A stretch of 64,000 nt of DNA from an uncultured Clostridia bacterium. GTDB taxonomy: Bacteria; Bacillota; Clostridia; Saccharofermentanales; Saccharofermentanaceae. The notes under the pieces were generated by a model. That model was not told the DNA's origin, did not search any database, and saw nothing but the letters and a program-made list of their open reading frames with translations. A program made the translations under genes and the position numbers. Below, piece after piece: positions 1 to 64,000 of the stretch; positions within the stretch are counted from its first letter, which is position 1, and every line of letters begins with the position of its first letter. Location: contig CAMVGO010000002.1 of NCBI GenBank assembly GCA_947167045.1, forward strand, positions 49,088-113,087. Reading direction: 5' to 3'.

Positions 1-547
1 TCTCGATAAGGTTGTTGCCGTATGAATCGATCGATACGATCAGGGGTCCGAACCGCTCGGCCTTGAGCTTCCACATGGCTTCGGGCATTCCGAGATCGAG
101 CCATTCGACGCCTTCGACGTCCGTCACTTCCTCGGCTGCAACCACTGCGCATCCGCCGGGGAAGATGGTGTGGATCGCACAGTTGTCTATGCAGCCCTGT
201 GTCGTCTTGGGACCCATTCCGCCCTTGCCGATTATTATCTTAACGCCCGTCTTTTCAAGGAACTCCGCTTCGGCTTTTTCCATGCGCATCGAAGTCGTGG
301 GGCCTACGCTGATGACCTTGTACTTGTCGGGTTCGCCTTCGGCGGAGATCTTCTTCATTATCGGTCCCGCGTGGAAGATGGCCTTGCCCGTAAGGTCCAC
401 GGGAGGCATCTTGCCGGACATTACGACTCTGTGGTGAACGTCGTCCCTGCCGGTCACGATGTCGCCTGTAAGATAGATGACATCGCCTATATGTACTTTC
501 CTGATATCCTCATCGGATACGGGTGTCGTGAATTCGAAAGTGCTCAT
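1..547 (-). CDS. Class I fumarate hydratase (or L-tartrate dehydratase) beta subunit, 3' end cut by window edge
   Basis: This gene is missing from the ORF track because it runs off the left edge without a stop. Reading the minus strand from the ATG at 547 gives MSTFEFTTPVSDEDIRKVHI and then about 182 open codons. Motifs such as HAGPIMKK, VGPTTSMRMEK, IIGKGGMG and FPGGCAVVAA are typical of the swivelling C-terminal/beta domain of Fe-S class I fumarases. Family knowledge: the beta subunit pairs with the alpha subunit to hydrate fumarate to malate. Its start overlaps the alpha stop as ATGA (544-547), so the two are translationally coupled. Tartrate dehydratase uses the same fold, so the substrate is not certain. 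Confidence 0.93.
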   Translation of the reverse strand, partial: MSTFEFTTPVSDEDIRKVHIGDVIYLTGDIVTGRDDVHHRVVMSGKMPPVDLTGKAIFHAGPIMKKISAEGEPDKYKVISVGPTTSMRMEKAEAEFLEKTGVKIIIGKGGMGPKTTQGCIDNCAIHTIFPGGCAVVAAEEVTDVEGVEWLDLGMPEAMWKLKAERFGPLIVSIDSYGNNLIE

Positions 548-1443
548 AAGACTGCCCCCTTGTGTGTGAAGAGATCGTAGGTGAAGTCGGGATTGATCCT
601 GATGCCCGCTCTCCTGTGCGCCCAGCATGCTGTGGACATGCCCATGGCAAGAGTTGCAGGGTGTCTTGATGCCTGCTCGATGTTGACGCCCATGACGGAG
701 AGCTTTCCTCCGAATCCGCCGGGGCCGAGGCCTATGGAGTTGAGGCCGTCCTCAATGAGCTTTTCCATCTCGGCAGCCTTGGGATTAGGGTTGTGCGAAC
801 CGACCTGTCTTAAGAGTGCTTTTTTGGAGAGCTTGGCAGCGACTTCGGAAGAGCCCGCGATGCCGATGCCTACGAGGCAGGGAGGACATGCGTTTACGCC
901 GTATGTCGTCATCTGTTCGAAAACCGCCTTCGCGATGCCGTCGTATCCTTCGAGCGGCATAAGGACTTTGGAGAAGCCCGGCAGTGAGCATCCGCCGCCT
1001 GCCATGTAGAAATAGAGTTCCAGAACGTCGCTGTCCTTTACGATCTCCCAGTCGATCCAGGGGCTGTGCGTTCCGATGTTGTTGCCTGTGTTTACTTCGT
1101 CGAAAACCTCGACCGCGTTAGGTCTCAGAGGAGCCTTGGCTGTAGCCTCCCTGACTGCGTCTATCAGTGCGTCTTCGATGATGTCCATGTAAGGCCATTT
1201 CGAGCCAACCCTTGCGAAGAACTGAGGGATGCCGGTGTCCTGGCATGAAGGCCTGCCCAGGGAATGAGCAAGCTGCATGTTCTTTTCCATTACGTTATAG
1301 ATATCGGGTGCAAAGCCCTCGTTCTCGGTCTCTTTCATCTGTGCGAGACGGGCTTTAACGTCATCAGGAAGATGACCTGCGGAGTAGCTCATGAACGATG
1401 CGACGAGCTTTGCAAGCTGTTCCTGCGGTAAGTCAACAGACAT
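544..1443 (-). CDS. Class I fumarate hydratase (or L-tartrate dehydratase) alpha subunit
   Basis: A 299-residue protein with the three cysteine motifs expected to hold the 4Fe-4S cluster of class I hydro-lyases: PSCQDTGIP, ACPPCLVGIGIAG and STACWAHRRAG. Length is close to the usual 280-300 for this subunit. The ORF track starts at 1476, but the internal ATG at 1443 (MSVDLPQEQLAK) is preceded by GGGAGGAAAAGAT, a strong ribosome site, so I use that start. It lies directly upstream of the beta subunit with a 4-bp overlap. The split alpha/beta form is usual in Clostridia. It probably works in a partial or reductive TCA branch, but a tartrate dehydratase role cannot be excluded. Confidence 0.93.
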   Translation of the reverse strand: MSVDLPQEQLAKLVASFMSYSAGHLPDDVKARLAQMKETENEGFAPDIYNVMEKNMQLAHSLGRPSCQDTGIPQFFARVGSKWPYMDIIEDALIDAVREATAKAPLRPNAVEVFDEVNTGNNIGTHSPWIDWEIVKDSDVLELYFYMAGGGCSLPGFSKVLMPLEGYDGIAKAVFEQMTTYGVNACPPCLVGIGIAGSSEVAAKLSKKALLRQVGSHNPNPKAAEMEKLIEDGLNSIGLGPGGFGGKLSVMGVNIEQASRHPATLAMGMSTACWAHRRAGIRINPDFTYDLFTHKGAVL

Positions 1444-1511
1444 ATCTTTTCCTCCCGGAGATTCATTCTGTGACAATTATATATCATTGTCGAAGTATAG
1501 TACTCACGGAC

Positions 1512-1540
1512 TTTTAAATGGTTTGCAAGTTCTTTATAAT
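1512..1540 (+). promoter_or_regulatory. Candidate sigma-A promoter for the ligase/polymerase-like gene
   Basis: A perfect -10 TATAAT (1535-1540) sits 17 bp after a weak -35 TTTTAA (1512-1517), leaving a leader of about 40 nt before the ATG at 1584. The region 1444-1583 is a divergent intergenic spacer between fumarase and this gene. Confidence 0.4.
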
Positions 1541-1583
1541 GAATCAGATTACTAAATGTTTTGTGTTAAAGGGGTTTTGAAGG

Positions 1584-2984
1584 ATGACTGCTGAAGCTGA
1601 GGCGAAGGTGCCTGTTCTCGCGAAGATCACTTCCGATAAAGTATTCTGTTACGTGTCAATGGCGCTCCTCATGTTCCTGCCTGTTGCGGAGATCATCACG
1701 GAGTTCCTCATCAAGGCGAAGATCAAGAAACTGAGATTCCTTTATCCGTCTTACTATCAGCCTTATATCGTCATGATATTCGGCGGCATTTTTGTCCTTC
1801 TCATAGTATTGAATCTGATCTCGAGAGCAGTCAGCGGAAAGTTCAAACTGTACCTTGCCGACATCTTCTTTTTCACTTTGACGGCATTCATGCTCATCTC
1901 GATGTTCTGCTCGGTAAACTTCGGCGTGTTCGCCGATGGCGTGCTCTTCTACAGTGAGCGTCCCGAGACATTCCTCTGCTATTACGGACTGTTTTTCGCA
2001 GGCTCCATGATCGTGGATCCGAACCTCAGAAAAAAGCTCCTTTTCTCATATGCGATCATAGCTGTTATCGAAGGCATTTTGGGATTTTTGCAGTCCTTCA
2101 ACATCGAGATCTCATACTGTCTTTACGCGGTCAACCGCATGCCCAACACGGCATACGGAACGCTCCAGAACACGAACTTCTACGGCACGCTCTCATGTGT
2201 CCTTACAGCGGCGGTATCAGGCCTTTTCATCTTCAGTTCGAAGCTCCTTAAGTCCAAGGCTGCGAAATGGGGAACGCTGGCATTATCGCTCCTTCTTTTC
2301 TACACGCTCCTCGCGAGCAAGGCGCGTCTTGCATGGATCGGCATGGCCGGCATGATCTTCATGTACATCGTGTCGCTCATCGTCATGCGCAAGGGCGCGA
2401 TCGACAAGGATTCATTAAGACAGATAACGATCGACTTCTTAACTCTCATTATCGGTTACATCGCGGTCATCATCATCGCGATAATCTGCACTCCTTACAT
2501 CACGAGCAGGATCGAAGTTACTGCCGAGGATCTCCAGGAAAAGGCCGGCAGCGACGGCTTCGGAAACGGCAGAGGCAGGATATGGAGAGCCGCGCTCAAC
2601 AGCGTCCGAAGGCACTGGCTTACGGGTATCGGTCTTGATAACCTCGCCCAGGCATTCAGGGAAATGCCCGGATGGAAGCAGGGTGACTATGTACAGTCTA
2701 AGGGACACTGTGAATACATTCACACGCTCGCAACACAGGGTGTATTTGCCCTCGTTAATTATCTCGTAATGCTTATCTGTGCAGGCGCAGGTGCGGTCAA
2801 GACAGTCTTCACCGAGAAGGACGATGTGAAGAGAAGCCTCACATGGATCTTCCTTGGTGTCTTCATCGCATACGCGGCACAGGCCACATTGAGCAGCAGC
2901 ATTATGAATGTTGCACCGTATTTCTGGATCATCGCCGGTCTGCTGTTACCAAGGACCAAGCCTGTCTCGCTGAAGAAAGGCTGA
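1584..2984 (+). CDS. O-antigen ligase/polymerase-like (Wzy/WaaL superfamily) membrane protein
   Basis: A 466-residue, strongly hydrophobic protein with about ten to twelve predicted membrane segments. A large soluble loop near residues 310-370 contains GNGRGRIWRAALNSVRRHW followed by TGIGLDN. This GR-x-W plus GIGxxN pattern is the hallmark of the Wzy_C/O-antigen ligase domain. The family transfers or polymerises undecaprenyl-linked glycans on the outer face of the membrane. It lies 2.5 kb upstream of the polysaccharide locus and may be its polymerase, since no other Wzy candidate is seen in the window. An esterase follows after 22 bp, suggesting co-transcription. Which reaction it performs (ligase or polymerase) cannot be told from sequence. 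Confidence 0.82.
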   Translation: MTAEAEAKVPVLAKITSDKVFCYVSMALLMFLPVAEIITEFLIKAKIKKLRFLYPSYYQPYIVMIFGGIFVLLIVLNLISRAVSGKFKLYLADIFFFTLTAFMLISMFCSVNFGVFADGVLFYSERPETFLCYYGLFFAGSMIVDPNLRKKLLFSYAIIAVIEGILGFLQSFNIEISYCLYAVNRMPNTAYGTLQNTNFYGTLSCVLTAAVSGLFIFSSKLLKSKAAKWGTLALSLLLFYTLLASKARLAWIGMAGMIFMYIVSLIVMRKGAIDKDSLRQITIDFLTLIIGYIAVIIIAIICTPYITSRIEVTAEDLQEKAGSDGFGNGRGRIWRAALNSVRRHWLTGIGLDNLAQAFREMPGWKQGDYVQSKGHCEYIHTLATQGVFALVNYLVMLICAGAGAVKTVFTEKDDVKRSLTWIFLGVFIAYAAQATLSSSIMNVAPYFWIIAGLLLPRTKPVSLKKG

Positions 2985-3006
2985 CCTCACATAAAGGAGG
3001 CGTCAC

Positions 3007-3894
3007 ATGCTCAATTCTTTTGTCCGTTATAAAGCAGAGAAGAACAGACAGCTCTTCATAAAGAACTGCACGATCAGCGACGCACCGAGACTCGAAGAAG
3101 AGGTTTTTCCGGCCGAATGCAAGGCGGAGATGGACTTCGTTTACAAGAACGGAAACGAGCCCTTAAAGCTCGACGTCTATACACCGTTCGGCTGTTACGG
3201 CCCCAAGGAATGCTTCATCCTGATCCACGGCGGAGCATTCGTATACGGCACAAAGGTCCTTGACCAGAACTTCGGCATGCACCTCGCGATAAAGGCCGGC
3301 ATCCCGGTCGTAAATGTCGACTACACTCTCATGCCCGATTCCGACATATCGCAGATAGTAAATGAGATGTTCCACGCGATGAACTACATAAGCAGCAAAT
3401 ACGGCATCAGGACCTTCCACACTGTCGGAGATTCCGCCGGCGGGTACCTCGCTTACCTTGTCGCCATCGCCGCGAGGAGCAGACATATCCGTCACGGTCT
3501 GTGGGTGTTCGAAAAGCTCAACGGCACCGTTCAGTCGGCAGGTCTTGTCTGTCCCGGAATCAGAAACCCCAGAAAAGGTTTCCCGGGGATATATTTCGAG
3601 AAGCAGATCAACACCAAGAACGAACAGCCGCGCCTTCCCGACTACGTCTATGATCTCAACCTCATAGCGGAGCGCGACACCGACTTAAGGATCGCGATAG
3701 TCACGGGTGAGGAGGACTTCCTCCGCGAACAGGACCGCGAGTTCAGCAAGCATTTCGAGAACGTGCTCTTCTACGATGCCGAAAACGACGGCGACCTCAT
3801 AATGCATCACGTCTTCCCGGTAGCCCATCCCGAATGGCCACAGTCGGTCAAGGCGATATCCATGATCGCCGAGAATGCGGTCGGGAGAAGATAG
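3007..3894 (+). CDS. Alpha/beta-hydrolase esterase of the HGG (hormone-sensitive lipase-like) type
   Basis: A 295-residue protein with the oxyanion-hole motif ILIHGGAF (about residue 74) and the nucleophile elbow GDSAGGYLA (about residue 143). These place it in the alpha/beta-hydrolase_3/BD-FAE carboxylesterase group. The late segment TGEEDF and the histidine of MHHVFP fit the acid and His positions of the triad. It has no signal peptide, so it is probably cytoplasmic. The ATG follows AAGGAGGCGTCAC, a near-perfect ribosome site, 22 bp after the ligase-like gene. It could act on acyl or acetyl groups linked to glycan metabolism, but that is inferred from position only. Confidence 0.82.
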   Translation: MLNSFVRYKAEKNRQLFIKNCTISDAPRLEEEVFPAECKAEMDFVYKNGNEPLKLDVYTPFGCYGPKECFILIHGGAFVYGTKVLDQNFGMHLAIKAGIPVVNVDYTLMPDSDISQIVNEMFHAMNYISSKYGIRTFHTVGDSAGGYLAYLVAIAARSRHIRHGLWVFEKLNGTVQSAGLVCPGIRNPRKGFPGIYFEKQINTKNEQPRLPDYVYDLNLIAERDTDLRIAIVTGEEDFLREQDREFSKHFENVLFYDAENDGDLIMHHVFPVAHPEWPQSVKAISMIAENAVGRR

Positions 3895-3958
3895 GGAACG
3901 GCAAGAGTGCTCTGACATGCCTCTCAGCGTGACAGGCGATTCCGCTAAGTGCACCGGA

Positions 3959-4135
3959 GAGTACGGATTACGGCGAAAAACCGTACTCAAAAGAGCAAAA
4001 AGGTTAAAAGTGCATTTTTCAGTACCGAATTCGGTTAAAAAACAGCACGAAATCAGCACTTTTTCGAAAATTGCTTGTTCGTGCGGAATCCGGCGAAAAA
4101 CAGCACGAAAATCAGCACTGGAAAAACACTTAAGT
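3959..4135 (+). repeat. Three imperfect ~60-bp palindromic units in the intergenic spacer
   Basis: The 392-bp spacer 3895-4286 holds no credible gene. It carries three related units starting near 3960, 4021 and 4080. Each has a GTACGG- or GTGCGG-type left arm, a GGAATCCGGCGAAAAA-like core and a right arm such as CCGTACT or CAGCACGAAA. The second and third units share GAAAAACAGCACGAAA almost exactly. The unit pitch is about 60 bp, unlike the 52-bp arrays elsewhere in this window. Function is unknown. The overlapping ORF 3875-4165 in the track is a by-product of these repeats. Confidence 0.7.
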
Positions 4136-4196
4136 CAGGGAGTTTGCGGTAACACGACCGCATAAGTCCAACAGCATATAAACGGTTAATAAACTG

Positions 4197-4229
4197 GGGT
4201 TGCTCAAGCAAAATGGGCAACCCTGTTTT
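4197..4229 (+). terminator. Rho-independent terminator
   Basis: GGGTTGC pairs with GCAACCC across a 13-nt loop and is followed by TGTTTTT. It ends plus-strand transcripts coming from the esterase side, and its palindrome could also act on the opposing ribU transcript. Confidence 0.75.
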
Positions 4230-4249
4230 TCAGATTTATTCATTGCAGA

Positions 4250-4276
4250 TGCAGGATGTGACAACCACATCCTGCA
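4250..4276. other. Perfect hairpin between convergent transcripts
   Basis: TGCAGGATGTG pairs with CACATCCTGCA across the 5-nt loop ACAAC, just past the ribU stop. It lacks a U-tract on either strand, so it may be a 3'-end protecting structure for ribU mRNA rather than a classical terminator. Confidence 0.55.
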
Positions 4277-4286
4277 GACAAAAGTA

Positions 4287-4955
4287 TCACGCCTTTTTGT
4301 TCTTGGGCTGTTCGTGCGTCTGATCGTAAGTCCTGTTGATCAGCTTTGAGATAGGCTTGTAAACGAAGAATGTGATCGTGCCGACAACGATACCCTTGAA
4401 GAGATTGAAGGGAACGAATACTGCGAGGAGCAGCGAGATCTTGTCCTTTACGAGCGGGTTGGCGCCGGCGCTCATTCCGATGATGGCTTCAAGAGGGAAT
4501 CCCATCGCAGAACCGTAGAGAGGCAATGTGATGAATGCGTTTACGGGGATGGCGACCAGAGCGAGAACGAGCGTTGAGATAATCATGGATACTGCTGCGC
4601 CTTTTCTCGTGCGGAACTTGCGGTAGATGAGACCTGCCGTGCCGACATAGATGACTCCGGTGATGAAGTTTGAAAGCTCTCCGATACCCATTGTCTGTGT
4701 GACGGGAAGGTGGATGAGATTCTTTAGAAGCTCGATCACGATGGCCCAGACCGGGCCGAGAGCGAATGTGCCGATGAGTACGGGAAGCTCGGCGAAATCG
4801 AATTTCAGGAATGCCGGCATGAACGGGAGCGGCACTTCGAGATACATCAGGAGTACTGACATTGCCGTGAGGATGGCGCATGCGGCGATGCGGCGGATCA
4901 TGATCTTGCGCGCAGCACGGGAATCCGCCTTAACGGTTACTTGAGTTTCAGTCAT
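4287..4955 (-). CDS. ribU: RibU, riboflavin-specific S component of an ECF transporter
   Basis: A 222-residue membrane protein with about five or six hydrophobic segments. The motif FLKFDFAELPVLIGTFALGP (about residues 51-70) is characteristic of RibU, in which this segment helps form the riboflavin site. The N-terminal part is polar and positively charged; the C-terminus is a basic tail. RibU binds riboflavin or FMN and works with a shared EcfT/EcfA module, which is not in this window. The FMN riboswitch directly upstream on the same strand strongly supports the substrate assignment. It is monocistronic here. Confidence 0.93.
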   Translation of the reverse strand: MTETQVTVKADSRAARKIMIRRIAACAILTAMSVLLMYLEVPLPFMPAFLKFDFAELPVLIGTFALGPVWAIVIELLKNLIHLPVTQTMGIGELSNFITGVIYVGTAGLIYRKFRTRKGAAVSMIISTLVLALVAIPVNAFITLPLYGSAMGFPLEAIIGMSAGANPLVKDKISLLLAVFVPFNLFKGIVVGTITFFVYKPISKLINRTYDQTHEQPKNKKA

Positions 4956-4965
4956 AGAAAATACA

Positions 4966-5104
4966 CTTCCTTTCTTCCGGACTTTACCGTCGGCCCCTAG
5001 AATCTCACTGGGTCAACCTCACCTTGAAAAAATTTATGAGGCTTGCGGGCTTACGCTTCTGGCGCTCACCGCCGGTCGGAGAATCACACTCCGCCTTGGA
5101 CGCC
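4966..5104 (-). promoter_or_regulatory. FMN riboswitch (RFN element) controlling ribU
   Basis: Read on the minus strand, the leader contains the conserved RFN blocks in order: GATTCTCCGACCGGCGGT, AAGCCCGCAAGCC, GGTTGACCCAGTGAGATTCT, and GGGGCCGACGGTAAAGTCCGGA. The element ends about 10-15 nt before the ribU ATG, close to the ribosome site AAGGAAGTG, which suggests FMN-dependent control of translation initiation. No obvious terminator hairpin with a U-tract lies between element and start. Confidence 0.96.
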
Positions 5105-5107
5105 TCA

Positions 5108-5135
5108 ATTATACATTGGAAAGACGATTTGTAAA
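5108..5135 (-). promoter_or_regulatory. Sigma-A promoter of the ribU riboswitch transcript
   Basis: On the minus strand TTTACA (5135-5130) is followed after 16 bp by a perfect TATAAT (5113-5108). The predicted start near 5101 coincides with the 5' end of the FMN riboswitch. Confidence 0.8.
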
Positions 5136-5372
5136 GACTCGTTCATAGCAATTCCGCTTGCTCCGGGTCCTCCGCGCTTCGCTTGTGTGGAAGTCGCAAG
5201 CTGAATGCTATGAACTCGTACGGAAACGTGAGCACTGCAGAATCGCAAGCTCGATACTATGAACGAGACGAAGAGAGGAAAGGTGCGGAAGTCGCAAGCT
5301 GAATGCTATGAACTCGTACGGAAACGTGAGCACTGCAGAATCGCAAGCTCGATACTATGAACGAGACGAAGA
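5136..5372 (+). repeat. 98-bp direct repeat made of smaller CAAGC/CTATGAAC units
   Basis: About 85 bp beginning GGAAGTCGCAAGCTGAATGC recur almost identically at 5189-5274 and 5287-5372, a 98-bp period. Inside each copy a smaller unit, roughly CGCAAGCT-N5-CTATGAAC-CG, occurs twice. One further unit lies inverted at 5136-5160 (CTCGTTCATAG...GCTTG), so the block can fold as alternating palindromes. It separates the divergent ribU and LicD promoters. The ORF-track start at 5357 lies inside the second copy and is not used. Confidence 0.85.
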
Positions 5373-5416
5373 AGCGGAAACGGGCCGCCGTTCACACGGA
5401 GTATATTTATATATTT

Positions 5417-5445
5417 TTGCTTGTAATAAATTATAGTGTTATAAT
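5417..5445 (+). promoter_or_regulatory. Candidate promoter of the polysaccharide locus
   Basis: TTGCTT (5417-5422) is followed after 17 bp by a perfect TATAAT (5440-5445). This would start transcription near 5452, downstream of the ORF-track start but upstream of the ATG at 5507, which supports the later start. Confidence 0.6.
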
Positions 5446-5506
5446 CGCTTATCACGGCCGGAGCGGGTCTATCTTCGCTTGCCGTGAATCTGCCGGGAGT
5501 GGATAT

Positions 5507-6397
5507 ATGGAGAGGATTTCATCAGATACGAGGAAAAAGGTCCAGTATGTCATCACAGACATGCTGCGCCAGTTCGACAAGATCTGCAGAGACAACGATA
5601 TAGAATACTTCGTTTGCTACGGTACCGAATTGGGTGCGGTGAGGCATCAGGGATTCATCCCGTGGGATGATGATGCCGATGTCGGCATGATGCGCGAGGA
5701 TTATGAAAAATTCAGGAAGGTCTTCGAGTCACAGGATACGGGGAACCTTTATCTGGCAAGTCCTGACGGCGATTACGAATGGCATGAGAAGGTCTATCCG
5801 AGACTCTACTATCTCGGAACGGAGATGGAGCTCGGGTATTGGAACGACTGCTTTGAGCTGAGCGGCGACAAGTTCGGCAAGGCGATCAATCTGGACATCT
5901 TCCTTTTCGATTATGTGGACAACGATCCTGCGAAGATCGAGGATACGATCAAGAAGGCGCTGAAGCTCAAGCGCAGATACATGTACTACAAGTTCAAGTC
6001 GAAGATCGTTAAGAACAGGGGTGCGAGGGCATTCGTTATGAGCCTCATGAAGCGCCTTATGTATGATTTCCATCACAACGATCCGGATGCTTCGAGGAAG
6101 CAGTATGAGAAATATAAGCAGCTCGTGCAGCACCCGAAGAGCGATTACATAATTAATTTCGATGACCTGGAAGCCGTCGATATTAGGGCGTCGCTCTTAA
6201 GATACGACCAGGTGTTCCCGACGGTCCCCGGCATGTTCGAGGGATTTGAGGTCAGGATGCAGAGGGATTACGACGCGGCGCTCACGAAGCTCTACGGCGA
6301 TTACATGACGCCTCCCGAAGGGGATGCGAAGGATGTCCACAAGACGGTACGCGCGTCTTTCGGAGACTACAAGTTCCCTGATTCTTTTGAGGATTAA
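5507..6397 (+). CDS. LicD family phospho-transferase, copy 1
   Basis: A 296-residue protein with the LicD signature: IEYFVCYGTELGAVRHQGFI, then PWDDDADVGMMREDYEKF. LicD proteins are nucleotidyltransferase-fold enzymes that move phosphocholine (or another phospho-polyol) from a CDP carrier onto a glycan. The aspartates of WDDDAD are the expected metal ligands. The ORF track starts at 5357 inside a repeat and upstream of the promoter. I prefer the ATG at 5507, preceded by GGGAGTGGATAT, which gives the normal family length. It is very similar to copy 3 (7315-8193), including the tail FGDYKFPD, so the two are recent paralogues. Confidence 0.88.
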   Translation: MERISSDTRKKVQYVITDMLRQFDKICRDNDIEYFVCYGTELGAVRHQGFIPWDDDADVGMMREDYEKFRKVFESQDTGNLYLASPDGDYEWHEKVYPRLYYLGTEMELGYWNDCFELSGDKFGKAINLDIFLFDYVDNDPAKIEDTIKKALKLKRRYMYYKFKSKIVKNRGARAFVMSLMKRLMYDFHHNDPDASRKQYEKYKQLVQHPKSDYIINFDDLEAVDIRASLLRYDQVFPTVPGMFEGFEVRMQRDYDAALTKLYGDYMTPPEGDAKDVHKTVRASFGDYKFPDSFED

Positions 6398-6420
6398 GGC
6401 AGCAGGAAGGAAGTAACTCT

Positions 6421-7302
6421 TTGATCAGCAGCAAGGAAATGTATTCGAAGAGCTTTAAGGAGTATATCCTGAGCGATGAGACCCTGAAGAAGGTTCAGGG
6501 AGAGCTGTTCAAGATCCTTTTGGACGTTAAGTACGTCTGTGAGAAATATGACATCAAATACATGCTCGCCGGCGGCACGATGCTCGGCGCCGTAAGGCAT
6601 AAGGGCTTCATCCCGTGGGATGATGACATCGACCTTTTCATGTTCAGGGAAGAGGCCGTAAAACTCGTCGCAAGGTTCAGGGAGGAGTTCCCCGACAAGT
6701 ATCTGGTTGCAGAGCCCCTGTGCGACGATCTGTATTTTTCGAAAGCGATCAAGATATACAAGAAGGGCACGAAATATGTCGAGATCCCGCTCGCGGGGAT
6801 CGATGCTTTCGACATGCTCTTCGTTGACGTGTTCATAATAGAGAATGTTCCCGCAAACAGCTTTATGCGCAAGCTTCACTGGAAGCACTACAAGTTTGTC
6901 TACAACGCAGCGAGCGTCTGCATCGACTATAAGTACCCGTCGCCGATAATCATGGAGAAGGCGAAGGAAAACAAGGATATCGCCGAATACGTAAACTTCA
7001 GGAGAAGGATAGGCTGGTTCTTCTCGCATTTCGGAGGGATGAAGTATTACCTCAGAAGATGCGAAAAGATCGGCAACATGAAGCGCCATACCGGCTGGGT
7101 CGGCGTTCCGTCAGGAAGCTACGACAACGAGAACTATCCCGAAGAGATCCTCCGCGAGACGACGATGGCCGAATTCTGCGGATATGAATTTCCGATACCC
7201 GCCGCATACGATACGGTGCTGGGCAGGATGTTCGGCGACTACATGAAGATCCCCGATCCGTCAAAGCGCGAGTGCCATGTGGCATATAAGATCGAGATCT
7301 GA
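6421..7302 (+). CDS. LicD family phospho-transferase, copy 2
   Basis: A 293-residue LicD protein with [20 protein letters not shown] and DDDIDLFMFREEAVKL at residues 42-80. The start is a TTG at 6421, well placed 8 nt after AGGAAGGAAG. The next ATG (6439) lacks a properly spaced site. It differs from copies 1 and 3 in its central part (a VFIIENVPANSF segment and a different tail FGDYMKIPDPS), closer to the general LicD type. The different specificity of the three copies cannot be read from sequence. It lies 23 bp after copy 1 and 12 bp before copy 3, so it is in the same operon. Confidence 0.88.
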   Translation: MISSKEMYSKSFKEYILSDETLKKVQGELFKILLDVKYVCEKYDIKYMLAGGTMLGAVRHKGFIPWDDDIDLFMFREEAVKLVARFREEFPDKYLVAEPLCDDLYFSKAIKIYKKGTKYVEIPLAGIDAFDMLFVDVFIIENVPANSFMRKLHWKHYKFVYNAASVCIDYKYPSPIIMEKAKENKDIAEYVNFRRRIGWFFSHFGGMKYYLRRCEKIGNMKRHTGWVGVPSGSYDNENYPEEILRETTMAEFCGYEFPIPAAYDTVLGRMFGDYMKIPDPSKRECHVAYKIEI

Positions 7303-7314
7303 CAGGAGATAACG

Positions 7315-8193
7315 ATGGGCAAGGAATACGAACAGGACCTGCTTAAGAAGACACAGATAATACTGACGGACATGATGCGTCAGTTCGACAAGATCTGCAG
7401 GGACAATGACATAGATTATTTCGTTGCATATGGCACCGCGATCGGCGCCATAAGACACAAGGGATTCATCCCGTGGGATGACGATATCGACGTCGGCATG
7501 ATGCGCACCGAATACGAGAAGCTGAAGAAGGTTTTCGAGACTCAGGATACGGGCAATCTCTATCTGAGCAGTGCGGACAGTGACGACGAGTGGCACGACA
7601 AGTTCTTCCCGAAGCTCAACTACAGGGGCACCGTCTATATCTCGGATAACTGGCACGACAGTTTCGAGAAGGATGGCGAGAAGGACGGAAGGCCGATCAA
7701 TTTCGACATATTCCTTTACGATTATGCTGATGAGGACCATCTCAAGATCGCGAAGAAGACGATGGACCTCAAGCGCAACTACATGTACACCAAGTTCAAG
7801 GCCAAGCTCATAAAGGGCAAGGGCATGAGTGCGTTTGTTTCGAGCCTTGCAAAGAGGCTGATGTACGACATCCATGCTTCCGATCCGGACTATCCTAAAA
7901 AGCAGTTCGCGAAATACTTAAAGCTCATCGAGCACCCGAAGAGCGACTACATCATCTGCTACGACACCTGGTCTGAATTTGATGTCACGAGTTCGTTCAT
8001 CAGGTACGATGAGTCCTTCCCGACGAAGTCAGTACAGTTCGAAGGGATCGACGTCAAGATACAGAAAGATCACGCGAAGACACTGACGGCCCAGTACGGC
8101 GATTACATGACTCTGCCGCCCGTGGACCAGAGAGTCGCCCACCCGCCTTACAACGTATCGTTCGGCGATTATAAGTTTCCGGATAAGGCCTGA
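7315..8193 (+). CDS. LicD family phospho-transferase, copy 3
   Basis: A 292-residue LicD protein with [20 protein letters not shown] and [20 protein letters not shown] near the N-terminus. The ATG follows CAGGAGATAACG. It aligns with copy 1 nearly end to end (shared [23 protein letters not shown]-like, EHPKSDYII and FGDYKFPD segments), so copies 1 and 3 arose by duplication with copy 2 between them. Three adjacent LicD genes suggest several phospho-substituents or acceptor positions on one glycan. No licA or licC (choline kinase, cytidylyltransferase) is in the window, so the phospho-donor is inferred only. Confidence 0.88.
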
Positions 8194-8231
8194 GCGGCAT
8201 CAAAGAACAAATCGAGGGAGTGTTGCTTCAT

Positions 8232-9326
8232 ATGAAAATACCTTTTGTCAGTTTTATCCCGCTTGAAAAGGAGCTCGATCACGAACTCCGCGGAGCCTTT
8301 GACCGCGTCTTTACAAGATCGTGGTATATCGAGGGTGAGGAAGACAAAGCCTTTGAGCAGGCATTCGCCGAATACTGCGGCGTTAAGTACGCTGTGGGAA
8401 CGGGCAACGGCCTCGATGCGCTGATGCTCGCGCTGAAATCTCTCGGAATAGGCGAAGGGGACGAGGTCATCGTTCCGTCGAACACGTTTATCGCAACTGT
8501 CCTTGCGGTTACCTATGTGGGTGCAACGCCCGTATTTGTCGAGCCTGACATAAGCACGTTCAACATCGATCCTTCCCGCATCGAAGATAAGATAACGGCT
8601 AAGACAAAGGCCATAATGCCGGTCCATCTCTACGGTCAGGCCTGTGACATGGATCCGGTTATGGAGATTGCGAAAAAGCACAGCCTCTATGTCGTCGAGG
8701 ACTGCGCTCAGGCTCACGGCGCGACATACAAGGGAAGAAAGATCGGAACCTTCGGCGACGTTGCGGGATTCAGTTTCTATCCGGGAAAGAACCTGGGAGC
8801 GCTGGGCGATGCGGGAGCCGTCATAACAAACGACAAAGAGATCGCGGAAAAGGTAAGGGCTTTGGGCAATTACGGTTCCGACTATAAATACCACCACATC
8901 TACAAGGGCAACAACAGCAGGCTCGATGAGCTGCAGGCGGCTTTCCTGGCTGCAAAACTGCCAATGCTCGACAAGGTGAATGATGAAAGAAGAAGGATCG
9001 CCGCGCTCTATTCCGCGGGCATAAAAAATGAGAAGGTCATACTTCCCGTGGTTAGGGAGGACTGCGTTCCCGTATGGCATATCTACGCCGTAAGGTGCGC
9101 AGAAAGGGATGCATTGGAAAAGCACCTTGCAGACCTTGAGATAAAGACGAACAAGCACTATCCGATACCGATCCATCTGCAGGAATGCTACAGTGATCTC
9201 GGCCTCGGTAAAGGTTGCCTTCCTATTGCCGAAGAGATAAGTGCCACCGAACTCAGCCTTCCACTATACTACGGGATGACTGATGAACAGATACAGTACG
9301 TTATCGATTCTGTAAACAGTTTCTAA
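8232..9326 (+). CDS. DegT/DnrJ/EryC1/StrS sugar aminotransferase (dTDP-3-keto-6-deoxyhexose type)
   Basis: A 364-residue PLP enzyme of the DegT family. Landmarks are [14 protein letters not shown], the [19 protein letters not shown] motif, and [18 protein letters not shown], which contains the PLP-binding lysine. The sequence matches the FdtB/QdtB subgroup that adds the amino group at C3 of dTDP-3-keto-6-deoxyhexose. The next gene is a fused ketoisomerase/acetyltransferase, which supports this step. The ATG at 8232 follows GAGGGAG with an 11-nt gap; the ORF track uses a GTG four codons earlier, which would put the ribosome site inside the gene. Confidence 0.9.
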
Positions 9327-9337
9327 GGAGAAATGCG

Positions 9338-10255
9338 ATGCATCTGAGACAACTGGAACTTAGGGATGCCCCGCTGATGCTCGAGTGGATGCACGACGAG
9401 AGCGTCGTAGGACAGCTCCGCACGGATTTCGCTTCGAAGACATTGAGCGACGCCGAGGCATTCATCAAAAAGAGCATTGAAGGCAGCAAGGACATCAACC
9501 TTGCAATAGCATCCGACGAGGATGAATACATGGGCACGGTAACGCTCCGCGACATAGAGGACGGCAGTGCCGAATTTGCGATCACGGTAAGGACCAAGGC
9601 CATGAGCAAGGGCTATGCCTGGACCGGCATGGAGATGATCCTGAAAAAGGCTTTTGAGGAACTCGGACTTGAGAGCGTTTACTGGTGCGTAAGCAGAAAG
9701 AATACGAGAGCCGTAAGGTTCTACGACAAGCATAACTTCCACGAGGCTTTGGACATTCCGGCAAAGGTCCTCGCAAGATATGAAGGCATCGATGACCTCA
9801 AGTGGTATTCGGTGCTCAAGGACGACGACATCAACGAGAAGGATACCGTTGCGGGCTGTAAGGTAATACACATCAAGACGATCCCGACGGTCAACGCCGG
9901 AGAGCTCTCTTTCTTTGAGGCTGAGCAGGACGTTCCTTTCGACATCAAGAGGATTTACTACATCTCCAAAGTGCCCGAGGGCGTAAGGAGAGGATTCCAC
10001 GCACACAAAGCGCTCAAGCAGCTTTTGTTCTGTCCGTACGGACGCATCCAGCTGATACTCGAGAACAACAACGGCAGGGAAGAGATAGAACTCTACGACC
10101 CTTCCATAGGCGTTCTCATAGAGGAACCCACCTGGCGTGAGATGCTGTGGCTCCAGAAGGATTCGGTACTGTGCGTTGCTGCTTCGGATCACTACGATCC
10201 CGCCGATTACATCAGAGACTACTCTGAATTCAAAGAGTACATACGGAGCAGATAA
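9338..10255 (+). CDS. Fused GNAT N-acetyltransferase and dTDP-4-keto-6-deoxyglucose 3,4-ketoisomerase (FdtD-like)
   Basis: A 305-residue two-domain protein. Residues 1 to about 150 form a RimJ/RimL-type GNAT acetyltransferase (MHLRQLELRDAPLMLEWM; later CVSRKNTRAVRFYDKHNF). Residues about 168-305 form a WxcM/FdtA-type cupin ketoisomerase (VPEGVRRGFHAHKALKQLL, LYDPSIGVLIEEPTWREM). The cupin moves the keto group from C4 to C3. After the neighbouring aminotransferase acts, the GNAT domain would acetylate the amine. The same fusion is known for FdtD of dTDP-Fuc3NAc synthesis, though with domain order to be compared. The product is therefore dTDP-3-acetamido-3,6-dideoxyhexose (Fuc3NAc or Qui3NAc). 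It joins the next gene by TAATG. Confidence 0.9.
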   Translation: MHLRQLELRDAPLMLEWMHDESVVGQLRTDFASKTLSDAEAFIKKSIEGSKDINLAIASDEDEYMGTVTLRDIEDGSAEFAITVRTKAMSKGYAWTGMEMILKKAFEELGLESVYWCVSRKNTRAVRFYDKHNFHEALDIPAKVLARYEGIDDLKWYSVLKDDDINEKDTVAGCKVIHIKTIPTVNAGELSFFEAEQDVPFDIKRIYYISKVPEGVRRGFHAHKALKQLLFCPYGRIQLILENNNGREEIELYDPSIGVLIEEPTWREMLWLQKDSVLCVAASDHYDPADYIRDYSEFKEYIRSR

Positions 10256-11700
10256 TGACCTCGATCAGGGAAAAATGGCAGAAGATTCCGGTCACATTAA
10301 AGGCTTCGGGTGCGTATGCGGTCTGCAGCATCCTTCAGCGCTGCATCTCTTTCTTTACGATGCCGATCTTTGCCAAGCGGCTCCTCACGACAGAGCAGTA
10401 CGGCGACGTTACTCTCTATAACACGTGGTCGAGCATAATCACGATAATACTGACGCTCAATCTCGCGTACGGTTCGTTCTCGACAGCGATGGTAAAGTTC
10501 GAGAAGGACAGGGACGGTTACATATCGTCCGTACAGGGTATTTTCTTATATCTGACGGGATTGTTCGTGCTGATCTATCTTCCTTTCAGGAAGCTTTTCA
10601 ACACTGTTTTCGAGATGCCAACATGGATCGTGCTGATAATGTTCTTCGACATTATCACGAACAGCGCATGGTCTCTCTGGGCAGGCAAGAAGAGGTTTGA
10701 ATTCAAGTGGAAGGAAGTCGTTGCGGCTTCTCTCGTTAACTCCATACTGTCTCCCGTTCTTGCACTGTTCATCGTGCTCAACATCGAGGAGCGCGGTTAC
10801 GGAAGGATCATCGGTTTTGCAGCCGTAACTCTCGTGTTCGGCGGCTACCTCTTCATCGCGAACACCTTCCGCGGCAAGAAGCTCTACAAAAAGGAATACT
10901 GGGAATATGCTTTGAGCTTCAACATCCCGCTCATCGCGTACTATCTTTCCCAGACGATATTCAACATGAGCGACAGGCTCATGATCGACCACATCATCGA
11001 CAAGGGCGCCGCGGCCGTCTACGGCGTTGCCTACCAGCTCGCCACGGTCCTGACGTTCGTGCTCAATGCCATCAACAACTCATATGTGCCGTGGTTCTAC
11101 GGACAGCTCAAGGAGGGCAAGCAGAAAGAGAACAGGAGCGTCACGGTCGCGATATCCGTGCTCATGAGCCTTCTTCTGTGCGGCGTGATCTGGTACGCGC
11201 CTGAGATAATCCTGCTCTGGGCGGGCGAAAAATACACGGGGGCAAATTACGTCGTTTTGCCGGTTGCTGTAAGCATACTTCTCCTGTTCTATTCGCAGCT
11301 CTTCATCAATGTCGAGTTCTTCTATGAGAGGAAGAAGGAGCTCGTATGGGCTTCCATCGGATCCGCCCTGGTCAACATCGTACTGAACTGGTGGCTGATA
11401 CCTTATTTCGGTATCGTTGCCGCAGGATATACGACGCTCGCAAGCTATGTGCTCTTTGCCATCTGCAACTACATCGCGATGAAGAAGGTGCTGAAGGAAA
11501 AGAACATGAAGGACGACATGTACGACTACAAGCTCCTTCTTGCCATCCTGGGACTTTTCTGCATCGTGGCGGCAGGAGGAGCACTGCTCTACAGCCTCCT
11601 CTGGGTACGCATCGTCATCACGGTCATCGTCTTAATAGTCATGGTCGTAAAGCGCAACTACTTTATCGACATGTATAAGAAGATCAAGGGGAAGAAGTGA
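10255..11700 (+). CDS. Wzx-type polysaccharide flippase (MATE/MOP superfamily)
   Basis: A 481-residue polytopic membrane protein with about twelve to fourteen hydrophobic segments. The N-terminus SGAYAVCSILQRCISFFTMP, ending FAKRLLTTEQYG, is the classical start of the polysaccharide biosynthesis (PST) flippase family. Such proteins turn undecaprenyl-linked glycan units across the membrane. The segment MSDRLMIDHIIDKGAAAVYG is also typical. The start overlaps the previous stop (TAATG) and the stop overlaps the next start (TGATG), so it is tightly coupled within the glycan operon. Confidence 0.92.
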   Translation: MTSIREKWQKIPVTLKASGAYAVCSILQRCISFFTMPIFAKRLLTTEQYGDVTLYNTWSSIITIILTLNLAYGSFSTAMVKFEKDRDGYISSVQGIFLYLTGLFVLIYLPFRKLFNTVFEMPTWIVLIMFFDIITNSAWSLWAGKKRFEFKWKEVVAASLVNSILSPVLALFIVLNIEERGYGRIIGFAAVTLVFGGYLFIANTFRGKKLYKKEYWEYALSFNIPLIAYYLSQTIFNMSDRLMIDHIIDKGAAAVYGVAYQLATVLTFVLNAINNSYVPWFYGQLKEGKQKENRSVTVAISVLMSLLLCGVIWYAPEIILLWAGEKYTGANYVVLPVAVSILLLFYSQLFINVEFFYERKKELVWASIGSALVNIVLNWWLIPYFGIVAAGYTTLASYVLFAICNYIAMKKVLKEKNMKDDMYDYKLLLAILGLFCIVAAGGALLYSLLWVRIVITVIVLIVMVVKRNYFIDMYKKIKGKK

Positions 11701-12920
11701 TGGCTGATTCTGCGTTTAAGGAAGCATTGAGAAAAGCCAAGCACCGTCTGGATGCACAGGGTGCCAAGCGCTTCATCCGAGAGTTTGAGTCAAAGCCCGT
11801 GGGAGATCCCGTCAAGGTGGGATTCATCGTCCAGATGCCCGAGGTATGGCATGTGCTCGAACCCGTATATAAGATAATGTGCGGCGATAAGCATTTCGAG
11901 CCATGGCTCATAATAATCCCGGCCTATGACATCAAGAGCAGGACTTTTGAGGATAATGTTTCCGATTATTTCGTAAACGAATGCGTTAACGGGAATGTCA
12001 TTACCGCCATAAGGGACGGCGCATGGTGTGACATCGATCTTCAGGGCTTCGATTACGTGTTTCTCCAAAGACCATACAACGAGTACTATCCCGCACATCT
12101 CAAGAGCGGGGAGATTGCCCGTCAGACGAGGCTCTGCTACATAACCTATGCCACGCATGAGATCATCCATGACGATGAATATCCGAATGATTTCTTTGAG
12201 AATGTATATCTTGGTTTCATGGAAGATGACGCGCTCACGGACATGCTGAACAAAAGATATTCGTCAGGCACCCACAGGCGTTATTTCAACGTCGGTCATC
12301 CCGCATACGAAAACGGGTTAAAGCTCGATAAGGAATGCGGTTATTCGAGCGTTCTCTGGGCGCCGAGATGGAGTACCGATCCTGCTGTCGGAGTCAGTCA
12401 TTTCAGCGATTACTGCAAACCTCTGACAGGCTTTGATATGGGCAGCGGTTCACTTACCGTAAGGCCTCACCCCATGATGTGGGACAACTTCATCAAGAAG
12501 GGTGTAATGACTGAGGAGGAAAAAGCTGAGATCCTTTCTGATTGGGATAATGCTGGAATAAAGACTGATCCCAACAAGAGCATACTCGACACGTTTAATA
12601 CGACGGATATCCTCATCTCGGACATCTCTTCCGTCGTTCCGATGTTTTTCTTAAGCGGCAAGCCCGTGATATACTGTCCGTTCGACTGTGATTACACTGA
12701 CGTATTCAGGAAGATCCTTCCCGGACTCTATAAGGCTTACGACTGGGACGAACTCTCAAAGGCCCTGAAGATGCTGCTTTCTGGGGAGGATCCCCTCAGG
12801 GAGGAGCGCCTCCGGATTTTAAATGAGTCCTTTTTGAAGTATAATCATTCATCAGAAGCTATAGTCGAAGAGATATATAAGAATTCAACTGAACACAAGA
12901 AAAGAGGTCTTGATACATGA
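11700..12920 (+). CDS. CDP-glycerol glycerophosphotransferase family (TagB/TagF-like) protein
   Basis: A 406-residue GT-B-fold protein. The C-terminal half carries LWAPRWS, VRPHPMMWDNF and the strong family motif DILISDISSVVPMFFLSGKP followed by VIYCPFD. These match the teichoic-acid glycerophosphate/ribitol-phosphate transferase family, in which the two histidines and the SDxSS loop hold the CDP donor. The N-terminal part (VGFIVQMPEVWHVLEPVYK) is the glycan-acceptor half. It would transfer a polyol phosphate onto the lipid-linked glycan, linking the locus to teichoic-acid-like polymers. The start ATG overlaps the flippase stop; its stop overlaps the next ATG (ATGA). Confidence 0.82.
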   Translation: MADSAFKEALRKAKHRLDAQGAKRFIREFESKPVGDPVKVGFIVQMPEVWHVLEPVYKIMCGDKHFEPWLIIIPAYDIKSRTFEDNVSDYFVNECVNGNVITAIRDGAWCDIDLQGFDYVFLQRPYNEYYPAHLKSGEIARQTRLCYITYATHEIIHDDEYPNDFFENVYLGFMEDDALTDMLNKRYSSGTHRRYFNVGHPAYENGLKLDKECGYSSVLWAPRWSTDPAVGVSHFSDYCKPLTGFDMGSGSLTVRPHPMMWDNFIKKGVMTEEEKAEILSDWDNAGIKTDPNKSILDTFNTTDILISDISSVVPMFFLSGKPVIYCPFDCDYTDVFRKILPGLYKAYDWDELSKALKMLLSGEDPLREERLRILNESFLKYNHSSEAIVEEIYKNSTEHKKRGLDT

Positions 12921-13936
12921 ACATTATCGTAACGGGCGGAGCAGGATTCATCGGTTCTAACTTTGTTTTCCACATGCTGGACAAGCATCCGGACTACAGG
13001 ATCATCTGCCTCGACAAGCTTACATATGCAGGCAATCTGTCCACGCTCAAGAGCGTTATGGACAACCCGAACTTCAGATTCGTAAAGCTCGACATCTGCG
13101 ACAGGGAAGGCGTTTACAAGCTCTTTGAGGAAGAGCATCCCGACATGGTCGTAAACTTCGCTGCCGAGAGCCACGTTGACAGGAGCATCAAGGATCCTTC
13201 GATCTTCCTTCAGACAAACATCATCGGCACGAGTGTTCTTATGGACGCGTGCAGGGAGTACGGCATCAAGAGATATCACCAGGTATCCACGGATGAGGTC
13301 TACGGCGACCTTCCTCTGGACCGTCCCGACCTTTTCTTCACAGAGACGACACCCATTCACACATCTTCTCCTTACAGTTCGTCAAAGGCCGGTGCCGACC
13401 TTCTCGTTATGGCATATCACCGCACATTCGGTCTGCCGGTTACTATTTCGAGATGCTCGAATAACTACGGACCTTATCACTTCCCCGAGAAGCTCATCCC
13501 TCTCATGATCGTAAACTGCCTGCACGACAAGCCCCTCCCGGTATACGGCGAAGGTCTTAACGTCCGTGACTGGCTCTATGTTGAGGATCATTGCAGGGCT
13601 ATAGACCTCATTATCCACAACGGCACAGTCGGCGAAGTATATAACGTCGGCGGTCACAACGAGATGAAGAACATCGACATCGTAAAGCTCATCTGCAAGG
13701 AACTCGGCAAGCCCGAGTCGCTGATCACATACGTTCAGGACCGTAAGGGACACGACATGCGTTACGCCATCGACCCGACAAAGATCCACAATGAACTCGG
13801 CTGGCTTCCCGAGACGAAGTTCGCTGACGGCATCAAGAAAACGATACAGTGGTATCTCGACAACCGCGAATGGTGGGAAGAGATCATAAGCGGCGAATAT
13901 CAGACTTACTACGAGCGCATGTATGGCGAATCCTGA
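12917..13936 (+). CDS. rfbB: dTDP-glucose 4,6-dehydratase
   Basis: A 339-residue extended short-chain dehydrogenase. It has the Rossmann motif VTGGAGFIGSNF, AAESHVDRSI, the TDEVYGDL active-site segment and the catalytic YSSSKAGAD. The length and the SRCSNNYGPYHFPEKLIP stretch are specific to RmlB. It turns dTDP-glucose into dTDP-4-keto-6-deoxyglucose, the precursor for the fused ketoisomerase/acetyltransferase and the aminotransferase upstream. RmlA, C and D are not in this window, so the dTDP-glucose supply lies elsewhere. It overlaps the preceding gene by ATGA and the following one by 14 bp. Confidence 0.96.
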   Translation: MNIIVTGGAGFIGSNFVFHMLDKHPDYRIICLDKLTYAGNLSTLKSVMDNPNFRFVKLDICDREGVYKLFEEEHPDMVVNFAAESHVDRSIKDPSIFLQTNIIGTSVLMDACREYGIKRYHQVSTDEVYGDLPLDRPDLFFTETTPIHTSSPYSSSKAGADLLVMAYHRTFGLPVTISRCSNNYGPYHFPEKLIPLMIVNCLHDKPLPVYGEGLNVRDWLYVEDHCRAIDLIIHNGTVGEVYNVGGHNEMKNIDIVKLICKELGKPESLITYVQDRKGHDMRYAIDPTKIHNELGWLPETKFADGIKKTIQWYLDNREWWEEIISGEYQTYYERMYGES

Positions 13937-14876
13937 TATCTCGGTCATCGTACTGACTTATAACGCCGATCTTAATGATCTTAAGAAGACACTACGTTCC
14001 ATCATGCTCCAGAAAGGGGTCAGTTATGAGATCGTCATCGCCGATGACGGTTCTTCAAACAACCTCTCTGATGAGATAAGCGCTTTTTTCAAAACTTCCG
14101 GTTTTGAAGATTACGTTCTTGCCATGAGTCCCGAAAACCACGGCACCGTCGTCAACGTCATAAGCGGTGTCGAAAAGGCTTCGGGAAGATACGTCAAGCT
14201 CATAAGTCCGGGCGATTATCTCTACGATGAGGATTCTTTGAGAAAGCTCTTTGACTGCGCGGTAAAAAATGACGCGCCGCTCGTTTTCGGAGACATCCTT
14301 ATCTTCGATTCGAACGCTGAAGAGTTTACGGTCATCAAGAAGTGGGCTTATCCGCAGATCGTAAAGTGCTATTCGGAAGATAACTATGATCCTGAAGCCG
14401 TTAGGCTCAATAATCTCGTCGTTGCAGACAACATCCACGGCGTGTCGACGCTCATCGAACGCGGGGTGCTCCTGAAATATCTGAAGATGATCGAAGGCAA
14501 GGTCATCTACTGCGAAGACCTCTCTTACAGGCTCATGGCATATGAAGGCGTGAAAATGATCCGCTGCCCGTACCCCATCGTAATGTACGGCTATGGTGAG
14601 GGTATATCCACCAGCGGCAAATGGGAGGAAAGGCTCCGCAATGATACGCGCGCCGCAAACGAACTGATGCTCTCCATGCCGTGCAGTGACGAAAAGTTCA
14701 AGGAACTGATGCGACAGGCTTTTGAGGAGCGCTTTTCGGGCGACAGGAAGAAGATGAAGGCGTTCTTTGCGAAGCACCCGGATCTTCTGCTCAAAAAGCT
14801 GAAGATGGAGCGCTCGCCGCGTTATACCGCCACTGAATACAATGAGGCATTTGTCAGTCAGATCCTCGGCGCCTGA
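13923..14876 (+). CDS. Family 2 glycosyltransferase
   Basis: A 317-residue GT-A enzyme with ISVIVLTYNADLNDLKKTLR at the N-terminus, EIVIADDGSS as nucleotide-binding motif and LISPGDYLYDE in place of the usual DxD-type segment. The C-terminal part has two possible amphipathic helices and no clear membrane span. It probably adds one sugar to the lipid-linked unit on the cytoplasmic face. The start lies within the last 14 bp of rfbB. Donor and acceptor are unknown. Confidence 0.88.
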   Translation: MANPDISVIVLTYNADLNDLKKTLRSIMLQKGVSYEIVIADDGSSNNLSDEISAFFKTSGFEDYVLAMSPENHGTVVNVISGVEKASGRYVKLISPGDYLYDEDSLRKLFDCAVKNDAPLVFGDILIFDSNAEEFTVIKKWAYPQIVKCYSEDNYDPEAVRLNNLVVADNIHGVSTLIERGVLLKYLKMIEGKVIYCEDLSYRLMAYEGVKMIRCPYPIVMYGYGEGISTSGKWEERLRNDTRAANELMLSMPCSDEKFKELMRQAFEERFSGDRKKMKAFFAKHPDLLLKKLKMERSPRYTATEYNEAFVSQILGA

Positions 14877-14888
14877 CGGAAATAACAG

Positions 14889-14930
14889 TTTGAACGTTAA
14901 TATGGTTTTGAACGTTCATATAGTAGAATA
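14889..14930 (+). promoter_or_regulatory. Paired TTGAACGTT direct repeats in an operon gap
   Basis: TTGAACGTTAATATG (14890) and TTGAACGTTCATATA (14908) are repeated with an 18-bp shift, and both contain the half-palindrome GAACGTT. They fill the only sizeable gap (77 bp) between the transferase genes, followed by AT-rich sequence and a GAAGAGGAG ribosome site. They could be an operator or an internal promoter, but no well spaced -35/-10 pair was found. Confidence 0.3.
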
Positions 14931-14953
14931 TACTTCTAACGAAGAGGAGTATT

Positions 14954-15784
14954 ATGGCCAAGCTAAGCGTATTGTTGTCGCTCTACATAAAGGAAAAGCC
15001 TGAATATGTCGAGGAGTGCTTTCAGAGCCTCCTGAGACAGACCGTACCGGCTGATGAATGGGTCGTCGTCGAAGACGGTCCTCTTACCGGTGAACTGTAC
15101 GCAGTTCTCGAAAAGTACGAGAAAGAGCATCCCGGCCTCATAAAGCGCGTTCCCCTCGAAAAGAACCAGGGCCTGGGACTTGCCCTCCGCGCAGGCGTTC
15201 CGGAGTGTTCGAATGACCTCATCGCGAGAATGGATACGGACGATATCTGCAGGGAAGACAGGTTCGAAAAGCAGCTTGCCGAGTTTGAGAAGGATCCGTC
15301 TCTGGATGTGGTCGGAAGCCACGAGGACGAGTTTGAGGACACTCCCGACACCATCGTCGCGAAGAGAACGGTCCCGCTGACGGACGCCGAGATAAAGAAA
15401 TACCAGAAGCGCCGCGACGGTTTTAACCACGTAACTGTAATGTTCAAAAAAGCCGCTGTCCTGGCTGCAGGCAATTACCAGTCCTGCCCGCTCATGGAAG
15501 ACACTTATCTCTGGGTCCGCATGATGAAGAACGGCATACACTGCAAGAACATCGACGAGTCCCTTGTCTTTGTCAGGATCGGCAAGGACATGTACGACAG
15601 GAGAGGCGGCTGGGCTTATTTCAAGAAATACAAAGCCGGATTTAAGATGGTCTACGCCACGGGCTACATCTCGTGGTTCGACTATGCTTCCGTAATAGTC
15701 ATCCAGTTCATCGTGGCTCTGGTACCCAGAGGCATACGCGGCTGGATATTCAAGAAGATGCTGCACAGGAAGAAAAAGTCATGA
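14954..15784 (+). CDS. Family 2 glycosyltransferase (AmsE-like)
   Basis: A 276-residue GT-A enzyme. LSVLLSLYIKEKPEYVEECF and EWVVVEDGPLT form the nucleotide-binding half, and LIARMDTDDICREDRF supplies the DTDD metal-binding motif. This pattern fits the AmsE-like group of capsule glycosyltransferases. The basic C-terminus RGWIFKKMLHRKKKS and the hydrophobic stretch before it (VIVIQFIVALV) suggest membrane association. The gene has a good ribosome site (GAAGAGGAG) and overlaps the next gene by ATGA. Confidence 0.9.
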   Translation: MAKLSVLLSLYIKEKPEYVEECFQSLLRQTVPADEWVVVEDGPLTGELYAVLEKYEKEHPGLIKRVPLEKNQGLGLALRAGVPECSNDLIARMDTDDICREDRFEKQLAEFEKDPSLDVVGSHEDEFEDTPDTIVAKRTVPLTDAEIKKYQKRRDGFNHVTVMFKKAAVLAAGNYQSCPLMEDTYLWVRMMKNGIHCKNIDESLVFVRIGKDMYDRRGGWAYFKKYKAGFKMVYATGYISWFDYASVIVIQFIVALVPRGIRGWIFKKMLHRKKKS

Positions 15785-16857
15785 TAATACTGCATATAGG
15801 TTCGATCGCGGATAATCCGTTCAGCGGCGTATGCGTCGTCGTGCCGCAGTACATCAAAGAGCAAAGGGCTCTCGGTCATCAGGCTGCCCTGTACAACATA
15901 AGGGAGAAGGACAGAACGGATCTGATCGACCAGTTACCGCTGATGGAAAAGTTCGACATAGACAGGATCCCGGAGCCATTTAACCGCCCCGACCTTGTTG
16001 TTTTCCAGGAGTGCTACCGCAAAGAATACCTAAGCATATGGAAGCAGCTCAAGAGCAGGGGCATCCCCTATGTCGTGATCCCGCACGGCGAACTCCGCAA
16101 GGAGGCGCAGGCTCAGAAGAAACTCAAGAAGACGGTGGCAAACATCCTGCTCTTCAACAGTTTTACAAACAACGCTCTGGGACTGCAGTGCCTCTCGCAG
16201 CAGGAGTACGACACCACATCATTCGGACGCAGGAAGTTCATTGCGACCAACGGCGTGACGATGCCCGGGATCAGGAAAGAGTCTTTCCGCAGTGAAGGTT
16301 TGAAACTCGTGTTCATAGGACGTCTCGACGCTCACGTAAAGGGTCTCGACATCCTCCTGGAAGCCGTCAGCAAGACCATGGATCTTATGAAGCAGAACCA
16401 TGTGACATTGGATATCTACGGCCCCGATAATTTCGGCAGATACGAGAACATGGAAAGGCTCATCGAATCTTTCGGAGTCGGTGAAGTCGTAACGCTCCAC
16501 CATGAGGTGCTCGGAAAAGACAAGGAGGATACACTCCTGGACGGTGATGTTTTCGTGCAGACGTCGCGCCACGAAGGAATGCCGGGCGGCATCCTGGAAG
16601 CGCTTAGCTACGGCGTTCCGTGCCTGGTAACAAGAGGCACGAACTTAGGCGAAAAGATCACTGAGAAGGACTGCGGCTGGATGGCCGAAAACAATGCCGA
16701 AAGCGTTGCAGACTGCATCAGAAATGCCATTGCCGGGAAGGATACGTTAGCAGCCAAGTCGGCTAATGCCGTAAGGTTCATCGAAGATAATTACTCGTGG
16801 AACGTCGTCATGCAGAAGACGGTCGAAGAGTATCAGAAACTGCTGTCTCAGAAATAA
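15781..16857 (+). CDS. Family 4 (GT-B) glycosyltransferase
   Basis: A 358-residue GT-B enzyme. The N-terminal half begins MIILHIGSIADNPFSGVCVV; the C-terminal half has LVFIGRLDAHVKGLDILLEA, VQTSRHEGMPGGILEALSYG and VPCLVTRGTNLGE. The EGMPGGILEA segment is the donor-binding E-x7-E motif of retaining GT4 enzymes. The ORF track starts at 15673, but the ATG at 15781 forms an ATGA overlap with the previous stop and begins the fold correctly. It is the last gene of the locus. Its 3' end overlaps the convergent lipoprotein gene by 10 bp. Confidence 0.92.
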   Translation: MIILHIGSIADNPFSGVCVVVPQYIKEQRALGHQAALYNIREKDRTDLIDQLPLMEKFDIDRIPEPFNRPDLVVFQECYRKEYLSIWKQLKSRGIPYVVIPHGELRKEAQAQKKLKKTVANILLFNSFTNNALGLQCLSQQEYDTTSFGRRKFIATNGVTMPGIRKESFRSEGLKLVFIGRLDAHVKGLDILLEAVSKTMDLMKQNHVTLDIYGPDNFGRYENMERLIESFGVGEVVTLHHEVLGKDKEDTLLDGDVFVQTSRHEGMPGGILEALSYGVPCLVTRGTNLGEKITEKDCGWMAENNAESVADCIRNAIAGKDTLAAKSANAVRFIEDNYSWNVVMQKTVEEYQKLLSQK

Positions 16858-17720
16858 TATGTGTGACTGATGCCGGGGACGATGCCTTCAAGCGGATCGA
16901 CTCCGGGATTTTCATGGAGCGCGCTCAATACCACGTCCATCATCTGAAGCTGTTCTGCCGAGGCGTAATATCCTCTTCCGCATATGGAGACATTGTATTT
17001 TTCGGGCTGGCTCGGGTTTGCGGGGCGGAGCCTGATCTCGAGATTGTGGGATATTATCTTTATCTCGGTGATGTAGAGTTCAAGATCAGAACCCTTGGGC
17101 GTGGTCCACGTTCCGATATCGGTATAGCCCGAGAAAGTGACGGATGTGTCGTTGTCGTAGAAGCCGAGGAAACGGTAGGAAGAATCCATTTCGCTGTAAT
17201 CGAAGGCTTCCTTTACATAGAAAATGTCTATCCAGTCGCACTTGCATGTCCTTGCCTCGTAGTCGTAGACAGTGACGTCCTCAGGCTGGATAAGCATCGA
17301 GATGTCGGTATACGAATGGTATACGAGGTCGCCTTTCTGAAAGCCGAAAGAGCCCGATCCCACATCCCTGGATGAAGTTTCTGCGGTGTCTGAAGGAGCG
17401 GAAGTGTCTGATGTGTCAATTGTTTCAGATGTATCAGAGGTGTCGGAGACGTCAGTTGTTTCCTCTGTTGTGTTTTCGGTTTCCGAAGGAGTGGTCTCCG
17501 GTTCCGTATTGCTTGTCTGCGTTGCGGAAGACGTGGTGTTCTCTGAGGTGGCAGCCGATGTTTCCGTTGTTTCCGTTGTTTCAGCTGTTGCGGAAGTTCC
17601 GTCCGTACTTTCAGAGGATGCTTCCGAAGGAGCCGTGCTGCAGGCAGAAAGCAACACGCCGGTCAAAACAACCGACGCTATAAGCCGCCGTATCTTACTG
17701 GATCCTGCATTGATTGCCAT
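16848..17720 (-). CDS. Secreted lipoprotein with Ser/Thr-rich linker, function unknown
   Basis: A 290-residue protein. RRLIASVVLTGVLLSACS is a lipoprotein signal peptide with lipobox LSAC, so it is probably attached to the outer face of the membrane. Residues about 28-120 are a low-complexity linker of Ser, Thr, Glu and Asp (repeated TSDTSDTS and ETTETT). Residues about 125-290 form a compact domain of unknown family with two cysteines (CKC). A second lipoprotein of the same design lies at 60307-61281. The linker DNA produces several shadow ORFs on the plus strand. The stop lies inside the last codons of the convergent glycosyltransferase gene. Confidence 0.82.
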   Translation of the reverse strand: MAINAGSSKIRRLIASVVLTGVLLSACSTAPSEASSESTDGTSATAETTETTETSAATSENTTSSATQTSNTEPETTPSETENTTEETTDVSDTSDTSETIDTSDTSAPSDTAETSSRDVGSGSFGFQKGDLVYHSYTDISMLIQPEDVTVYDYEARTCKCDWIDIFYVKEAFDYSEMDSSYRFLGFYDNDTSVTFSGYTDIGTWTTPKGSDLELYITEIKIISHNLEIRLRPANPSQPEKYNVSICGRGYYASAEQLQMMDVVLSALHENPGVDPLEGIVPGISHTYYF

Positions 17721-17757
17721 CCGTTATATGCACCTGTTCTATTATTCCCCAAGTGCA

Positions 17758-17763
17758 ATTATA
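17758..17763 (-). promoter_or_regulatory. Candidate -10 box for the lipoprotein gene
   Basis: A perfect TATAAT on the minus strand lies 38 bp before the lipoprotein ATG, but only a weak -35 (CTGGAA at 17 bp) can be seen. The 148-bp gap from the Sel1-like gene suggests an independent transcript. Confidence 0.4.
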
Positions 17764-17840
17764 TACCAAACCGGAAGATATTCCAGCCCGAAAACCATCA
17801 GGAGAAGGTCCGCTTACTGTGGAAGTTATAATTCCTGAAC

Positions 17841-17878
17841 AGCCGAGATCAGCCGAGATCAGCCGAGATCAGCCGAGG
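17841..17878. repeat. 10-bp tandem repeat AGCCGAGATC, 3.8 copies
   Basis: AGCCGAGATC is present three times exactly, followed by AGCCGAGG. The repeat starts inside the last codons of the Sel1-like gene (its TGA stop is part of one unit) and extends past it. Slippage here would change only the untranslated end or the last residues. Confidence 0.95.
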
Positions 17879-19518
17879 TTCGTTCCGGAGGGCTTGTTGA
17901 AGAAGATCTTGTCTGCGGCAAATTCGAAGCAGACTCGTCCTTCATTTATGAACGTGAATATCGATGTGCCCTCCTTGGCATTGTTCCTTACGACCAGCTT
18001 GTCAAAGGTGAGATAACCGGGGGCCTTGGCCAGAATCTCAATGCGGCGGTTTATGTTTTCCGCAGGGAAAGAGAAATCGAGCCTGTCGCTCAGGCCGACG
18101 CGGAGCGCCCATGGCTGTACCGACAGCGACAGGGGTGCCTTGGCGTCGGGAAAGATGGAGTGGCGTCTTATCGTGAGCTTAAACTTGCCCTTAAGCTTCT
18201 TTGCGCGGAGCGAGTAATACGCAGGGAACGGAGGCCCCGTAAAGTCGTCGAAGACATCGGAGACGTCCTCATTGCCCAGCATCTGCCAGGATGAATTGAT
18301 CTTGATGTGATCCTTCGGCGTGAATTCGTTGATGACCTTGTCTATCTCGGTCTGTATGTGCTTTGAGAATTCAAGGTCGGAATAGAGCTTGTTTGTCTGA
18401 TAGCGGACGAAAGAGGAATAGGATGCCTCAAGGAGAAGCTTGAGCCTCTTGGCCTTCTGGTCCGGGAAGATCGCAAGCGCATGAGCGATCCTCAGAGCGC
18501 TCTCCGGCAGGCATATGTTGTACTCGCCGGATTCAAACCTGATCCTGGCGTCGTGATATACCTGAAGGAAGATGTTATATGCAAGGAGCGGATCCGGATT
18601 GCCGGCCTCGCCCAAAAGGAGCATGTCCGCGAACATGAGCTTTGCTTCAAAAATGTTGTAGTTCGAAGCGATGGCAAAGTAGGAAAACGCTTTGTTGAAG
18701 TCGGGCTTGCCCGTAAGCCTGCCGTCGTGATAGATGAATCCCAGCGCGTTGGCCGCATAGCCGAAACCGAATTCCCTCAGCAGGATCTCAAAGAGCCTTG
18801 CAGCCTCGGCGTAATCGCAGCTGTATGCGCTGTTGCCGCCGTTGCAGGCAAAAGCCTTGATCTTGAGCGCTTCGAAAACGTGCTCTTCGCACATCAGGTC
18901 CGTGAAATAGACGAATCTCGAGATGATGCTCTCGGGAGCGTCCGACAGGAGCAGGTTGTTGTCCCAGTGGTTTACGAAAGCGAGCATCTGCTCTTTGGTA
19001 TATGTGCGTTCTTCAAAAGGAAGATCCTTGTTTTCCTCAAAATTCTCGATGAGATTAAGGAGTTCGGGGATGCCGAGGACCTCTGAAGCCGTTCCTCTCG
19101 GGAATTTGCTGTCCTCATCGAGCTTGTCCGCAACCTGGGCGAGCTTGACCATTATGGTGACGATCATGTCCTCTTCCGTCTCGGGTATGGGAGGGCACGG
19201 AAAATCGCAGATGCGGTCAGGGTCGGGTCCAAGAAGTTCATCCAGGAGCAGATCCTCATAGAAATAAGTGGTGAGCGGGGCCCACCAGTCGAATATGAAA
19301 TCTTTGAAAGAGAGCTGTTCATCCTCGAAATGTCCGAGCGCAGTCTTAAGGTCTGACAGCTGCATCGGATATTCATTCTCGCACTGGACGTCAAAGCCTG
19401 ACTCGGGATATGCATCCGTGTCATCTCCGCCGACGATATCGATCCAGCCGACATCGTATCTGCAGATATCCATCAGTTTATCCTGTGTCATAAAGATGTA
19501 TGGTCTGTGTTTGCTCAT
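17869..19518 (-). CDS. Sel1/TPR-like repeat protein with a C-terminal beta domain
   Basis: About 549 residues, no signal peptide, probably cytoplasmic. The middle part has helical Sel1-like repeats (ALGFIYHDGRLTGKPDFNKA, AKLMFADMLLLGEAGNPDPLL). The last ~110 residues resemble a beta-rich domain of PEGA-like character (RRIEILAKAPGYLTFDKLVV). The N-terminus is acidic. The ORF track starts at 19575, but I prefer the ATG at 19518 (MSKHRPYIFMTQDKL). It has no ribosome site and lies 6 nt after TATAAT, suggesting a leaderless message. A later ATG after AGGATAAACTG (MDICRYDVGW) is an alternative. Function unknown; Sel1 repeats usually mediate protein contacts. Confidence 0.68.
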   Translation of the reverse strand: MSKHRPYIFMTQDKLMDICRYDVGWIDIVGGDDTDAYPESGFDVQCENEYPMQLSDLKTALGHFEDEQLSFKDFIFDWWAPLTTYFYEDLLLDELLGPDPDRICDFPCPPIPETEEDMIVTIMVKLAQVADKLDEDSKFPRGTASEVLGIPELLNLIENFEENKDLPFEERTYTKEQMLAFVNHWDNNLLLSDAPESIISRFVYFTDLMCEEHVFEALKIKAFACNGGNSAYSCDYAEAARLFEILLREFGFGYAANALGFIYHDGRLTGKPDFNKAFSYFAIASNYNIFEAKLMFADMLLLGEAGNPDPLLAYNIFLQVYHDARIRFESGEYNICLPESALRIAHALAIFPDQKAKRLKLLLEASYSSFVRYQTNKLYSDLEFSKHIQTEIDKVINEFTPKDHIKINSSWQMLGNEDVSDVFDDFTGPPFPAYYSLRAKKLKGKFKLTIRRHSIFPDAKAPLSLSVQPWALRVGLSDRLDFSFPAENINRRIEILAKAPGYLTFDKLVVRNNAKEGTSIFTFINEGRVCFEFAADKIFFNKPSGTNLG

Positions 19519-19680
19519 GTGTATATTATAACGCGTGCTTACTCTTATTAAAGACTTGACAAGGGTTTGTCCCATAATCGGGAGGGAACGGGGCGGGCGG
19601 AAACCCCGTATTTACGGACGATGGCGGCTGTACCGGTGAGGGCTGGGGCTGTTTCCGGGAGGTGCATGACGCAAAGTGAT

Positions 19681-19940
19681 GAAATTATCCCGATTGTTCA
19701 TTTTTCGGGACTTTGGGATAAAAATCGAGTGTGAAATTATCCCGGGGAAAGCTTTTCGGGGTGATTGGGATAAAAAACGGACAGGAAATTATCCCGGGTG
19801 AAGCATTTCGTGGCGATTGGGATAAAAAACGGACAGGAAATTATCCCTTGAGATTCATTTTTAAAGATTTGGGATAATTATGCCTTCGAAAATTATCCTG
19901 CGGCGGTAATAATCCATGGTTTGGGATAAATTCGCAGCCA
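19681..19940. repeat. Array A: five 52-bp units with AAATTATCCC / GGGATAA palindromic arms
   Basis: Units begin at 19681, 19733, 19785, 19837 and 19889, an exact 52-bp pitch. Each starts with GAAATTATCC (the last has GAAAATTATCC) and carries a second arm GGGATAA near position 35-41 of the unit, so TTATCCC can pair with GGGATAA. The interior between arms differs from unit to unit; units 2 and 3 are most alike and share GGGATAAAAAACGGACAG. There is no coding content. The whole region 19576-20500 contains no credible gene. Confidence 0.92.
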
Positions 19941-19986
19941 TGATCTTCATCTCCGGGCCTGACCTCTGAGCAGGCTGCAACGGGTT

Positions 19987-20418
19987 TACGATACCTCACG
20001 AAGCGCCAAGATATCGTTTTCGAGGAAAAGTATTCAAAAACGATATCGGGGAAAAGCTCAAGATATCGTTTTTCATGGAATTTATCAAAAAACGATACCT
20101 GACGAAGCACCAAGATATCGTTTTCGAGGAAAAGTATTCAAAAACGATATCGGGGAAAAGTTCAAGATATCGTTTTTCATGGAATTTATCAAAAAACGAT
20201 ACCTGACGAAGCACCGAGATATCGTTTTCATGGGAAAAAACTTGTAAAACGATATCAGTCGACGAGTTGAGATATCGTTTTCATGGAAAAAACTTGTAAA
20301 ACGATATCAGTCGACGAGTTGAGATATCGTTTTCGGGAAAAAGTTGTCATTTACGATATTTTTCAAAAAACTGAGGTATCGTTTTCGGGGAAAAATCCTC
20401 GATTACGATACCTCAGGT
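19987..20418. repeat. Array B: eight units of 52 bp with GATATCGTTTT / AAAACGATATC arms
   Basis: Left arms begin at 20010, 20062, 20114, 20166, 20218, 20271, 20323 and 20375, that is 52-bp steps with a single 53. Each unit is an 11-12 bp arm, a 13-15 nt loop, the inverted arm and a 14-nt spacer. Units 1-2 are repeated nearly exactly as units 3-4 (104-bp superunit), and units 5 and 6 are near-identical, so the array grew by duplication of unit pairs. The last unit uses GGTATCG...CGATACC, linking it to the array at the right end of the window. The ORFs 19841-20113 and 19996-20214 are artefacts of this repeat. Confidence 0.95.
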
Positions 20419-20500
20419 AGAATCAGATGACCGCTGCATACCACTGCAGACAGCTGCAAGCCGCAACAGTTTCAGCGAGCCGCGCAGCCCCGCCCCCAAC

Positions 20501-20531
20501 AAAAGTGCCGCCCCACAACGTGAGACGGCAC
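20501..20531 (-). terminator. Rho-independent terminator of glmS
   Basis: On the minus strand GTGCCG pairs with CGGCAC (with an inner CAC/GTG pairing) and TTTTG follows. It lies about 40 bp after the glmS stop and separates glmS from array B. Confidence 0.82.
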
Positions 20532-20568
20532 CATTCAGATATCAGTTAAAAAACGCGGGTAAGAGGAC

Positions 20569-22419
20569 TTACTCTACCGTTACGCTCTTTGCGAGGTTAC
20601 GCGGCTTGTCGACGTCGAGACCCCTTGCGCAGGATACGTAGTAGCCGAGGAGCTGGAGCGGAACGACTGCCAGGGAAGCTGCGAAGAGCTCGTTGATCTT
20701 CGGGACATAGACCACGAAGTCCGCGGAGTCCTCGATCGCATAATTGCCGAATGACGTGAGGGCCATGAGGTAAGCACCACGCGCCTTTGTCTCTACAAGG
20801 TTGGAAAGAGTCTTCTCATAAAGACCGCTCTGTGTAAGGACACCGATGACAAAGGTGCCTTCCTCGATGAGGCTGATCGTGCCGTGCTTGAGCTCACCTG
20901 CAGCGTATGCTTCGCTGTGAATGTATGAGATCTCCTTCATCTTGAGGCTGCCTTCCATCGTGATGGCGTAGTCGATGCCGCGGCCGATGAAGAAGATGTC
21001 CTTCTGGGCCGAGAGCTTGGCGGCAAACCACTGGAGACGCTCCTTGTCCTCGAGGACCTTGTTGATCTTGGCGGGGATGGACATTACTTCGGAAGTAAGC
21101 TCTTTAGACTCATCTTCGGTGATGGAGCCCTTTATCAAAGCAAACTTGATCGCAAGAACATAGCAGACAGCGAGCTGGGCTGAATATGCCTTGGTGGTTG
21201 CAACAGAGATCTCGGGACCTGCAAGTGTGTAGAGCACATAGTCTGCTTCGCGTGCGATGGTGGATCCGACAACGTTAACTATGGCAAGTGTCTTGATGCC
21301 GTTAGCCTTTGCATCTCTTAAAGCTGCAAGGGAATCTGCCGTCTCGCCTGACTGGCTGATGATGATGCAGAGGGCATTCTTGTTGAGAGGCATGGATCTG
21401 TAACGGAATTCGGATGCAAGCTCGCATCTTACCGGAATGCCTGCCAGTTTCTCAACGATATACTGGGTGCAGCAGCCGACATGATATGCGGAACCGCATG
21501 CAACGATATAGATCTGTTCAAATGATTTGATGTCCTCATCCGTGAGATTTGTGGCGGAGAGATCGATCTTATATGAGTCTCCGTCGGGTACGATAACGGA
21601 ATTAAGAGTATCTGATACTGCCTTGGGCTGCTCGTGGATCTCCTTCATCATGAAGTGCTCAAATCCGCCCTTTTCGGCAGAAGCCGCATCCCAGTCGATC
21701 GCCACGGGAGTCTTCTCTATGGTGTCACCGTCCAGGTTGTAGAAAGTAACGTTGCCGGGTTCGAGACATGCCATTTCAAGGTCATCGATGTAGTAAACGG
21801 TTCTTGTGTACTTAAGAATGGCGGGAACGTCAGATGCAAGATAGGAAGCATCCTTGTCGAAGCCGATGATCATGGGGGAGTCCTTGCGGGCGACGAAGAT
21901 CTTGCCCGGGTGATCCTTGAACATTACGGCGAGAGCGTAGGAGCCTCTTACACGGACCATTGTCTTTGCGAGGGCTTCGATCGGGTCGTGTGTGTATTTC
22001 TTGTAGTAGTAATCGATGGTCTTGATGGCGACTTCGGTGTCTGTCTCGGAATAGAACTTGTAACCCTTGCGGATCATCTTGTCCCTCAATTCCTGATAGT
22101 TCTCGATGATGCCGTTATGTACACCGACAACGTTATAGTCGTCAACGATGTGGGGATGCGCGTTGTTCTCGGTGGGTTCGCCGTGGGTAGCCCATCTTGT
22201 GTGGCCGATGCCGCAGGTGCCCTTGAGGGCCGCGCCGCCGTCGGTCTTCTCTGCGAGGACTTTGAGTCTGCCCTTGGCCTTGACTACAACGGGGTTCTTG
22301 TCGCCGTCCCTTACCGAGAGACCGGCAGAGTCATAACCTCTGTACTCGAGCTTTGCAAGACCGTCCAGGAGGATAGGAGCTGCTTTTTTCTTTCCTGTGT
22401 ATCCAACGATTCCGCACAT
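20569..22419 (-). CDS. glmS: Glutamine:fructose-6-phosphate aminotransferase (isomerising)
   Basis: A 616-residue protein of normal length. It starts MCGIVGYTGKKKAAPILLDG, giving the N-terminal catalytic cysteine of the glutaminase domain after Met removal, with GIGHTRWATHGEPTENNAHP further on. Two SIS domains follow (about residues 290-430 and 460-600), with SQSGETADSLAALRDAKANG as the sugar-phosphate loop and the C-terminal DVDKPRNLAKSVTVE. It makes glucosamine-6-phosphate, the first step to UDP-GlcNAc for wall and glycan synthesis. I looked for a glmS ribozyme in the 210 bp upstream and did not see its conserved core. A terminator lies directly downstream. Confidence 0.98.
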   Translation of the reverse strand: MCGIVGYTGKKKAAPILLDGLAKLEYRGYDSAGLSVRDGDKNPVVVKAKGRLKVLAEKTDGGAALKGTCGIGHTRWATHGEPTENNAHPHIVDDYNVVGVHNGIIENYQELRDKMIRKGYKFYSETDTEVAIKTIDYYYKKYTHDPIEALAKTMVRVRGSYALAVMFKDHPGKIFVARKDSPMIIGFDKDASYLASDVPAILKYTRTVYYIDDLEMACLEPGNVTFYNLDGDTIEKTPVAIDWDAASAEKGGFEHFMMKEIHEQPKAVSDTLNSVIVPDGDSYKIDLSATNLTDEDIKSFEQIYIVACGSAYHVGCCTQYIVEKLAGIPVRCELASEFRYRSMPLNKNALCIIISQSGETADSLAALRDAKANGIKTLAIVNVVGSTIAREADYVLYTLAGPEISVATTKAYSAQLAVCYVLAIKFALIKGSITEDESKELTSEVMSIPAKINKVLEDKERLQWFAAKLSAQKDIFFIGRGIDYAITMEGSLKMKEISYIHSEAYAAGELKHGTISLIEEGTFVIGVLTQSGLYEKTLSNLVETKARGAYLMALTSFGNYAIEDSADFVVYVPKINELFAASLAVVPLQLLGYYVSCARGLDVDKPRNLAKSVTVE

Positions 22420-22566
22420 AATAAGGAATTCTCCCTGTAATTTTTTAATTGAAGTATTTTATCACACGGCGAATATCCCTATTGAAACTCTCTGGGTATC
22501 ATAATCATTTCCGTTAAGTATGATAACCGTTTGCAAATAATTTTCGTCATATGTCGAAAATAACTA

Positions 22567-22595
22567 TTGATAATTGCCCCGAAACAATTTAAAGT
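22567..22595 (+). promoter_or_regulatory. Candidate promoter of the sufC/sufB pair
   Basis: TTGATA (22567-22572) and TAAAGT (22590-22595) are separated by 17 bp and lie 35 bp before the sufC-like ATG. An imperfect inverted repeat GGTATCATA...TATGATAACC at 22494-22530 lies further upstream in this divergent spacer and might be an operator. Confidence 0.5.
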
Positions 22596-22629
22596 AAGTT
22601 GGCTTTAATAAACGGAAAGGGGAAGTCAT

Positions 22630-23358
22630 ATGCTCGAATTGCAGAACATCAGCTTTCATGCCGATGACAAAGACATCCTTAAAGATATAAACCTTACGAT
22701 AGACGACAAGTTCGTCGCCATTACCGGACCCAACGGCAGCGGTAAATCGACCCTGTTAAAGATCATCATGGGCATCATTAAGCCCACTTCGGGAAAGATA
22801 ATCTTTGACGGACAGGACATCACTGACCTTGCCGTCAACGAACGCGCCAACCTGGGCATCAGCTTTGCATTCCAGCAGCCCGTCAGGTTCAAGGGCCTTA
22901 AGGTAAAGGACCTTCTGGCGATCGCGGCAGGCGAAGGCGTTGACGTCACCAAAGACTGCAAATACCTGTCGGCCGTTGGTCTCTGCGCCAAGGATTACCT
23001 GAACCGTGAGATCAACGATACGCTCTCGGGCGGTGAAATGAAGAGAATCGAGATCGCAATGGCGGCTGCAAGAGGCGGAAAGCTCAGTCTTTTCGACGAG
23101 CCTGAGGCCGGCATCGACCTCTGGAGCTTCCAGAGCCTCATCAAGGTTTTCGAGAACTTAAGAAGAGTCACGAACGGAAATATCATGATAATCAGCCACC
23201 AGGAAAGGATCCTTGAGATCGCCGACAAGATCATCTACCTGAAGGACGGTGTTGTCGACAGATATGACGAGTCCTCCAAGGTCATGAGCGAACTCAACAT
23301 GGGCCGTTACGGATGCGGCTGCGCATACTCTCAGAAAGAAGGTGTCTGCAATGGATGA
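22630..23358 (+). CDS. sufC: SufC-like Fe-S assembly ATPase (SmsC type)
   Basis: A 242-residue ABC ATPase with Walker A GPNGSGKST, Q-loop FQQP, signature LSGGEMKRIE and Walker B LSLFDEPEAGID. It lacks membrane domains, and the DEPEAGIDLWSF context is typical of the SufC family rather than of transporters. In the SUF system SufC powers the SufBD scaffold. Here it is followed only by one SufB/D-like gene with overlapping ends, and no SufS, SufU or SufE is nearby. This is the layout of the minimal two-component SMS (SmsCB) system. The ATG follows AAAGGGGAAGTCAT. Confidence 0.9.
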   Translation: MLELQNISFHADDKDILKDINLTIDDKFVAITGPNGSGKSTLLKIIMGIIKPTSGKIIFDGQDITDLAVNERANLGISFAFQQPVRFKGLKVKDLLAIAAGEGVDVTKDCKYLSAVGLCAKDYLNREINDTLSGGEMKRIEIAMAAARGGKLSLFDEPEAGIDLWSFQSLIKVFENLRRVTNGNIMIISHQERILEIADKIIYLKDGVVDRYDESSKVMSELNMGRYGCGCAYSQKEGVCNG

Positions 23359-24268
23359 TCTCGAAAAGAGAATGCTCAAAGAGGTTGCGGAGCTGGACAG
23401 CCTTCCGGTAGGCGCGTTCAACATCAGGAGCAACGGCAAGAGCGAGGCAAGGAACTCAACGGCAAACATACAGATCGAATCCCGCGAGTCGGGCGACGGC
23501 ATCAACGTATATTTCAAGGACGGCACGAAAAACGAATCCTGCCACATCCCCGTCATCATCAGCATGTCCGGTCACAAGGAGTGCGTATATAACGATTTCT
23601 TCGTCGGCGAAGACTGCGACGTCACCATAATCGCGGGCTGCGGCATCAGCAACTGCGGCGGTCACGACAGCCAGCACGACGGCATCCACACCTTCCATAT
23701 CGGTAAGAATTCGAAGGTGAAATATGTCGAGAAGCATTACGGCGAAGGCACGGGCACCGGCAAGAGGTTCATGAACCCCACGACTGTGGTCCACCTCTCT
23801 GAAGGCGCAACCATGGATATGGATACTTCCCAGATCGCCGGAATAAACGACACTTACAGGATCACCAGGGCCGATCTCGGTCCCGGCGCGAGCCTGGTCA
23901 TGCACGACAAGATCCTTACGAACTTCGACCAGACGGCCAAAGCCGAGATCGTGGTCGAGCTAAACGGCGACGGTTCCTCATGCGATATCGTAAGCCGCGG
24001 CGTAGCTAAGGGCGAATCACAGCAGGATGTTATCATCGACATTGCGGGAAACAGTGCATGCCACGGTCACGCAGAATGCGATTCCATCATCATGGACAAG
24101 GGCGTCATCGTAGCAACTCCGAAGCTCAAGGCAACATGCGTAGATGCTTCGCTCATCCACGAGGCAGCCATCGGAAAGATCGCCGGCGAGCAGATCATCA
24201 AGCTCATGACTCTGGGATTAAGCGAGCAGGAAGCTGAGCAGAAGATCATCGAAGGATTCCTGAGGTAA
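23351..24268 (+). CDS. sufB: SufB/SufD-like scaffold protein (SmsB type)
   Basis: A 305-residue SufBD-core protein, shorter than SufB (about 470) or SufD (about 420). It has a right-handed beta-helix-like stretch rich in Gly and Asp. The C-terminal motif CVDASLIHEAAIGKIAGEQ, then LGLSEQEAEQKIIEGFLR, is the conserved SufB/D end, including a cysteine and the HEA segment. A cysteine-rich stretch CGISNCGGHDSQHDGIH lies near residue 97. The ATG at 23351 (after AGAAGGTGTCTGC) overlaps the sufC-like stop; the ORF track uses a GTG nine bases earlier. It would assemble Fe-S clusters with the ATPase as the SmsCB pair. Confidence 0.9.
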   Translation: MDDLEKRMLKEVAELDSLPVGAFNIRSNGKSEARNSTANIQIESRESGDGINVYFKDGTKNESCHIPVIISMSGHKECVYNDFFVGEDCDVTIIAGCGISNCGGHDSQHDGIHTFHIGKNSKVKYVEKHYGEGTGTGKRFMNPTTVVHLSEGATMDMDTSQIAGINDTYRITRADLGPGASLVMHDKILTNFDQTAKAEIVVELNGDGSSCDIVSRGVAKGESQQDVIIDIAGNSACHGHAECDSIIMDKGVIVATPKLKATCVDASLIHEAAIGKIAGEQIIKLMTLGLSEQEAEQKIIEGFLR

Positions 24269-24369
24269 CGGAGCCTGTCCCGGACGCCGTCATTAATAAA
24301 CAAAATAAAAGAATTGTCTCCGTAATTGTGGTAAAATAACTTTAACATTTTTTACCGGAGGCACGGCGT

Positions 24370-25383
24370 ATGGGACTTAATTTCCGCAAATCTATCTCTT
24401 TGGGCAAGGGCTTGAAGCTCAACTTAAGCAAATCAGGACCCAGTGTATCATTCGGTAAGAGCGGATTCAGACAATCCGTTAACCTGAAGGGACAGGCAAG
24501 GACAACGGTCGGCATTCCCGGCACGGGCATTTATTACACAAAGACAAGCAATGTAAAGAATATCGTCGGCGGACTTACCGGAAAGGATAAGGATACGTCG
24601 GCAAAGGGCAAGAAGGCGGCAGGCAAGGCTGCCGGCGAAAAGGCCGAGAAGGCGCCCAAGGCAACGAAGGCTGCTGCAGCCGCACCTGCAAAGAATGCGG
24701 TAAATGAAGAGCTCATCGCAGAGTCCAAGGCAAAGATCGAGGAATTTGCAGCAGGCATCGAAGCGCTCAAGTCAGTACATAAGCAGTCCGACGGATACAT
24801 CGACTGGGAAGCAGTCGCGAACGGCGCGGTATCAGGTCAGATGAAGGAACTCCAGCCCTTCGCACAGAGCGTTCTTGCCGGTGATATCGATTCTTATTTC
24901 CAGGTTATCTCCGAAGTAGGACCTTTTGATGACCTTCTCGAATACGGCAGCGGATTTGAGGTGGGAACGGACGATCCGAAGATGCTTGAGATCGAATTCC
25001 AGGTCAAGTCAGATGAGATCATCCCCAAGGAATATCCTGACATGAAGGCAAGCGGAGAAATCGTCATGAAGGAGTTCAGCAAGTCCGCTTACTATGAACT
25101 CGTCCAGGACTATGTTTCGAGCACGATGCTCAGGATCGCAAGGGATACATTCGCCATCCTTCCCGTACAGACGGTCATCATACACGCCGTTGATAAGGTG
25201 CTGAACCCGGCTACGGGCAATGACGAGGAAGTCACCATCTGTTCCGCAAAGATCAAGAGAGATGCACTTGCCACCCTTAATTTCGAGCGTATCGACCCTT
25301 CAGACTGCCTTGAGAGCTTTGAGAGCAACGTTAAGTTCAGGAAGACTTCAGGCTACGCTCCCGTCGACAGAGTGCTCGCGTAA
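24370..25383 (+). CDS. DUF4236 domain protein with a C-terminal domain of unknown type
   Basis: A 337-residue protein. Residues 1-55 match the DUF4236 pattern closely: MGLNFRKSISLGKGLKLNLS, KSGPSVSFG and ARTTVGIPGTGIYYTK. This is a short beta-strand domain found at the N-terminus of many uncharacterised proteins. Residues about 75-115 form a Lys/Ala-rich linker (KAAGKAAGEKAEKAPKATKA). Residues about 125-337 form a mixed alpha/beta domain that I cannot assign. There is no signal peptide. The ATG follows CCGGAGGCACGGCGT. Function unknown. Confidence 0.85.
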   Translation: MGLNFRKSISLGKGLKLNLSKSGPSVSFGKSGFRQSVNLKGQARTTVGIPGTGIYYTKTSNVKNIVGGLTGKDKDTSAKGKKAAGKAAGEKAEKAPKATKAAAAAPAKNAVNEELIAESKAKIEEFAAGIEALKSVHKQSDGYIDWEAVANGAVSGQMKELQPFAQSVLAGDIDSYFQVISEVGPFDDLLEYGSGFEVGTDDPKMLEIEFQVKSDEIIPKEYPDMKASGEIVMKEFSKSAYYELVQDYVSSTMLRIARDTFAILPVQTVIIHAVDKVLNPATGNDEEVTICSAKIKRDALATLNFERIDPSDCLESFESNVKFRKTSGYAPVDRVLA

Positions 25384-25437
25384 GTCCCGCCTGAAGCAGG
25401 GCTTCCGTTTGTTGACAGAATGTAAACTTTCAGACGG

Positions 25438-25479
25438 TATCCTGATAACAAACGCGTGCGTTTATTGCTTTTCAGGATA
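25438..25479 (+). other. Imperfect 42-nt hairpin in the leader of the phosphodiesterase gene
   Basis: TATCCTGA pairs with TCAGGATA, with inner pairing of ACAAACGC and GCGTTTATTG. There is no U-tract. It lies 70 bp before the ATG of the EAL protein and could be a leader structure. It does not match the known c-di-GMP riboswitch cores as far as I can see. Confidence 0.5.
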
Positions 25480-25549
25480 AGGCTGATTAGTATTACAACA
25501 TAAGTGCTTTTACTTTGTTTTATGGATTTTTACTCATAGAGGGTCGTGG

Positions 25550-28500
25550 ATGTCGAGACGCAAGAGAATAGCTTTATTTGTAGCCCAGGCTGATGAATAC
25601 TATCAGGCCCTGTTTATCGAGGGCTTTATCGGTAAGGCATTCGAACATGACGCGGACGTCCTTGTTTTCAGCAGCTATCTCAAGTATCAGAACAATCTGG
25701 GAAGAGAAGTGGGCGAGACGTCCATCTTCACGCTTGTGCCCTATGAGGATTTCGATGCCATAGCAGTAATGGCCGATACTCTCCAGTCTCCGGGTCTTTC
25801 CGACAGTATCGAGGAGATCATCCACCAGCGCTGCAAATGCCCCGTCGTATTCATCGACAAGGAGAGCAAGTATTTCCCGTCGGTATTCCCGAATCACTAC
25901 GGCGCCGTAAAGAAGCTTGTCGATCACCTTATCGAAAAGCACGGCTATACAGACATCGCTTACCTCACAGGTAAGGCATGGCACCACTATTCCAAGCAGA
26001 GATTACAGGCATTTATGGACGCTATGTCCGAGCACGGTCTGACGGTCGGAAGAGACAGGGTCTTCTACGGAGACTTCTGGTATACGAGCGGCGAGAATCT
26101 CGGTGAGAGGCTCTTAAAGAAGGGCGGAAAGCTCCCTCAGGCTATCGCGTGCGCCAATGACTGCATGGCCATAGGTCTTTGCAAGGCGCTCGAAGGCGGC
26201 GGGATCAATGTTCCCAACGACATCGCCGTGGCAGGTTACGATTCCACTGAAGAGGGCAGGTATTCGCCTAAGCCCGTCACATCGCTCAGGATCCCGGCCA
26301 AGTCTCTGGGCGCATATGCTTTGGGACTTCTCTTCGATAAGATGGAAGGCCGCGAGACGCCTCCTTTCGAAGATTACGGTGATTTCTTCTGCGGAAGGAC
26401 ATGCGGATGCAGCGAGGACAAGGTCCAATATGAGACAAAGCTCCGCAAGGTATGGGATACCGATACATCGCATAACAGCGTTTTCTCGTCTTTCAACCAT
26501 CTCGATGAGGACCTGGTCATCCAGAATGATTTTGACGGTCTCGCGAAAACGACATTCTCGTATGTTTTCCAGATAAGAGAATTTGAGAGCTTCAGCATCT
26601 GCCTGAACGACAAGTGGCAGCAGAAGGCTAAGGCCATGTCCGGAGCCATCGACGATTCGAGGATCTCTCCCGAGAGGCTCTCGGACGTTGACAGGTTCTT
26701 TACCAAAAAGATGATGCACGTCATCGCGTGCCGTGAGGAGAGGCTGAGCCTCGACAGGGTAAGCGACGACGTCTATTTCGACAGGCACGTTCTTATCCCG
26801 AGGCTCGACAGCGAGAGGATGAAGCCCGAGGCATTCTTCTTCACGCCGTTGCATTTTGAGGAATCGACGTTCGGCTACGCGGTACTGTCTTATACGGAAC
26901 CGAGATCTTACAAGAAATCCTACCGTTTCTGGCTCCACAGCATTATGAGGGGCCTTGAGAACTTCAGAAGATATGACGAGCTCATCGCAATCAACAAGAA
27001 GCTCGAAGCGAGCCTCGTAAGAGACCCGCTCACAGGTATCTACAATTACAACGGCTTCCTCCGGCAGACGGAAGAAATCATAATAATGAATCCGCTGAGG
27101 GAAGAAGAGCAGGTCGGAGTGCTTGCCGTCGACATCAAGAACCTTTCGAAGATCAACAACGAGAACGGAAGGTCCGCAGGCGACAATGCCATCATCAGCA
27201 TGGGGCATTTCATGGACGAGGTATTCTCCCGCGGGCGCATCTACTGCATGGGCAACGGCGAGATGGTCGCGCTCGAAGTCATGGGCAAAGACGAAGATGT
27301 CATGCAATGCCTTGAGCAGAGGGTCAAGGCTCTCTACGAAAAGATCGAGGAGTATAACGCATCCCTTGGCGAAGGGTCGAGAAAACTCGAGGTATATTAC
27401 GGCACTTCCGACGGAAGACCGAAGACGAAGTCAGATTACGAGAGCCTTGTAAGCGTTGCGCTTTCAAGAAAGAACGGACAGAAACTCAATTTCCAGAAGA
27501 TGAACGCGGACGGCTTCGACGAGTCGCAGATCGAGGAGGCAAAGGTCGTAAACGAGATCCTCGACAAGAACAGGATCAACTACCATTTCCAGCCTATCGT
27601 AAATGCGCGCACAGGCGAGATCTATGCTTACGAAGCACTGATGAGAGCCGACACGAATCCTTATGTGCAGCCGCTCCTGGTTATCAAGTACGCAGGTTTC
27701 TTCAACAGGCTGTACGATATCGAATATGCCACATTCCATAATGTCTTAAGCTATGTCATGGAAAACAGAGGCAAGTTCGATCCTGAGGCCAAGATATTCA
27801 TCAACTCCATTCCGGGCCAGCGCCTGAAGAAGGAGGACATGGATAACATCTCAGAGATGGCAAAGGCTCTTCAGGGCAAGCTCGTAGTCGAGTTTACCGA
27901 GCAGTCTGAGATCGATGACAAGGAACTTGCCGACATGAAGAGGGAGTATCAGGCATTCGGTTTTGAGACCGCGGTCGACGACTACGGCACAGGTTACTCC
28001 AACGTCAGCAACCTCCTGCGCTACATGCCGAACTATGTAAAGATCGACAGGGCGCTCCTGGCAAACATCCAGGATTCACCGCAAAAGCAGCATTTCGTAA
28101 AGGACATCATCGAGTTCTCACACGACAATAACATCATGGCTCTCGCCGAAGGCATCGAGACGACAGAGGAGATCGAGACAGTCATCAACCTCGGCATCGA
28201 CCTCATCCAGGGCTACTACACCGCGCGTCCTTCCGAGAAGATCATCAAGGAGATAGCTCCCGAGATCAAGGAAGAGATCGTCCGTTACAGCTCGGGCAAG
28301 GCAAGGAACCGCACGAGAAGAGACTATGTCGCAGGAAGGGAAGCAAGGATCTCGCTCCCGATCCTCATAAAGGAAGGCTATAACACCATTCACGTCACGT
28401 CCGGACATGTCACCCACAGGGATCTTCATATCCTGGGCGTTCCGGGCGACGATGCTGTGATCAGTCTCGAGATCGAGAGCGGTTACAAGGGTAAGATCGC

Positions 28501-29407
28501 CATTGAGAACTGCTCGTTTACGGGCAGGATGCACGATGCGGCAATTAATATCGGCGACGACTGTGAAGTAGTTCTCTCGCTTACCGGCGTCAATGTACTG
28601 TCCGGAGGAGGCATCAAGGTATCACCGACTTCCACGCTTACGTTTGAAGGCACCGGTAATCTGTCGATCGGTTCGACCGGAGTCGAGACGTTCGGCATCG
28701 GAAATGACATGGATTCCTATCATGGAGACCTCATCTTCGATCAGGACGGGCAGATAGAGATATCGGTCAATGCCAGCAAGAGCGTTGCCATCGGAAGCGG
28801 CCTCGGCGGACACATCATCGTCAGAAGGGGTATGTACAAGATCAACCTCATGGGCCAGCACGCGGTCGCCATCGGATCGAATTCCGGCGACATCGAACCG
28901 CTCATAAGTAACTGCTATGTAGGCATAAAGAGCGTAGCGCAGTATGCTGTGGGTATCGGTTCCGTCATGGGCAGATGCGACCTGATGATCGAGCACTCGT
29001 CGGTGAACTTGGATTTCGAGGGAGCCGAGATAGTCATGATCGGTTCAAAGCACAGCGAGAAGCTCCAGGTAAGGATCTACAGTGCGACCATTACCGCGAA
29101 GTCCAAGGCGCACGATATCACCGTTATTGGATCCGGTACGGCCGCGCCCACTAATGTTTCCATCGATTTCGTAACACTGAGGGTCGATCTCGGAGGCACA
29201 CACTCCGGCATCTACAGGGGCATGGATAAGAACGTCAAGATCAGGGTATCCAACTCAAAGACGGAAGGCGCCATCTTTACGGGCCTTTCCATTCCGGAAC
29301 ATATGGAGAGCATGGATTTCCGCTCTACGGGCTCACTTACCAACCTCGAAATCAACGGACATCTCATGACCGAGAATACGGTCGGCATTAAGGACAGCGA
29401 CAGCTGA
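25550..29407 (+). CDS. Large c-di-GMP phosphodiesterase: LacI-type sensor, degenerate GGDEF, EAL, beta-helix-like tail
   Basis: A 1285-residue cytoplasmic protein with no membrane segment. Residues 1-290 are a LacI/RbsB-type ligand-binding domain without a helix-turn-helix (KRIALFVAQADEYYQALF; VPNDIAVAGYDSTEEGRYSP) ending in CGRTCGCSED. About 290-485 is a linker. Residues 490-655 are a GGDEF domain (RDPLTGIYNYNGF) whose active site reads GNGEM (568-572), so cyclase activity is unlikely. Residues 680-920 are an EAL domain with intact YEALMR (E695), VEFTEQ (E781), DDYGTGYS (D810-D811), VKID, EGIET and QGYY. Residues about 945-1285 are Gly/Ile-rich repeats (VAIGSGLGGHIIVRRG, VGIGSVMGRCDLMI) resembling a beta-helix. 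Predicted: hydrolyses c-di-GMP in response to a small ligand. Confidence 0.88.
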   Translation: MSRRKRIALFVAQADEYYQALFIEGFIGKAFEHDADVLVFSSYLKYQNNLGREVGETSIFTLVPYEDFDAIAVMADTLQSPGLSDSIEEIIHQRCKCPVVFIDKESKYFPSVFPNHYGAVKKLVDHLIEKHGYTDIAYLTGKAWHHYSKQRLQAFMDAMSEHGLTVGRDRVFYGDFWYTSGENLGERLLKKGGKLPQAIACANDCMAIGLCKALEGGGINVPNDIAVAGYDSTEEGRYSPKPVTSLRIPAKSLGAYALGLLFDKMEGRETPPFEDYGDFFCGRTCGCSEDKVQYETKLRKVWDTDTSHNSVFSSFNHLDEDLVIQNDFDGLAKTTFSYVFQIREFESFSICLNDKWQQKAKAMSGAIDDSRISPERLSDVDRFFTKKMMHVIACREERLSLDRVSDDVYFDRHVLIPRLDSERMKPEAFFFTPLHFEESTFGYAVLSYTEPRSYKKSYRFWLHSIMRGLENFRRYDELIAINKKLEASLVRDPLTGIYNYNGFLRQTEEIIIMNPLREEEQVGVLAVDIKNLSKINNENGRSAGDNAIISMGHFMDEVFSRGRIYCMGNGEMVALEVMGKDEDVMQCLEQRVKALYEKIEEYNASLGEGSRKLEVYYGTSDGRPKTKSDYESLVSVALSRKNGQKLNFQKMNADGFDESQIEEAKVVNEILDKNRINYHFQPIVNARTGEIYAYEALMRADTNPYVQPLLVIKYAGFFNRLYDIEYATFHNVLSYVMENRGKFDPEAKIFINSIPGQRLKKEDMDNISEMAKALQGKLVVEFTEQSEIDDKELADMKREYQAFGFETAVDDYGTGYSNVSNLLRYMPNYVKIDRALLANIQDSPQKQHFVKDIIEFSHDNNIMALAEGIETTEEIETVINLGIDLIQGYYTARPSEKIIKEIAPEIKEEIVRYSSGKARNRTRRDYVAGREARISLPILIKEGYNTIHVTSGHVTHRDLHILGVPGDDAVISLEIESGYKGKIAIENCSFTGRMHDAAINIGDDCEVVLSLTGVNVLSGGGIKVSPTSTLTFEGTGNLSIGSTGVETFGIGNDMDSYHGDLIFDQDGQIEISVNASKSVAIGSGLGGHIIVRRGMYKINLMGQHAVAIGSNSGDIEPLISNCYVGIKSVAQYAVGIGSVMGRCDLMIEHSSVNLDFEGAEIVMIGSKHSEKLQVRIYSATITAKSKAHDITVIGSGTAAPTNVSIDFVTLRVDLGGTHSGIYRGMDKNVKIRVSNSKTEGAIFTGLSIPEHMESMDFRSTGSLTNLEINGHLMTENTVGIKDSDS

Positions 29408-29416
29408 TCAGCTTAC

Positions 29417-30181
29417 TCACTTAAGATCGAGATAGATAGGGCAGTGGTCGGATCCCATGATATCCGTCATCATGTTCGACTCCTTAACGCGGGAGTTGAG
29501 GCCGTCTGTCGTAAAGAAATAGTCGATCCTCCAGCCTACGTTACGCTCTCTTGCGGCCGTCTTGTAGGACCACCACGTGTAGCATTCCTTATCGTCGGGA
29601 TGGAGCATCCTGAAGGTGTCAGTAAGGCCTCTTTCGATGACCTTGTTCATATAAGCGCGCTCTTCAGGAAGGAACCCTGAGATCTTTGAGTTTGCCTTGG
29701 GGTTCGACAGGTCGATCTCCTTGTGCGCGGTGTTGACGTCGCCGCAGCAGATGACCTCCTTGCCCTTTGCTTTGAGCTCATCGACCTGGTCTAAGAAGCA
29801 GTCGTAGAATCTCAGCTTGAACTTGACGAAGTCGTCGCCCCTGCCGCCATTCGGAAAGTAGATGTTATAGAGCACGAAATCACCGAAATCAGCCTTTATC
29901 ACGCGTCCCTCATGGTCGAACTCCTCGACGCCGAAGCCGAATTCGACGCTTACGGGCTCGATCTTTGAATATAGGGCGGTTCCTGAATAGCCTTTGCGTT
30001 CGGCGGAGTAGAACCAGCTCCTGTAGCCCGGGATGTCAGTGATCTCAGGTCCAAGCTGATCTCTCATCGCCTTGATCTCCTGGATGCCTATCACGTCGGC
30101 GCCGATCTTTTCGAGGCTTTCGGCAAATCCCTTTGTTGCGACTGCTCTGATACCGTTAACGTTCCAGCTTGCTATTCTCAT
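29417..30181 (-). CDS. xth: Exodeoxyribonuclease III / AP endonuclease
   Basis: A 254-residue protein of the ExoIII family. MRIASWNVNGIRA begins the fold, IQEIKAM holds the metal-binding Glu, GDVNTAHKEIDL the catalytic Asp-x-Asn, WRIDYFF the Asp, and GSDHCPIYLDL the terminal Asp-His. It cleaves DNA at abasic sites in base-excision repair. The start follows CAGGAGCAGTTTT. It is divergent from the asparaginase gene and convergent with the phosphodiesterase gene (9 bp between stops). Confidence 0.96.
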   Translation of the reverse strand: MRIASWNVNGIRAVATKGFAESLEKIGADVIGIQEIKAMRDQLGPEITDIPGYRSWFYSAERKGYSGTALYSKIEPVSVEFGFGVEEFDHEGRVIKADFGDFVLYNIYFPNGGRGDDFVKFKLRFYDCFLDQVDELKAKGKEVICCGDVNTAHKEIDLSNPKANSKISGFLPEERAYMNKVIERGLTDTFRMLHPDDKECYTWWSYKTAARERNVGWRIDYFFTTDGLNSRVKESNMMTDIMGSDHCPIYLDLK

Positions 30182-30249
30182 AAAACTGCTCCTGAATTAT
30201 AATTGCTATGGATAATTTTACTCTAATTAAGCTTCGGAAGGAAACGGAT

Positions 30250-31089
30250 ATGCGGATATTAGGCGCGATGCTCGGAGGTACGATCTCTTCTTATTGTGTG
30301 TCAGGAACAATTAAACTCGGCAAACCATCTTTTGTCCGTGAGTTCCTTATAGAAAATTTTCCGTTCAACGAATTCATAATCCCTGAGTTTGAGACATATT
30401 CTTCAGAGAATGCGACACCGGAACTTTACAGGAACGCATTGAAGAAGATCATCGAGGAGACAAAAAAGTCCAAATACGACGGCGTCCTGATAACGCACGG
30501 CACCGACACATGTGCTTTTTTCGCGCAGCTCGCAGCAAGGGTGTTGTCGGGAATAAACATTCCTTATGTAATAACCGGCGCCATGCATGCTCCCGACATT
30601 GATCCGAAGGAGGCTTCGGGCAATCTGATGTATGCGGTTCAGTGCCTCGAGGAAGGCAGGACCGGCGTCGTTTTCAGAGACGATAATGGCGAGCATCAGC
30701 TCTATCAGGCGCACCTCATAATGTCGCCCGACATCTACGGAATATACAGCGAATACAGGGACGGATCGACATTTCATCCGAAGGAACATCCGGATTTCTT
30801 TACAAAGAAACTTCCCAAAATACTTACAGTCAGCGCCGTTCCCGGAAACGTTGCTGCTGACGGGGATTTTGACAGAGTACTGATCTGCTGCAACCACTCG
30901 GGCACTGCTTCCGAAGACCTCATATCCCTGGTTGAGCGCTGGACCAAAGAAGGGAAGGAGTGCTACATGGCTCCGATTCCCAGGAAGGGCGCCGTATATG
31001 AGAGCCGCAAGAAGTTAAAGGAAGCGGGAGCCATTGAACTTACGGGAATGCCTTTGGAAGGCGCATGGTGTGAGGTGTTGTTAAGATGA
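30250..31089 (+). CDS. ansA: L-asparaginase (type I-like, cytoplasmic)
   Basis: A 279-residue protein. The N-terminal MRILGAMLGGTISS carries the first catalytic Thr; THGTDTCAFFA carries the second Thr-Asp pair; VITGAMHAPDIDPKEASGNL is the conserved following segment. It hydrolyses asparagine to aspartate and ammonia. The ORF track starts at 30208; I prefer the ATG at 30250, which follows GGAAGGAAACGGAT and starts directly at the first strand. No signal peptide, so it is cytoplasmic. It is slightly short of the usual 320-330. Its stop overlaps the next start (ATGA). Confidence 0.9.
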   Translation: MRILGAMLGGTISSYCVSGTIKLGKPSFVREFLIENFPFNEFIIPEFETYSSENATPELYRNALKKIIEETKKSKYDGVLITHGTDTCAFFAQLAARVLSGINIPYVITGAMHAPDIDPKEASGNLMYAVQCLEEGRTGVVFRDDNGEHQLYQAHLIMSPDIYGIYSEYRDGSTFHPKEHPDFFTKKLPKILTVSAVPGNVAADGDFDRVLICCNHSGTASEDLISLVERWTKEGKECYMAPIPRKGAVYESRKKLKEAGAIELTGMPLEGAWCEVLLR

Positions 31090-31718
31090 GTTTGCCGCCT
31101 AAGATAGTGGATAAATTCGGAGTCGAGTCGTACGGCGGGAGCCAGATGTGGCTTCCGGACAAGATGCTCCTCAACAGCGGGTGCGGGATAATTGCCGGCC
31201 TCGACTGCATAATGAGACTCAAGGGCGAAGAAAAAATGCCCAGGGAGGAGTATTTCGACAGGTTCTTCGAAGCCAAAGACTACATAAGACCTATAACCGT
31301 CGGCAAGAACAGGGAGCCAAGAAAGCTCTTCGGCAAGGAGTTCCTCGGGAGCTTCGGCGTCAGCGCCGGCAGGTTCAAAAGAGGCGTCAGAAAGCTTGGG
31401 GCGAAGGAGGGTCTGACCGTAAAGATAAAGCCCTTCAGGTTCAAATGGTGGGAGAAGATCCCCAAGTATCTTGAGACTGGAGACCCTCTGGTAATGCTTA
31501 TCACGGCACCTTTCAACAACGTGTCGGTCGAGACGCCGACAGGTCACAAGACCATGTGCGGATATCACTGGGTCACGATAACAGGGCTTGAGGGCGACAC
31601 TCTGTGGGTATCCTCGTGGGGCTGGAGATGTAAGATGTCGTTAAAAGAACTTAGAAGATTCAACGTGATTTTGCACTTTTATTCCGTTTCGTTGGAAAAA
31701 CAGGGCAACATAGTGTAA
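31086..31718 (+). CDS. Putative C39-like papain-fold protein, coupled to asparaginase
   Basis: A 210-residue protein without signal peptide. LNSGCGIIAGLDCIM resembles the Cys-containing helix start of C39-like cysteine peptidases, and GYHWVTITGLEGDTLWVSSW resembles the catalytic His plus following Asn/Asp strand. The spacing fits a papain-like fold, but the overall similarity is weak. It might be a peptidase, transglutaminase-like or inactive relative. It overlaps the asparaginase stop by ATGA, suggesting a shared task such as intracellular nitrogen recovery. That link is inference. Confidence 0.6.
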   Translation: MSLPPKIVDKFGVESYGGSQMWLPDKMLLNSGCGIIAGLDCIMRLKGEEKMPREEYFDRFFEAKDYIRPITVGKNREPRKLFGKEFLGSFGVSAGRFKRGVRKLGAKEGLTVKIKPFRFKWWEKIPKYLETGDPLVMLITAPFNNVSVETPTGHKTMCGYHWVTITGLEGDTLWVSSWGWRCKMSLKELRRFNVILHFYSVSLEKQGNIV

Positions 31719-31764
31719 GGTTATTCAGTAGTTTTTATTTATATATTTTAGGAGGATTTTGGAA

Positions 31765-32016
31765 ATGAATAATGAGATCGCCGAGAAGATCAAGGGAATG
31801 CTGGTAGAAAGACTCAGGATACCGGCAGATGAGCTCGAGTACGATTCAGAGCTTTTCGGTGAGGACATCGGACTTGATTCCATCGATTCCATCGAGATCA
31901 TCGTAGGCATCGAGAACCTCTTCGGTGTGGATATTTCAGGTGCAGGCGCTACCAGGGAAGATTTCCGTTCCATCGAGACACTTACGGCTTTTGTTGAAGC
32001 ACATAAAGAGGACTGA
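31765..32016 (+). CDS. acpP: Acyl carrier protein
   Basis: An 83-residue acidic helical protein with the phosphopantetheine site GLDSIDSIEIIVGIE (Ser of DSIDS). It differs a little from the standard FabF-partner motif GADSLDTVEL, so it could be a dedicated carrier for the next gene. The ATG at 31765 follows AGGAGG by 9 nt; the TTG at 31759 in the track is less well placed. It lies two bases before the fused ketosynthase gene. It is the only ACP in the window, although a complete fab operon without ACP follows at 40 kb. Confidence 0.93.
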   Translation: MNNEIAEKIKGMLVERLRIPADELEYDSELFGEDIGLDSIDSIEIIVGIENLFGVDISGAGATREDFRSIETLTAFVEAHKED

Positions 32017-32018
32017 AA

Positions 32019-34283
32019 ATGCTGATGAATGAACGCCGCTGCGTTATTACGGGCTTAGGCCTCGTATGCGCTATCGGCAGCGATACTGAAGAGTGTTTTG
32101 AATCAGCACTTAAGGGCAGATCCGGTATTGCTGACGTTAAAGGTTTTGATACCTCCAATTGCTATTCGCATAAGGGTGCGGAAGTACCCCTTACCAATGA
32201 ACAGCTTGCAAAAGGCAGATACGACAGGACCACTGCTCTCGGCATAAAGGCTGCAGGGGAAGCCATGGCTGATGCCGGCATCTCCGCTGATTCGGAAGAT
32301 GCAGCCAAGATAGGCGTTATCCTCGGAAGCTGCATCGCTGGAGCAGCCTGTGTAGAGAAATACTACGTTCAGAAAAGCAAGGGTGAGAAGGGCGATATAG
32401 AAGATCTTAAGGCTATGCCTGCCACGGTCATCGCCGGAAATGTAGCTGACTACTATAACTGCGGAGGCATAACCGCAAACATAGTCAACGCTTGTGCCGC
32501 AGGCACATTGAGCGTTGCCATGGCGATCGACCTCATAAGAGGCGGCAAGGGCGAGATATTCCTTGCCGGCGGATGTGATTCATTCTCTTCGCTCGCTTTC
32601 TCGGGTTTCCATGCCTTAAGGGCTTTGGACTCCAATGATTGCTCACCGTTTAACCACAGCCAGGGCATTACCCTGGGTGAGGGTGCTGGCGTGCTCGTCG
32701 TAGAGAGTTACGAGCATGCGGTTGCAAGAGGCGCCAAGATATACTGTGATGTTCTGGGTTCAGGCGTAAGTTCCGATGCTTATCACATCACAGCCCCCAG
32801 ACCTGACGGCGAAGGCCAGATGAGCGTTATCAGACGTGCCATAAAGAATTCAGGTCTTGATTTTACTGACATAGATTATGTCAATGCACACGGTACGGGA
32901 ACGGCCAAGAACGATGAGTCAGAGTTCCTGTCATTAAGAACATCTTTTGCCGACAACGATCACGTATCAGTCAGTTCGACGAAGTCCATGACCGGCCACT
33001 GCCTCGGCGCAGCAGGTGCTATAGAAGCCGTGTTGACCGTAAAGGCATTAACGGAGTGTAAGCTCCCGCCAACGACGGGTTATTCCGACGAGGATCTCAA
33101 GGTCCTTAAGGAGAAATCCGGCGATATCGATTTTATTGCGAATACTCCCCGCGAGAGAGCTGACGTCAAATATGCGATGTCCAATTCTTTTGCTTTTGGA
33201 GGCAATAATGCGAGCATCGTTTTCGCTAAAGATCCAAATAAGCTCAATCTTCTGTGTCCCAAGCAGGACTTATATGTTACCGGCATCGGCATCGCAGCAG
33301 GTGAGCTCGATGAAGCCACCAACACTTATACAGTTAAGATGGACGGCGATACGTTCAAATCCTACGGTGTAAAGACAGCTTTCTTAAGAAAGCTCGACAG
33401 GCTCTCACAGCTTCAGCTCTTAAGCGGAGTCAAGGCTCTCGAAGATGCCGGCATCACTGTAAACGGAGAAAATGAGGATAAGATCGGAATCTGCATCGGA
33501 ACCACAGACGGACCGATGACCGAGATTGCAAACTTCCAGAAGGAGATAATCAGGGAAGGCATCGAGAAGGGAAGCGCGTTCGCTTTCCCGAACACCGTTT
33601 ACAATGCTGCAGGCGGATACCTGAGCATCTTTACCGGCATCAAGGGTTATAACGTTACCATTGCCAACGGTTTCCAGTCCGGCCTTCAGAGCATCTGCGC
33701 TGCTGCAGGCGCCATCATGTTCGGTTACGAGAACATAATGCTGGCTTCAGGAACGGATGAATGCACTGATATAGACATTGATCTATATAATGACCTTGGT
33801 CTTACCGGCGAAGGCGTGACACTTGGTGAAGGTTCTGTTACATGTGTTATCGAGAAGGATTCCAGCGCGGCGGAAAGAGGCGCAAAGCGTTATGCGAAGA
33901 TCGCCGGCTTCTCTTCCGCGAGAGACACCTCGGGTGACAGGCTGAATAATTCGAGACTTTCAGAGACAGCTCTTACCAAAGTCATTGAAAACGTTTTGGA
34001 AGAAGCAGGTCTTAAGGCCGAAGACATTTCATGCATTTATGGCTTCGGTAACGGAAGCACTAAGCTGGATGATTTTGAGAAGGAAGTTTATAAGAAGATC
34101 TTCGGAGACGGTATCGAAGTAAAACTCATAAAGAAAGAATTCGGTGAAGCAAGAGCTGCATCCGCATCACTCCAGTTCGCAAAACTTGCACAGGATATCC
34201 ATGACGGAAAGTTCGAGAACGGAATAGCTGTCTCATGCGGAACGAGCGCACTCTATTCGGCATTGCTTCTTACAAAGGCGTGA
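32019..34283 (+). CDS. Fused beta-ketoacyl synthase and ketosynthase-like (chain-length-factor-type) protein
   Basis: A 754-residue protein with two thiolase-fold halves. Residues 1-410 are a complete FabF-type ketosynthase: NACAAGTLS with Cys159, VNAHGTGTAKND and KSMTGHCLGAAGA supply the Cys-His-His triad. Residues about 415-754 have the same fold but have lost all three: NGFQSGLQS has Phe552-Gln553 at the nucleophile, IYGFGNGSTKLDD replaces NAHGTGT, and KKEFGEARAASAS replaces the second His. This is the layout of KS-alpha plus KS-beta (chain length factor) of type II polyketide synthases, but fused in one chain. The gene sits between an ACP and a ketoreductase. Product unknown. Confidence 0.85.
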   Translation: MLMNERRCVITGLGLVCAIGSDTEECFESALKGRSGIADVKGFDTSNCYSHKGAEVPLTNEQLAKGRYDRTTALGIKAAGEAMADAGISADSEDAAKIGVILGSCIAGAACVEKYYVQKSKGEKGDIEDLKAMPATVIAGNVADYYNCGGITANIVNACAAGTLSVAMAIDLIRGGKGEIFLAGGCDSFSSLAFSGFHALRALDSNDCSPFNHSQGITLGEGAGVLVVESYEHAVARGAKIYCDVLGSGVSSDAYHITAPRPDGEGQMSVIRRAIKNSGLDFTDIDYVNAHGTGTAKNDESEFLSLRTSFADNDHVSVSSTKSMTGHCLGAAGAIEAVLTVKALTECKLPPTTGYSDEDLKVLKEKSGDIDFIANTPRERADVKYAMSNSFAFGGNNASIVFAKDPNKLNLLCPKQDLYVTGIGIAAGELDEATNTYTVKMDGDTFKSYGVKTAFLRKLDRLSQLQLLSGVKALEDAGITVNGENEDKIGICIGTTDGPMTEIANFQKEIIREGIEKGSAFAFPNTVYNAAGGYLSIFTGIKGYNVTIANGFQSGLQSICAAAGAIMFGYENIMLASGTDECTDIDIDLYNDLGLTGEGVTLGEGSVTCVIEKDSSAAERGAKRYAKIAGFSSARDTSGDRLNNSRLSETALTKVIENVLEEAGLKAEDISCIYGFGNGSTKLDDFEKEVYKKIFGDGIEVKLIKKEFGEARAASASLQFAKLAQDIHDGKFENGIAVSCGTSALYSALLLTKA

Positions 34284-34299
34284 GAAAGAGGACATCAGT

Positions 34300-35034
34300 A
34301 TGAGCAAAACAGCAGTTGTAACAGGCGGCTCAAGAGGAATAGGCAAGGCAATCGCGCTCCGACTCGCTCAGGAAGGCTATGACATAGCCCTCAATTACGC
34401 GAGCAACGATGATGCGGCAAAGGCTGCACAGGAAGAAATCAAGGCTCTCGGCGTAAACTGTGAGATCTACAAGGCAGACACATCCGATATCGCCCAGGTA
34501 AAGGCGATGTTCAAGGAGATCAAGAAGGCTTTTGAGACTATCAATGTCCTTGTAAACAATGCGGGAGTCGTCGATGATGCTTATCTTCTCATGATCAGAC
34601 CGGACTCTCTCGAGAGGAGCCTTTCCATCAACATCAAGGGTTATATCAACTGCGCACAGGCGGCAAGCCTTAAGATGTGTTCTCAAAAGAGCGGAAAGAT
34701 AATCAATGTGTCTTCCGTTAGTTCCATCCTCGCAGTGCCCGGCCAGACCGTCTACAGCGCTACAAAAGGCGCAGTCAATTCCATGACCCAGACGATGGCA
34801 AAAGAGCTCGCTCCCTACGGCATCCAGGTAAATGCCGTAGCTCCCGGATTTGTCGGTACGGACATGATCAAGTCCATCCCCGGCGATCTGGCTGAGAAAT
34901 ATCTTGAGAGCGTTCCCATGAAGAGATTCGGCTCTGCCGAAGATGTTGCCAACTGTGTTGCAAGCCTTGTCAGTGATGCTTTCTCATACATGACAGGCCA
35001 GGTCATTGTCCTTGACGGAGGTCTTAGTCTGTAA
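34300..35034 (+). CDS. fabG: 3-oxoacyl-ACP reductase-type short-chain dehydrogenase (FabG-like)
   Basis: A 244-residue SDR. VVTGGSRGIGKAIAL is the NADP-binding motif; NVLVNNAGV, INVSSVSS and YSATKGAVNSM provide the Asn-Ser-Tyr-Lys set; VAPGFVGTDM and GQVIVLDGGLSL finish the family pattern. It would reduce the keto group formed by the fused ketosynthase, on the neighbouring ACP. A second FabG lies in the main fab operon (43192-43938), so this copy is probably specialised for the 31.7-35.8 kb gene set. The gene follows after 16 bp with a GAAAGAGGACATCAGT site. Confidence 0.92.
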   Translation: MSKTAVVTGGSRGIGKAIALRLAQEGYDIALNYASNDDAAKAAQEEIKALGVNCEIYKADTSDIAQVKAMFKEIKKAFETINVLVNNAGVVDDAYLLMIRPDSLERSLSINIKGYINCAQAASLKMCSQKSGKIINVSSVSSILAVPGQTVYSATKGAVNSMTQTMAKELAPYGIQVNAVAPGFVGTDMIKSIPGDLAEKYLESVPMKRFGSAEDVANCVASLVSDAFSYMTGQVIVLDGGLSL

Positions 35035-35036
35035 AG

Positions 35037-35771
35037 ATGAAAGTACTTATCTTAAACGGCAGTCCCAAGATAGAACGCAGCAACACGCTCAACGTAACGA
35101 ATGCCTTTGTTTCCGGGTTCCCTGAAGGCACGGAAGTCAAAAGGATAGATATCTATGCAAAGGATATTAAGCCCTGCAGAGGCTGCTTTGCATGCTGGGC
35201 ATCTTCTGACGGAACATGCGCCATTAAGGATGACATGGCTGAGATAATCGCTGCCATCAAGGAAGCGGATGTCATCATCGAGAGTTTCCCGCTGTATTTC
35301 TACGGCATGCCTTCACAGCTCAAGGCAGTCACCGACAGATGCCTTTCTCTTGCAGAGCCCTACATGGGCACGAGGTCTGATGACGGCCAGACATTCAACA
35401 AGATGAGAGATCCGTCCATTTTCGAAAAGAAATTCGTCATAATCAGCTCCTGCGGTTATGTGGAACTCGAACCCGTTTATCCTGCACTTCTCGCACAGTA
35501 TGACTTGATCTGCGGCGGAAGAGACAGATATACATGCATCTTATGTCCCATGGGTGAAGTCTTCATGACGGGCAAAGCTAAAAGGCAGATCAGGGTATAT
35601 CTCGACGATCTAAAGAAGGCTGGTGCAGAATATTGTGCCAATGACTTTAAGCTCGATCCCGAGACGATCAGGAAACTACAGATCCCACTCCTTTCACCCG
35701 AGGGATTTGCTAACCTTACAAGTTCCCATTTAAACGAAGGCGGATGGGCTGCGAGCAGATTCGAAAATTAG
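35037..35771 (+). CDS. NAD(P)H-dependent flavin oxidoreductase (flavodoxin-like fold)
   Basis: A 244-residue protein with KVLILNGSPKIERSNTLNV as flavin-phosphate loop, CRGCFACWASSDGTCAIKDD as the cysteine-rich segment common in this family, and SFPLYFYGMPSQLKAVTDRC as the isoalloxazine-binding segment. These belong to the iron-sulphur-flavoprotein/NADPH-dependent FMN reductase group. It starts 2 bp after the ketoreductase stop, so it is part of the same unit and could reduce or oxidise the acyl product. Electron partner and substrate are unknown. A terminator follows. Confidence 0.85.
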   Translation: MKVLILNGSPKIERSNTLNVTNAFVSGFPEGTEVKRIDIYAKDIKPCRGCFACWASSDGTCAIKDDMAEIIAAIKEADVIIESFPLYFYGMPSQLKAVTDRCLSLAEPYMGTRSDDGQTFNKMRDPSIFEKKFVIISSCGYVELEPVYPALLAQYDLICGGRDRYTCILCPMGEVFMTGKAKRQIRVYLDDLKKAGAEYCANDFKLDPETIRKLQIPLLSPEGFANLTSSHLNEGGWAASRFEN

Positions 35772-35776
35772 TCTAA

Positions 35777-35802
35777 AAAAGCCGCGGCCTGCGGCTTTTC
35801 TA
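35777..35802 (+). terminator. Rho-independent terminator closing the ACP/ketosynthase unit
   Basis: AAAAGCCGC pairs with GCGGCTTTT across GGCCT, with TTTTCTATT following. It lies 5 bp after the flavin reductase stop. Confidence 0.88.
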
Positions 35803-35820
35803 TTAATACAAGGAATGATA

Positions 35821-35859
35821 TTTAATTTCAACGCGGAAGGTTACTGCACGAATCTGTAA
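35821..35859 (+). pseudogene. 3'-terminal scar of a lost cell-wall-binding protein gene
   Basis: In frame, this stretch reads FNFNAEGYCTNL and a stop. The intact proteins next door end in NFDAKGYCTNP and KFDAKGYCTNP. Only the last dozen codons remain, directly after the terminator and 24 bp before the next intact gene. It is most simply the end of a deleted paralogue. Confidence 0.8.
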
Positions 35860-35882
35860 AGTTTTCTTCGGAGGCATGGAAA

Positions 35883-37964
35883 ATGAGAAGGTCATTAAAG
35901 CTTTTAGTTACATTTATATCTGTTTTGATCACTGCTTCGTTATTTTCGCTGGCCGTTCTGGCTGACGGAGATTCAGCGACCGGCTGGCAGGAGAAAGACG
36001 GCAAATGGTATTACTACGATGAAGATGGCAAAATGGTAACCGGCTGGCTTTATATTGAAGAAGATGATAGTAGGTATTATCTTCTCCCAACGGGCGAGAT
36101 GGCAACCGGCTGGCAGGAGATTGGTGATGAGTGGTATTACTTTTTCTCTTCTGGCAAGAGGGCAGAAGGTTGGAATAAGATTGCCGGTGAATGGTATTAT
36201 TTTGATTGGTACGGAATGGAGACCGACTGGTCTAAGATTAATAATGAGTGGTATTACTTTTATCCGTCAGGCAAAATGGCTCACGATACAACGGTAGACG
36301 GATTTACGTTTAACTCCCAAGGTTTGATTGAAAGTGCAAAAGGCAGCAATGATTCCTTCGACTGGGAACTTTCCTCCGGCGGTGAATTAACGGTTTATTG
36401 CAGATCAAATACATTGAAAGTTAAGAACAATATTGAGTACGCGGTAATTGTAATAGATTTATCAACCTCTTTGAAAATAAAGAAGGCAGCCGATTCACAA
36501 TATAACAGTATCGAATTGGTCAGCGGTGATTTTGGTGATTTCTATTATCTGAAAACTGTTGACATATCAGTTCCTGTCGCTTCATTAGGAACCTATGCAT
36601 TTGCCGGATGCACAAATCTTGAATCAATAACAATTCCTGATTCAGTTACTTCAATTGGAGCTTATGCATTTCAAAGCTGTGAAAGACTTCAATCAGTAAC
36701 AATTCCAGATTCAGTTACTTCAATTGGAACTTATGCATTTTCTAGTTGTGTAAGCCTCAAATCAATAACTATTCCTGATTCTGTTACAACCTTCGGAAAA
36801 CAGCCCTTTGGCGGGTGCACCAGCCTGAAAACAGTCAATCTTCCCGATTCTCTTGCTGATTACGCTTACAAAGGCTTGCTTGCAGGAACAGGAATAGAAT
36901 CAATAGTTATCCCTTCATCAGTTACTTCGATCGCAGAGGAAGCATTTATAGATTGTGATAGTCTTAGTTCAGTAACGATTCCGGATTCAGTAAAGTCAAT
37001 TGGAAACAGTGCATTTGAAAATTGTGATAGTCTTAGATCAGTAACGATTCCGAATTCAGTAACGTCAATTGGAAAAGGAGCATTTTCAAGTTGTGACTGT
37101 CTGAACACTATTAAGTTATCTGATAATATATCGACTGTACCTGATTGGGCATTCAGTTATTGTCCTAATCTTACAACTGTGTATTTCTCAGCCGGAGTTA
37201 AGCGTGTTTCTGCCGGTGCTTTTTATAAATCTCCAGTTAAAGATATTTATTTTACCGGCACTAAAAATGATTGGGATAAGATAGCAATAACATCTGCTAC
37301 ATATATGCAACGTTACTCTCCAGATGATCCTTATGGTGAACCTGTGGAATTATATGCAGAATCAATGACTGTGCTTTTTAAAGGAACATATATCCATTAT
37401 TTGAAAAATGAGTGGGTACAGGACAGCAAAGGCTGGTGGTATCGTTATTCTGACGGTTCTTATCCTGTATCCCGGTGGGAAAACATAGATAAAAAGTGGT
37501 ATTACTTTGATGCTTCCGGTTACATGGTTACAGGCTGGCAGAAAATAGATAGCAGCTGGTTTTTCTTAAATAGAAACGGTGTTATGCAGACCGGTTGGAT
37601 CGAAGACGGCGGCATATGGTATTACCTGAAATCTTCCGGTGTCATGGCAACAGGGTGGCAAGAGATAGGTGAGATCTGGTACTACTTCGGCACTAACGGG
37701 AAGATGGCAAAAGGTTGGCAGAAGATTGGCAGCAAGGATTATTACTTCAAGTCGAATGGCTCGATGGCTTCTGATGAATATATCGACGGATACTATCTGG
37801 ATAAGAGTGGTGCATGGACATACAAACCGAGATCTTCTTGGAAGAAGAATTCAAAGGGCTGGTACTATCAGGATACGTCCGGATGGTATGCAAAGAACGG
37901 CACTTGGAAGATCGATGGCAAGAACTACAATTTCGATGCTAAAGGCTACTGCACGAATCCGTAA
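35883..37964 (+). CDS. Secreted BspA-type leucine-rich repeat protein with cell-wall-binding repeats
   Basis: A 693-residue surface protein. MRRSLKLLVTFISVLITASL ending SLAVLADG is a signal peptide. Residues about 30-140 contain five choline-binding-type repeats (GWQEKDGKWYYYDEDGKMVT). Residues about 210-470 are BspA/LRR_5 repeats (SITIPDSVTSIGAYAFQSC). Residues about 505-693 hold six or seven more wall-binding repeats and the ending GYCTNP. LRR_5 domains often bind host or polymer ligands; the GW repeats anchor to teichoic-acid or glycan decorations. Base composition is AT-richer than the neighbours. The ATG follows TTCGGAGGCATGGAAA, with GGAGG 10 nt upstream. Confidence 0.9.
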   Translation: MRRSLKLLVTFISVLITASLFSLAVLADGDSATGWQEKDGKWYYYDEDGKMVTGWLYIEEDDSRYYLLPTGEMATGWQEIGDEWYYFFSSGKRAEGWNKIAGEWYYFDWYGMETDWSKINNEWYYFYPSGKMAHDTTVDGFTFNSQGLIESAKGSNDSFDWELSSGGELTVYCRSNTLKVKNNIEYAVIVIDLSTSLKIKKAADSQYNSIELVSGDFGDFYYLKTVDISVPVASLGTYAFAGCTNLESITIPDSVTSIGAYAFQSCERLQSVTIPDSVTSIGTYAFSSCVSLKSITIPDSVTTFGKQPFGGCTSLKTVNLPDSLADYAYKGLLAGTGIESIVIPSSVTSIAEEAFIDCDSLSSVTIPDSVKSIGNSAFENCDSLRSVTIPNSVTSIGKGAFSSCDCLNTIKLSDNISTVPDWAFSYCPNLTTVYFSAGVKRVSAGAFYKSPVKDIYFTGTKNDWDKIAITSATYMQRYSPDDPYGEPVELYAESMTVLFKGTYIHYLKNEWVQDSKGWWYRYSDGSYPVSRWENIDKKWYYFDASGYMVTGWQKIDSSWFFLNRNGVMQTGWIEDGGIWYYLKSSGVMATGWQEIGEIWYYFGTNGKMAKGWQKIGSKDYYFKSNGSMASDEYIDGYYLDKSGAWTYKPRSSWKKNSKGWYYQDTSGWYAKNGTWKIDGKNYNFDAKGYCTNP

Positions 37965-37987
37965 GAAAACTATTTAATTTGACTATG

Positions 37988-38021
37988 GCCGGCTTAGGTG
38001 GATATTTGCCTGAGCCGGTTA
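37988..38021 (+). terminator. Probable Rho-independent terminator
   Basis: GGCCGGCTTAGG pairs with CCTGAGCCGG across GTGGATATTTG, followed by TTATTTATG. The U-tract is interrupted, so it may be leaky. Confidence 0.6.
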
Positions 38022-38166
38022 TTTATGCTTCAGCGACATATGGGATTACTTCGTATTACCGGGTACACCTTTTGTGTTGCAGAAGTTTTGTTCACAACAA
38101 GATAAAAAGATGCGATAATCTGCAAACAGGTAATTCTATATTTTAAAAAGAAAGTTGGAGAGGTTG

Positions 38167-39840
38167 ATGGAAGCAAAAAGTCTTAAGCTCCTTGTATCTG
38201 TTCTTGCTGCGGCATTAGCTATATTTGTGTTCTTTAGTCTTCCCGAGGCAACTGTTACGGTCAATGCCGCTTCGGGAATTGAGATCAATGAGACTAATTT
38301 CCCGGATGAGAATTTCAGAAGTTATGTATCTAAAGAATGTGATAAAGACGGCAACGGTTTCTTAAGTGATTCGGAGATCAGCAAAGTCAAATCTATTTAT
38401 GTTGTATTCTGTTCCATTACAGATATGAAAGGTATTGAATATTTTACTTCCCTTGAATACCTCTATTGTTTCAACAATAAGATCACAAGCCTTGATTTGA
38501 GTAAGAATACCGAACTGAAAGAGCTCAGATGCCACTCCAATAAGCTGACAAGCCTCGATGTTAGTAAGAACACAGCACTGACGGAACTCGTCTGTTCATA
38601 TAACCTGATTACCAGTCTTGATGTGAGCAGGAACATATATTTGAAAGAATTGGATTGCGCGGATCTGAAAGTGTCAAGCCTTGATCTGAGAAGAAATACG
38701 GCTCTGACACATATTGACTGCCATTACAACCAGCTGACCAGCCTTGATGTGAGTAAAAATACCGGTTTAACGTATTTGAATTGTAGTGATAACAAACTTC
38801 AGGAACTTGATCTAAGCAGGAATACCGCTCTGACTTTTTTATCGTGTGAGAAGAATCAGCTTAAAAGTCTTGATCTGAGCCGGAATACTGTGCTGAGGGA
38901 GTTATTATGCTACAACAACCAGCTCTCAGGTCTTGATCTCAGAAAGAATTCCGCATTGAAACAACTGAGGTGTTTCAACAACTCCCTTAAATATCTATTT
39001 ATTGGGGATAACCAGTATTTGCTGGAAGCATTTACGACTGGTGTATATCCTAGAAAATTAACCGGTTTGCCTGATTCAGCTATTTATTATGGACATGATT
39101 TTTCTTCCAGCAGCGACAATGGTTTTATAATCGACCGTTCAGTAACGCTTATTACTGCATACGGCTGGAACAAAATAAACAATAACTGGATATACTTGAA
39201 AGATGATGCAACCATTGCAACAGGCTGGTTCAAGGTCGGCAGCAACTGGTATTACTCTGATGCCAACGGGTTTGTGCAGACCGGTTGGATTAAAGAAGGC
39301 GGCGCCTGGTTCTATTTGAGATCAACGGGTGAGATGGCAACAGGCTGGCAGCAGATATCCGGTGGATGGTATTACTTTGACGTCAACGGAAAGATGAAGA
39401 CCGGCTGGCAGAGGATAGGCGGCAAGGACTACTATTTCAAATCCAACGGTGAAATGGCATCTGATGAATATATCGACGGATACTATCTTGATAAGAACGG
39501 AGTTTGGACTTACAAATACAAAGCTTCATGGAAGTCTGATACCAAGGGCACTTATTTTCAGGATGCCAACGGTTGGTATCCTAAGAACCAGTGGCTTAAG
39601 ATCGATAACAAATGGTATTTCTTCAAACCTGATGGATATATGGCAGTAGAGGAATACTGGAACGGTTACTGGTTCAATACAAACGGCACATGGACTTATA
39701 CTTCAAGAGCAAGTTGGAAGAAGAATTCCAAGGGCTGGTACTATCAGGATACAGCCGGATGGTATGCAAAGAACGGCACCTGGAAGATCGACGGCAAGCT
39801 ATATAAATTTGATGCTAAAGGCTACTGCACGAATCCGTAA
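38167..39840 (+). CDS. Secreted leucine-rich repeat protein with EF-hand-like loop and cell-wall-binding repeats
   Basis: A 557-residue surface protein. LKLLVSVLAAALAIFVFFSL with AAS-type cleavage is a signal peptide. ECDKDGNGFLSDSEI is a DxDGNGxLSxxE calcium-type loop. Residues about 75-290 are 21-22-residue LRR units (LTSLDVSKNTALTELVC), a class different from the BspA repeats of the previous gene. The last ~200 residues contain GW-type wall-binding repeats and end KFDAKGYCTNP. The last ~120 bp are nearly the same as in the previous gene. The ATG at 38167 follows GGAGAGGTTG; the TTG at 38155 in the track is not needed. Confidence 0.9.
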   Translation: MEAKSLKLLVSVLAAALAIFVFFSLPEATVTVNAASGIEINETNFPDENFRSYVSKECDKDGNGFLSDSEISKVKSIYVVFCSITDMKGIEYFTSLEYLYCFNNKITSLDLSKNTELKELRCHSNKLTSLDVSKNTALTELVCSYNLITSLDVSRNIYLKELDCADLKVSSLDLRRNTALTHIDCHYNQLTSLDVSKNTGLTYLNCSDNKLQELDLSRNTALTFLSCEKNQLKSLDLSRNTVLRELLCYNNQLSGLDLRKNSALKQLRCFNNSLKYLFIGDNQYLLEAFTTGVYPRKLTGLPDSAIYYGHDFSSSSDNGFIIDRSVTLITAYGWNKINNNWIYLKDDATIATGWFKVGSNWYYSDANGFVQTGWIKEGGAWFYLRSTGEMATGWQQISGGWYYFDVNGKMKTGWQRIGGKDYYFKSNGEMASDEYIDGYYLDKNGVWTYKYKASWKSDTKGTYFQDANGWYPKNQWLKIDNKWYFFKPDGYMAVEEYWNGYWFNTNGTWTYTSRASWKKNSKGWYYQDTAGWYAKNGTWKIDGKLYKFDAKGYCTNP

Positions 39841-39864
39841 GATTTCTTGCTTTATTGAAGCAGC

Positions 39865-39898
39865 AATTAGGGTTGCGGAAATTTCCGCAACCCTAATT
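39865..39898. terminator. Perfect 34-bp palindromic bidirectional terminator
   Basis: AATTAGGGTTGCGGAAA and its exact complement TTTCCGCAACCCTAATT meet without loop spacing, so each strand can form a 14-15 bp stem with a short A/U loop. It lies between the surface protein gene and the convergent transposase remnant. Confidence 0.85.
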
Positions 39899-39926
39899 AA
39901 TGACTGATAAACACACTGTAAATAGA

Positions 39927-40241
39927 TTATGCTGACTTATTACCGGCAAGCTCTCTGACTTTTTCGATTGAGAGGCCGGAAAACTCTGCAATCTTCTCGA
40001 GTGATAACGAGCCATCATTAATCATCTTTTTAGCATTCTCTATTCTGTCTTTTTCAAGCACGTCATTTTCGGTGATGAATATAACGTAGCACTCCGGAAG
40101 GTCAGTAAATTCATCACCTGGATTAAGGCTGTTTGCATCGATAACGCTCGAGTGATATCTGGCCCGTTTCTTGTGCGGGGTATCCCGCGGGAGCTTTACA
40201 CTTGACAAAAAACGGTACCTGTGAAATACTTTGACAATCAA
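39927..40241 (-). pseudogene. Truncated, internally deleted Rpn/PD-(D/E)XK nuclease family transposase
   Basis: The open frame (104 codons) contains KKRARYHSSVIDANSLNPGD followed by LPECYVIFITENDVL, which is a conserved mid-segment of the Rpn recombination-promoting nuclease family. The N-terminal nuclease half is missing. After ENDVL the frame jumps to EKDRIENAKKMINDGSLSLE and KIAEFSGLSIEKVREL, the usual C-terminal tail, so the section in between has been lost. Intact members are about 280-320 residues. The TTG start in the track lies inside the fabH promoter, so a functional gene is unlikely. It marks a past mobile-element event at the edge of the surface-protein island. Confidence 0.8.
40202..40230 (+). 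promoter_or_regulatory. Promoter of the fabHKDGFZ operon
   Basis: TTGACA (40202-40207) and AATACT (40225-40230) are separated by 17 bp. The leader to fabH is about 80 nt and holds a 15-codon open frame (40265-40312). Confidence 0.6.
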
Positions 40242-40244
40242 ACT
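40228..40244. promoter_or_regulatory. FabT-like operator overlapping the fab promoter
   Basis: ACTTTGACAATCAAACT reads on the other strand as AGTTTGATTGTCAAAGT. The published FabT (MarR family) consensus, ANTTTGATTATCAAANT, is matched at all fixed positions but one. It covers the end of the -10 box, as expected for a repressor site. FabT responds to acyl-ACP in streptococci and relatives. No fabT-like gene is in the window, and an acyl-responsive regulator is inferred. Confidence 0.75.
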
Positions 40245-40314
40245 ATTTAGTTTGGGGAGCCGGCATGTTCATGATCCGGGCTTCTCAAAGGGATAGAATA
40301 AAGAGGTTTTAGTA

Positions 40315-41292
40315 ATGACAGGAAGAATCATAGGACTCGGATCGTATTTACCGAAAAAGGTCGTAACCAATGACGACTTTGCGAAATTTCTGGATACGAG
40401 CGACGAGTGGATCACAGAGCGTACCGGTATCAAGGAAAGACATATTGCAGACCACATTACTGAGAAGCCGTCAACGATGGCTGTCGAGGCTGCAAAGAAA
40501 GCCGTAGAGGATGCGGGGATAGATCCCAAGGACATCGACCTCATCGTAACGGCATCCACTACATCAGACAGCGTTATACCTGCTTTATCCTGCATCGTTC
40601 AGAGAGAACTGGGCGTAACCGAGAATTGCGGATGCTTTGACGTTGTATGCGCATGTCCCGGCTTCATCGTTGCATTCAATACTGTTCAGGGTTTTATCGA
40701 GTCAGGCAACTCCAAGACTGCTCTTGTAATCGGTACCGAGTGCAATTCGAATTTTGCGAACTATGAGGACAGAGGAACATGTATCCTCTTTGGCGACGGT
40801 GCAGGTGCTGCGGTTCTTAAGGCTGAGGATATCAAGCGTAACGAGTTCATCATGAGATCTTCAGGATATAGAAGCGACTGCCTCAGATGCGAGGCTGCAA
40901 GACAGCCCGACAGGTGGGAGGAAGAAGGCTTCAAGACAGCAACTGCTTTCTACATGCAGGGAAGAGAAGTATTTAAGTTTGCAGTATCGGAAGTTCCTCA
41001 GATAATCAAGGATCTTGCTGAGAAGTACAGCTTTGATCTCGAGAATGACGTGGATTACTTTATCCTCCACCAGGCAAATGCGCGCATCATCGAAGCTACT
41101 GCTAAAAAGCTCGGGATCGACAGGGCTAAGTTCCCAATGAACATCATGAATTACGGCAATGTTTCATCTGCGAGCATTCCGATGCTACTTACCGAAATGA
41201 AGCAGGACGGAAGGCTCAAGCCCGGAATGAAGCTCGTGCTCGCAAGTTTTGGCGCAGGCCTCACATGGGATGCTAACTATATTGTTTACTAA
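40315..41292 (+). CDS. fabH: 3-oxoacyl-ACP synthase III (FabH)
   Basis: A 325-residue thiolase-fold enzyme. DVVCACPGF contains the catalytic Cys114, LHQANARI the His and MNYGNVSSASIP the Asn of the FabH triad. It starts fatty-acid synthesis by joining acetyl-CoA (or a branched acyl-CoA) to malonyl-ACP. First gene of fabH-K-D-G-F-Z. The usual Firmicutes order has acpP between fabH and fabK, but here only 31 bp separate them. The start follows AAAGAGGTTTTAGTA. Confidence 0.97.
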   Translation: MTGRIIGLGSYLPKKVVTNDDFAKFLDTSDEWITERTGIKERHIADHITEKPSTMAVEAAKKAVEDAGIDPKDIDLIVTASTTSDSVIPALSCIVQRELGVTENCGCFDVVCACPGFIVAFNTVQGFIESGNSKTALVIGTECNSNFANYEDRGTCILFGDGAGAAVLKAEDIKRNEFIMRSSGYRSDCLRCEAARQPDRWEEEGFKTATAFYMQGREVFKFAVSEVPQIIKDLAEKYSFDLENDVDYFILHQANARIIEATAKKLGIDRAKFPMNIMNYGNVSSASIPMLLTEMKQDGRLKPGMKLVLASFGAGLTWDANYIVY

Positions 41293-41323
41293 AGTTAATC
41301 AGTGAAAAAGGAGATATAAGATT

Positions 41324-42256
41324 ATGACCAGGATCACAGATTTGATCGGAATTAAATATCCTATTTTCCAGGGCGGTATGGCCTGGGTTGCTGACTGGCA
41401 CATTGCTGCAGCAGTTTCAGAGGCAGGCGGACTTGGCATCATCGGCGTCGGCGGTGCTGACGAGAACTGGCTCCGTGACCAGATCAAGAAGTGCCGTGAA
41501 GCAACAGACAAGCCGTTCGGCGTAAACCTCATGCTCATGAACCCCAGAGCTCCCGAGATTGCAAAGGTCATCGCAGAGGAGAAGGTTAAGGTCGTAACAA
41601 CAGGTGCAGGATCACCTGAGAAATACATGGCTATGTGGAAGAAAGCGGGCATCATCGTTGTTCCCGTAATCGCAGGCGTTGCTCTTGCCAAGAGAATGCA
41701 GCAGTGCGGTGCCGATGCGGTCATTGCAGAGGGTACAGAGTCCGGCGGACACATCGGTGAGGCAACGACTATGACACTTGTTCCCCAGGTCGTCGATGCA
41801 GTATCCATCCCCGTCATCGCCGCAGGCGGTATCGCTGACGGCAGAGGCGTGGCTGCTGCTTTCATGCTCGGCGCCGAGGGTGTTCAGTGCGGTACTGTTT
41901 TCTGTGCATGCGATGAAGTAAATGTTCATCAGAACTACAAGGACATGGTCATTAAGGCTAAGGACAACTCAACAAGAGTTACCGGCAGATCTTACGGCCA
42001 TCCCGTCAGACAGATAAGAAATGCTCTTTCCAACAAGTATCTTGAGATGGAGCAGAGCGGGGTAACTTTCGAGGAGCTCGAGGGACTTACGGTAGGAAGT
42101 CTCCGCAAGGCTGTTGTTGAGGGAGATACCAAGGAAGGTACTTTCATGGCAGGACAGATCGCCGGTCTTGTCAATGAGATCAGACCTGCAAAGGTCATCA
42201 TCGAATCAATGTTCGAACAGGCAGATAAACTTATGGGAAGGAAGCTCGAAGCATAA
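41324..42256 (+). CDS. fabK: Enoyl-ACP reductase II (FabK)
   Basis: A 310-residue FMN-dependent TIM-barrel enzyme with YPIFQGGMAWVADWHIAAAV at the start, AEGTESGGHIGE as flavin-phosphate segment and IPVIAAGGIADGRGVAAAF. The family also includes nitronate monooxygenases, but the position between fabH and fabD makes FabK the clear choice. It reduces enoyl-ACP in the last elongation step and replaces FabI. The ribosome site is AAAAGGAGATATAAG. The stop overlaps the fabD start (TAATG). Confidence 0.95.
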   Translation: MTRITDLIGIKYPIFQGGMAWVADWHIAAAVSEAGGLGIIGVGGADENWLRDQIKKCREATDKPFGVNLMLMNPRAPEIAKVIAEEKVKVVTTGAGSPEKYMAMWKKAGIIVVPVIAGVALAKRMQQCGADAVIAEGTESGGHIGEATTMTLVPQVVDAVSIPVIAAGGIADGRGVAAAFMLGAEGVQCGTVFCACDEVNVHQNYKDMVIKAKDNSTRVTGRSYGHPVRQIRNALSNKYLEMEQSGVTFEELEGLTVGSLRKAVVEGDTKEGTFMAGQIAGLVNEIRPAKVIIESMFEQADKLMGRKLEA

Positions 42257-43173
42257 TGAAGATCGCTTTTTGTTATCCGGGCCAGGGAGTACAGCAGGTA
42301 GGAATGGCGGAAGGTTTCGTCAGAGCAGACGAACACTATGCCGACATGATCGCCGAAGCAACAAAGGCTTCGGGAGTCGACATGAACAAGCTCCTCTTTG
42401 AGCCCAACGACGACATCAATATCACGGAATACACGCAGCCCGCACTCGTTACGGCATGCTGCATCATCACGGACGCTCTCCTGATCGCAGGTTACAGACC
42501 TGAGGTCACGGCAGGCCTCTCTTTGGGCGAATACTGCAGCCTCTATGTTGCAGGCGCCATGAGTTTTGAGGACGCCGTAAGGCTCACGAGGATCAGGGGA
42601 AAGCTCATGTCTTCCGAAGTCCCTGCAGGCGAGGGCTCGATGGCTGCCGTCATCGGACTTGATGCGGAGACGATCGAGAGCGTCACGAGCACGATCGAAG
42701 GCTGCTGGCCCGCAAACTTCAACTGCCCCGGACAGATCGTCATCACGGGAAAGAAGGAAGCGGTTCAGGAGGCTATGCCCAAGCTCATGGAGGCAGGCGC
42801 AAAGAAGGTCGTTGAACTCAATGTATCAGGCCCGTTCCATTCACCGCTTCTCAAGGGCGCAGGCGAAAAGCTCGCCAAAGAACTCGAGAGCGTCGAACTG
42901 AGCGACCTGAAGATCCCTTACCTGGCAAACGTCAACGGTGCGCAGGTAACGGACAAGGCACAGATAAAGGATCTGCTCAAGCAGCAGGTGTACAGCCCCG
43001 TAAAGTGGGAGCAGACTCTCTATGAACTCGAGAAGATGGGCGTTGACACCATCATAGAAGTAGGTCCCGGAAAGACGATCGCGGGCTTTGTCAGAAAGAC
43101 AGTCCCGTCTATAAGGGTAATCGGCGTTTCGACACCGGAAGATGTCGAAAGCTTAGCGGAAAAACTCGGCTGA
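42256..43173 (+). CDS. fabD: Malonyl-CoA:ACP transacylase (FabD)
   Basis: A 305-residue acyltransferase with YPGQGVQQVGM at the start, the nucleophile motif GLSLGEYCSL and the catalytic His in SGPFHSPLLKGAG. The C-terminal IEVGPGKTIAGFVRKT is also typical. It loads malonyl groups onto ACP for all later elongation steps. It is coupled to fabK by TAATG and followed by fabG after 18 bp. Confidence 0.97.
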   Translation: MKIAFCYPGQGVQQVGMAEGFVRADEHYADMIAEATKASGVDMNKLLFEPNDDINITEYTQPALVTACCIITDALLIAGYRPEVTAGLSLGEYCSLYVAGAMSFEDAVRLTRIRGKLMSSEVPAGEGSMAAVIGLDAETIESVTSTIEGCWPANFNCPGQIVITGKKEAVQEAMPKLMEAGAKKVVELNVSGPFHSPLLKGAGEKLAKELESVELSDLKIPYLANVNGAQVTDKAQIKDLLKQQVYSPVKWEQTLYELEKMGVDTIIEVGPGKTIAGFVRKTVPSIRVIGVSTPEDVESLAEKLG

Positions 43174-43191
43174 TATCAGGAGGTAAAGATC

Positions 43192-43938
43192 ATGTCAGAG
43201 ATTACAGGAAAAACAGCAATCGTAACAGGCGCTTCAAGAGGTATCGGCAGAGCTATCGCAGTCAGGCTCGCAAAGAGCGGATATAACATCGCGATCGTCG
43301 ATGCATGCCCTCTCGAAATGAGCAAGGACTGTGAAGATGAGGTAAAGGCACTTGGCGTTGAGGCTAAGGCTTACCAGTGCAACGTCGCTGATTTCGAGAA
43401 GGTCGGCGAGACGGTAGCGCAGATCAATGAGGATTTCGGAGGCATCTACATCCTCGTAAACAACGCCGGCATCACAAGAGATACGCTGCTTCTCAAGATG
43501 ACAGAGCAGAATTTCGATGACGTCATCGCAGTCAACCTCAAGGGTACATTCAATTTCATCAAGCACTGCACGCCCTTCATGATGAAGAAGAGGGAAGGAA
43601 GAGTCGTAAGCATTTCTTCCATCGTAGGTCTTGAGGGACAGGCAGGCCAGGTCAACTATTCCGCTTCAAAGGCAGGAATCATCGGTGTTACAAAGTCATG
43701 TGCAAGAGAGCTGGCTTCAAGAAACATCACTTTCAACGCAATCGCTCCCGGATATGTTGAGACACCTATGACGGCTGTTCTCACAGACAAGCAGAAGGAA
43801 GCGATCTTCGAGATGATCCCTCTCAAGAGATACGGACAGCCCGAAGACATCGCCAATGCGGTTAATTTCCTCTGCTCTGCTGACGCTTCTTACATCACAG
43901 GTCAGGTATTGAGCGTTGACGGCGGAATGCATATGTAA
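43192..43938 (+). CDS. fabG: 3-oxoacyl-ACP reductase (FabG)
   Basis: A 248-residue SDR with IVTGASRGIGRAIAV, NNAGITRDTLLLKM, ISSIVGLEGQAGQVNYSASK (catalytic Ser, Tyr, Lys) and GQVLSVDGGMHM. The TRDTLLLKM segment is closer to the housekeeping FabG than the copy at 34300. It reduces 3-oxoacyl-ACP in each elongation round. It follows fabD with the ribosome site CAGGAGGTAAAGATC. Confidence 0.97.
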   Translation: MSEITGKTAIVTGASRGIGRAIAVRLAKSGYNIAIVDACPLEMSKDCEDEVKALGVEAKAYQCNVADFEKVGETVAQINEDFGGIYILVNNAGITRDTLLLKMTEQNFDDVIAVNLKGTFNFIKHCTPFMMKKREGRVVSISSIVGLEGQAGQVNYSASKAGIIGVTKSCARELASRNITFNAIAPGYVETPMTAVLTDKQKEAIFEMIPLKRYGQPEDIANAVNFLCSADASYITGQVLSVDGGMHM

Positions 43939-43990
43939 TCAACTGCCTTTACGGCATCACGAAAATAAGAATCACGGAGAAATTAATTAA

Positions 43991-45223
43991 ATGGCAAACA
44001 GAGTTGTAGTAACCGGCATGGGTGCGATCACCCCTCTTGGTAACAGCGTAGAGGCTTTCTGGGAAGGTCTCAAAAAAGGGAAGGCAGCTACCGCGCCGAT
44101 TACAAAGTTTGATGCGAGCAATTCCAAGGTTAAGCTTGCATGCGAAGTAAAGGATTTCGATCCTCAGAACTATATGGATTTCAAGACGATGAAGCGTATG
44201 GAGCCCTTTGCTCATTTCGCTTTGGCTGCCGCAAAGGAAGCTATCGAGCAGGCAGGTCTTGATATGGAAAAGGAAGACCCTTACAGAGTCGGTGTCATCG
44301 TAAGCTCCGGTATCGGATCGATGCAGGCTCACGAGAGAGAGCAGATCAGATACGAGAAGAACGGCAAGATCGCTCCCATGTACATCCCCATGATGATCGC
44401 AAATATGGCATCAGCCAACATTGCCATCCAGTACGGAATGAAGGGCATCAACACCTGTGTTGTTACGGCATGCGCTACAGGACTTCACTCAATCGGTGAC
44501 GCATTCAAGGCTATTAAGTTCGGCGATGCAGACGTAATGATCACGGGCGGATGCGAGGCAGCCGTATGTAAGACGGGCGTACAGGGATTTGCGGCTCTTA
44601 CGGCTCTTTCCACCAACGAGGATCCCGAGACAGCTTCAAGACCGTTCGATAAGGACAGAGACGGATTCGTGATCGGTGAAGGTTCAGGCGTTCTCGTTCT
44701 CGAATCTTATGAGCACGCAAAGGCAAGAGGCGCAAACATCCTTGCTGAGGTTGTCGGATACGGCGCGACATGCGACGCATATCACATCACTTCACCTGCT
44801 GAAGACGGATCCGGCGCCGGCATGGCCATGATCATCGCGATGAAGGAAGCAGGCATCAAGCCGTCCGATATCGCTTACATCAATGCACACGGCACATCAA
44901 CCCACCACAACGACCTTTTCGAGACACGTGCGATGAAGTACGCGTTCAAGGAAGATATAAAGAACATCTCCATCAACTCCACAAAGTCCATGATCGGTCA
45001 CGTATTGGGCGGTGCTGGCGGCGTGGAGCTCATCACCTGCGTTAAGGCCATCCAGGACGGATACGTTCACGTTACGGCAGGTTCAAAAGAGGCCGAAGGC
45101 GAGATGGATCTTGATTACACCTTTATTGAACCCAAGAATCGCGATATAGTTTATGCTATGACAAACAACTTGGGATTCGGCGGCCACAATGCCTCCATGA
45201 TCGTTAAGAAGTTTGAAGAATAA
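43991..45223 (+). CDS. fabF: 3-oxoacyl-ACP synthase II (FabF)
   Basis: A 410-residue condensing enzyme. VVTACATGLHS contains Cys161, INAHGTSTHHNDLFE the first His, and KSMIGHVLGGAGG the second His. All three residues of the triad are present, in contrast with the second half of the fused protein at 32019. It elongates acyl-ACP. The start at 43991 follows CACGGAGAAATTAATTAA. It is in the fab operon, 15 bp before fabZ. Confidence 0.97.
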   Translation: MANRVVVTGMGAITPLGNSVEAFWEGLKKGKAATAPITKFDASNSKVKLACEVKDFDPQNYMDFKTMKRMEPFAHFALAAAKEAIEQAGLDMEKEDPYRVGVIVSSGIGSMQAHEREQIRYEKNGKIAPMYIPMMIANMASANIAIQYGMKGINTCVVTACATGLHSIGDAFKAIKFGDADVMITGGCEAAVCKTGVQGFAALTALSTNEDPETASRPFDKDRDGFVIGEGSGVLVLESYEHAKARGANILAEVVGYGATCDAYHITSPAEDGSGAGMAMIIAMKEAGIKPSDIAYINAHGTSTHHNDLFETRAMKYAFKEDIKNISINSTKSMIGHVLGGAGGVELITCVKAIQDGYVHVTAGSKEAEGEMDLDYTFIEPKNRDIVYAMTNNLGFGGHNASMIVKKFEE

Positions 45224-45238
45224 GGAGGATCCCTTTCT

Positions 45239-45679
45239 ATGGCAAATGCGCTTACCACAACGGAGATCATGAAGATCATCCCCCACAGACATCCCTTCCT
45301 TCTCATTGACAGGGTAGAGGATTATCAGCCGGGCGAATACTGCATCGCTTATAAGAATTTCACATATGACGAGTACTTCTTCAGGGGACACTTCCCGGAT
45401 TATCCGATAGTTCCCGGTGTCATCACGGTTGAAGCTCTTGCACAGGCAGGCGCCGTAGCCATCCTCTCGAGAGAGGATTTTAAGGGCAAGATCGCTGTTT
45501 TCGCAGGCATCGACAAGTGCAAGTTCAAGGCAGCTGTCGTTCCCGGTGATACAGTAAGGCTCGAGACAAGGATCACTGCTGTAAAGGGTCCCGTCGGACT
45601 CGGCGAGGCAGTTGCAACGGTAAACGGCAAGGTAGCCGTACAGGCAACTTTGAAGTTTGCGATCCTTACAAATTCATAA
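45239..45679 (+). CDS. fabZ: 3-hydroxyacyl-ACP dehydratase (FabZ)
   Basis: A 146-residue hot-dog-fold enzyme with IIPHRHPFLLIDRVEDY at the N-terminus and the active-site helix FFRGHFPDYPIVPGVITVEA carrying His and, a little later, Glu. It dehydrates 3-hydroxyacyl-ACP. It is the last gene of the operon. No accB, accC, accD or accA follows, unlike the extended fab-acc operon of many Firmicutes. The ribosome site is AAGGAGGATCCCTTTCT. Confidence 0.97.
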   Translation: MANALTTTEIMKIIPHRHPFLLIDRVEDYQPGEYCIAYKNFTYDEYFFRGHFPDYPIVPGVITVEALAQAGAVAILSREDFKGKIAVFAGIDKCKFKAAVVPGDTVRLETRITAVKGPVGLGEAVATVNGKVAVQATLKFAILTNS

Positions 45680-45711
45680 AAGTAAGTAAAACTGACTGTT
45701 CATTATCAACT

Positions 45712-45746
45712 GACCCCGTGGCGCATGCTGCGGGGCCTGTTTTACC
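45712..45746 (+). terminator. Terminator of the fab operon
   Basis: ACCCCGTGGC pairs imperfectly with GCTGCGGGGC around GCAT and is followed by CTGTTTTAC. It lies 33 bp after the fabZ stop. Confidence 0.7.
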
Positions 45747-45850
45747 AGGGAGTTTTAAATCAGGCAGATTTATATGAATCACCACGCCGGTTTAGTGCTA
45801 TCCTAATCAGTATCATTTAAATATCAGGAAAAAACAAAAGAGGAAGTAAT

Positions 45851-47701
45851 ATGGAAAAGACATTGAGAAAGATAACGGCTTTTCTGTTGATTTTGGCTGA
45901 AATGGTATGTTTCCTGCCGCAGCTGTCAATGAATGTGGCAGCAGATGAAGCGGAAAAACAGGAAGGCTATACAGTAATGCTGACAGGTGGTGCAAATGCG
46001 GTTGCCAGCGGCAGTACGGTTCAGAGCGGACTGCTGAACGGAGAAATGGAGTCTGTTTACTATACTGCGGATACCGGTTATTATTTTGAGGATTTTGAAG
46101 ATATTACGATTAACGGTATTACCGTAACAAAATTGGGTGAAGAGCTTATACAGGTTTACGGAATACCGGAGGCAGATGTGGAGATCGTTGTTCCGGATGC
46201 GGTCAAGATGCCTGTCACCTATACAGTAAGATTCGTAGTGGAAAACGGCGCATGGAATGACGAGTCATCAGATGAAATCGTTGTAACACTTGAAGGCGAT
46301 GATATGAAACTTACGGCAGAGATGATCCCTTCTGCCGGCAATATGCCTGACTTCGCATTCGTTGAAGGTGAGTGGGATGTTGTACCGGATGAAAAAACGG
46401 TAATCACGGAAGATGTTACTTATACATATACTTATGCTCCTCACGGACCGGGCTGGTATGAATACGATGATAACTGGTTTTACTTCGATGAAGAAGGCAA
46501 GCTGGTAGAGAACAGATGGTTCCGGTATAAGAACAAATGGTATTACGTTGACCCTGAAGGCATGATGGTGACAGGCTGGCACGAAGAAGGCGGCAGGATA
46601 TATTATCTGACAGATTCGGGCGCCATGGCTACAGGATGGGCCAGGGTAGATGACGAATGGTACTATTTCGATCCTTCATCCGGTGAAATGAGAAAGGGCG
46701 GATGGTTCGAGATCAACGGCAAGAGATATCTCTTTTATGACGATGGTACTATGTGGTCATCCGCATTCTATTGCGAGGATGACAAGACATACTATATTAC
46801 GGAAGAAGGCACTTTTGCTAAAGGTTGGCAGAAAGTGGACGATTACTGGTATTATTTCGATCCTTCGACCGGTGTTATGAAAACAGACGGATGGAACAAG
46901 ATCAATGGTAAGTGGTTCTATCTCGATGAAGACGGCATTATGTTTAGCGGTACATTCTATGATGAGAATGACTATACATACTTTTTTACGAAAGACGGCT
47001 ACATGGCTACAGGCTGGCAGAAAGTGGACGATTACTGGTATTATTTCGATCCTTCGACCGGTGTTATGAAAACAGACGGATGGAACAAGATCAATGGTAA
47101 GTGGTTCTATCTCGATGAAGACGGCATTATGTTTAGCGGTACATTCTATGATGAGAATGACTATACATACTATTTTACGAAAGACGGTTCCATGGCTACA
47201 GGCTGGAACAAGATAGACGGTGAATGGTATTATTTCGATCCGGCGACCGGTGTGATGAAAACAGACGGATGGAACAAGATCAATGGTAAGTGGTTCTATC
47301 TCGATGAAGACGGCATTATGTTTAGCGGTACATTCTATGATGAGAATGACTATACATACTATTTTACGAAAGACGGTTCCATGGCTACAGGCTGGAACAA
47401 GATAGACGGTGAATGGTATTATTTCTCGATCCCGGACGGCGCTATGAAGACCGGATGGCTGAAGGACAACGGCAAATGGTACTTCATGAAAAGTGACGGC
47501 ATGATGAAGACCGGTTTCTATTATGAAGGAGATACGACTTACTACTTCCTGAGCAGCGGTGTCATGGCAACAAGATGGGTCGGAATCGACGGCATATGGT
47601 ATTGGTTCGGTACTGACGGTGTTATGGCCTGCTCCACAACAGTTACCATAAACGGAAAGGCATATGAGTTTGACAGCGAGGGCATATGTCTGAATCCCTA
47701 A
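45851..47701 (+). CDS. Secreted protein with about a dozen choline-binding-type cell-wall-binding repeats
   Basis: A 616-residue protein. MEKTLRKITAFLLILAEMVC followed by FLPQLSMNVAADE is a signal peptide. Residues about 40-200 form a beta-rich N-terminal domain of unknown type. The rest is made of GW-type repeats. Residues about 325-520 are three near-identical 63-residue blocks (GWNKINGKWFYLDEDGIMFS followed by GTFYDENDYTY). It ends EFDSEGICLNP, a divergent form of the YCTNP tail in the other two proteins. It most likely binds the wall through decorated teichoic acid or glycan. It sits 48 bp before a glycosidase gene. The ATG follows AAAAGAGGAAGTAAT. Confidence 0.9.
   Translation: MEKTLRKITAFLLILAEMVCFLPQLSMNVAADEAEKQEGYTVMLTGGANAVASGSTVQSGLLNGEMESVYYTADTGYYFEDFEDITINGITVTKLGEELIQVYGIPEADVEIVVPDAVKMPVTYTVRFVVENGAWNDESSDEIVVTLEGDDMKLTAEMIPSAGNMPDFAFVEGEWDVVPDEKTVITEDVTYTYTYAPHGPGWYEYDDNWFYFDEEGKLVENRWFRYKNKWYYVDPEGMMVTGWHEEGGRIYYLTDSGAMATGWARVDDEWYYFDPSSGEMRKGGWFEINGKRYLFYDDGTMWSSAFYCEDDKTYYITEEGTFAKGWQKVDDYWYYFDPSTGVMKTDGWNKINGKWFYLDEDGIMFSGTFYDENDYTYFFTKDGYMATGWQKVDDYWYYFDPSTGVMKTDGWNKINGKWFYLDEDGIMFSGTFYDENDYTYYFTKDGSMATGWNKIDGEWYYFDPATGVMKTDGWNKINGKWFYLDEDGIMFSGTFYDENDYTYYFTKDGSMATGWNKIDGEWYYFSIPDGAMKTGWLKDNGKWYFMKSDGMMKTGFYYEGDTTYYFLSSGVMATRWVGIDGIWYWFGTDGVMACSTTVTINGKAYEFDSEGICLNP
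46823..47400 (+). repeat. 189-bp in-frame tandem repeats inside the wall-binding gene
   Basis: Block starts at 46823, 47012, 47201 and (partial) 47390 are exactly 189 bp apart, or 63 codons. Long stretches such as GATGGAACAAGATCAATGGT are the same at DNA level in all copies, including third positions. This implies recent expansion or ongoing gene conversion, and the copy number may vary between strains or be mis-assembled. Confidence 0.97.
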
Positions 47702-47749
47702 GGAAAGACTGCTGAACTTCAGAACCTGTTTATTCAAACCGGTTATATT

Positions 47750-50068
47750 GTGAAAGGTTATTTCATTAGAAAATTGGATATTAAGAAACTGCTGAACAAC
47801 ATGACGGTTGCCGACAAGGCAAGGCTTCTTTGCGGGACTACCGCTTTTTCGATAGGCGGGTTTGAGTCAGCTGCGGGGTATATCCCCGAACTCAACATGC
47901 AGGACGGCGGCACGGGAATTAATTACGAGCATCTCCTGATGCATGAGTTTACGGATGTTTCGAAAGATTACGGATTCGGCGAACTCTATAATGTCATCCA
48001 TTATTTCTATGAGACGGACAGACTCACTAAGAGGGAGAAGGAGTTAAGGGATAAGATAGATGTCCTTCTGACTGATTACAAAAGCGGGATAGATGTTGCC
48101 CCCGGATGTTATCCGCCCGGGATACTGCTGGGTTCAACATGGGATCCTGATGTGGTCTATGAAACCGGCAAGGCTCTGGGAATGGAGGCTCTGGTCTACC
48201 GCGTAGGCGTGCTTCTGGGGACCCCAAATGTGAATATCCTGAGAGAGCCTGTCTGCGGGCGTTTCTTTGAAGGTTATTCCGAAGATCCGTTCCTTGCAAA
48301 GAGCCTTGCGCCTGAGATGTGCAGAGGCGTTGAGGATATGGGAGTCGCATCGGATGTCAAGCATTTCGCGTGCAACAATCTTGAGATCAACCGCAACATC
48401 ATTAATGAACTGATATGCATGAGGGCATTAAGGGAAATATATTTTCCGGCCTTTGAAGCCTGCAGCAGGATAGCGTCGACTCTTATGACCGCATATCCCC
48501 TGATAAACGGGAAAAAGTGCACCGAAAATCCATGGCTTTTGAAAGATGTCCTGAGGGATGAATGGGGTTATAAAGGCGTCACCGTAACCGACTGGTCGGC
48601 ATGCACCGGGAAGACCGGTGATTCGGCGGCTTCGGGCCAGGATCTTTTCATGCCCGGTCCGTGGGATCCCTCGGACATCGTAAAGGCAGTGGAAGACGGC
48701 AGGCTTCCCTTGAAGGATCTCGACGGAGCAGCGTTAAGAGTCCTCAAACTGATCGACCGGTTTGCCGGCGGCAAAGCGCCTTCTGAACTGACAGCCGGGA
48801 AATATAAGAAGACCGGTGACAAGGCTGCTTACAAAGCTGCCTGTGAGGGCATTGTCATGCTCAAAAACAAAGGCGGACTGCCGCTTAAGAACACTGCAAA
48901 GGTGGTTTTCTTCGGACCGGACCGCTTCAGGGACTACGGAACAGGGAGCGCACAGGTATTTACCGACAGGACGACGGTGCTCTCTTCAGAGCTTGGCTCC
49001 GTCCTTGGAAGCGGGAACGTGCTTTATAAGGATCGGGAGGCATTCCGGAAAGGCGCCACGGCAATAGTGATCGAGACGATCGAGTCTGCGGAAGGTGCGG
49101 ACAGACCTGATCTCAAAATGAACAAAGAGACCGTGTCACTTATTAAGAAACTTGCAAAAGATAAGGGAAAGGGCCGGATCTGCCTGATACTGAATGTACC
49201 CGGACCGGTTGAACTGGAAGGTCTTGAAGAGCATTTGGATTCCGTATTTGCCGTATTCTATCCCGGCATGATGGGCGGAAAGGCTATGGCTGACATCCTT
49301 TTGGGAAAGGTCAATCCGTCAGGCGCCCTTCCATGCACATTCCCGTGTTCATATAAGGATACTCCCGCATATCTCTGCTATCCCGACAGCCTGACCTGCA
49401 CATACGGGGAGGACATCTATGTCGGTTACAGGGGTTACGCGAAGCGTGACATGAAAGTGCTCTATCCATTCGGATACGGACTTTCCTATTCGAAATTTGC
49501 CGTAAACAGCACCTCGCCGGTCATCAGGGGCGGAAAGATAAGCGTTACCGCTGGTATCAGTAATAAGAGCAGGATCGATGGCAAGGCAGTGCTTCAGGTC
49601 TATGTCTCGAAATATAAGCCTCTGACGCCCCGCGTGCCCTTTGAACTCAAGGGGTTTAAAAAGCAGCTGATAAAGGCGGGGAGCAGCAGGAAAGTAACTG
49701 TCACCTTTGATGCACATGAACTGTCCTACTTTGATGAGGAGTACGGCAAGTTCCTTTTGGAAGAAGGCAGATACGATGTTTTCGTGAGCCTTACGGGCGC
49801 TGAAACGCTGATCCCGGCAGGCAGCATCACCGTCAGGAACGGGTCGGATGAATTGAAGTGCGGGGCAAACTGGGCCTGCGGTCTGATCGCGCAGTATAAG
49901 GAACTTACCGATGCGCTCAGGAAGGACAGTGAGGCTTTGGGACTGCCGTTTGCCGGATTTGAAGTGACGGTAAGATATTCGCCTTACACAAAACTCAGGG
50001 AACTCGTCAAGGAAACGGATAAGCTTGTAAATTTCAAAAAGGCAGCCGGAAAATTCAGACCGGAATAA
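47750..50068 (+). CDS. Family 3 glycoside hydrolase (beta-glucosidase/xylosidase type)
   Basis: A 772-residue GH3 protein. The N-terminal TIM barrel has IDVAPGCYPPGILLGSTWDP, VKHFACNNLEINRN, then YKGVTVTDWSACTGK with the nucleophile Asp281. The second domain has VFFGPDRFRDYGTGSAQV and YPGMMGGKAMADILLGKVNP. The C-terminal FnIII-like domain (VYVSKYKPLTPRVPFELKGF) is complete. No signal peptide, so it is likely cytoplasmic and acts on imported oligosaccharides. The start is uncertain: GTG at 47750 has no clear ribosome site and no better start is seen. It lies 48 bp after the wall-binding gene. Confidence 0.92.
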   Translation: MKGYFIRKLDIKKLLNNMTVADKARLLCGTTAFSIGGFESAAGYIPELNMQDGGTGINYEHLLMHEFTDVSKDYGFGELYNVIHYFYETDRLTKREKELRDKIDVLLTDYKSGIDVAPGCYPPGILLGSTWDPDVVYETGKALGMEALVYRVGVLLGTPNVNILREPVCGRFFEGYSEDPFLAKSLAPEMCRGVEDMGVASDVKHFACNNLEINRNIINELICMRALREIYFPAFEACSRIASTLMTAYPLINGKKCTENPWLLKDVLRDEWGYKGVTVTDWSACTGKTGDSAASGQDLFMPGPWDPSDIVKAVEDGRLPLKDLDGAALRVLKLIDRFAGGKAPSELTAGKYKKTGDKAAYKAACEGIVMLKNKGGLPLKNTAKVVFFGPDRFRDYGTGSAQVFTDRTTVLSSELGSVLGSGNVLYKDREAFRKGATAIVIETIESAEGADRPDLKMNKETVSLIKKLAKDKGKGRICLILNVPGPVELEGLEEHLDSVFAVFYPGMMGGKAMADILLGKVNPSGALPCTFPCSYKDTPAYLCYPDSLTCTYGEDIYVGYRGYAKRDMKVLYPFGYGLSYSKFAVNSTSPVIRGGKISVTAGISNKSRIDGKAVLQVYVSKYKPLTPRVPFELKGFKKQLIKAGSSRKVTVTFDAHELSYFDEEYGKFLLEEGRYDVFVSLTGAETLIPAGSITVRNGSDELKCGANWACGLIAQYKELTDALRKDSEALGLPFAGFEVTVRYSPYTKLRELVKETDKLVNFKKAAGKFRPE

Positions 50069-50150
50069 GCTTCACAACCGCCTCAGATTAGGCGAATTTC
50101 CGCAAATAGTGTATTATTATCAGGACTTTCAGATAATCGGAGGGATAAAT

Positions 50151-51260
50151 ATGGGTGAATATGATTTCCTGATCGTCGGTGCGGGATTATATGGTGCGAC
50201 TTTCGCACGTCTTGCAACGGATGACGGTTACAAGTGTCTCGTTATCGACAGAAGACCGAATGTGGCAGGCAATGTCTATACCGAAAACGTCAACGGCATC
50301 AACGTTCATAAGTACGGAGCACACATCTTCCACACAAGCGACAAGGAAGTATGGGATTTCGCCAATAAGTTCGCGGAGTTCAACCGTTATACCAACTGCG
50401 TGGTAGCGAACTACAAGGGCGAGCTCTATTCGATGCCTTTTAATATGTATACCTTCAATAAGATGTGGGGCGTTGTGACTCCGGCCGAGGCAAGGGCAAA
50501 GCTCGACGAGCAGATCGCTCTGGGCAAGGTCGATGAGCCGCAGAATCTTGAGGAGCAGGCCATATCTCTCATCGGTCCCGACATCTACGAAAAGCTCGTC
50601 AAGGGCTATACGGAGAAGCAGTGGGGCAGAAAGGCGACCGAGCTTCCCGCATTCATCATCAAGAGACTTCCCGTAAGACTGACATACGACAACAACTACT
50701 TTAACGATAATTATCAGGGCATTCCCGTCGGCGGATACACGAAGTGGATCGAGAACATGCTCGGCGGCATCGAGGTCAGACTGGGTGTGGATTACCTCAA
50801 GGAGAGGGATTCGCTGGACAAAATTGCCAATAAGATAATCTATACGGGAATGATTGATGAGTATTATAATTACTCGCTGGGCAAGCTCGAGTACAGGAGT
50901 CTGAGGTTTGAGACTGAATATCTTCCCGATACTGATGACTTCCAGGGCAATGCTGTAGTAAACTATACCGACGCCGAGACGCCGTTCACGAGGATACTGG
51001 AGCACAAGCATTTCGAGTTCGGCAAGGGCAAGGGCACCGTCATCACGCACGAGTATCCGGCTGAATGGAAACCCGGTGACGAGCCTTACTATCCGCTCAA
51101 CAACGAGAGGAACAACGGGCTCTACAAGCAGTATGAGGAACTTGCCGCATCGGACGGGAACGTCATTTTCGGAGGACGTTTGGGGAAATACAAATACTAT
51201 GACATGGACGATACGATCGCCGCATGCATGCAAGATTACAAGAGGATAACTACTACATGA
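50151..51260 (+). CDS. glf: UDP-galactopyranose mutase
   Basis: A 369-residue FAD enzyme. YDFLIVGAGLYGATFARLA is the FAD-binding motif; VIDRRPNVAGNVYTENVNGI and HKYGAHIFHTSDKEVW are specific for UDP-galactopyranose mutase; the C-terminal FGGRLGKYKYYDMDDTI is also diagnostic. It makes UDP-galactofuranose, used in surface glycans. The ORF track starts at 50109 with GTG; the ATG at 50151 follows ATCGGAGGGATAAAT and starts the fold correctly. The stop overlaps the next ATG (ATGA). The polysaccharide locus that would use this donor is 35 kb away. Confidence 0.97.
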   Translation: MGEYDFLIVGAGLYGATFARLATDDGYKCLVIDRRPNVAGNVYTENVNGINVHKYGAHIFHTSDKEVWDFANKFAEFNRYTNCVVANYKGELYSMPFNMYTFNKMWGVVTPAEARAKLDEQIALGKVDEPQNLEEQAISLIGPDIYEKLVKGYTEKQWGRKATELPAFIIKRLPVRLTYDNNYFNDNYQGIPVGGYTKWIENMLGGIEVRLGVDYLKERDSLDKIANKIIYTGMIDEYYNYSLGKLEYRSLRFETEYLPDTDDFQGNAVVNYTDAETPFTRILEHKHFEFGKGKGTVITHEYPAEWKPGDEPYYPLNNERNNGLYKQYEELAASDGNVIFGGRLGKYKYYDMDDTIAACMQDYKRITTT

Positions 51261-53149
51261 AAATGAAAAAGATCAGCACAATCATCCTGGCTGCGGCCGT
51301 ATCCGCATCCGTGATCCTTCCGGGCGCGACCGCACTGGCTTACAACGAGAACGGCGAGCCGGAGACATTTGAAGAGCTCTACGGCAACCAGCTCGTGAAC
51401 TACCTGAACCATCAGTATTATTTCGATGGCGAGGCCATTCCGGTAAATGAGTCGAACTTCTACTTCATCAACTCATTCCTAGAACTCGGCAATTACGCGA
51501 ACATGGGCTACACGCCTGCAACGACCCTGAATTATCTGGATCTCGCTGCCGATTATCCGGGCGACGGTTACGGAACATGGGGTGATTATTTCGTAGAATA
51601 TGCCGAGAATTCACTGGAGATGTCATGCATCCTCTGCAAGAGGGCTGCAGAAGAGGGCGTCAAGCTCTCGGACGACACGTTGGCCGATATCGATTCGCTC
51701 ATGGAGAGCATGAAAACGGGCAATGCTGCCAGCGCCAACATGACACTGGACGAATATCTTCAGTTCTATTACGGTCCCGGCAATGATGAGGTCAACTTCA
51801 GAAAGGTTGTCGAGAAGTACTATCTCACCGATGCTTACTCGAAAAAGTACTGTGAGGATTATGTTTACTCCGATGAACAGAAGAATCCTCCCTATATCAG
51901 ATATGCGCTCTTCTATGCGCCCGAATCCGCAGACCAGACGACGAAGGACACTGCCCTCGCGGATGCTACGGCAATGAAGGATGCATGCACCGGCATCGAC
52001 AGCCTTACGGATCTTATCGATACGGCGTATGCTGACGGAAAGCTCTACGATCAGGGCGGAGACGTTGTCCTCTTCAAGGGACAGATCACTCCCGAGGCTG
52101 AAGAGTTTGAAGCATGGGCTTATGACAGCAGCAGGAAGAAGGGCGACATTGACGTCGTATACGATCCCGAATGGGGTTACTATGTAGTCGGTTATCTCGG
52201 AACACAGGAACAGATCTCCTTCGTTCCGAACATCAGATATGCGCTTTTCTATGCTCCCGAGACTGACGATCAGACCAACAAGGACAATGCCCTCAAGGCT
52301 GCACAAGCCATGAAGGACGCATGCTCTTCGATCAATGACCTCACGGGTCTTGCAAAGACTGCTTACGAAAACGGCACTGTCCGTGACCAGGGCGATATCC
52401 TCGTTCCCAAGGGACAGATGGTTGCCAAGTTTGAGGAATGGGCTTACGGCGAAGGCAGGACAGAGGGTGAGATGGATATCATCTACGCTCCCGAATACGG
52501 TTATTTCGTAGTAGGTTATCTCGGAATCGAGAAGAGCATCACCGATTCGCTCAAGCAGATCGCGCTCAAGGAACTGAGCGATTCCATTCTCGAAGAGATC
52601 AATGCAAAGTCCCACGACTTCCATACGGATGAGACATATGGTCCGGCTCCTGCGGCACCTACCGCAACACCCGTACCGGATGAAGCTATCCCGACAGGTC
52701 CTGATTTCAATCCTTATCCCACGGATCCGACTGATGCTTCAGGCAACCCGACAGGACAGAACATGTCCACTGCAGATGTGCTCGTAGTAGTATTCATCAC
52801 ACTTGCAGGCGTTGCCATTGCTGCAGTCATCGTCATACTCATCATGTATGCCGTAAAGAACAATAAGAATGGCGGCAATACCTCTTCCGGAAAGTCTGAC
52901 GGAAAAAAGAACGATTCCGGAAAGGGCAAGAACGATAAGTCTGAAAAGTCCGAAAAGAAGGCTCCTGCAAAGAAGAAGGCTTCGAGAGACGAGGATGAGG
53001 ACGATGAGGATGAGGATGAGGACTTTATCGGCGGTTCCGACGATGATGACTCCGACGCATGGAAGAAGCCCGGTAAGGATTCAGACGATGACGATTCAGA
53101 TCCTGATGATGCCGATTCTGAGGATTCCGATCCGGATGACGAAGAGTAA
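51257..53149 (+). CDS. Secreted parvulin/PrsA-like membrane protein with acidic cytoplasmic tail
   Basis: A 630-residue protein. KISTIILAAAVSASVILPGA is a signal peptide. Residues about 25-210 are helical and SurA_N-like. Two repeated domains follow, each from IRYALFYAPE to GYYVVGYLG or GYFVVGYLG (about residues 220-320 and 330-425), resembling degenerate PPIC (parvulin) domains. After a Pro/Thr-rich linker, VLVVVFITLAGVAIAAVIVI is a membrane span. The last ~100 residues are Lys/Ser-rich, then extremely Asp/Glu-rich (DEDEDDEDEDEDF). The topology would put the acidic tail in the cytoplasm. It overlaps glf by ATGA. Isomerase activity is not certain. Confidence 0.75.
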   Translation: MKMKKISTIILAAAVSASVILPGATALAYNENGEPETFEELYGNQLVNYLNHQYYFDGEAIPVNESNFYFINSFLELGNYANMGYTPATTLNYLDLAADYPGDGYGTWGDYFVEYAENSLEMSCILCKRAAEEGVKLSDDTLADIDSLMESMKTGNAASANMTLDEYLQFYYGPGNDEVNFRKVVEKYYLTDAYSKKYCEDYVYSDEQKNPPYIRYALFYAPESADQTTKDTALADATAMKDACTGIDSLTDLIDTAYADGKLYDQGGDVVLFKGQITPEAEEFEAWAYDSSRKKGDIDVVYDPEWGYYVVGYLGTQEQISFVPNIRYALFYAPETDDQTNKDNALKAAQAMKDACSSINDLTGLAKTAYENGTVRDQGDILVPKGQMVAKFEEWAYGEGRTEGEMDIIYAPEYGYFVVGYLGIEKSITDSLKQIALKELSDSILEEINAKSHDFHTDETYGPAPAAPTATPVPDEAIPTGPDFNPYPTDPTDASGNPTGQNMSTADVLVVVFITLAGVAIAAVIVILIMYAVKNNKNGGNTSSGKSDGKKNDSGKGKNDKSEKSEKKAPAKKKASRDEDEDDEDEDEDFIGGSDDDDSDAWKKPGKDSDDDDSDPDDADSEDSDPDDEE

Positions 53150-53178
53150 TGGCTTTTCGTAATAACTGATTACTTATG

Positions 53179-53210
53179 GACCGTCTCAGATGCTGAGGCG
53201 GTTCTTTTTA
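53179..53210 (+). terminator. Rho-independent terminator
   Basis: ACCGTCTCAG pairs with CTGAGGCGGT around ATG, followed by TCTTTTTA. It ends the glf/parvulin-like unit. Confidence 0.92.
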
Positions 53211-53304
53211 TGGTGTGGTATCACCCAAGCCCTTTATTATAATTAGGCGTCATGCTAAAATCTTAAGGTTATAGATTAAGATGGAGAACTAGGAGTTTAA
53301 TTCC

Positions 53305-53592
53305 ATGGAGATTACCAAAGATTTGGTCCAATATCTTGAGAGCCTCGGCAGACTTGAGCTGAGCGCCGAAGATGAGGAAAAGACACAGAAGGCTTTAGGC
53401 GACATCCTGGGCTATTTCGACCAGCTGAGCGAGCTTGATACTGAAGGCGTCGAGCCCCTGAGCCATGCGGCAGGCGTTGCGAACGTCACGCGTGATGATG
53501 TTATCGCCAACGGTGATATGAGGGATGCGGTATTGTCGAACGCACCCGAGACAAAGGACGGTACGATCCTCGTGCCGAAGACCTTTGATTAA
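53305..53592 (+). CDS. gatC: Asp/Glu-tRNA amidotransferase subunit C
   Basis: A 95-residue helical protein with VQYLESLGRLELSAEDEE and YFDQLSELDTEGVEPLSH, the standard GatC pattern. It stabilises GatA-GatB. The complex converts misacylated Glu-tRNA(Gln) or Asp-tRNA(Asn) to the correct aminoacyl-tRNA. It is first in gatCAB; its start follows AACTAGGAGTTTAATTCC. The region 53150-53304 holds a terminator and AT-rich promoter-like sequence. Confidence 0.96.
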   Translation: MEITKDLVQYLESLGRLELSAEDEEKTQKALGDILGYFDQLSELDTEGVEPLSHAAGVANVTRDDVIANGDMRDAVLSNAPETKDGTILVPKTFD

Positions 53593-53602
53593 GGGGGCGC
53601 TT

Positions 53603-55099
53603 ATGACTGATATCGAGATCCGTAAGATGGGAGCCCTTGAGATAGGCTCCGCCATAAAAGAGGGAAAGATCACTTCCGTTGAAGCGACGAAGGCTTTCCT
53701 TGATGCGATCGACGCGATTGACGGCGAGTACAAGACATACATCACCGTCATTAGAGACGAGGCCCTCGCTAAAGCCGCAGAGGCTGACGCAGCCATTAAA
53801 GCAGGTACGCTGACAGGTCCTCTGGCAGGCGTTCCGATCGCAATTAAAGACAATATCTGCACCAAGGGCATAAAGACCACGTGTGCTTCGAAGATGCTCG
53901 GAAATTTCGTTCCGCCTTACGATGCGGAGGTTATCCGCAAGATAGAGGATGCCGGGATGATCATCCTGGGCAAGACCAACATGGACGAGTTCGCGATGGG
54001 TTCTACAACCGAGACGAGTTATTTCGGTGCCACATCCAATCCATGGGATAAGGACAGGGTACCGGGCGGTTCGTCAGGCGGTTCCGCCGCTTGCGTTGCC
54101 GCAGCTCTGGCACCTGTCGCACTGGGTTCCGACACGGGCGGATCGATAAGACAACCCGCTTCATTCTGCGGCGTTACGGGCCTCAAGCCCACATACGGCT
54201 CTGTATCAAGATACGGACTTGTCGCTTTCGCATCCTCGCTTGACCAGATCGGACCCATCGCCAGAAAGGCCGAAGACATTGCTGCCGTTTATAACGTCAT
54301 CAGCGGCAAGGATCAGAAGGACCAGTCTTCACTTGAGTCCGAAAAGATCGACATGGCAAAGATCGCAGATTACGACCTCGCCGGAAAGAAGTTCGGCATT
54401 CCCGAAGAATACATCAGCGAAGGCATCGATGAGGACGTCAGGAAGGCAGTCCTTAATGCCGTTGAAATCCTTAAGTCAAAGGGTGCGACGGTAGAGACAT
54501 TTTCCATGCCGATAATAAAATATGCCATCCCGACTTACTACATCATCTGCACGGCAGAGGCATGTTCAAACCTCTCCAGATACGACGGTGTTAAGTACGG
54601 CTACAGACCCGAGGGTGTCGAGGATCTGGGACAGCTCTACATCAAGTCCAGGAGCGAGGGCTTCGGACTCGAGGTAAAGAGAAGGATCATGCTCGGCAAT
54701 TTCGTTCTCTCTTCAGGCTATTACGATGCTTACTACAACAAGGCGCTGAGGGTAAAGAACCTGATCAAGCAGGCTTTCGACGAGGCATTCGCAAAGTACG
54801 ATGCCGTCCTGGGTCCTGTTGCGCCCACACCCGCTCTTAAGAAAGGCGAGAGCCTTTCGGATCCTCTGAAGATGTATCTGGGCGATATCTGCACGGTACT
54901 CGTAAACATAGTCGGTATCCCGGCGATGTCCGTACCCTGCGGCTTTACGGCCGAGGGACTTCCCGTAGGTCTCCAGATCATGGGAAAGAGATTCGGCGAA
55001 GAGACGGTGATCGGCGTTACATCCGCTTTCCAGAAGGCGACTGCCGAAGAGGGGTTCGAGAATAAGATCCCCGAAGAATGCATCAGAGGGGAGGGCTGA
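53603..55099 (+). CDS. gatA: Asp/Glu-tRNA amidotransferase subunit A
   Basis: A 498-residue amidase-signature enzyme. IAIKDNI contains the catalytic Lys (residue 82). PGGSSGGSAACVAA and LGSDTGGSIRQPASFCG hold the cis-Ser and nucleophile Ser. It makes ammonia from glutamine. The ORF track starts at 53525 inside gatC; I use the ATG at 53603, which follows AAGGGGGCGCTT and gives the family length. It lies 10 bp after gatC and 4 bp before gatB. Confidence 0.97.
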   Translation: MTDIEIRKMGALEIGSAIKEGKITSVEATKAFLDAIDAIDGEYKTYITVIRDEALAKAAEADAAIKAGTLTGPLAGVPIAIKDNICTKGIKTTCASKMLGNFVPPYDAEVIRKIEDAGMIILGKTNMDEFAMGSTTETSYFGATSNPWDKDRVPGGSSGGSAACVAAALAPVALGSDTGGSIRQPASFCGVTGLKPTYGSVSRYGLVAFASSLDQIGPIARKAEDIAAVYNVISGKDQKDQSSLESEKIDMAKIADYDLAGKKFGIPEEYISEGIDEDVRKAVLNAVEILKSKGATVETFSMPIIKYAIPTYYIICTAEACSNLSRYDGVKYGYRPEGVEDLGQLYIKSRSEGFGLEVKRRIMLGNFVLSSGYYDAYYNKALRVKNLIKQAFDEAFAKYDAVLGPVAPTPALKKGESLSDPLKMYLGDICTVLVNIVGIPAMSVPCGFTAEGLPVGLQIMGKRFGEETVIGVTSAFQKATAEEGFENKIPEECIRGEG

Positions 55100-55103
55100 T
55101 ATC

Positions 55104-56543
55104 ATGCAGGAATACGAGATGGTAATTGGCCTTGAAGTACATTGCGAGCTCTCGACGGAGTCAAAGATCTTCTGCGGATGCTCAGCGAAATTCGGAGGCG
55201 AGCCCAACACACACGTATGTGAAGTCTGCTCCGGTATGCCGGGCACTCTTCCGACACTCAACAAGCAGGTTGTCGAGTACGCCGTAAAGGCGGGACTCGC
55301 GCTCAACTGCGAGATTACAAGGAACAACAAGTTCGACCGTAAGAACTATTTCTATCCTGACCTTCCGAAGGCATATCAGATATCACAGCTGTATTTCCCG
55401 ATATGCAGGAACGGTCACGTTGACATCAAGACATCCAAGGGCATTAAGTCCATCGGCATCCACGAGATCCACATGGAGGAGGATGCCGGCAAGCTCGTCC
55501 ATGACCCCGTTACGGGCATGACGATGGTAGACTTCAACCGCTGCGGCGTTCCGCTCCTCGAGATCGTTTCGGAGCCTGATTTCAGATCCGGCGAAGAGGT
55601 TATCGCATATCTCGAAAAGTTAAGAGACACGATGCAGTACCTGGGGATCTCCGACTGCAAGATGCAGGAAGGTTCCATGAGAGCCGACGTCAACCTCTCC
55701 GTAAGACCCGTGGGCCAGAAGGAATTCGGCACAAGGACCGAGATGAAGAACATCGCGAGCCTTAAGGCCATCGAGCGCGCCATCGAATATGAGCGCGACA
55801 GACAGATCGACCTCATCGAAGAGGGCGGCAAGGTCGTTCAGGAGACAAGACGCTGGGACGACGAGCAGGAGTACACATATTCCATGCGCTCGAAAGAGAA
55901 CGCCCAGGATTACAAGTATTTCCCTGATCCCGACCTCATGCCGATCAACATCTCCGAAGAGTTCCTCGACAGGGTGAGATCAGAGCTCCCCGAGTTTGCG
56001 GACGCAAAGCGCGAGAGATATGTAAGCGAATTGGGACTCCCCGAATATGACGCGGAGATAATCACGGGAACACCCGCCCTCGTTAAGGTTTTCGAGAGCG
56101 CGTGCGAAGTCACTTCGAACCCGAAGGACTGCTCCAACTGGCTCATGACGGATCTCCTCAAGATCGCCAAGGACGCAAAGGTTCTCGCTGCCGATATCGA
56201 TTTCGACGGAAAGGTAATGGGCAAGATCATAAACCTCGTAAATGAGGGCAAGATCAACAGGAAGTCGGGCAAGAAGGCTCTCGAGGAAGCATTCCTCAAC
56301 GGCACCGATCCCGAAAAATACATCGCCGACAACGGCCTCGCCCAGGTATCCGATGCAGGTTCCATCGAGCCTGTCATAAGAGAGATCATTGCCGCTAACG
56401 AGAAGGCTGTAAACGGCTATCTCGCAGGCGAGGAGAAGAACCTCACGTTCCTCATCGGCCAGTCCATGCGTGCCCTGAAGGGCAAGGCGGACCACCAGGT
56501 TGTCAGACAGACCCTGATCGATATTCTTAACGGAATGAAATAA
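55104..56543 (+). CDS. gatB: Asp/Glu-tRNA amidotransferase subunit B
   Basis: A 479-residue protein of normal length. The N-terminal MVIGLEVHCELSTESKIFCG is diagnostic. CGCSAKFGGEPNTHVCEVCS supplies the four-cysteine zinc site. The C-terminal part has the tRNA-binding YqeY-like tail (AVNGYLAGEEKNLTFLIGQS). GatB phosphorylates and amidates the misacylated tRNA end. It ends in TAATG with the next gene. Confidence 0.97.
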   Translation: MQEYEMVIGLEVHCELSTESKIFCGCSAKFGGEPNTHVCEVCSGMPGTLPTLNKQVVEYAVKAGLALNCEITRNNKFDRKNYFYPDLPKAYQISQLYFPICRNGHVDIKTSKGIKSIGIHEIHMEEDAGKLVHDPVTGMTMVDFNRCGVPLLEIVSEPDFRSGEEVIAYLEKLRDTMQYLGISDCKMQEGSMRADVNLSVRPVGQKEFGTRTEMKNIASLKAIERAIEYERDRQIDLIEEGGKVVQETRRWDDEQEYTYSMRSKENAQDYKYFPDPDLMPINISEEFLDRVRSELPEFADAKRERYVSELGLPEYDAEIITGTPALVKVFESACEVTSNPKDCSNWLMTDLLKIAKDAKVLAADIDFDGKVMGKIINLVNEGKINRKSGKKALEEAFLNGTDPEKYIADNGLAQVSDAGSIEPVIREIIAANEKAVNGYLAGEEKNLTFLIGQSMRALKGKADHQVVRQTLIDILNGMK

Positions 56544-57886
56544 TGGACATACTGCTCAGCATCTTACTGGTCTTATTCTTCGTCCTCGTCAATGCCTTTT
56601 TCTCAGGCACCGAGATGGCTGTCATCTCGCTCAACGACGCGAAGATGCATAAACTCGCCGAGGAAGGCGACAGAAAGGCATTACGGGTAATTAAGTTCCT
56701 GGATAATCCCGGGAGTTTTCTCGCTACCATCCAGGTAGGCGTTACCCTGGCCGGATTCCTGTCATCTGCATTCGCGGCCAACAGCTTCGCGAGCAGGCTT
56801 GCCCTTTGGGTGGATCCTGATTCTGTCCATCCCTGGATGGAATCCCTCTGGACAGTGGTCATCACCATCGTGCTCTCGTATTTCTCGCTCGTATTGGGAG
56901 AGCTCGTTCCGAAGCGCATAGCGCAGAACAAGCCCGAGAAATGGGCATTTGCGGCTGCAGGCATCGTTAAGTTTTTCGGCGCCGTCTTAAAGCCGTTCGT
57001 ATGGTTCCTCACCAAATCGACGAATCTCATCCTCATGCTCTTCAGGATCGATCCCAACCAGACCGACAAGCCGGTAACTGAGGAAGAGATCCGTATGATG
57101 GTCGACGTCGGTTCCGAGTCGGGCAACATCGAAGATACCGAGAAGGAAATGATCGAGAACGTCTTCGAGTTCAACGACAAGGAAGTCTCGGAGATCATGA
57201 CTCACAGAAAGAAGATCATATCCCTTCCGATCGACGCGGATTACGACGAAGTCATGCGCGTTGCAAGGGAAGAGAAGTTCACGAGGATCCCCGTATACAA
57301 GGACACGATCGACGACATCATCGGCATCCTTCACATCAAGGATCTTATCGGCATCATGCCGCCGACGGAGGATAAACCCTTCAAGCTCGAGAAGTTCATC
57401 AGAGAACCGCTCATCGTTCATGAGACCAGAAAGATCTCGTCTCTCTTCGGCGAGATGAAGAACTGCGGAATGCAGATGGCGGTCATCGTCGACGAGTACG
57501 GCGGAACGATGGGCATCGCCACGATAGAGGATATGCTCGAGGAGCTCGTCGGAAACATTACCGATGAGTTCGACGATGAGGCTGACGAGTTCGTCAGGCT
57601 CTCTAACGGCGATTATATAGTCAGGGGCGACATGACGCTGAGCGATCTCGAAGACGTTCTCGATATTGAGCTCACCGACGATGAATATGACACGATCGCG
57701 GGACTCGTAATCTCTCAGCTCGACCGCGTTCCCGAAGAGACCGAACACCCCGTGGTCAACTACAAGAACCTCAGGATCAAGGTGCTCAAGGTCGAAGAGA
57801 ATGCCATCGCAAAGGTGCTGATCCACATCAATCCGGTCGAGAAGCCCGAAGACGGCAAGGAAGACGGTTCGAAGTCCGATGAGTAA
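56543..57886 (+). CDS. CNNM/CorC-type (hemolysin family) membrane protein with CBS pair
   Basis: A 447-residue protein. Residues 1-185 are the DUF21/CNNM membrane domain (VNAFFSGTEMAVISLNDAKM; ATIQVGVTLAGFLSSAFAA). Two CBS domains follow (about 205-330; VSEIMTHRKKIISLPIDADY and MQMAVIVDEYGGTMGIATIE), and a CorC_HlyC domain ends the protein (GDYIVRGDMTLSDLEDVLDI). The family is linked to Mg2+ or other divalent cation export and is often mis-named hemolysin. It overlaps gatB by one base and the next gene by 8 bp. Confidence 0.93.
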   Translation: MDILLSILLVLFFVLVNAFFSGTEMAVISLNDAKMHKLAEEGDRKALRVIKFLDNPGSFLATIQVGVTLAGFLSSAFAANSFASRLALWVDPDSVHPWMESLWTVVITIVLSYFSLVLGELVPKRIAQNKPEKWAFAAAGIVKFFGAVLKPFVWFLTKSTNLILMLFRIDPNQTDKPVTEEEIRMMVDVGSESGNIEDTEKEMIENVFEFNDKEVSEIMTHRKKIISLPIDADYDEVMRVAREEKFTRIPVYKDTIDDIIGILHIKDLIGIMPPTEDKPFKLEKFIREPLIVHETRKISSLFGEMKNCGMQMAVIVDEYGGTMGIATIEDMLEELVGNITDEFDDEADEFVRLSNGDYIVRGDMTLSDLEDVLDIELTDDEYDTIAGLVISQLDRVPEETEHPVVNYKNLRIKVLKVEENAIAKVLIHINPVEKPEDGKEDGSKSDE

Positions 57887-58538
57887 GTACGACCTTGTTC
57901 TCTATGATCTGGACGGAACGCTGCAGGACTCGATCCCGCTGATAATGGAGTCTTTCAAACACGCATACGAGGTTGTTCTCGGCGGCACCGACAGGACCGA
58001 TGAGGACCTCATGAGTTATATTGGAAAACCGCTGGGTGATTCTTTCGCAAGACACGACGATGAGACCAAAGAGCGGCTGACCGCGGCTTATCTCGAGTAT
58101 AACTGCGCCAGGATGAAGGAGAACGTGATCCCCGTATTTCCGGGCGTTTACGGGTTCCTCTCGAAAATCCAGTCCATGGGCGTCAGACAGGGAATAGTCA
58201 CTTCCAAGCGTGAGACATCTGCCATGATAACCATTGAACTGCTCGATCTGGGGCAGTATTTCGATACCATGGTATTCCGCGAAGCAACGGAACGCGCCAA
58301 ACCCCACGGCGACCCGCTGGTATATGCAGCAAAGGCCATGGGTGTCGAAGACATGAGCCGTGTTCTCTACGTCGGAGACGCGGTCCCCGACCTGCTCTCG
58401 GCAAGGGATGCGGGGTGTGATTTCGCCCTCGTGGGGTGGACGAAGATGGACAGGGAGGAGCTGGACAGCTTAAATCCCGATTATTTAATAGAGATTCCGG
58501 AGCGACTTCCTTGCATTATCAAGGGCTCCGAATTATAA
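57879..58538 (+). CDS. HAD-superfamily phosphatase (phosphoglycolate phosphatase-like)
   Basis: A 219-residue protein. LVLYDLDGTLQDSIPLIMES has the nucleophile Asp and DxD motif; GIVTSKRE supplies motif II; RAKPHGDP motif III Lys; YVGDAVPDLLSARDAGCDFA motif IV. The helical cap between residues 20 and 80 fits the Gph/PpaX group. Substrate cannot be told. It overlaps the CNNM-type gene by 8 bp. Confidence 0.9.
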   Translation: MSKYDLVLYDLDGTLQDSIPLIMESFKHAYEVVLGGTDRTDEDLMSYIGKPLGDSFARHDDETKERLTAAYLEYNCARMKENVIPVFPGVYGFLSKIQSMGVRQGIVTSKRETSAMITIELLDLGQYFDTMVFREATERAKPHGDPLVYAAKAMGVEDMSRVLYVGDAVPDLLSARDAGCDFALVGWTKMDREELDSLNPDYLIEIPERLPCIIKGSEL

Positions 58539-58581
58539 TGTTCAATGCTTTTTATAAAAATAATAAGGTAGGATAGGTAAA

Positions 58582-60105
58582 ATGGCTAAGACCTCCAAGT
58601 CCGGAAAGTCGAGCAGAAAAGCAGTATCTGGCAGCATGATAGCGATCATCATCGCTATCGTCCTCATCATTGCATGCTTCTTCACATATATTTCCGGAAT
58701 ACTTCCCAAGACGCTGACGGGCGTAAGCATCACAGAGACCCGTGACAACGGTACGACCGGAACCGTAAAGAATTTCTCTCTCTTAGAGACGAACTTCCAC
58801 TTCCAAGAAGTTTACAACTCTTATGCAAACTACGGTATGGTATCGTCTGAGCACCTCGATGAGGTCTACAACGAAGAGACCGGCGAGACATACAGAGACT
58901 GGCTTCTCAAGGAAGCTGCAAAAGAGATGAAGACTCTTGCACTCGTTGAGCGCGCAGCAAAGAACAACGGATTCATGCAGTATTCCAAGGCCAGGGAATA
59001 TGCAGCTTGGGATGTTGATACTCTTGACCTTTATTCCCAGATGTACGGTTACCAGACAAGTCAGCAGTATCTCTCGGCTATCTACGGTACAGGCATGACA
59101 AAGAGAAGCTACGTCGATTTCTCTTCACGTGAGGTTCTCGTTCAGGAGTACGGCTTCTATCTTAAGCAGTTCGATACAACCATCGTTCCCACAGCCGAGC
59201 AGATCCAGGCAAGGTTCGATGAAGATCCCAGCCAGTACGCAATAGCAACATTCAATTATTTCACCATCACCGCAGGCACGGATGCCGACGGAAATGAGAC
59301 AAGCCTCAGCGATGCCATCGCGGCGGCAAAGAAGATCGCGGAGAGCACAAAGGATTCCGCTTCCTTCAGAGAAGCTGCCCTTGCTTATCTCCAGGGAAAA
59401 GGCGCCAGCGCTACCTCTTTCGATGACGGTGCTGACCCGACCCTCTACGAGAACTACTCATATTCGCAGGCTTCATACCTGAATACGGACGTTAAGAACT
59501 TCGTATACAACGAGGCAAAGGCCGGTGACGTAAAGGTTATCGAGACAGACACAGGCGCTTATGTTGTTTATGTTGCAGAGTGCAAGATCGACGATTCAAA
59601 GACTGTTGCTTACAGAACACTTACGCTGAACAATGAGACGGCTTCCAAGACTGACGCAACAGCAGAGGAGATCGCTCAGGCTGCTCAGGCACTTGCCGCT
59701 GAAGCAGCAACATACTGCACACAGGGTCTGGATCCTTTCACATTCTACAATGTGGTCAAGGAGCACACATCCGACAGGAATGAACTCCTCACAGGCGGAT
59801 ACAACGCAGGTGTCACGGAGGACTACTTTGTCGCTACTGATGAGAACGGATTCAACAACACACAGGTTGAGTGCGGACAGTGGCTCTTTGAGGATGGACG
59901 CAAGACAGGTGACGTCAAGATCGCCATCTCCGAAGATCAGAAGACTGTATATGTTTACTATTTCGAAGGCTCCTGCACAGCTTGGGAGAATTCAGTAAAG
60001 AACAACATCATCTCTGAAAACTTCAACACATGGAATACAAGTCTTGAGAGCGGCAATCCTCTCTACGTTGTAAACGCAGGTCTGATGAAGTATCTCGTAT
60101 ATTAA
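58582..60105 (+). CDS. Membrane-anchored SurA/PrsA-like foldase (PPIC-type) candidate
   Basis: A 507-residue protein. A basic N-terminus is followed by SMIAIIIAIVLIIACFFTYI, an uncleaved membrane anchor. Residues about 60-210 are SurA_N-like (TYRDWLLKEAAKEMKTLALV). IATFNYFTITAGT to GAYVVYVAECKID (about 222-345) and a second block to about 475 (CGQWLFEDGRKTGDVKIAIS) look like degenerate parvulin domains. The parallel with the protein at 51257 is clear. It probably assists folding of secreted proteins outside the membrane. Isomerase activity is not shown by sequence. The ATG follows AGGTAGGATAGGTAAA. Confidence 0.78.
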   Translation: MAKTSKSGKSSRKAVSGSMIAIIIAIVLIIACFFTYISGILPKTLTGVSITETRDNGTTGTVKNFSLLETNFHFQEVYNSYANYGMVSSEHLDEVYNEETGETYRDWLLKEAAKEMKTLALVERAAKNNGFMQYSKAREYAAWDVDTLDLYSQMYGYQTSQQYLSAIYGTGMTKRSYVDFSSREVLVQEYGFYLKQFDTTIVPTAEQIQARFDEDPSQYAIATFNYFTITAGTDADGNETSLSDAIAAAKKIAESTKDSASFREAALAYLQGKGASATSFDDGADPTLYENYSYSQASYLNTDVKNFVYNEAKAGDVKVIETDTGAYVVYVAECKIDDSKTVAYRTLTLNNETASKTDATAEEIAQAAQALAAEAATYCTQGLDPFTFYNVVKEHTSDRNELLTGGYNAGVTEDYFVATDENGFNNTQVECGQWLFEDGRKTGDVKIAISEDQKTVYVYYFEGSCTAWENSVKNNIISENFNTWNTSLESGNPLYVVNAGLMKYLVY

Positions 60106-60126
60106 TAATAGATATTCATAAATTAC

Positions 60127-60163
60127 CAGAGGGCTGTTTCCTTGCGGAGGCGGCCCTTTTCAT
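60127..60163 (+). terminator. Rho-independent terminator
   Basis: AGAGGGCTG pairs imperfectly with GCGGCCCTTTT around a TTTCCTTGCGGAGG loop, followed by TTTTCATTTG. It follows the foldase stop by 22 bp. Confidence 0.72.
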
Positions 60164-60306
60164 TTGCCCCCGCGGCTCCCGAAAACATATTGAATATATG
60201 CGCGTGTATAAGACAGTTGCTTTTTATAGATTATGACTACTGTACGTTGCATGCGTTTGAGTTTAAGATTTATAAGTCTTTATTGATAAATAAGGAGGAT
60301 AATATC

Positions 60307-61281
60307 ATGAAGAAGATTATGGCGCTTATTCTCGGACTTGCCATGATGCTCGGCATCGCTTCCTGTGCGAAGAAGGTTGAAGTTCCGTCGAAGAGCGATG
60401 TAAGGAAAGCCGTTGAGGAAGAGTATGAGATGGAGTTCAAGTGCAAGTCTCAGGACATTTCCGACGATGAGAAAGAAGCTGAATGGGTATTCCTTTCAAA
60501 GGACGGTTCCCTCGAAGTAACAGTTAACTGGAATTCCAAGAATCCCGAGGAGTTTGAGTTTGACGAGGAAGAGCATCCCGAGGCTACTGAAACAGATCCT
60601 GTTATCGAGACAGAGACTGAAGAGACCACTGAAGAAACAACAGAAGAGACAATTGCTGAAACCACCAAAGAGACAACGAAGGAAACACAGACTTCCGAGT
60701 CTTCCGATGCTTCTGAGACTTCCGGCGATGAGACAAAGTCCACAGCAGCTCCCCAGGGCAACGGCAAGTATGTTAATTTCGATGAGATGAACTTCTATGT
60801 AAACGGTCAGAAGTTCACACTCGGAAAAGTAACACTCCAGGAGATGATCGATGCAGGTGTTCCTTTCGATGAAGACGACCTCGAGGACGCAGGCAACAAC
60901 CTCAAGTCCAACTATCAGTCATCCGGCTTTGAGATCGTTCTCGGAGAATACTATTCCGCATATATCTATGTATTCAATGATACAGATTCAGGCAAGCCCA
61001 TGAACGAGTGCTATGTCAACGAGATCTATTTCCCTTACAATCCCAAGAAGGAGCAGGACATCCTTTCATTCGATTTCCCGCTCAACATGACAATGGATGA
61101 TCTCAAGGCAAATGCAGGTGAGCCTACAAAGGAATCCCACTATGATTCCGAAGACAGCGACTACTATTCTGATACACTCAAGTATGAGACAGAGTCCGAG
61201 AGATATATCAGCGGAAGCCGTTATCAGTTTGAATTCTCAAACAGCGAGCTCAGATATATTTACATCACATACATGCCCTGA
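60307..61281 (+). CDS. Secreted lipoprotein with Thr/Glu-rich linker, function unknown
   Basis: A 324-residue protein. MKKIMALILGLAMMLGIASC is a lipoprotein signal with lipobox GIASC. Residues 25-80 form a small domain, about 85-140 a Thr/Glu linker (ETETEETTEETTEETIAETT) and about 155-324 a second domain (FDEMNFYVNGQKFTLGKVTL). The ORF track adds 55 residues upstream; the ATG at 60307 follows AAGGAGGATAATATC. The design (lipobox, Ser/Thr/Glu linker, compact end domain) resembles that at 16848. Family unknown. Confidence 0.88.
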   Translation: MKKIMALILGLAMMLGIASCAKKVEVPSKSDVRKAVEEEYEMEFKCKSQDISDDEKEAEWVFLSKDGSLEVTVNWNSKNPEEFEFDEEEHPEATETDPVIETETEETTEETTEETIAETTKETTKETQTSESSDASETSGDETKSTAAPQGNGKYVNFDEMNFYVNGQKFTLGKVTLQEMIDAGVPFDEDDLEDAGNNLKSNYQSSGFEIVLGEYYSAYIYVFNDTDSGKPMNECYVNEIYFPYNPKKEQDILSFDFPLNMTMDDLKANAGEPTKESHYDSEDSDYYSDTLKYETESERYISGSRYQFEFSNSELRYIYITYMP

Positions 61282-61309
61282 TAAAGAGCATTAAGCTAAA
61301 GACAAATAT

Positions 61310-61345
61310 GAGGCTGTCCGGCAAGGGCAGCCTCTATATTTATGT
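61310..61345 (+). terminator. Rho-independent terminator
   Basis: GAGGCTG pairs with CAGCCTC around TCCGGCAAGGG, followed by TATATTTATG. It lies 28 bp after the lipoprotein stop. Confidence 0.78.
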
Positions 61346-61373
61346 TGACAACCCACCTTTCATATAGTATTTT
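61345..61373 (+). promoter_or_regulatory. Promoter of the trpEG T-box transcript
   Basis: A perfect TTGACA (61345-61350) is followed after 17 bp by TATTTT (61368-61373). The predicted start near 61380 matches the start of the T-box leader. Confidence 0.75.
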
Positions 61374-61379
61374 TATCTC

Positions 61380-61670
61380 AATTCAAAACCGTTGACGGAG
61401 AGTGAGTAGTTTTAGGAATTCCTGTCAAAGAGAGTCCGGGATGGTGAGATCCGGGCACAAGGAGCTTAGAGCGAATGGACTCCGGAGGGCGCGAGGGAAA
61501 GGGGATACCCCCAAGTATATTGCGACGTAAGGCATACGTAAGTTGCCGGAGATATGATGGTATCTCGTCTAAGCGCACGGATCAGACCGTGAATCAAGGT
61601 GGCACCGCGGATAAGTTGTTATTCGTCCTTGACAGAAGATAAAGGATCTTTTGTCGAAGGGCGTTTTTTA
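61380..61670 (+). promoter_or_regulatory. T-box leader with Trp (UGG) specifier
   Basis: The leader contains the T-box core AATCAAGGTGGCACCGCGG (61592-61610) and stem I with GGAGAGTGAGTAG on the 5' side and GAATGGACTCCG on the 3' side. The triplet TGG at 61476-61478, followed by A, sits at the specifier position and reads Trp. A terminator hairpin (CGTCCTTGACA pairing with TTGTCGAAGGGCG, 61624-61663) is followed by TTTTTT. Uncharged tRNA(Trp) would stabilise the antiterminator and switch on trpE and trpG. Confidence 0.96.
61624..61669 (+). terminator. Regulated terminator of the T-box leader
   Basis: CGTCCTTGACAGAAGAT folds onto GGATCTTTTGTCGAAGGGCG and a TTTTTT run follows directly. It is the off-state alternative to the T-box antiterminator. 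Confidence 0.88.
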
Positions 61671-61707
61671 TTGCCTTCGGCAAAAAGAAAAGCCGGAGGT
61701 GACAAGA

Positions 61708-63174
61708 ATGAAAGTTGTGCCGTCGATCGAAGAAGTAAGAGAGCTGGCAAAAAGCGGCAGGTACGACGTTGTACCGCTCAATACAGAGATACTGTCTGAC
61801 TTTACCACGCCCATAGAAGCTATCCGCATTCTCAAGAATGCATCGACTCATGCGTATATGCTCGAGTCTGCGCAGGCAGACGAGAGGTGGGGAAGATACA
61901 CCTTCCTGGGCTTTGATCCCAAGCTTGAGATCACATGCATAAACGGAGAGATCACATACGGCGACAAGACCGAAAAGACAGATGATCCTTCGGAGATAAT
62001 AAGAGACATCCTCTCAAAGTTCAGAAGCCCGAGATTCGACTATCTCCCTTCGTTTACCGGCGGCCTTGTCGGATATTTCTCATATGATTACCTTTGCTAT
62101 GCTGAGCCCACCGCGAAATGCGATGTCATCGACAGCGAGAACTTCAAGGATGTCGACCTCATGCTCTTTGATAAGGTCATAGCCTTCGATCACGTAAGGC
62201 AGAAGCTGATCCTCATCTCCAACATGTCTTTGGAGGACGTTGACGCGGGATATGCAGAGGCATCTGAAGAACTGGGGGCCCTCATAGACCTTCTGAAGAA
62301 CGGCGCGAAAACGGAAGAGCCAGAAGGAAAGCTCCTTTCTGAAGTAACGCCCCTGTTCTCGAAAGAAGAATACTGCGCGATGGTGGAGAAAGCCAAGCAC
62401 TATATCCTTGAGGGAGACATCTTCCAGATAGTTCTCTCAAACAGGCTCTCGGCTTCTTTTGAGGGAAGTCTTCTCAATACATACAGGATCTTAAGGACGA
62501 TCAATCCTTCGCCTTATATGTTCTATTTCGCAGGCACCGACGTGGAAGTCGCGGGAGCTTCGCCGGAGACTCTGGTAAAGCTCGAAGACGGTATCCTTCA
62601 CACATTCCCGCTCGCCGGAACCCGTCCCAGAGGAAAGACGGAAGAAGAGGACAGAAGGCTCGAGGAAGAACTCCTGGCTGACGAAAAGGAACTTGCCGAG
62701 CACAACATGCTCGTCGACCTGGGCCGCAACGATCTGGGCAAGATAAGTGAGTTCGGATCGGTCGAAGTCGAGAAATTAAGGAGCATAGAGCGTTATTCAC
62801 ATGTCATGCACATCGGTTCCACTGTACGCGGAAAGATCGACGGGAAGCACGATGCGCTCGATGCCATCGAAGCTGTCCTTCCGGCAGGCACGCTTTCAGG
62901 CGCACCGAAGATAAGGGCATGCCAGCTGATCGGCGAACTCGAGAACAACAAGCGCGGCATCTACGGCGGCGCGATCGGCTATATCGACTTTACGGGCAAC
63001 ATGGATACGTGCATCGCGATCCGCATTGCCTACAAAAAGAACGGCAAGGTCTTCGTAAGGAGCGGCGCGGGCATCGTTGCCGATTCCGTTCCGGAGAAAG
63101 AATACGAGGAGTGCCTGAACAAGGCAAAGGCCGTCCTCAATTCGCTTAACCTTGCGCAGGAGGTGGACGTATGA
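61708..63174 (+). CDS. trpE: Anthranilate synthase component I
   Basis: A 488-residue chorismate-binding enzyme. The N-terminal AYMLESAQADERWGRYTFLG is the Trp feedback segment (LLES-type). The catalytic part has PLAGTRPRGKTEEEDRRLEE, NMLVDLGRNDLGKIS and LPAGTLSGAPKIRACQLIGE. The ORF track starts at 61651; the ATG at 61708 follows GCCGGAGGTGACAAGA. It forms anthranilate from chorismate with TrpG. The stop overlaps the trpG start (ATGA). The T-box leader upstream controls it. Confidence 0.97.
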   Translation: MKVVPSIEEVRELAKSGRYDVVPLNTEILSDFTTPIEAIRILKNASTHAYMLESAQADERWGRYTFLGFDPKLEITCINGEITYGDKTEKTDDPSEIIRDILSKFRSPRFDYLPSFTGGLVGYFSYDYLCYAEPTAKCDVIDSENFKDVDLMLFDKVIAFDHVRQKLILISNMSLEDVDAGYAEASEELGALIDLLKNGAKTEEPEGKLLSEVTPLFSKEEYCAMVEKAKHYILEGDIFQIVLSNRLSASFEGSLLNTYRILRTINPSPYMFYFAGTDVEVAGASPETLVKLEDGILHTFPLAGTRPRGKTEEEDRRLEEELLADEKELAEHNMLVDLGRNDLGKISEFGSVEVEKLRSIERYSHVMHIGSTVRGKIDGKHDALDAIEAVLPAGTLSGAPKIRACQLIGELENNKRGIYGGAIGYIDFTGNMDTCIAIRIAYKKNGKVFVRSGAGIVADSVPEKEYEECLNKAKAVLNSLNLAQEVDV

Positions 63175-63737
63175 TCCTTCTTATAGATAATTACGACAGC
63201 TTTTCATATAACCTTTACCAGATGATCGGCCAGATCGATCCCGATATAAAGGTCATCCGCAACGACGAGATGACGGTGGATGAGATCCGCGCCTTAAAGC
63301 CGGACCGCATAATTCTTTCACCCGGCCCCGGAAGACCGGAAGACGCAGGCATCATCTGTGATGTCGCAGCATCTATCCATGACATTCCGATCCTGGGCGT
63401 GTGCCTCGGCCACCAGGCCATCTGCAAGGCTTACGGCGCCGTCGTTACTTATGCCGAGCACCTGATGCACGGGAAGCAGTCCGATGTGGGACTTTACGCT
63501 TTATGCCCTCTGTTCAGGGGAATAGGCGAGCGCACCAAAGTCGCACGTTACCACTCACTTGCAGCAGACCGTGACACGATCCCTGATTGTCTGCAGATCA
63601 CGGCTGTGGCAGATGACGGTGAGGTAATGGCCGTGCAGCATCGTGAATATCCAATCTACGGCGTACAGTTCCATCCGGAATCGATCCTTACGCCCGACGG
63701 AAAGAAGATGCTCGAGAACTTCCTTAACATAAAGTAA
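63171..63737 (+). CDS. trpG: Anthranilate synthase component II (glutamine amidotransferase)
   Basis: A 188-residue class I glutaminase. LLIDNYDSFSYNLYQM is the family start; ILGVCLGHQAICKAYG holds the nucleophile Cys; GVQFHPESILTPDG holds the catalytic His-Glu. TrpG and PabA are alike, but the position after trpE with a Trp T-box supports TrpG. A terminator follows and the remaining trp genes (D, C, F, B, A) are not in the next 260 bp, so the two genes form a short operon. Confidence 0.95.
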   Translation: MILLIDNYDSFSYNLYQMIGQIDPDIKVIRNDEMTVDEIRALKPDRIILSPGPGRPEDAGIICDVAASIHDIPILGVCLGHQAICKAYGAVVTYAEHLMHGKQSDVGLYALCPLFRGIGERTKVARYHSLAADRDTIPDCLQITAVADDGEVMAVQHREYPIYGVQFHPESILTPDGKKMLENFLNIK

Positions 63738-63769
63738 TCTAACGTGGTGATAACCTTCTCCTTAAGAAT

Positions 63770-63805
63770 GGGCTGTATCAAAATGCCGGTACAGCCCCTT
63801 ACTTT
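63770..63805 (+). terminator. Rho-independent terminator of trpEG
   Basis: GGGCTGTA pairs with TACAGCCC around a TCAAAATGCCGG loop, followed by CTTACTTTCG. The U-tract is weak, but the stem is strong. It lies 32 bp after trpG and shows that the operon ends with trpG. Confidence 0.75.
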
Positions 63806-63920
63806 CGCTTTTTGGCTGGCATTTGCCCAATGCCTGCTTTTCTGCCGTGTAAAAACGGCGAAAAACTGACCCCTTGAAGTGGATGTGCTAATGACCAGCC
63901 ATGTCTGCCGGAAGGCCAAA

Positions 63921-64000
63921 GTATCGAAATGTTTAAAAAACTTCCGTTTCCGATACCTGTCGAGAGTTCAACGTATCGAAATCCGGGGAAATCCTTTGTT
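63921..64000. repeat. Array C: start of a third 52-bp-pitch array, cut by the window edge
   Basis: GTATCGAAAT starts at 63921 and again at 63973, exactly 52 bp apart. The first unit has the inverted arm TTTCCGATAC about 29 bp downstream, then a spacer CTGTCGAGAGTTCAAC. The arm core GTATCG is the same as in the last unit of array B. The second unit is cut at 64000. The rest of the gap 63806-63920 holds no recognisable gene. Confidence 0.75.

Follow-up and report, generated by a model that had tools for sequence, protein, structure and literature searches.

Introduction

Among described bacterial repeats, REP/BIME elements are the nearest known kind to the arrays reported here. As set out in PMC2817692 and PMC1525189, they consist of short palindromic units at regular spacing and in alternating orientation, occur in many intergenic copies, have undergone species-specific expansion and prefer gaps between convergent genes, all of which is true of our arrays as well. 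PMC2817692 and PMC3733652 describe the REP tag, a GTAG or CGTC tetranucleotide that is conserved beside the palindrome, and PMC1525189 reports REP/BIME elements between convergent genes and their binding of gyrase and IHF. The phased A-tract curved DNA of prokaryotic genomes offers a second comparison: as described in PMC3940949, it has A/T runs at the helical period, like the arrays, but forms a broad genomic signal, whereas here the phasing is found in discrete, dispersed palindromic arrays.

Unlike REP/BIME elements, the arrays comprise some 25 arm families, their pitch changes in one-turn steps, and their A-tracts are helically phased. A further comparison is with the BOX elements of Streptococcus pneumoniae, which are composite, dispersed and built around a central module of ~45 bp whose copy number varies; the arrays resemble them by description in their variable unit number, and to our knowledge BOX elements have not been described as helically phased. 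Nor did we find, in the open-licence literature, a published integer-turn pitch in such repeats.

Results

An element at the edge of the window

The window is the whole 64,000-nt stretch of DNA analysed, G000:C2:49088-113087 (G000 being the genome under study), and its position 64000 is the end of the contig. At this edge, the first-pass annotation had noticed GTATCGAAAT twice, exactly 52 bp apart and with an inverted CGATAC arm in between; we recovered the pair on the + strand at 63921-63930 and 63973-63982, and the arm at 63951. The window holds three exact copies of this 10-mer where 0.13 would be expected, and the remaining one, at 58258, is unrelated. The edge fragment belongs to a dispersed family of intergenic elements, of which it forms the left end of a single member; its parts are listed with the other features in Table 1.

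Window positions 63770-64000 (231 bp) recur on contigs C33 and C74 with 99% identity, beside different, unrelated genes, and the GGGCTGTATCAAAATGCCGGTACAGCCCC terminator-like hairpin is also found 3' of unrelated genes on C33, C74, C8, C38, C13 and C6. The earlier worry that two arms at 52 bp might have no further unit beyond them is answered by the C33 and C74 copies, in which the array goes on past 64000 in 52-bp steps: two GTATCGAAA units are followed by GATATCGTTTT units on both contigs, and then, on C33 only, by TTGGGATAA units. The nearest congener, G074, which is 87% identical over trpEG, has the same gene end and then a different terminator, and no array was present after the trpG-like gene end in that genome; the element was therefore gained here or lost there, at the terminator.

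Two other structures were seen. A T-box leader (Rfam RF00230) lies at window positions 61383-61633, apparently upstream of the trp genes, and at L019 (G000:C6, ~63.6 kb) the element's own terminator hairpin, GGGGTTGTATCAAAAT...GCAGCCCC, occurs by itself with no array attached, close to an HU-like-looking gene.

Table 1. Arrays in the window and parts of the element at its right edge (window coordinates).
Feature	Position	Strand	Description
Array A	19685..19930	.	TTGGGATAA/TTATCCC arms, 52-bp pitch, arm spacing 22/30
Array B	19988..20416	.	GATATCG/CGATATC arms, 52-bp pitch, arm spacing 30/22
trpG-like gene (amidotransferase subunit)	63171..63737	+	Read from sequence; stop codon precedes element
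Terminator-like hairpin GGGCTGTATCAAAATGCCGGTACAGCCCC with T-rich tail	63770..63806	+	Left end of element; sits where G074 has its terminator
Element leader	63807..63920	+	Two more small hairpins; 99% common to C33 and C74
First B-type unit	63921..63956	+	GTATCGAAAT ... TTTCCGATAC, inverted arms forming one 36-bp hairpin
Second B-type unit	63973..64000	+	Cut by contig end; whole on C33 and C74

The family within the genome

Arrays A and B (19685-20416), to which the edge array had been likened, are real and have its pitch of 52 bp. Array B is duplicated together with its flanks on contig C30, and an array related to array A, equal in pitch, occurs in congener G059. The duplication on C30 (G000:C30, L131) takes in the whole intergenic stretch with both arrays (window 19682-20483), at 89-96% identity. 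Throughout the genome the arms alternate in orientation with spacings near 30 and 22 that sum to 52, giving regularly spaced, alternating palindromic extragenic units in many copies, as in REP/BIME elements.

A covariance model (R2) yielded 148 unit matches at ~33 intergenic loci in this genome (among at most 150 candidates scored), an approximate figure in that some palindromic units were counted on both strands, and none in 84 congeners or in 24 genomes of the order's other families. These matches bear out the proposal that the repeats form a dispersed family and did not arise by chance at one site. Neighbouring units within one array are alike, their 14-16 bp spacers included; the near-identical elements L010 and L011 differ in length by one whole unit, and elements have been copied between contigs along with their flanks. 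Many assembly contigs end inside arrays, so that the lengths of the arrays are minimum values. Outside the constant core, arm columns vary jointly on both sides by covariation counts; these counts are partly circular, TATCG and CGATA having served to select the units, and are informative for the outer columns and for columns 9-13 alone. A CRISPR array was rejected on the spacers, which are common to neighbouring units and not unrelated.

Two loci show further junctions. At L011 (G000:C33:1-3000) the array abuts an apparent open-frame start (ATGACAGATATTAG...), reflecting either its insertion into a gene or an assembly junction, and at L014 (G000:C13:1-4500) an ISL3-like insertion sequence, identified by eye, lies within a copy of the element's leader. 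We set the latter aside as a mover of the elements, as it is inserted inside the leader copy and its ends are unlike the arms.

Placement relative to genes and terminators

Resolved arrays of this and related species occupy 15 convergent, 24 tandem and 3 divergent gaps, compared to 28, 146 and 53 background gaps respectively, with genes called by a simple longest-ORF rule. In the genome under study, a terminator-like hairpin precedes the array at 15 of the 24 gene 3' ends that face one, where shuffled sequences lead one to expect 2.9. Array strand showed no clear preference relative to gene strand (three same, seven opposite). The suggested placement, in non-coding DNA past a gene end and a terminator, mostly holds, convergent and tandem gaps being favoured and a hairpin present at those 15 ends.

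Arm families and pitch classes in congeners

When 800 kb from G005 and G074 were searched without bias for the pattern w...rc(w)...w, arrays emerged whose arms are quite unlike those above. With at least two seeds, their pitches were 50 (four arrays), 51 (two), 52 (two), 62 (five), 64, 65 (in a gene), 73, 74, 75 and 83 bp, together with one of 104 bp (doubled). A held-out sample of eight other congeners (390 kb), drawn after the pitch pattern in G005 and G074 had been seen, gave pitches of 52 (five arrays), 61, 62, 63 and 73 bp, plus 87 and 105 bp, the 105-bp array sitting inside a gene; nine of the 11 fell in the three pitch classes, or seven of nine without two orthologous copies (binomial tail 6e-5). 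Across ~25 arm families, pitches cluster at 50-53, 61-64 and 72-75 bp, corresponding to 5, 6 and 7 helical turns, with almost none between, and the arrays of the genome under study are a local version of this wider class. The pitch lattice gave R 0.79 over 29 arrays, a value reached in 0 of 5,000 simulations, and R 0.83 over 25 arm families (0 of 20,000), the family list being drawn up by hand and families from different species not being fully independent. Counting against a helical-turn reading, the lattice period that best fits the pitches alone is 10.9-11.3, not 10.5.

The same array search produced 12 scattered matches at unrelated loci and no arrays in 347 kb from other families of the order, and an arm-pattern scan of control loci gave 61 single matches and no array. 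Five further congeners (samples of 10-227 kb) had no array with at least four seeds, and two scattered matches at two seeds; the class may therefore be limited to some members of the genus.

Individual arm families illustrate the pitch. By whole-genome pattern counts, G005 has 52 GTATCGAAA hairpins, the genome under study 11 and G020 one. Those listed for G005 mostly cluster in threes and fours, spaced 50 to 54 bp apart with a mean step of 52.36 bp, or 5 x 10.47 bp per turn; their arms, fixed by the search pattern, are conserved as a consequence of it, and the unit interiors are only 48% identical save for a T-tract at a fixed place. The ACTTTTTGT hairpins include seven pairs exactly 62 bp apart, from G005, G084 and G074, and TAGTACGTAA hairpins were found in G005, G074, G020 and G023. 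Two arrays of G074 (L197 and L207) are GC-rich, with a 64-bp pitch (CAGGCGGAAC..., GCCGTTCA...), and the class accordingly does not require A/T-rich arms.

A-tract phasing and predicted bend

For the 51-52, 62, 64 and 73-bp groups, the strongest harmonic of the AAA/TTT spectrum is the one closest to 10.4 bp, and array A by itself has its peak at 10.4 bp. Two 50-bp arrays are exceptions that count against the pattern, their 12.5-bp component being stronger than the 10-bp one. The highest AAA/TTT peak falls at 10.0-11.0 bp for 22 of 23 arrays of this genome and 20 of 26 congener arrays, compared to 19% of the 234 gaps used as controls; these gaps, from the same genomes, lack the phasing that the arrays possess. 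A-tracts phased at 10-11 bp, the mark of intrinsically curved DNA, are therefore present, and a dinucleotide wedge model run with approximate parameters predicts axis bends of 63 and 58 degrees per 52 bp versus 26 in control gaps, roughly a twofold difference.

Transposase and tag

No GTAG or CGTC tag was conserved in the aligned unit set or in the units inspected. A search for the REP-associated Y1 tyrosine transposase (PF01797) gave matches in control genomes and none in the genome under study, G005, G074 or G070 (completeness 79% for the assembly under study and 99% for G005).

Discussion

Our main reading, to which we assign a probability of roughly 45%, is that these REP/BIME-like elements without a REP transposase act, where transcription units end, as palindromic DNA that is curved and helically phased. 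An element is a row of inverted arms in alternating orientation, in which whole units are gained or lost one pitch at a time and whose copies move with their flanks between intergenic sites. With a pitch of a whole number of helical turns (five here) and the A/T-tracts of a unit one helical turn apart, each unit's bend would add in the same direction. Double-stranded DNA is probably the level of action, since integer-turn pitch and phased A-tracts have no obvious RNA reason and many arrays lie past terminators; there, a curved, palindrome-rich stretch could be an architectural or topological site, for example the tip of a plectoneme or, along the lines proposed for the BIMEs of E. coli, a platform to which gyrase or a nucleoid protein binds. 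Beyond the anatomy of the arrays, their pitch classes, phasing, placement and spread within the genome, which are observed directly, we infer such a topological or architectural function and selection on bending. We also advance, tentatively and at a little less than even odds, that the class is defined by geometry, with almost any arm sequence, a pitch of 5, 6 or 7 turns and A-tracts in phase, and with selection acting on the curved superstructure.

These elements might instead be selfish or neutral dispersed repeats, MITE-like or REP-like and useless to the cell, with units multiplied by slippage and recombination and copies moved by some enzyme whose recognition sets arm symmetry and pitch. 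Such repeats would show the species-specific expansion, the copying of whole elements with their flanks, the recurrence of similar sizes (3-4 units in G005; two units of 62 bp in G005, G084 and G074) and the location in harmless gaps that we find, and they could settle at gene ends merely because insertion does least harm there. We nonetheless consider this rather unlikely: the Y1 transposase is missing from all four genomes searched, central T-tract and pitch stay while interiors diverge to 48% identity, and phased A-tracts over some 25 unrelated arm sequences would not be expected of neutral repeats.

Good pairing of the arms as RNA (z -3 to -6) counts against action at the level of duplex DNA, and their stable RNA stems and joint changes outside the constant core would suit rows of hairpins at the 3' ends of mRNAs, with a role in transcription termination or transcript protection. 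That role appears decidedly improbable, given that a terminator-like hairpin comes first at 15 of the 24 facing gene ends, so that many arrays would stay untranscribed, and given the lack of a clear strand bias; it needs neither 10.4-bp phasing nor integer-turn pitch, and no Rfam model matched the arrays, the only Rfam matches in the window being the T-box and an FMN riboswitch at other positions. Arrays of the operator or centromere kind, each arm family having its own sequence-specific protein and the integer-turn pitch placing sites on one helix face, would in turn explain why arms resemble paired half sites and why several families keep arm and pitch together across species, integer-turn pitch being typical of cooperative binding. 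Some 25 arm families in few species would, however, demand equally many proteins, divergent promoters are avoided and phased interior A-tracts are not required, making this reading improbable too.

If the pitch rule holds, the curved-DNA reading would bring unusually direct sequence evidence that dispersed palindromic repeats are selectable for duplex DNA shape, as a geometry common to many unrelated arm sequences allows shape to be told apart from the recognition of sequence. The function of REP/BIME-like repeats would then become testable, with predicted curvature, binding partner and local supercoiling all measurable.

Elsewhere in the window, positions 5185-5380 hold two 98-bp tandem copies, in the gap upstream of the minus-strand FMN riboswitch (4961-5107).
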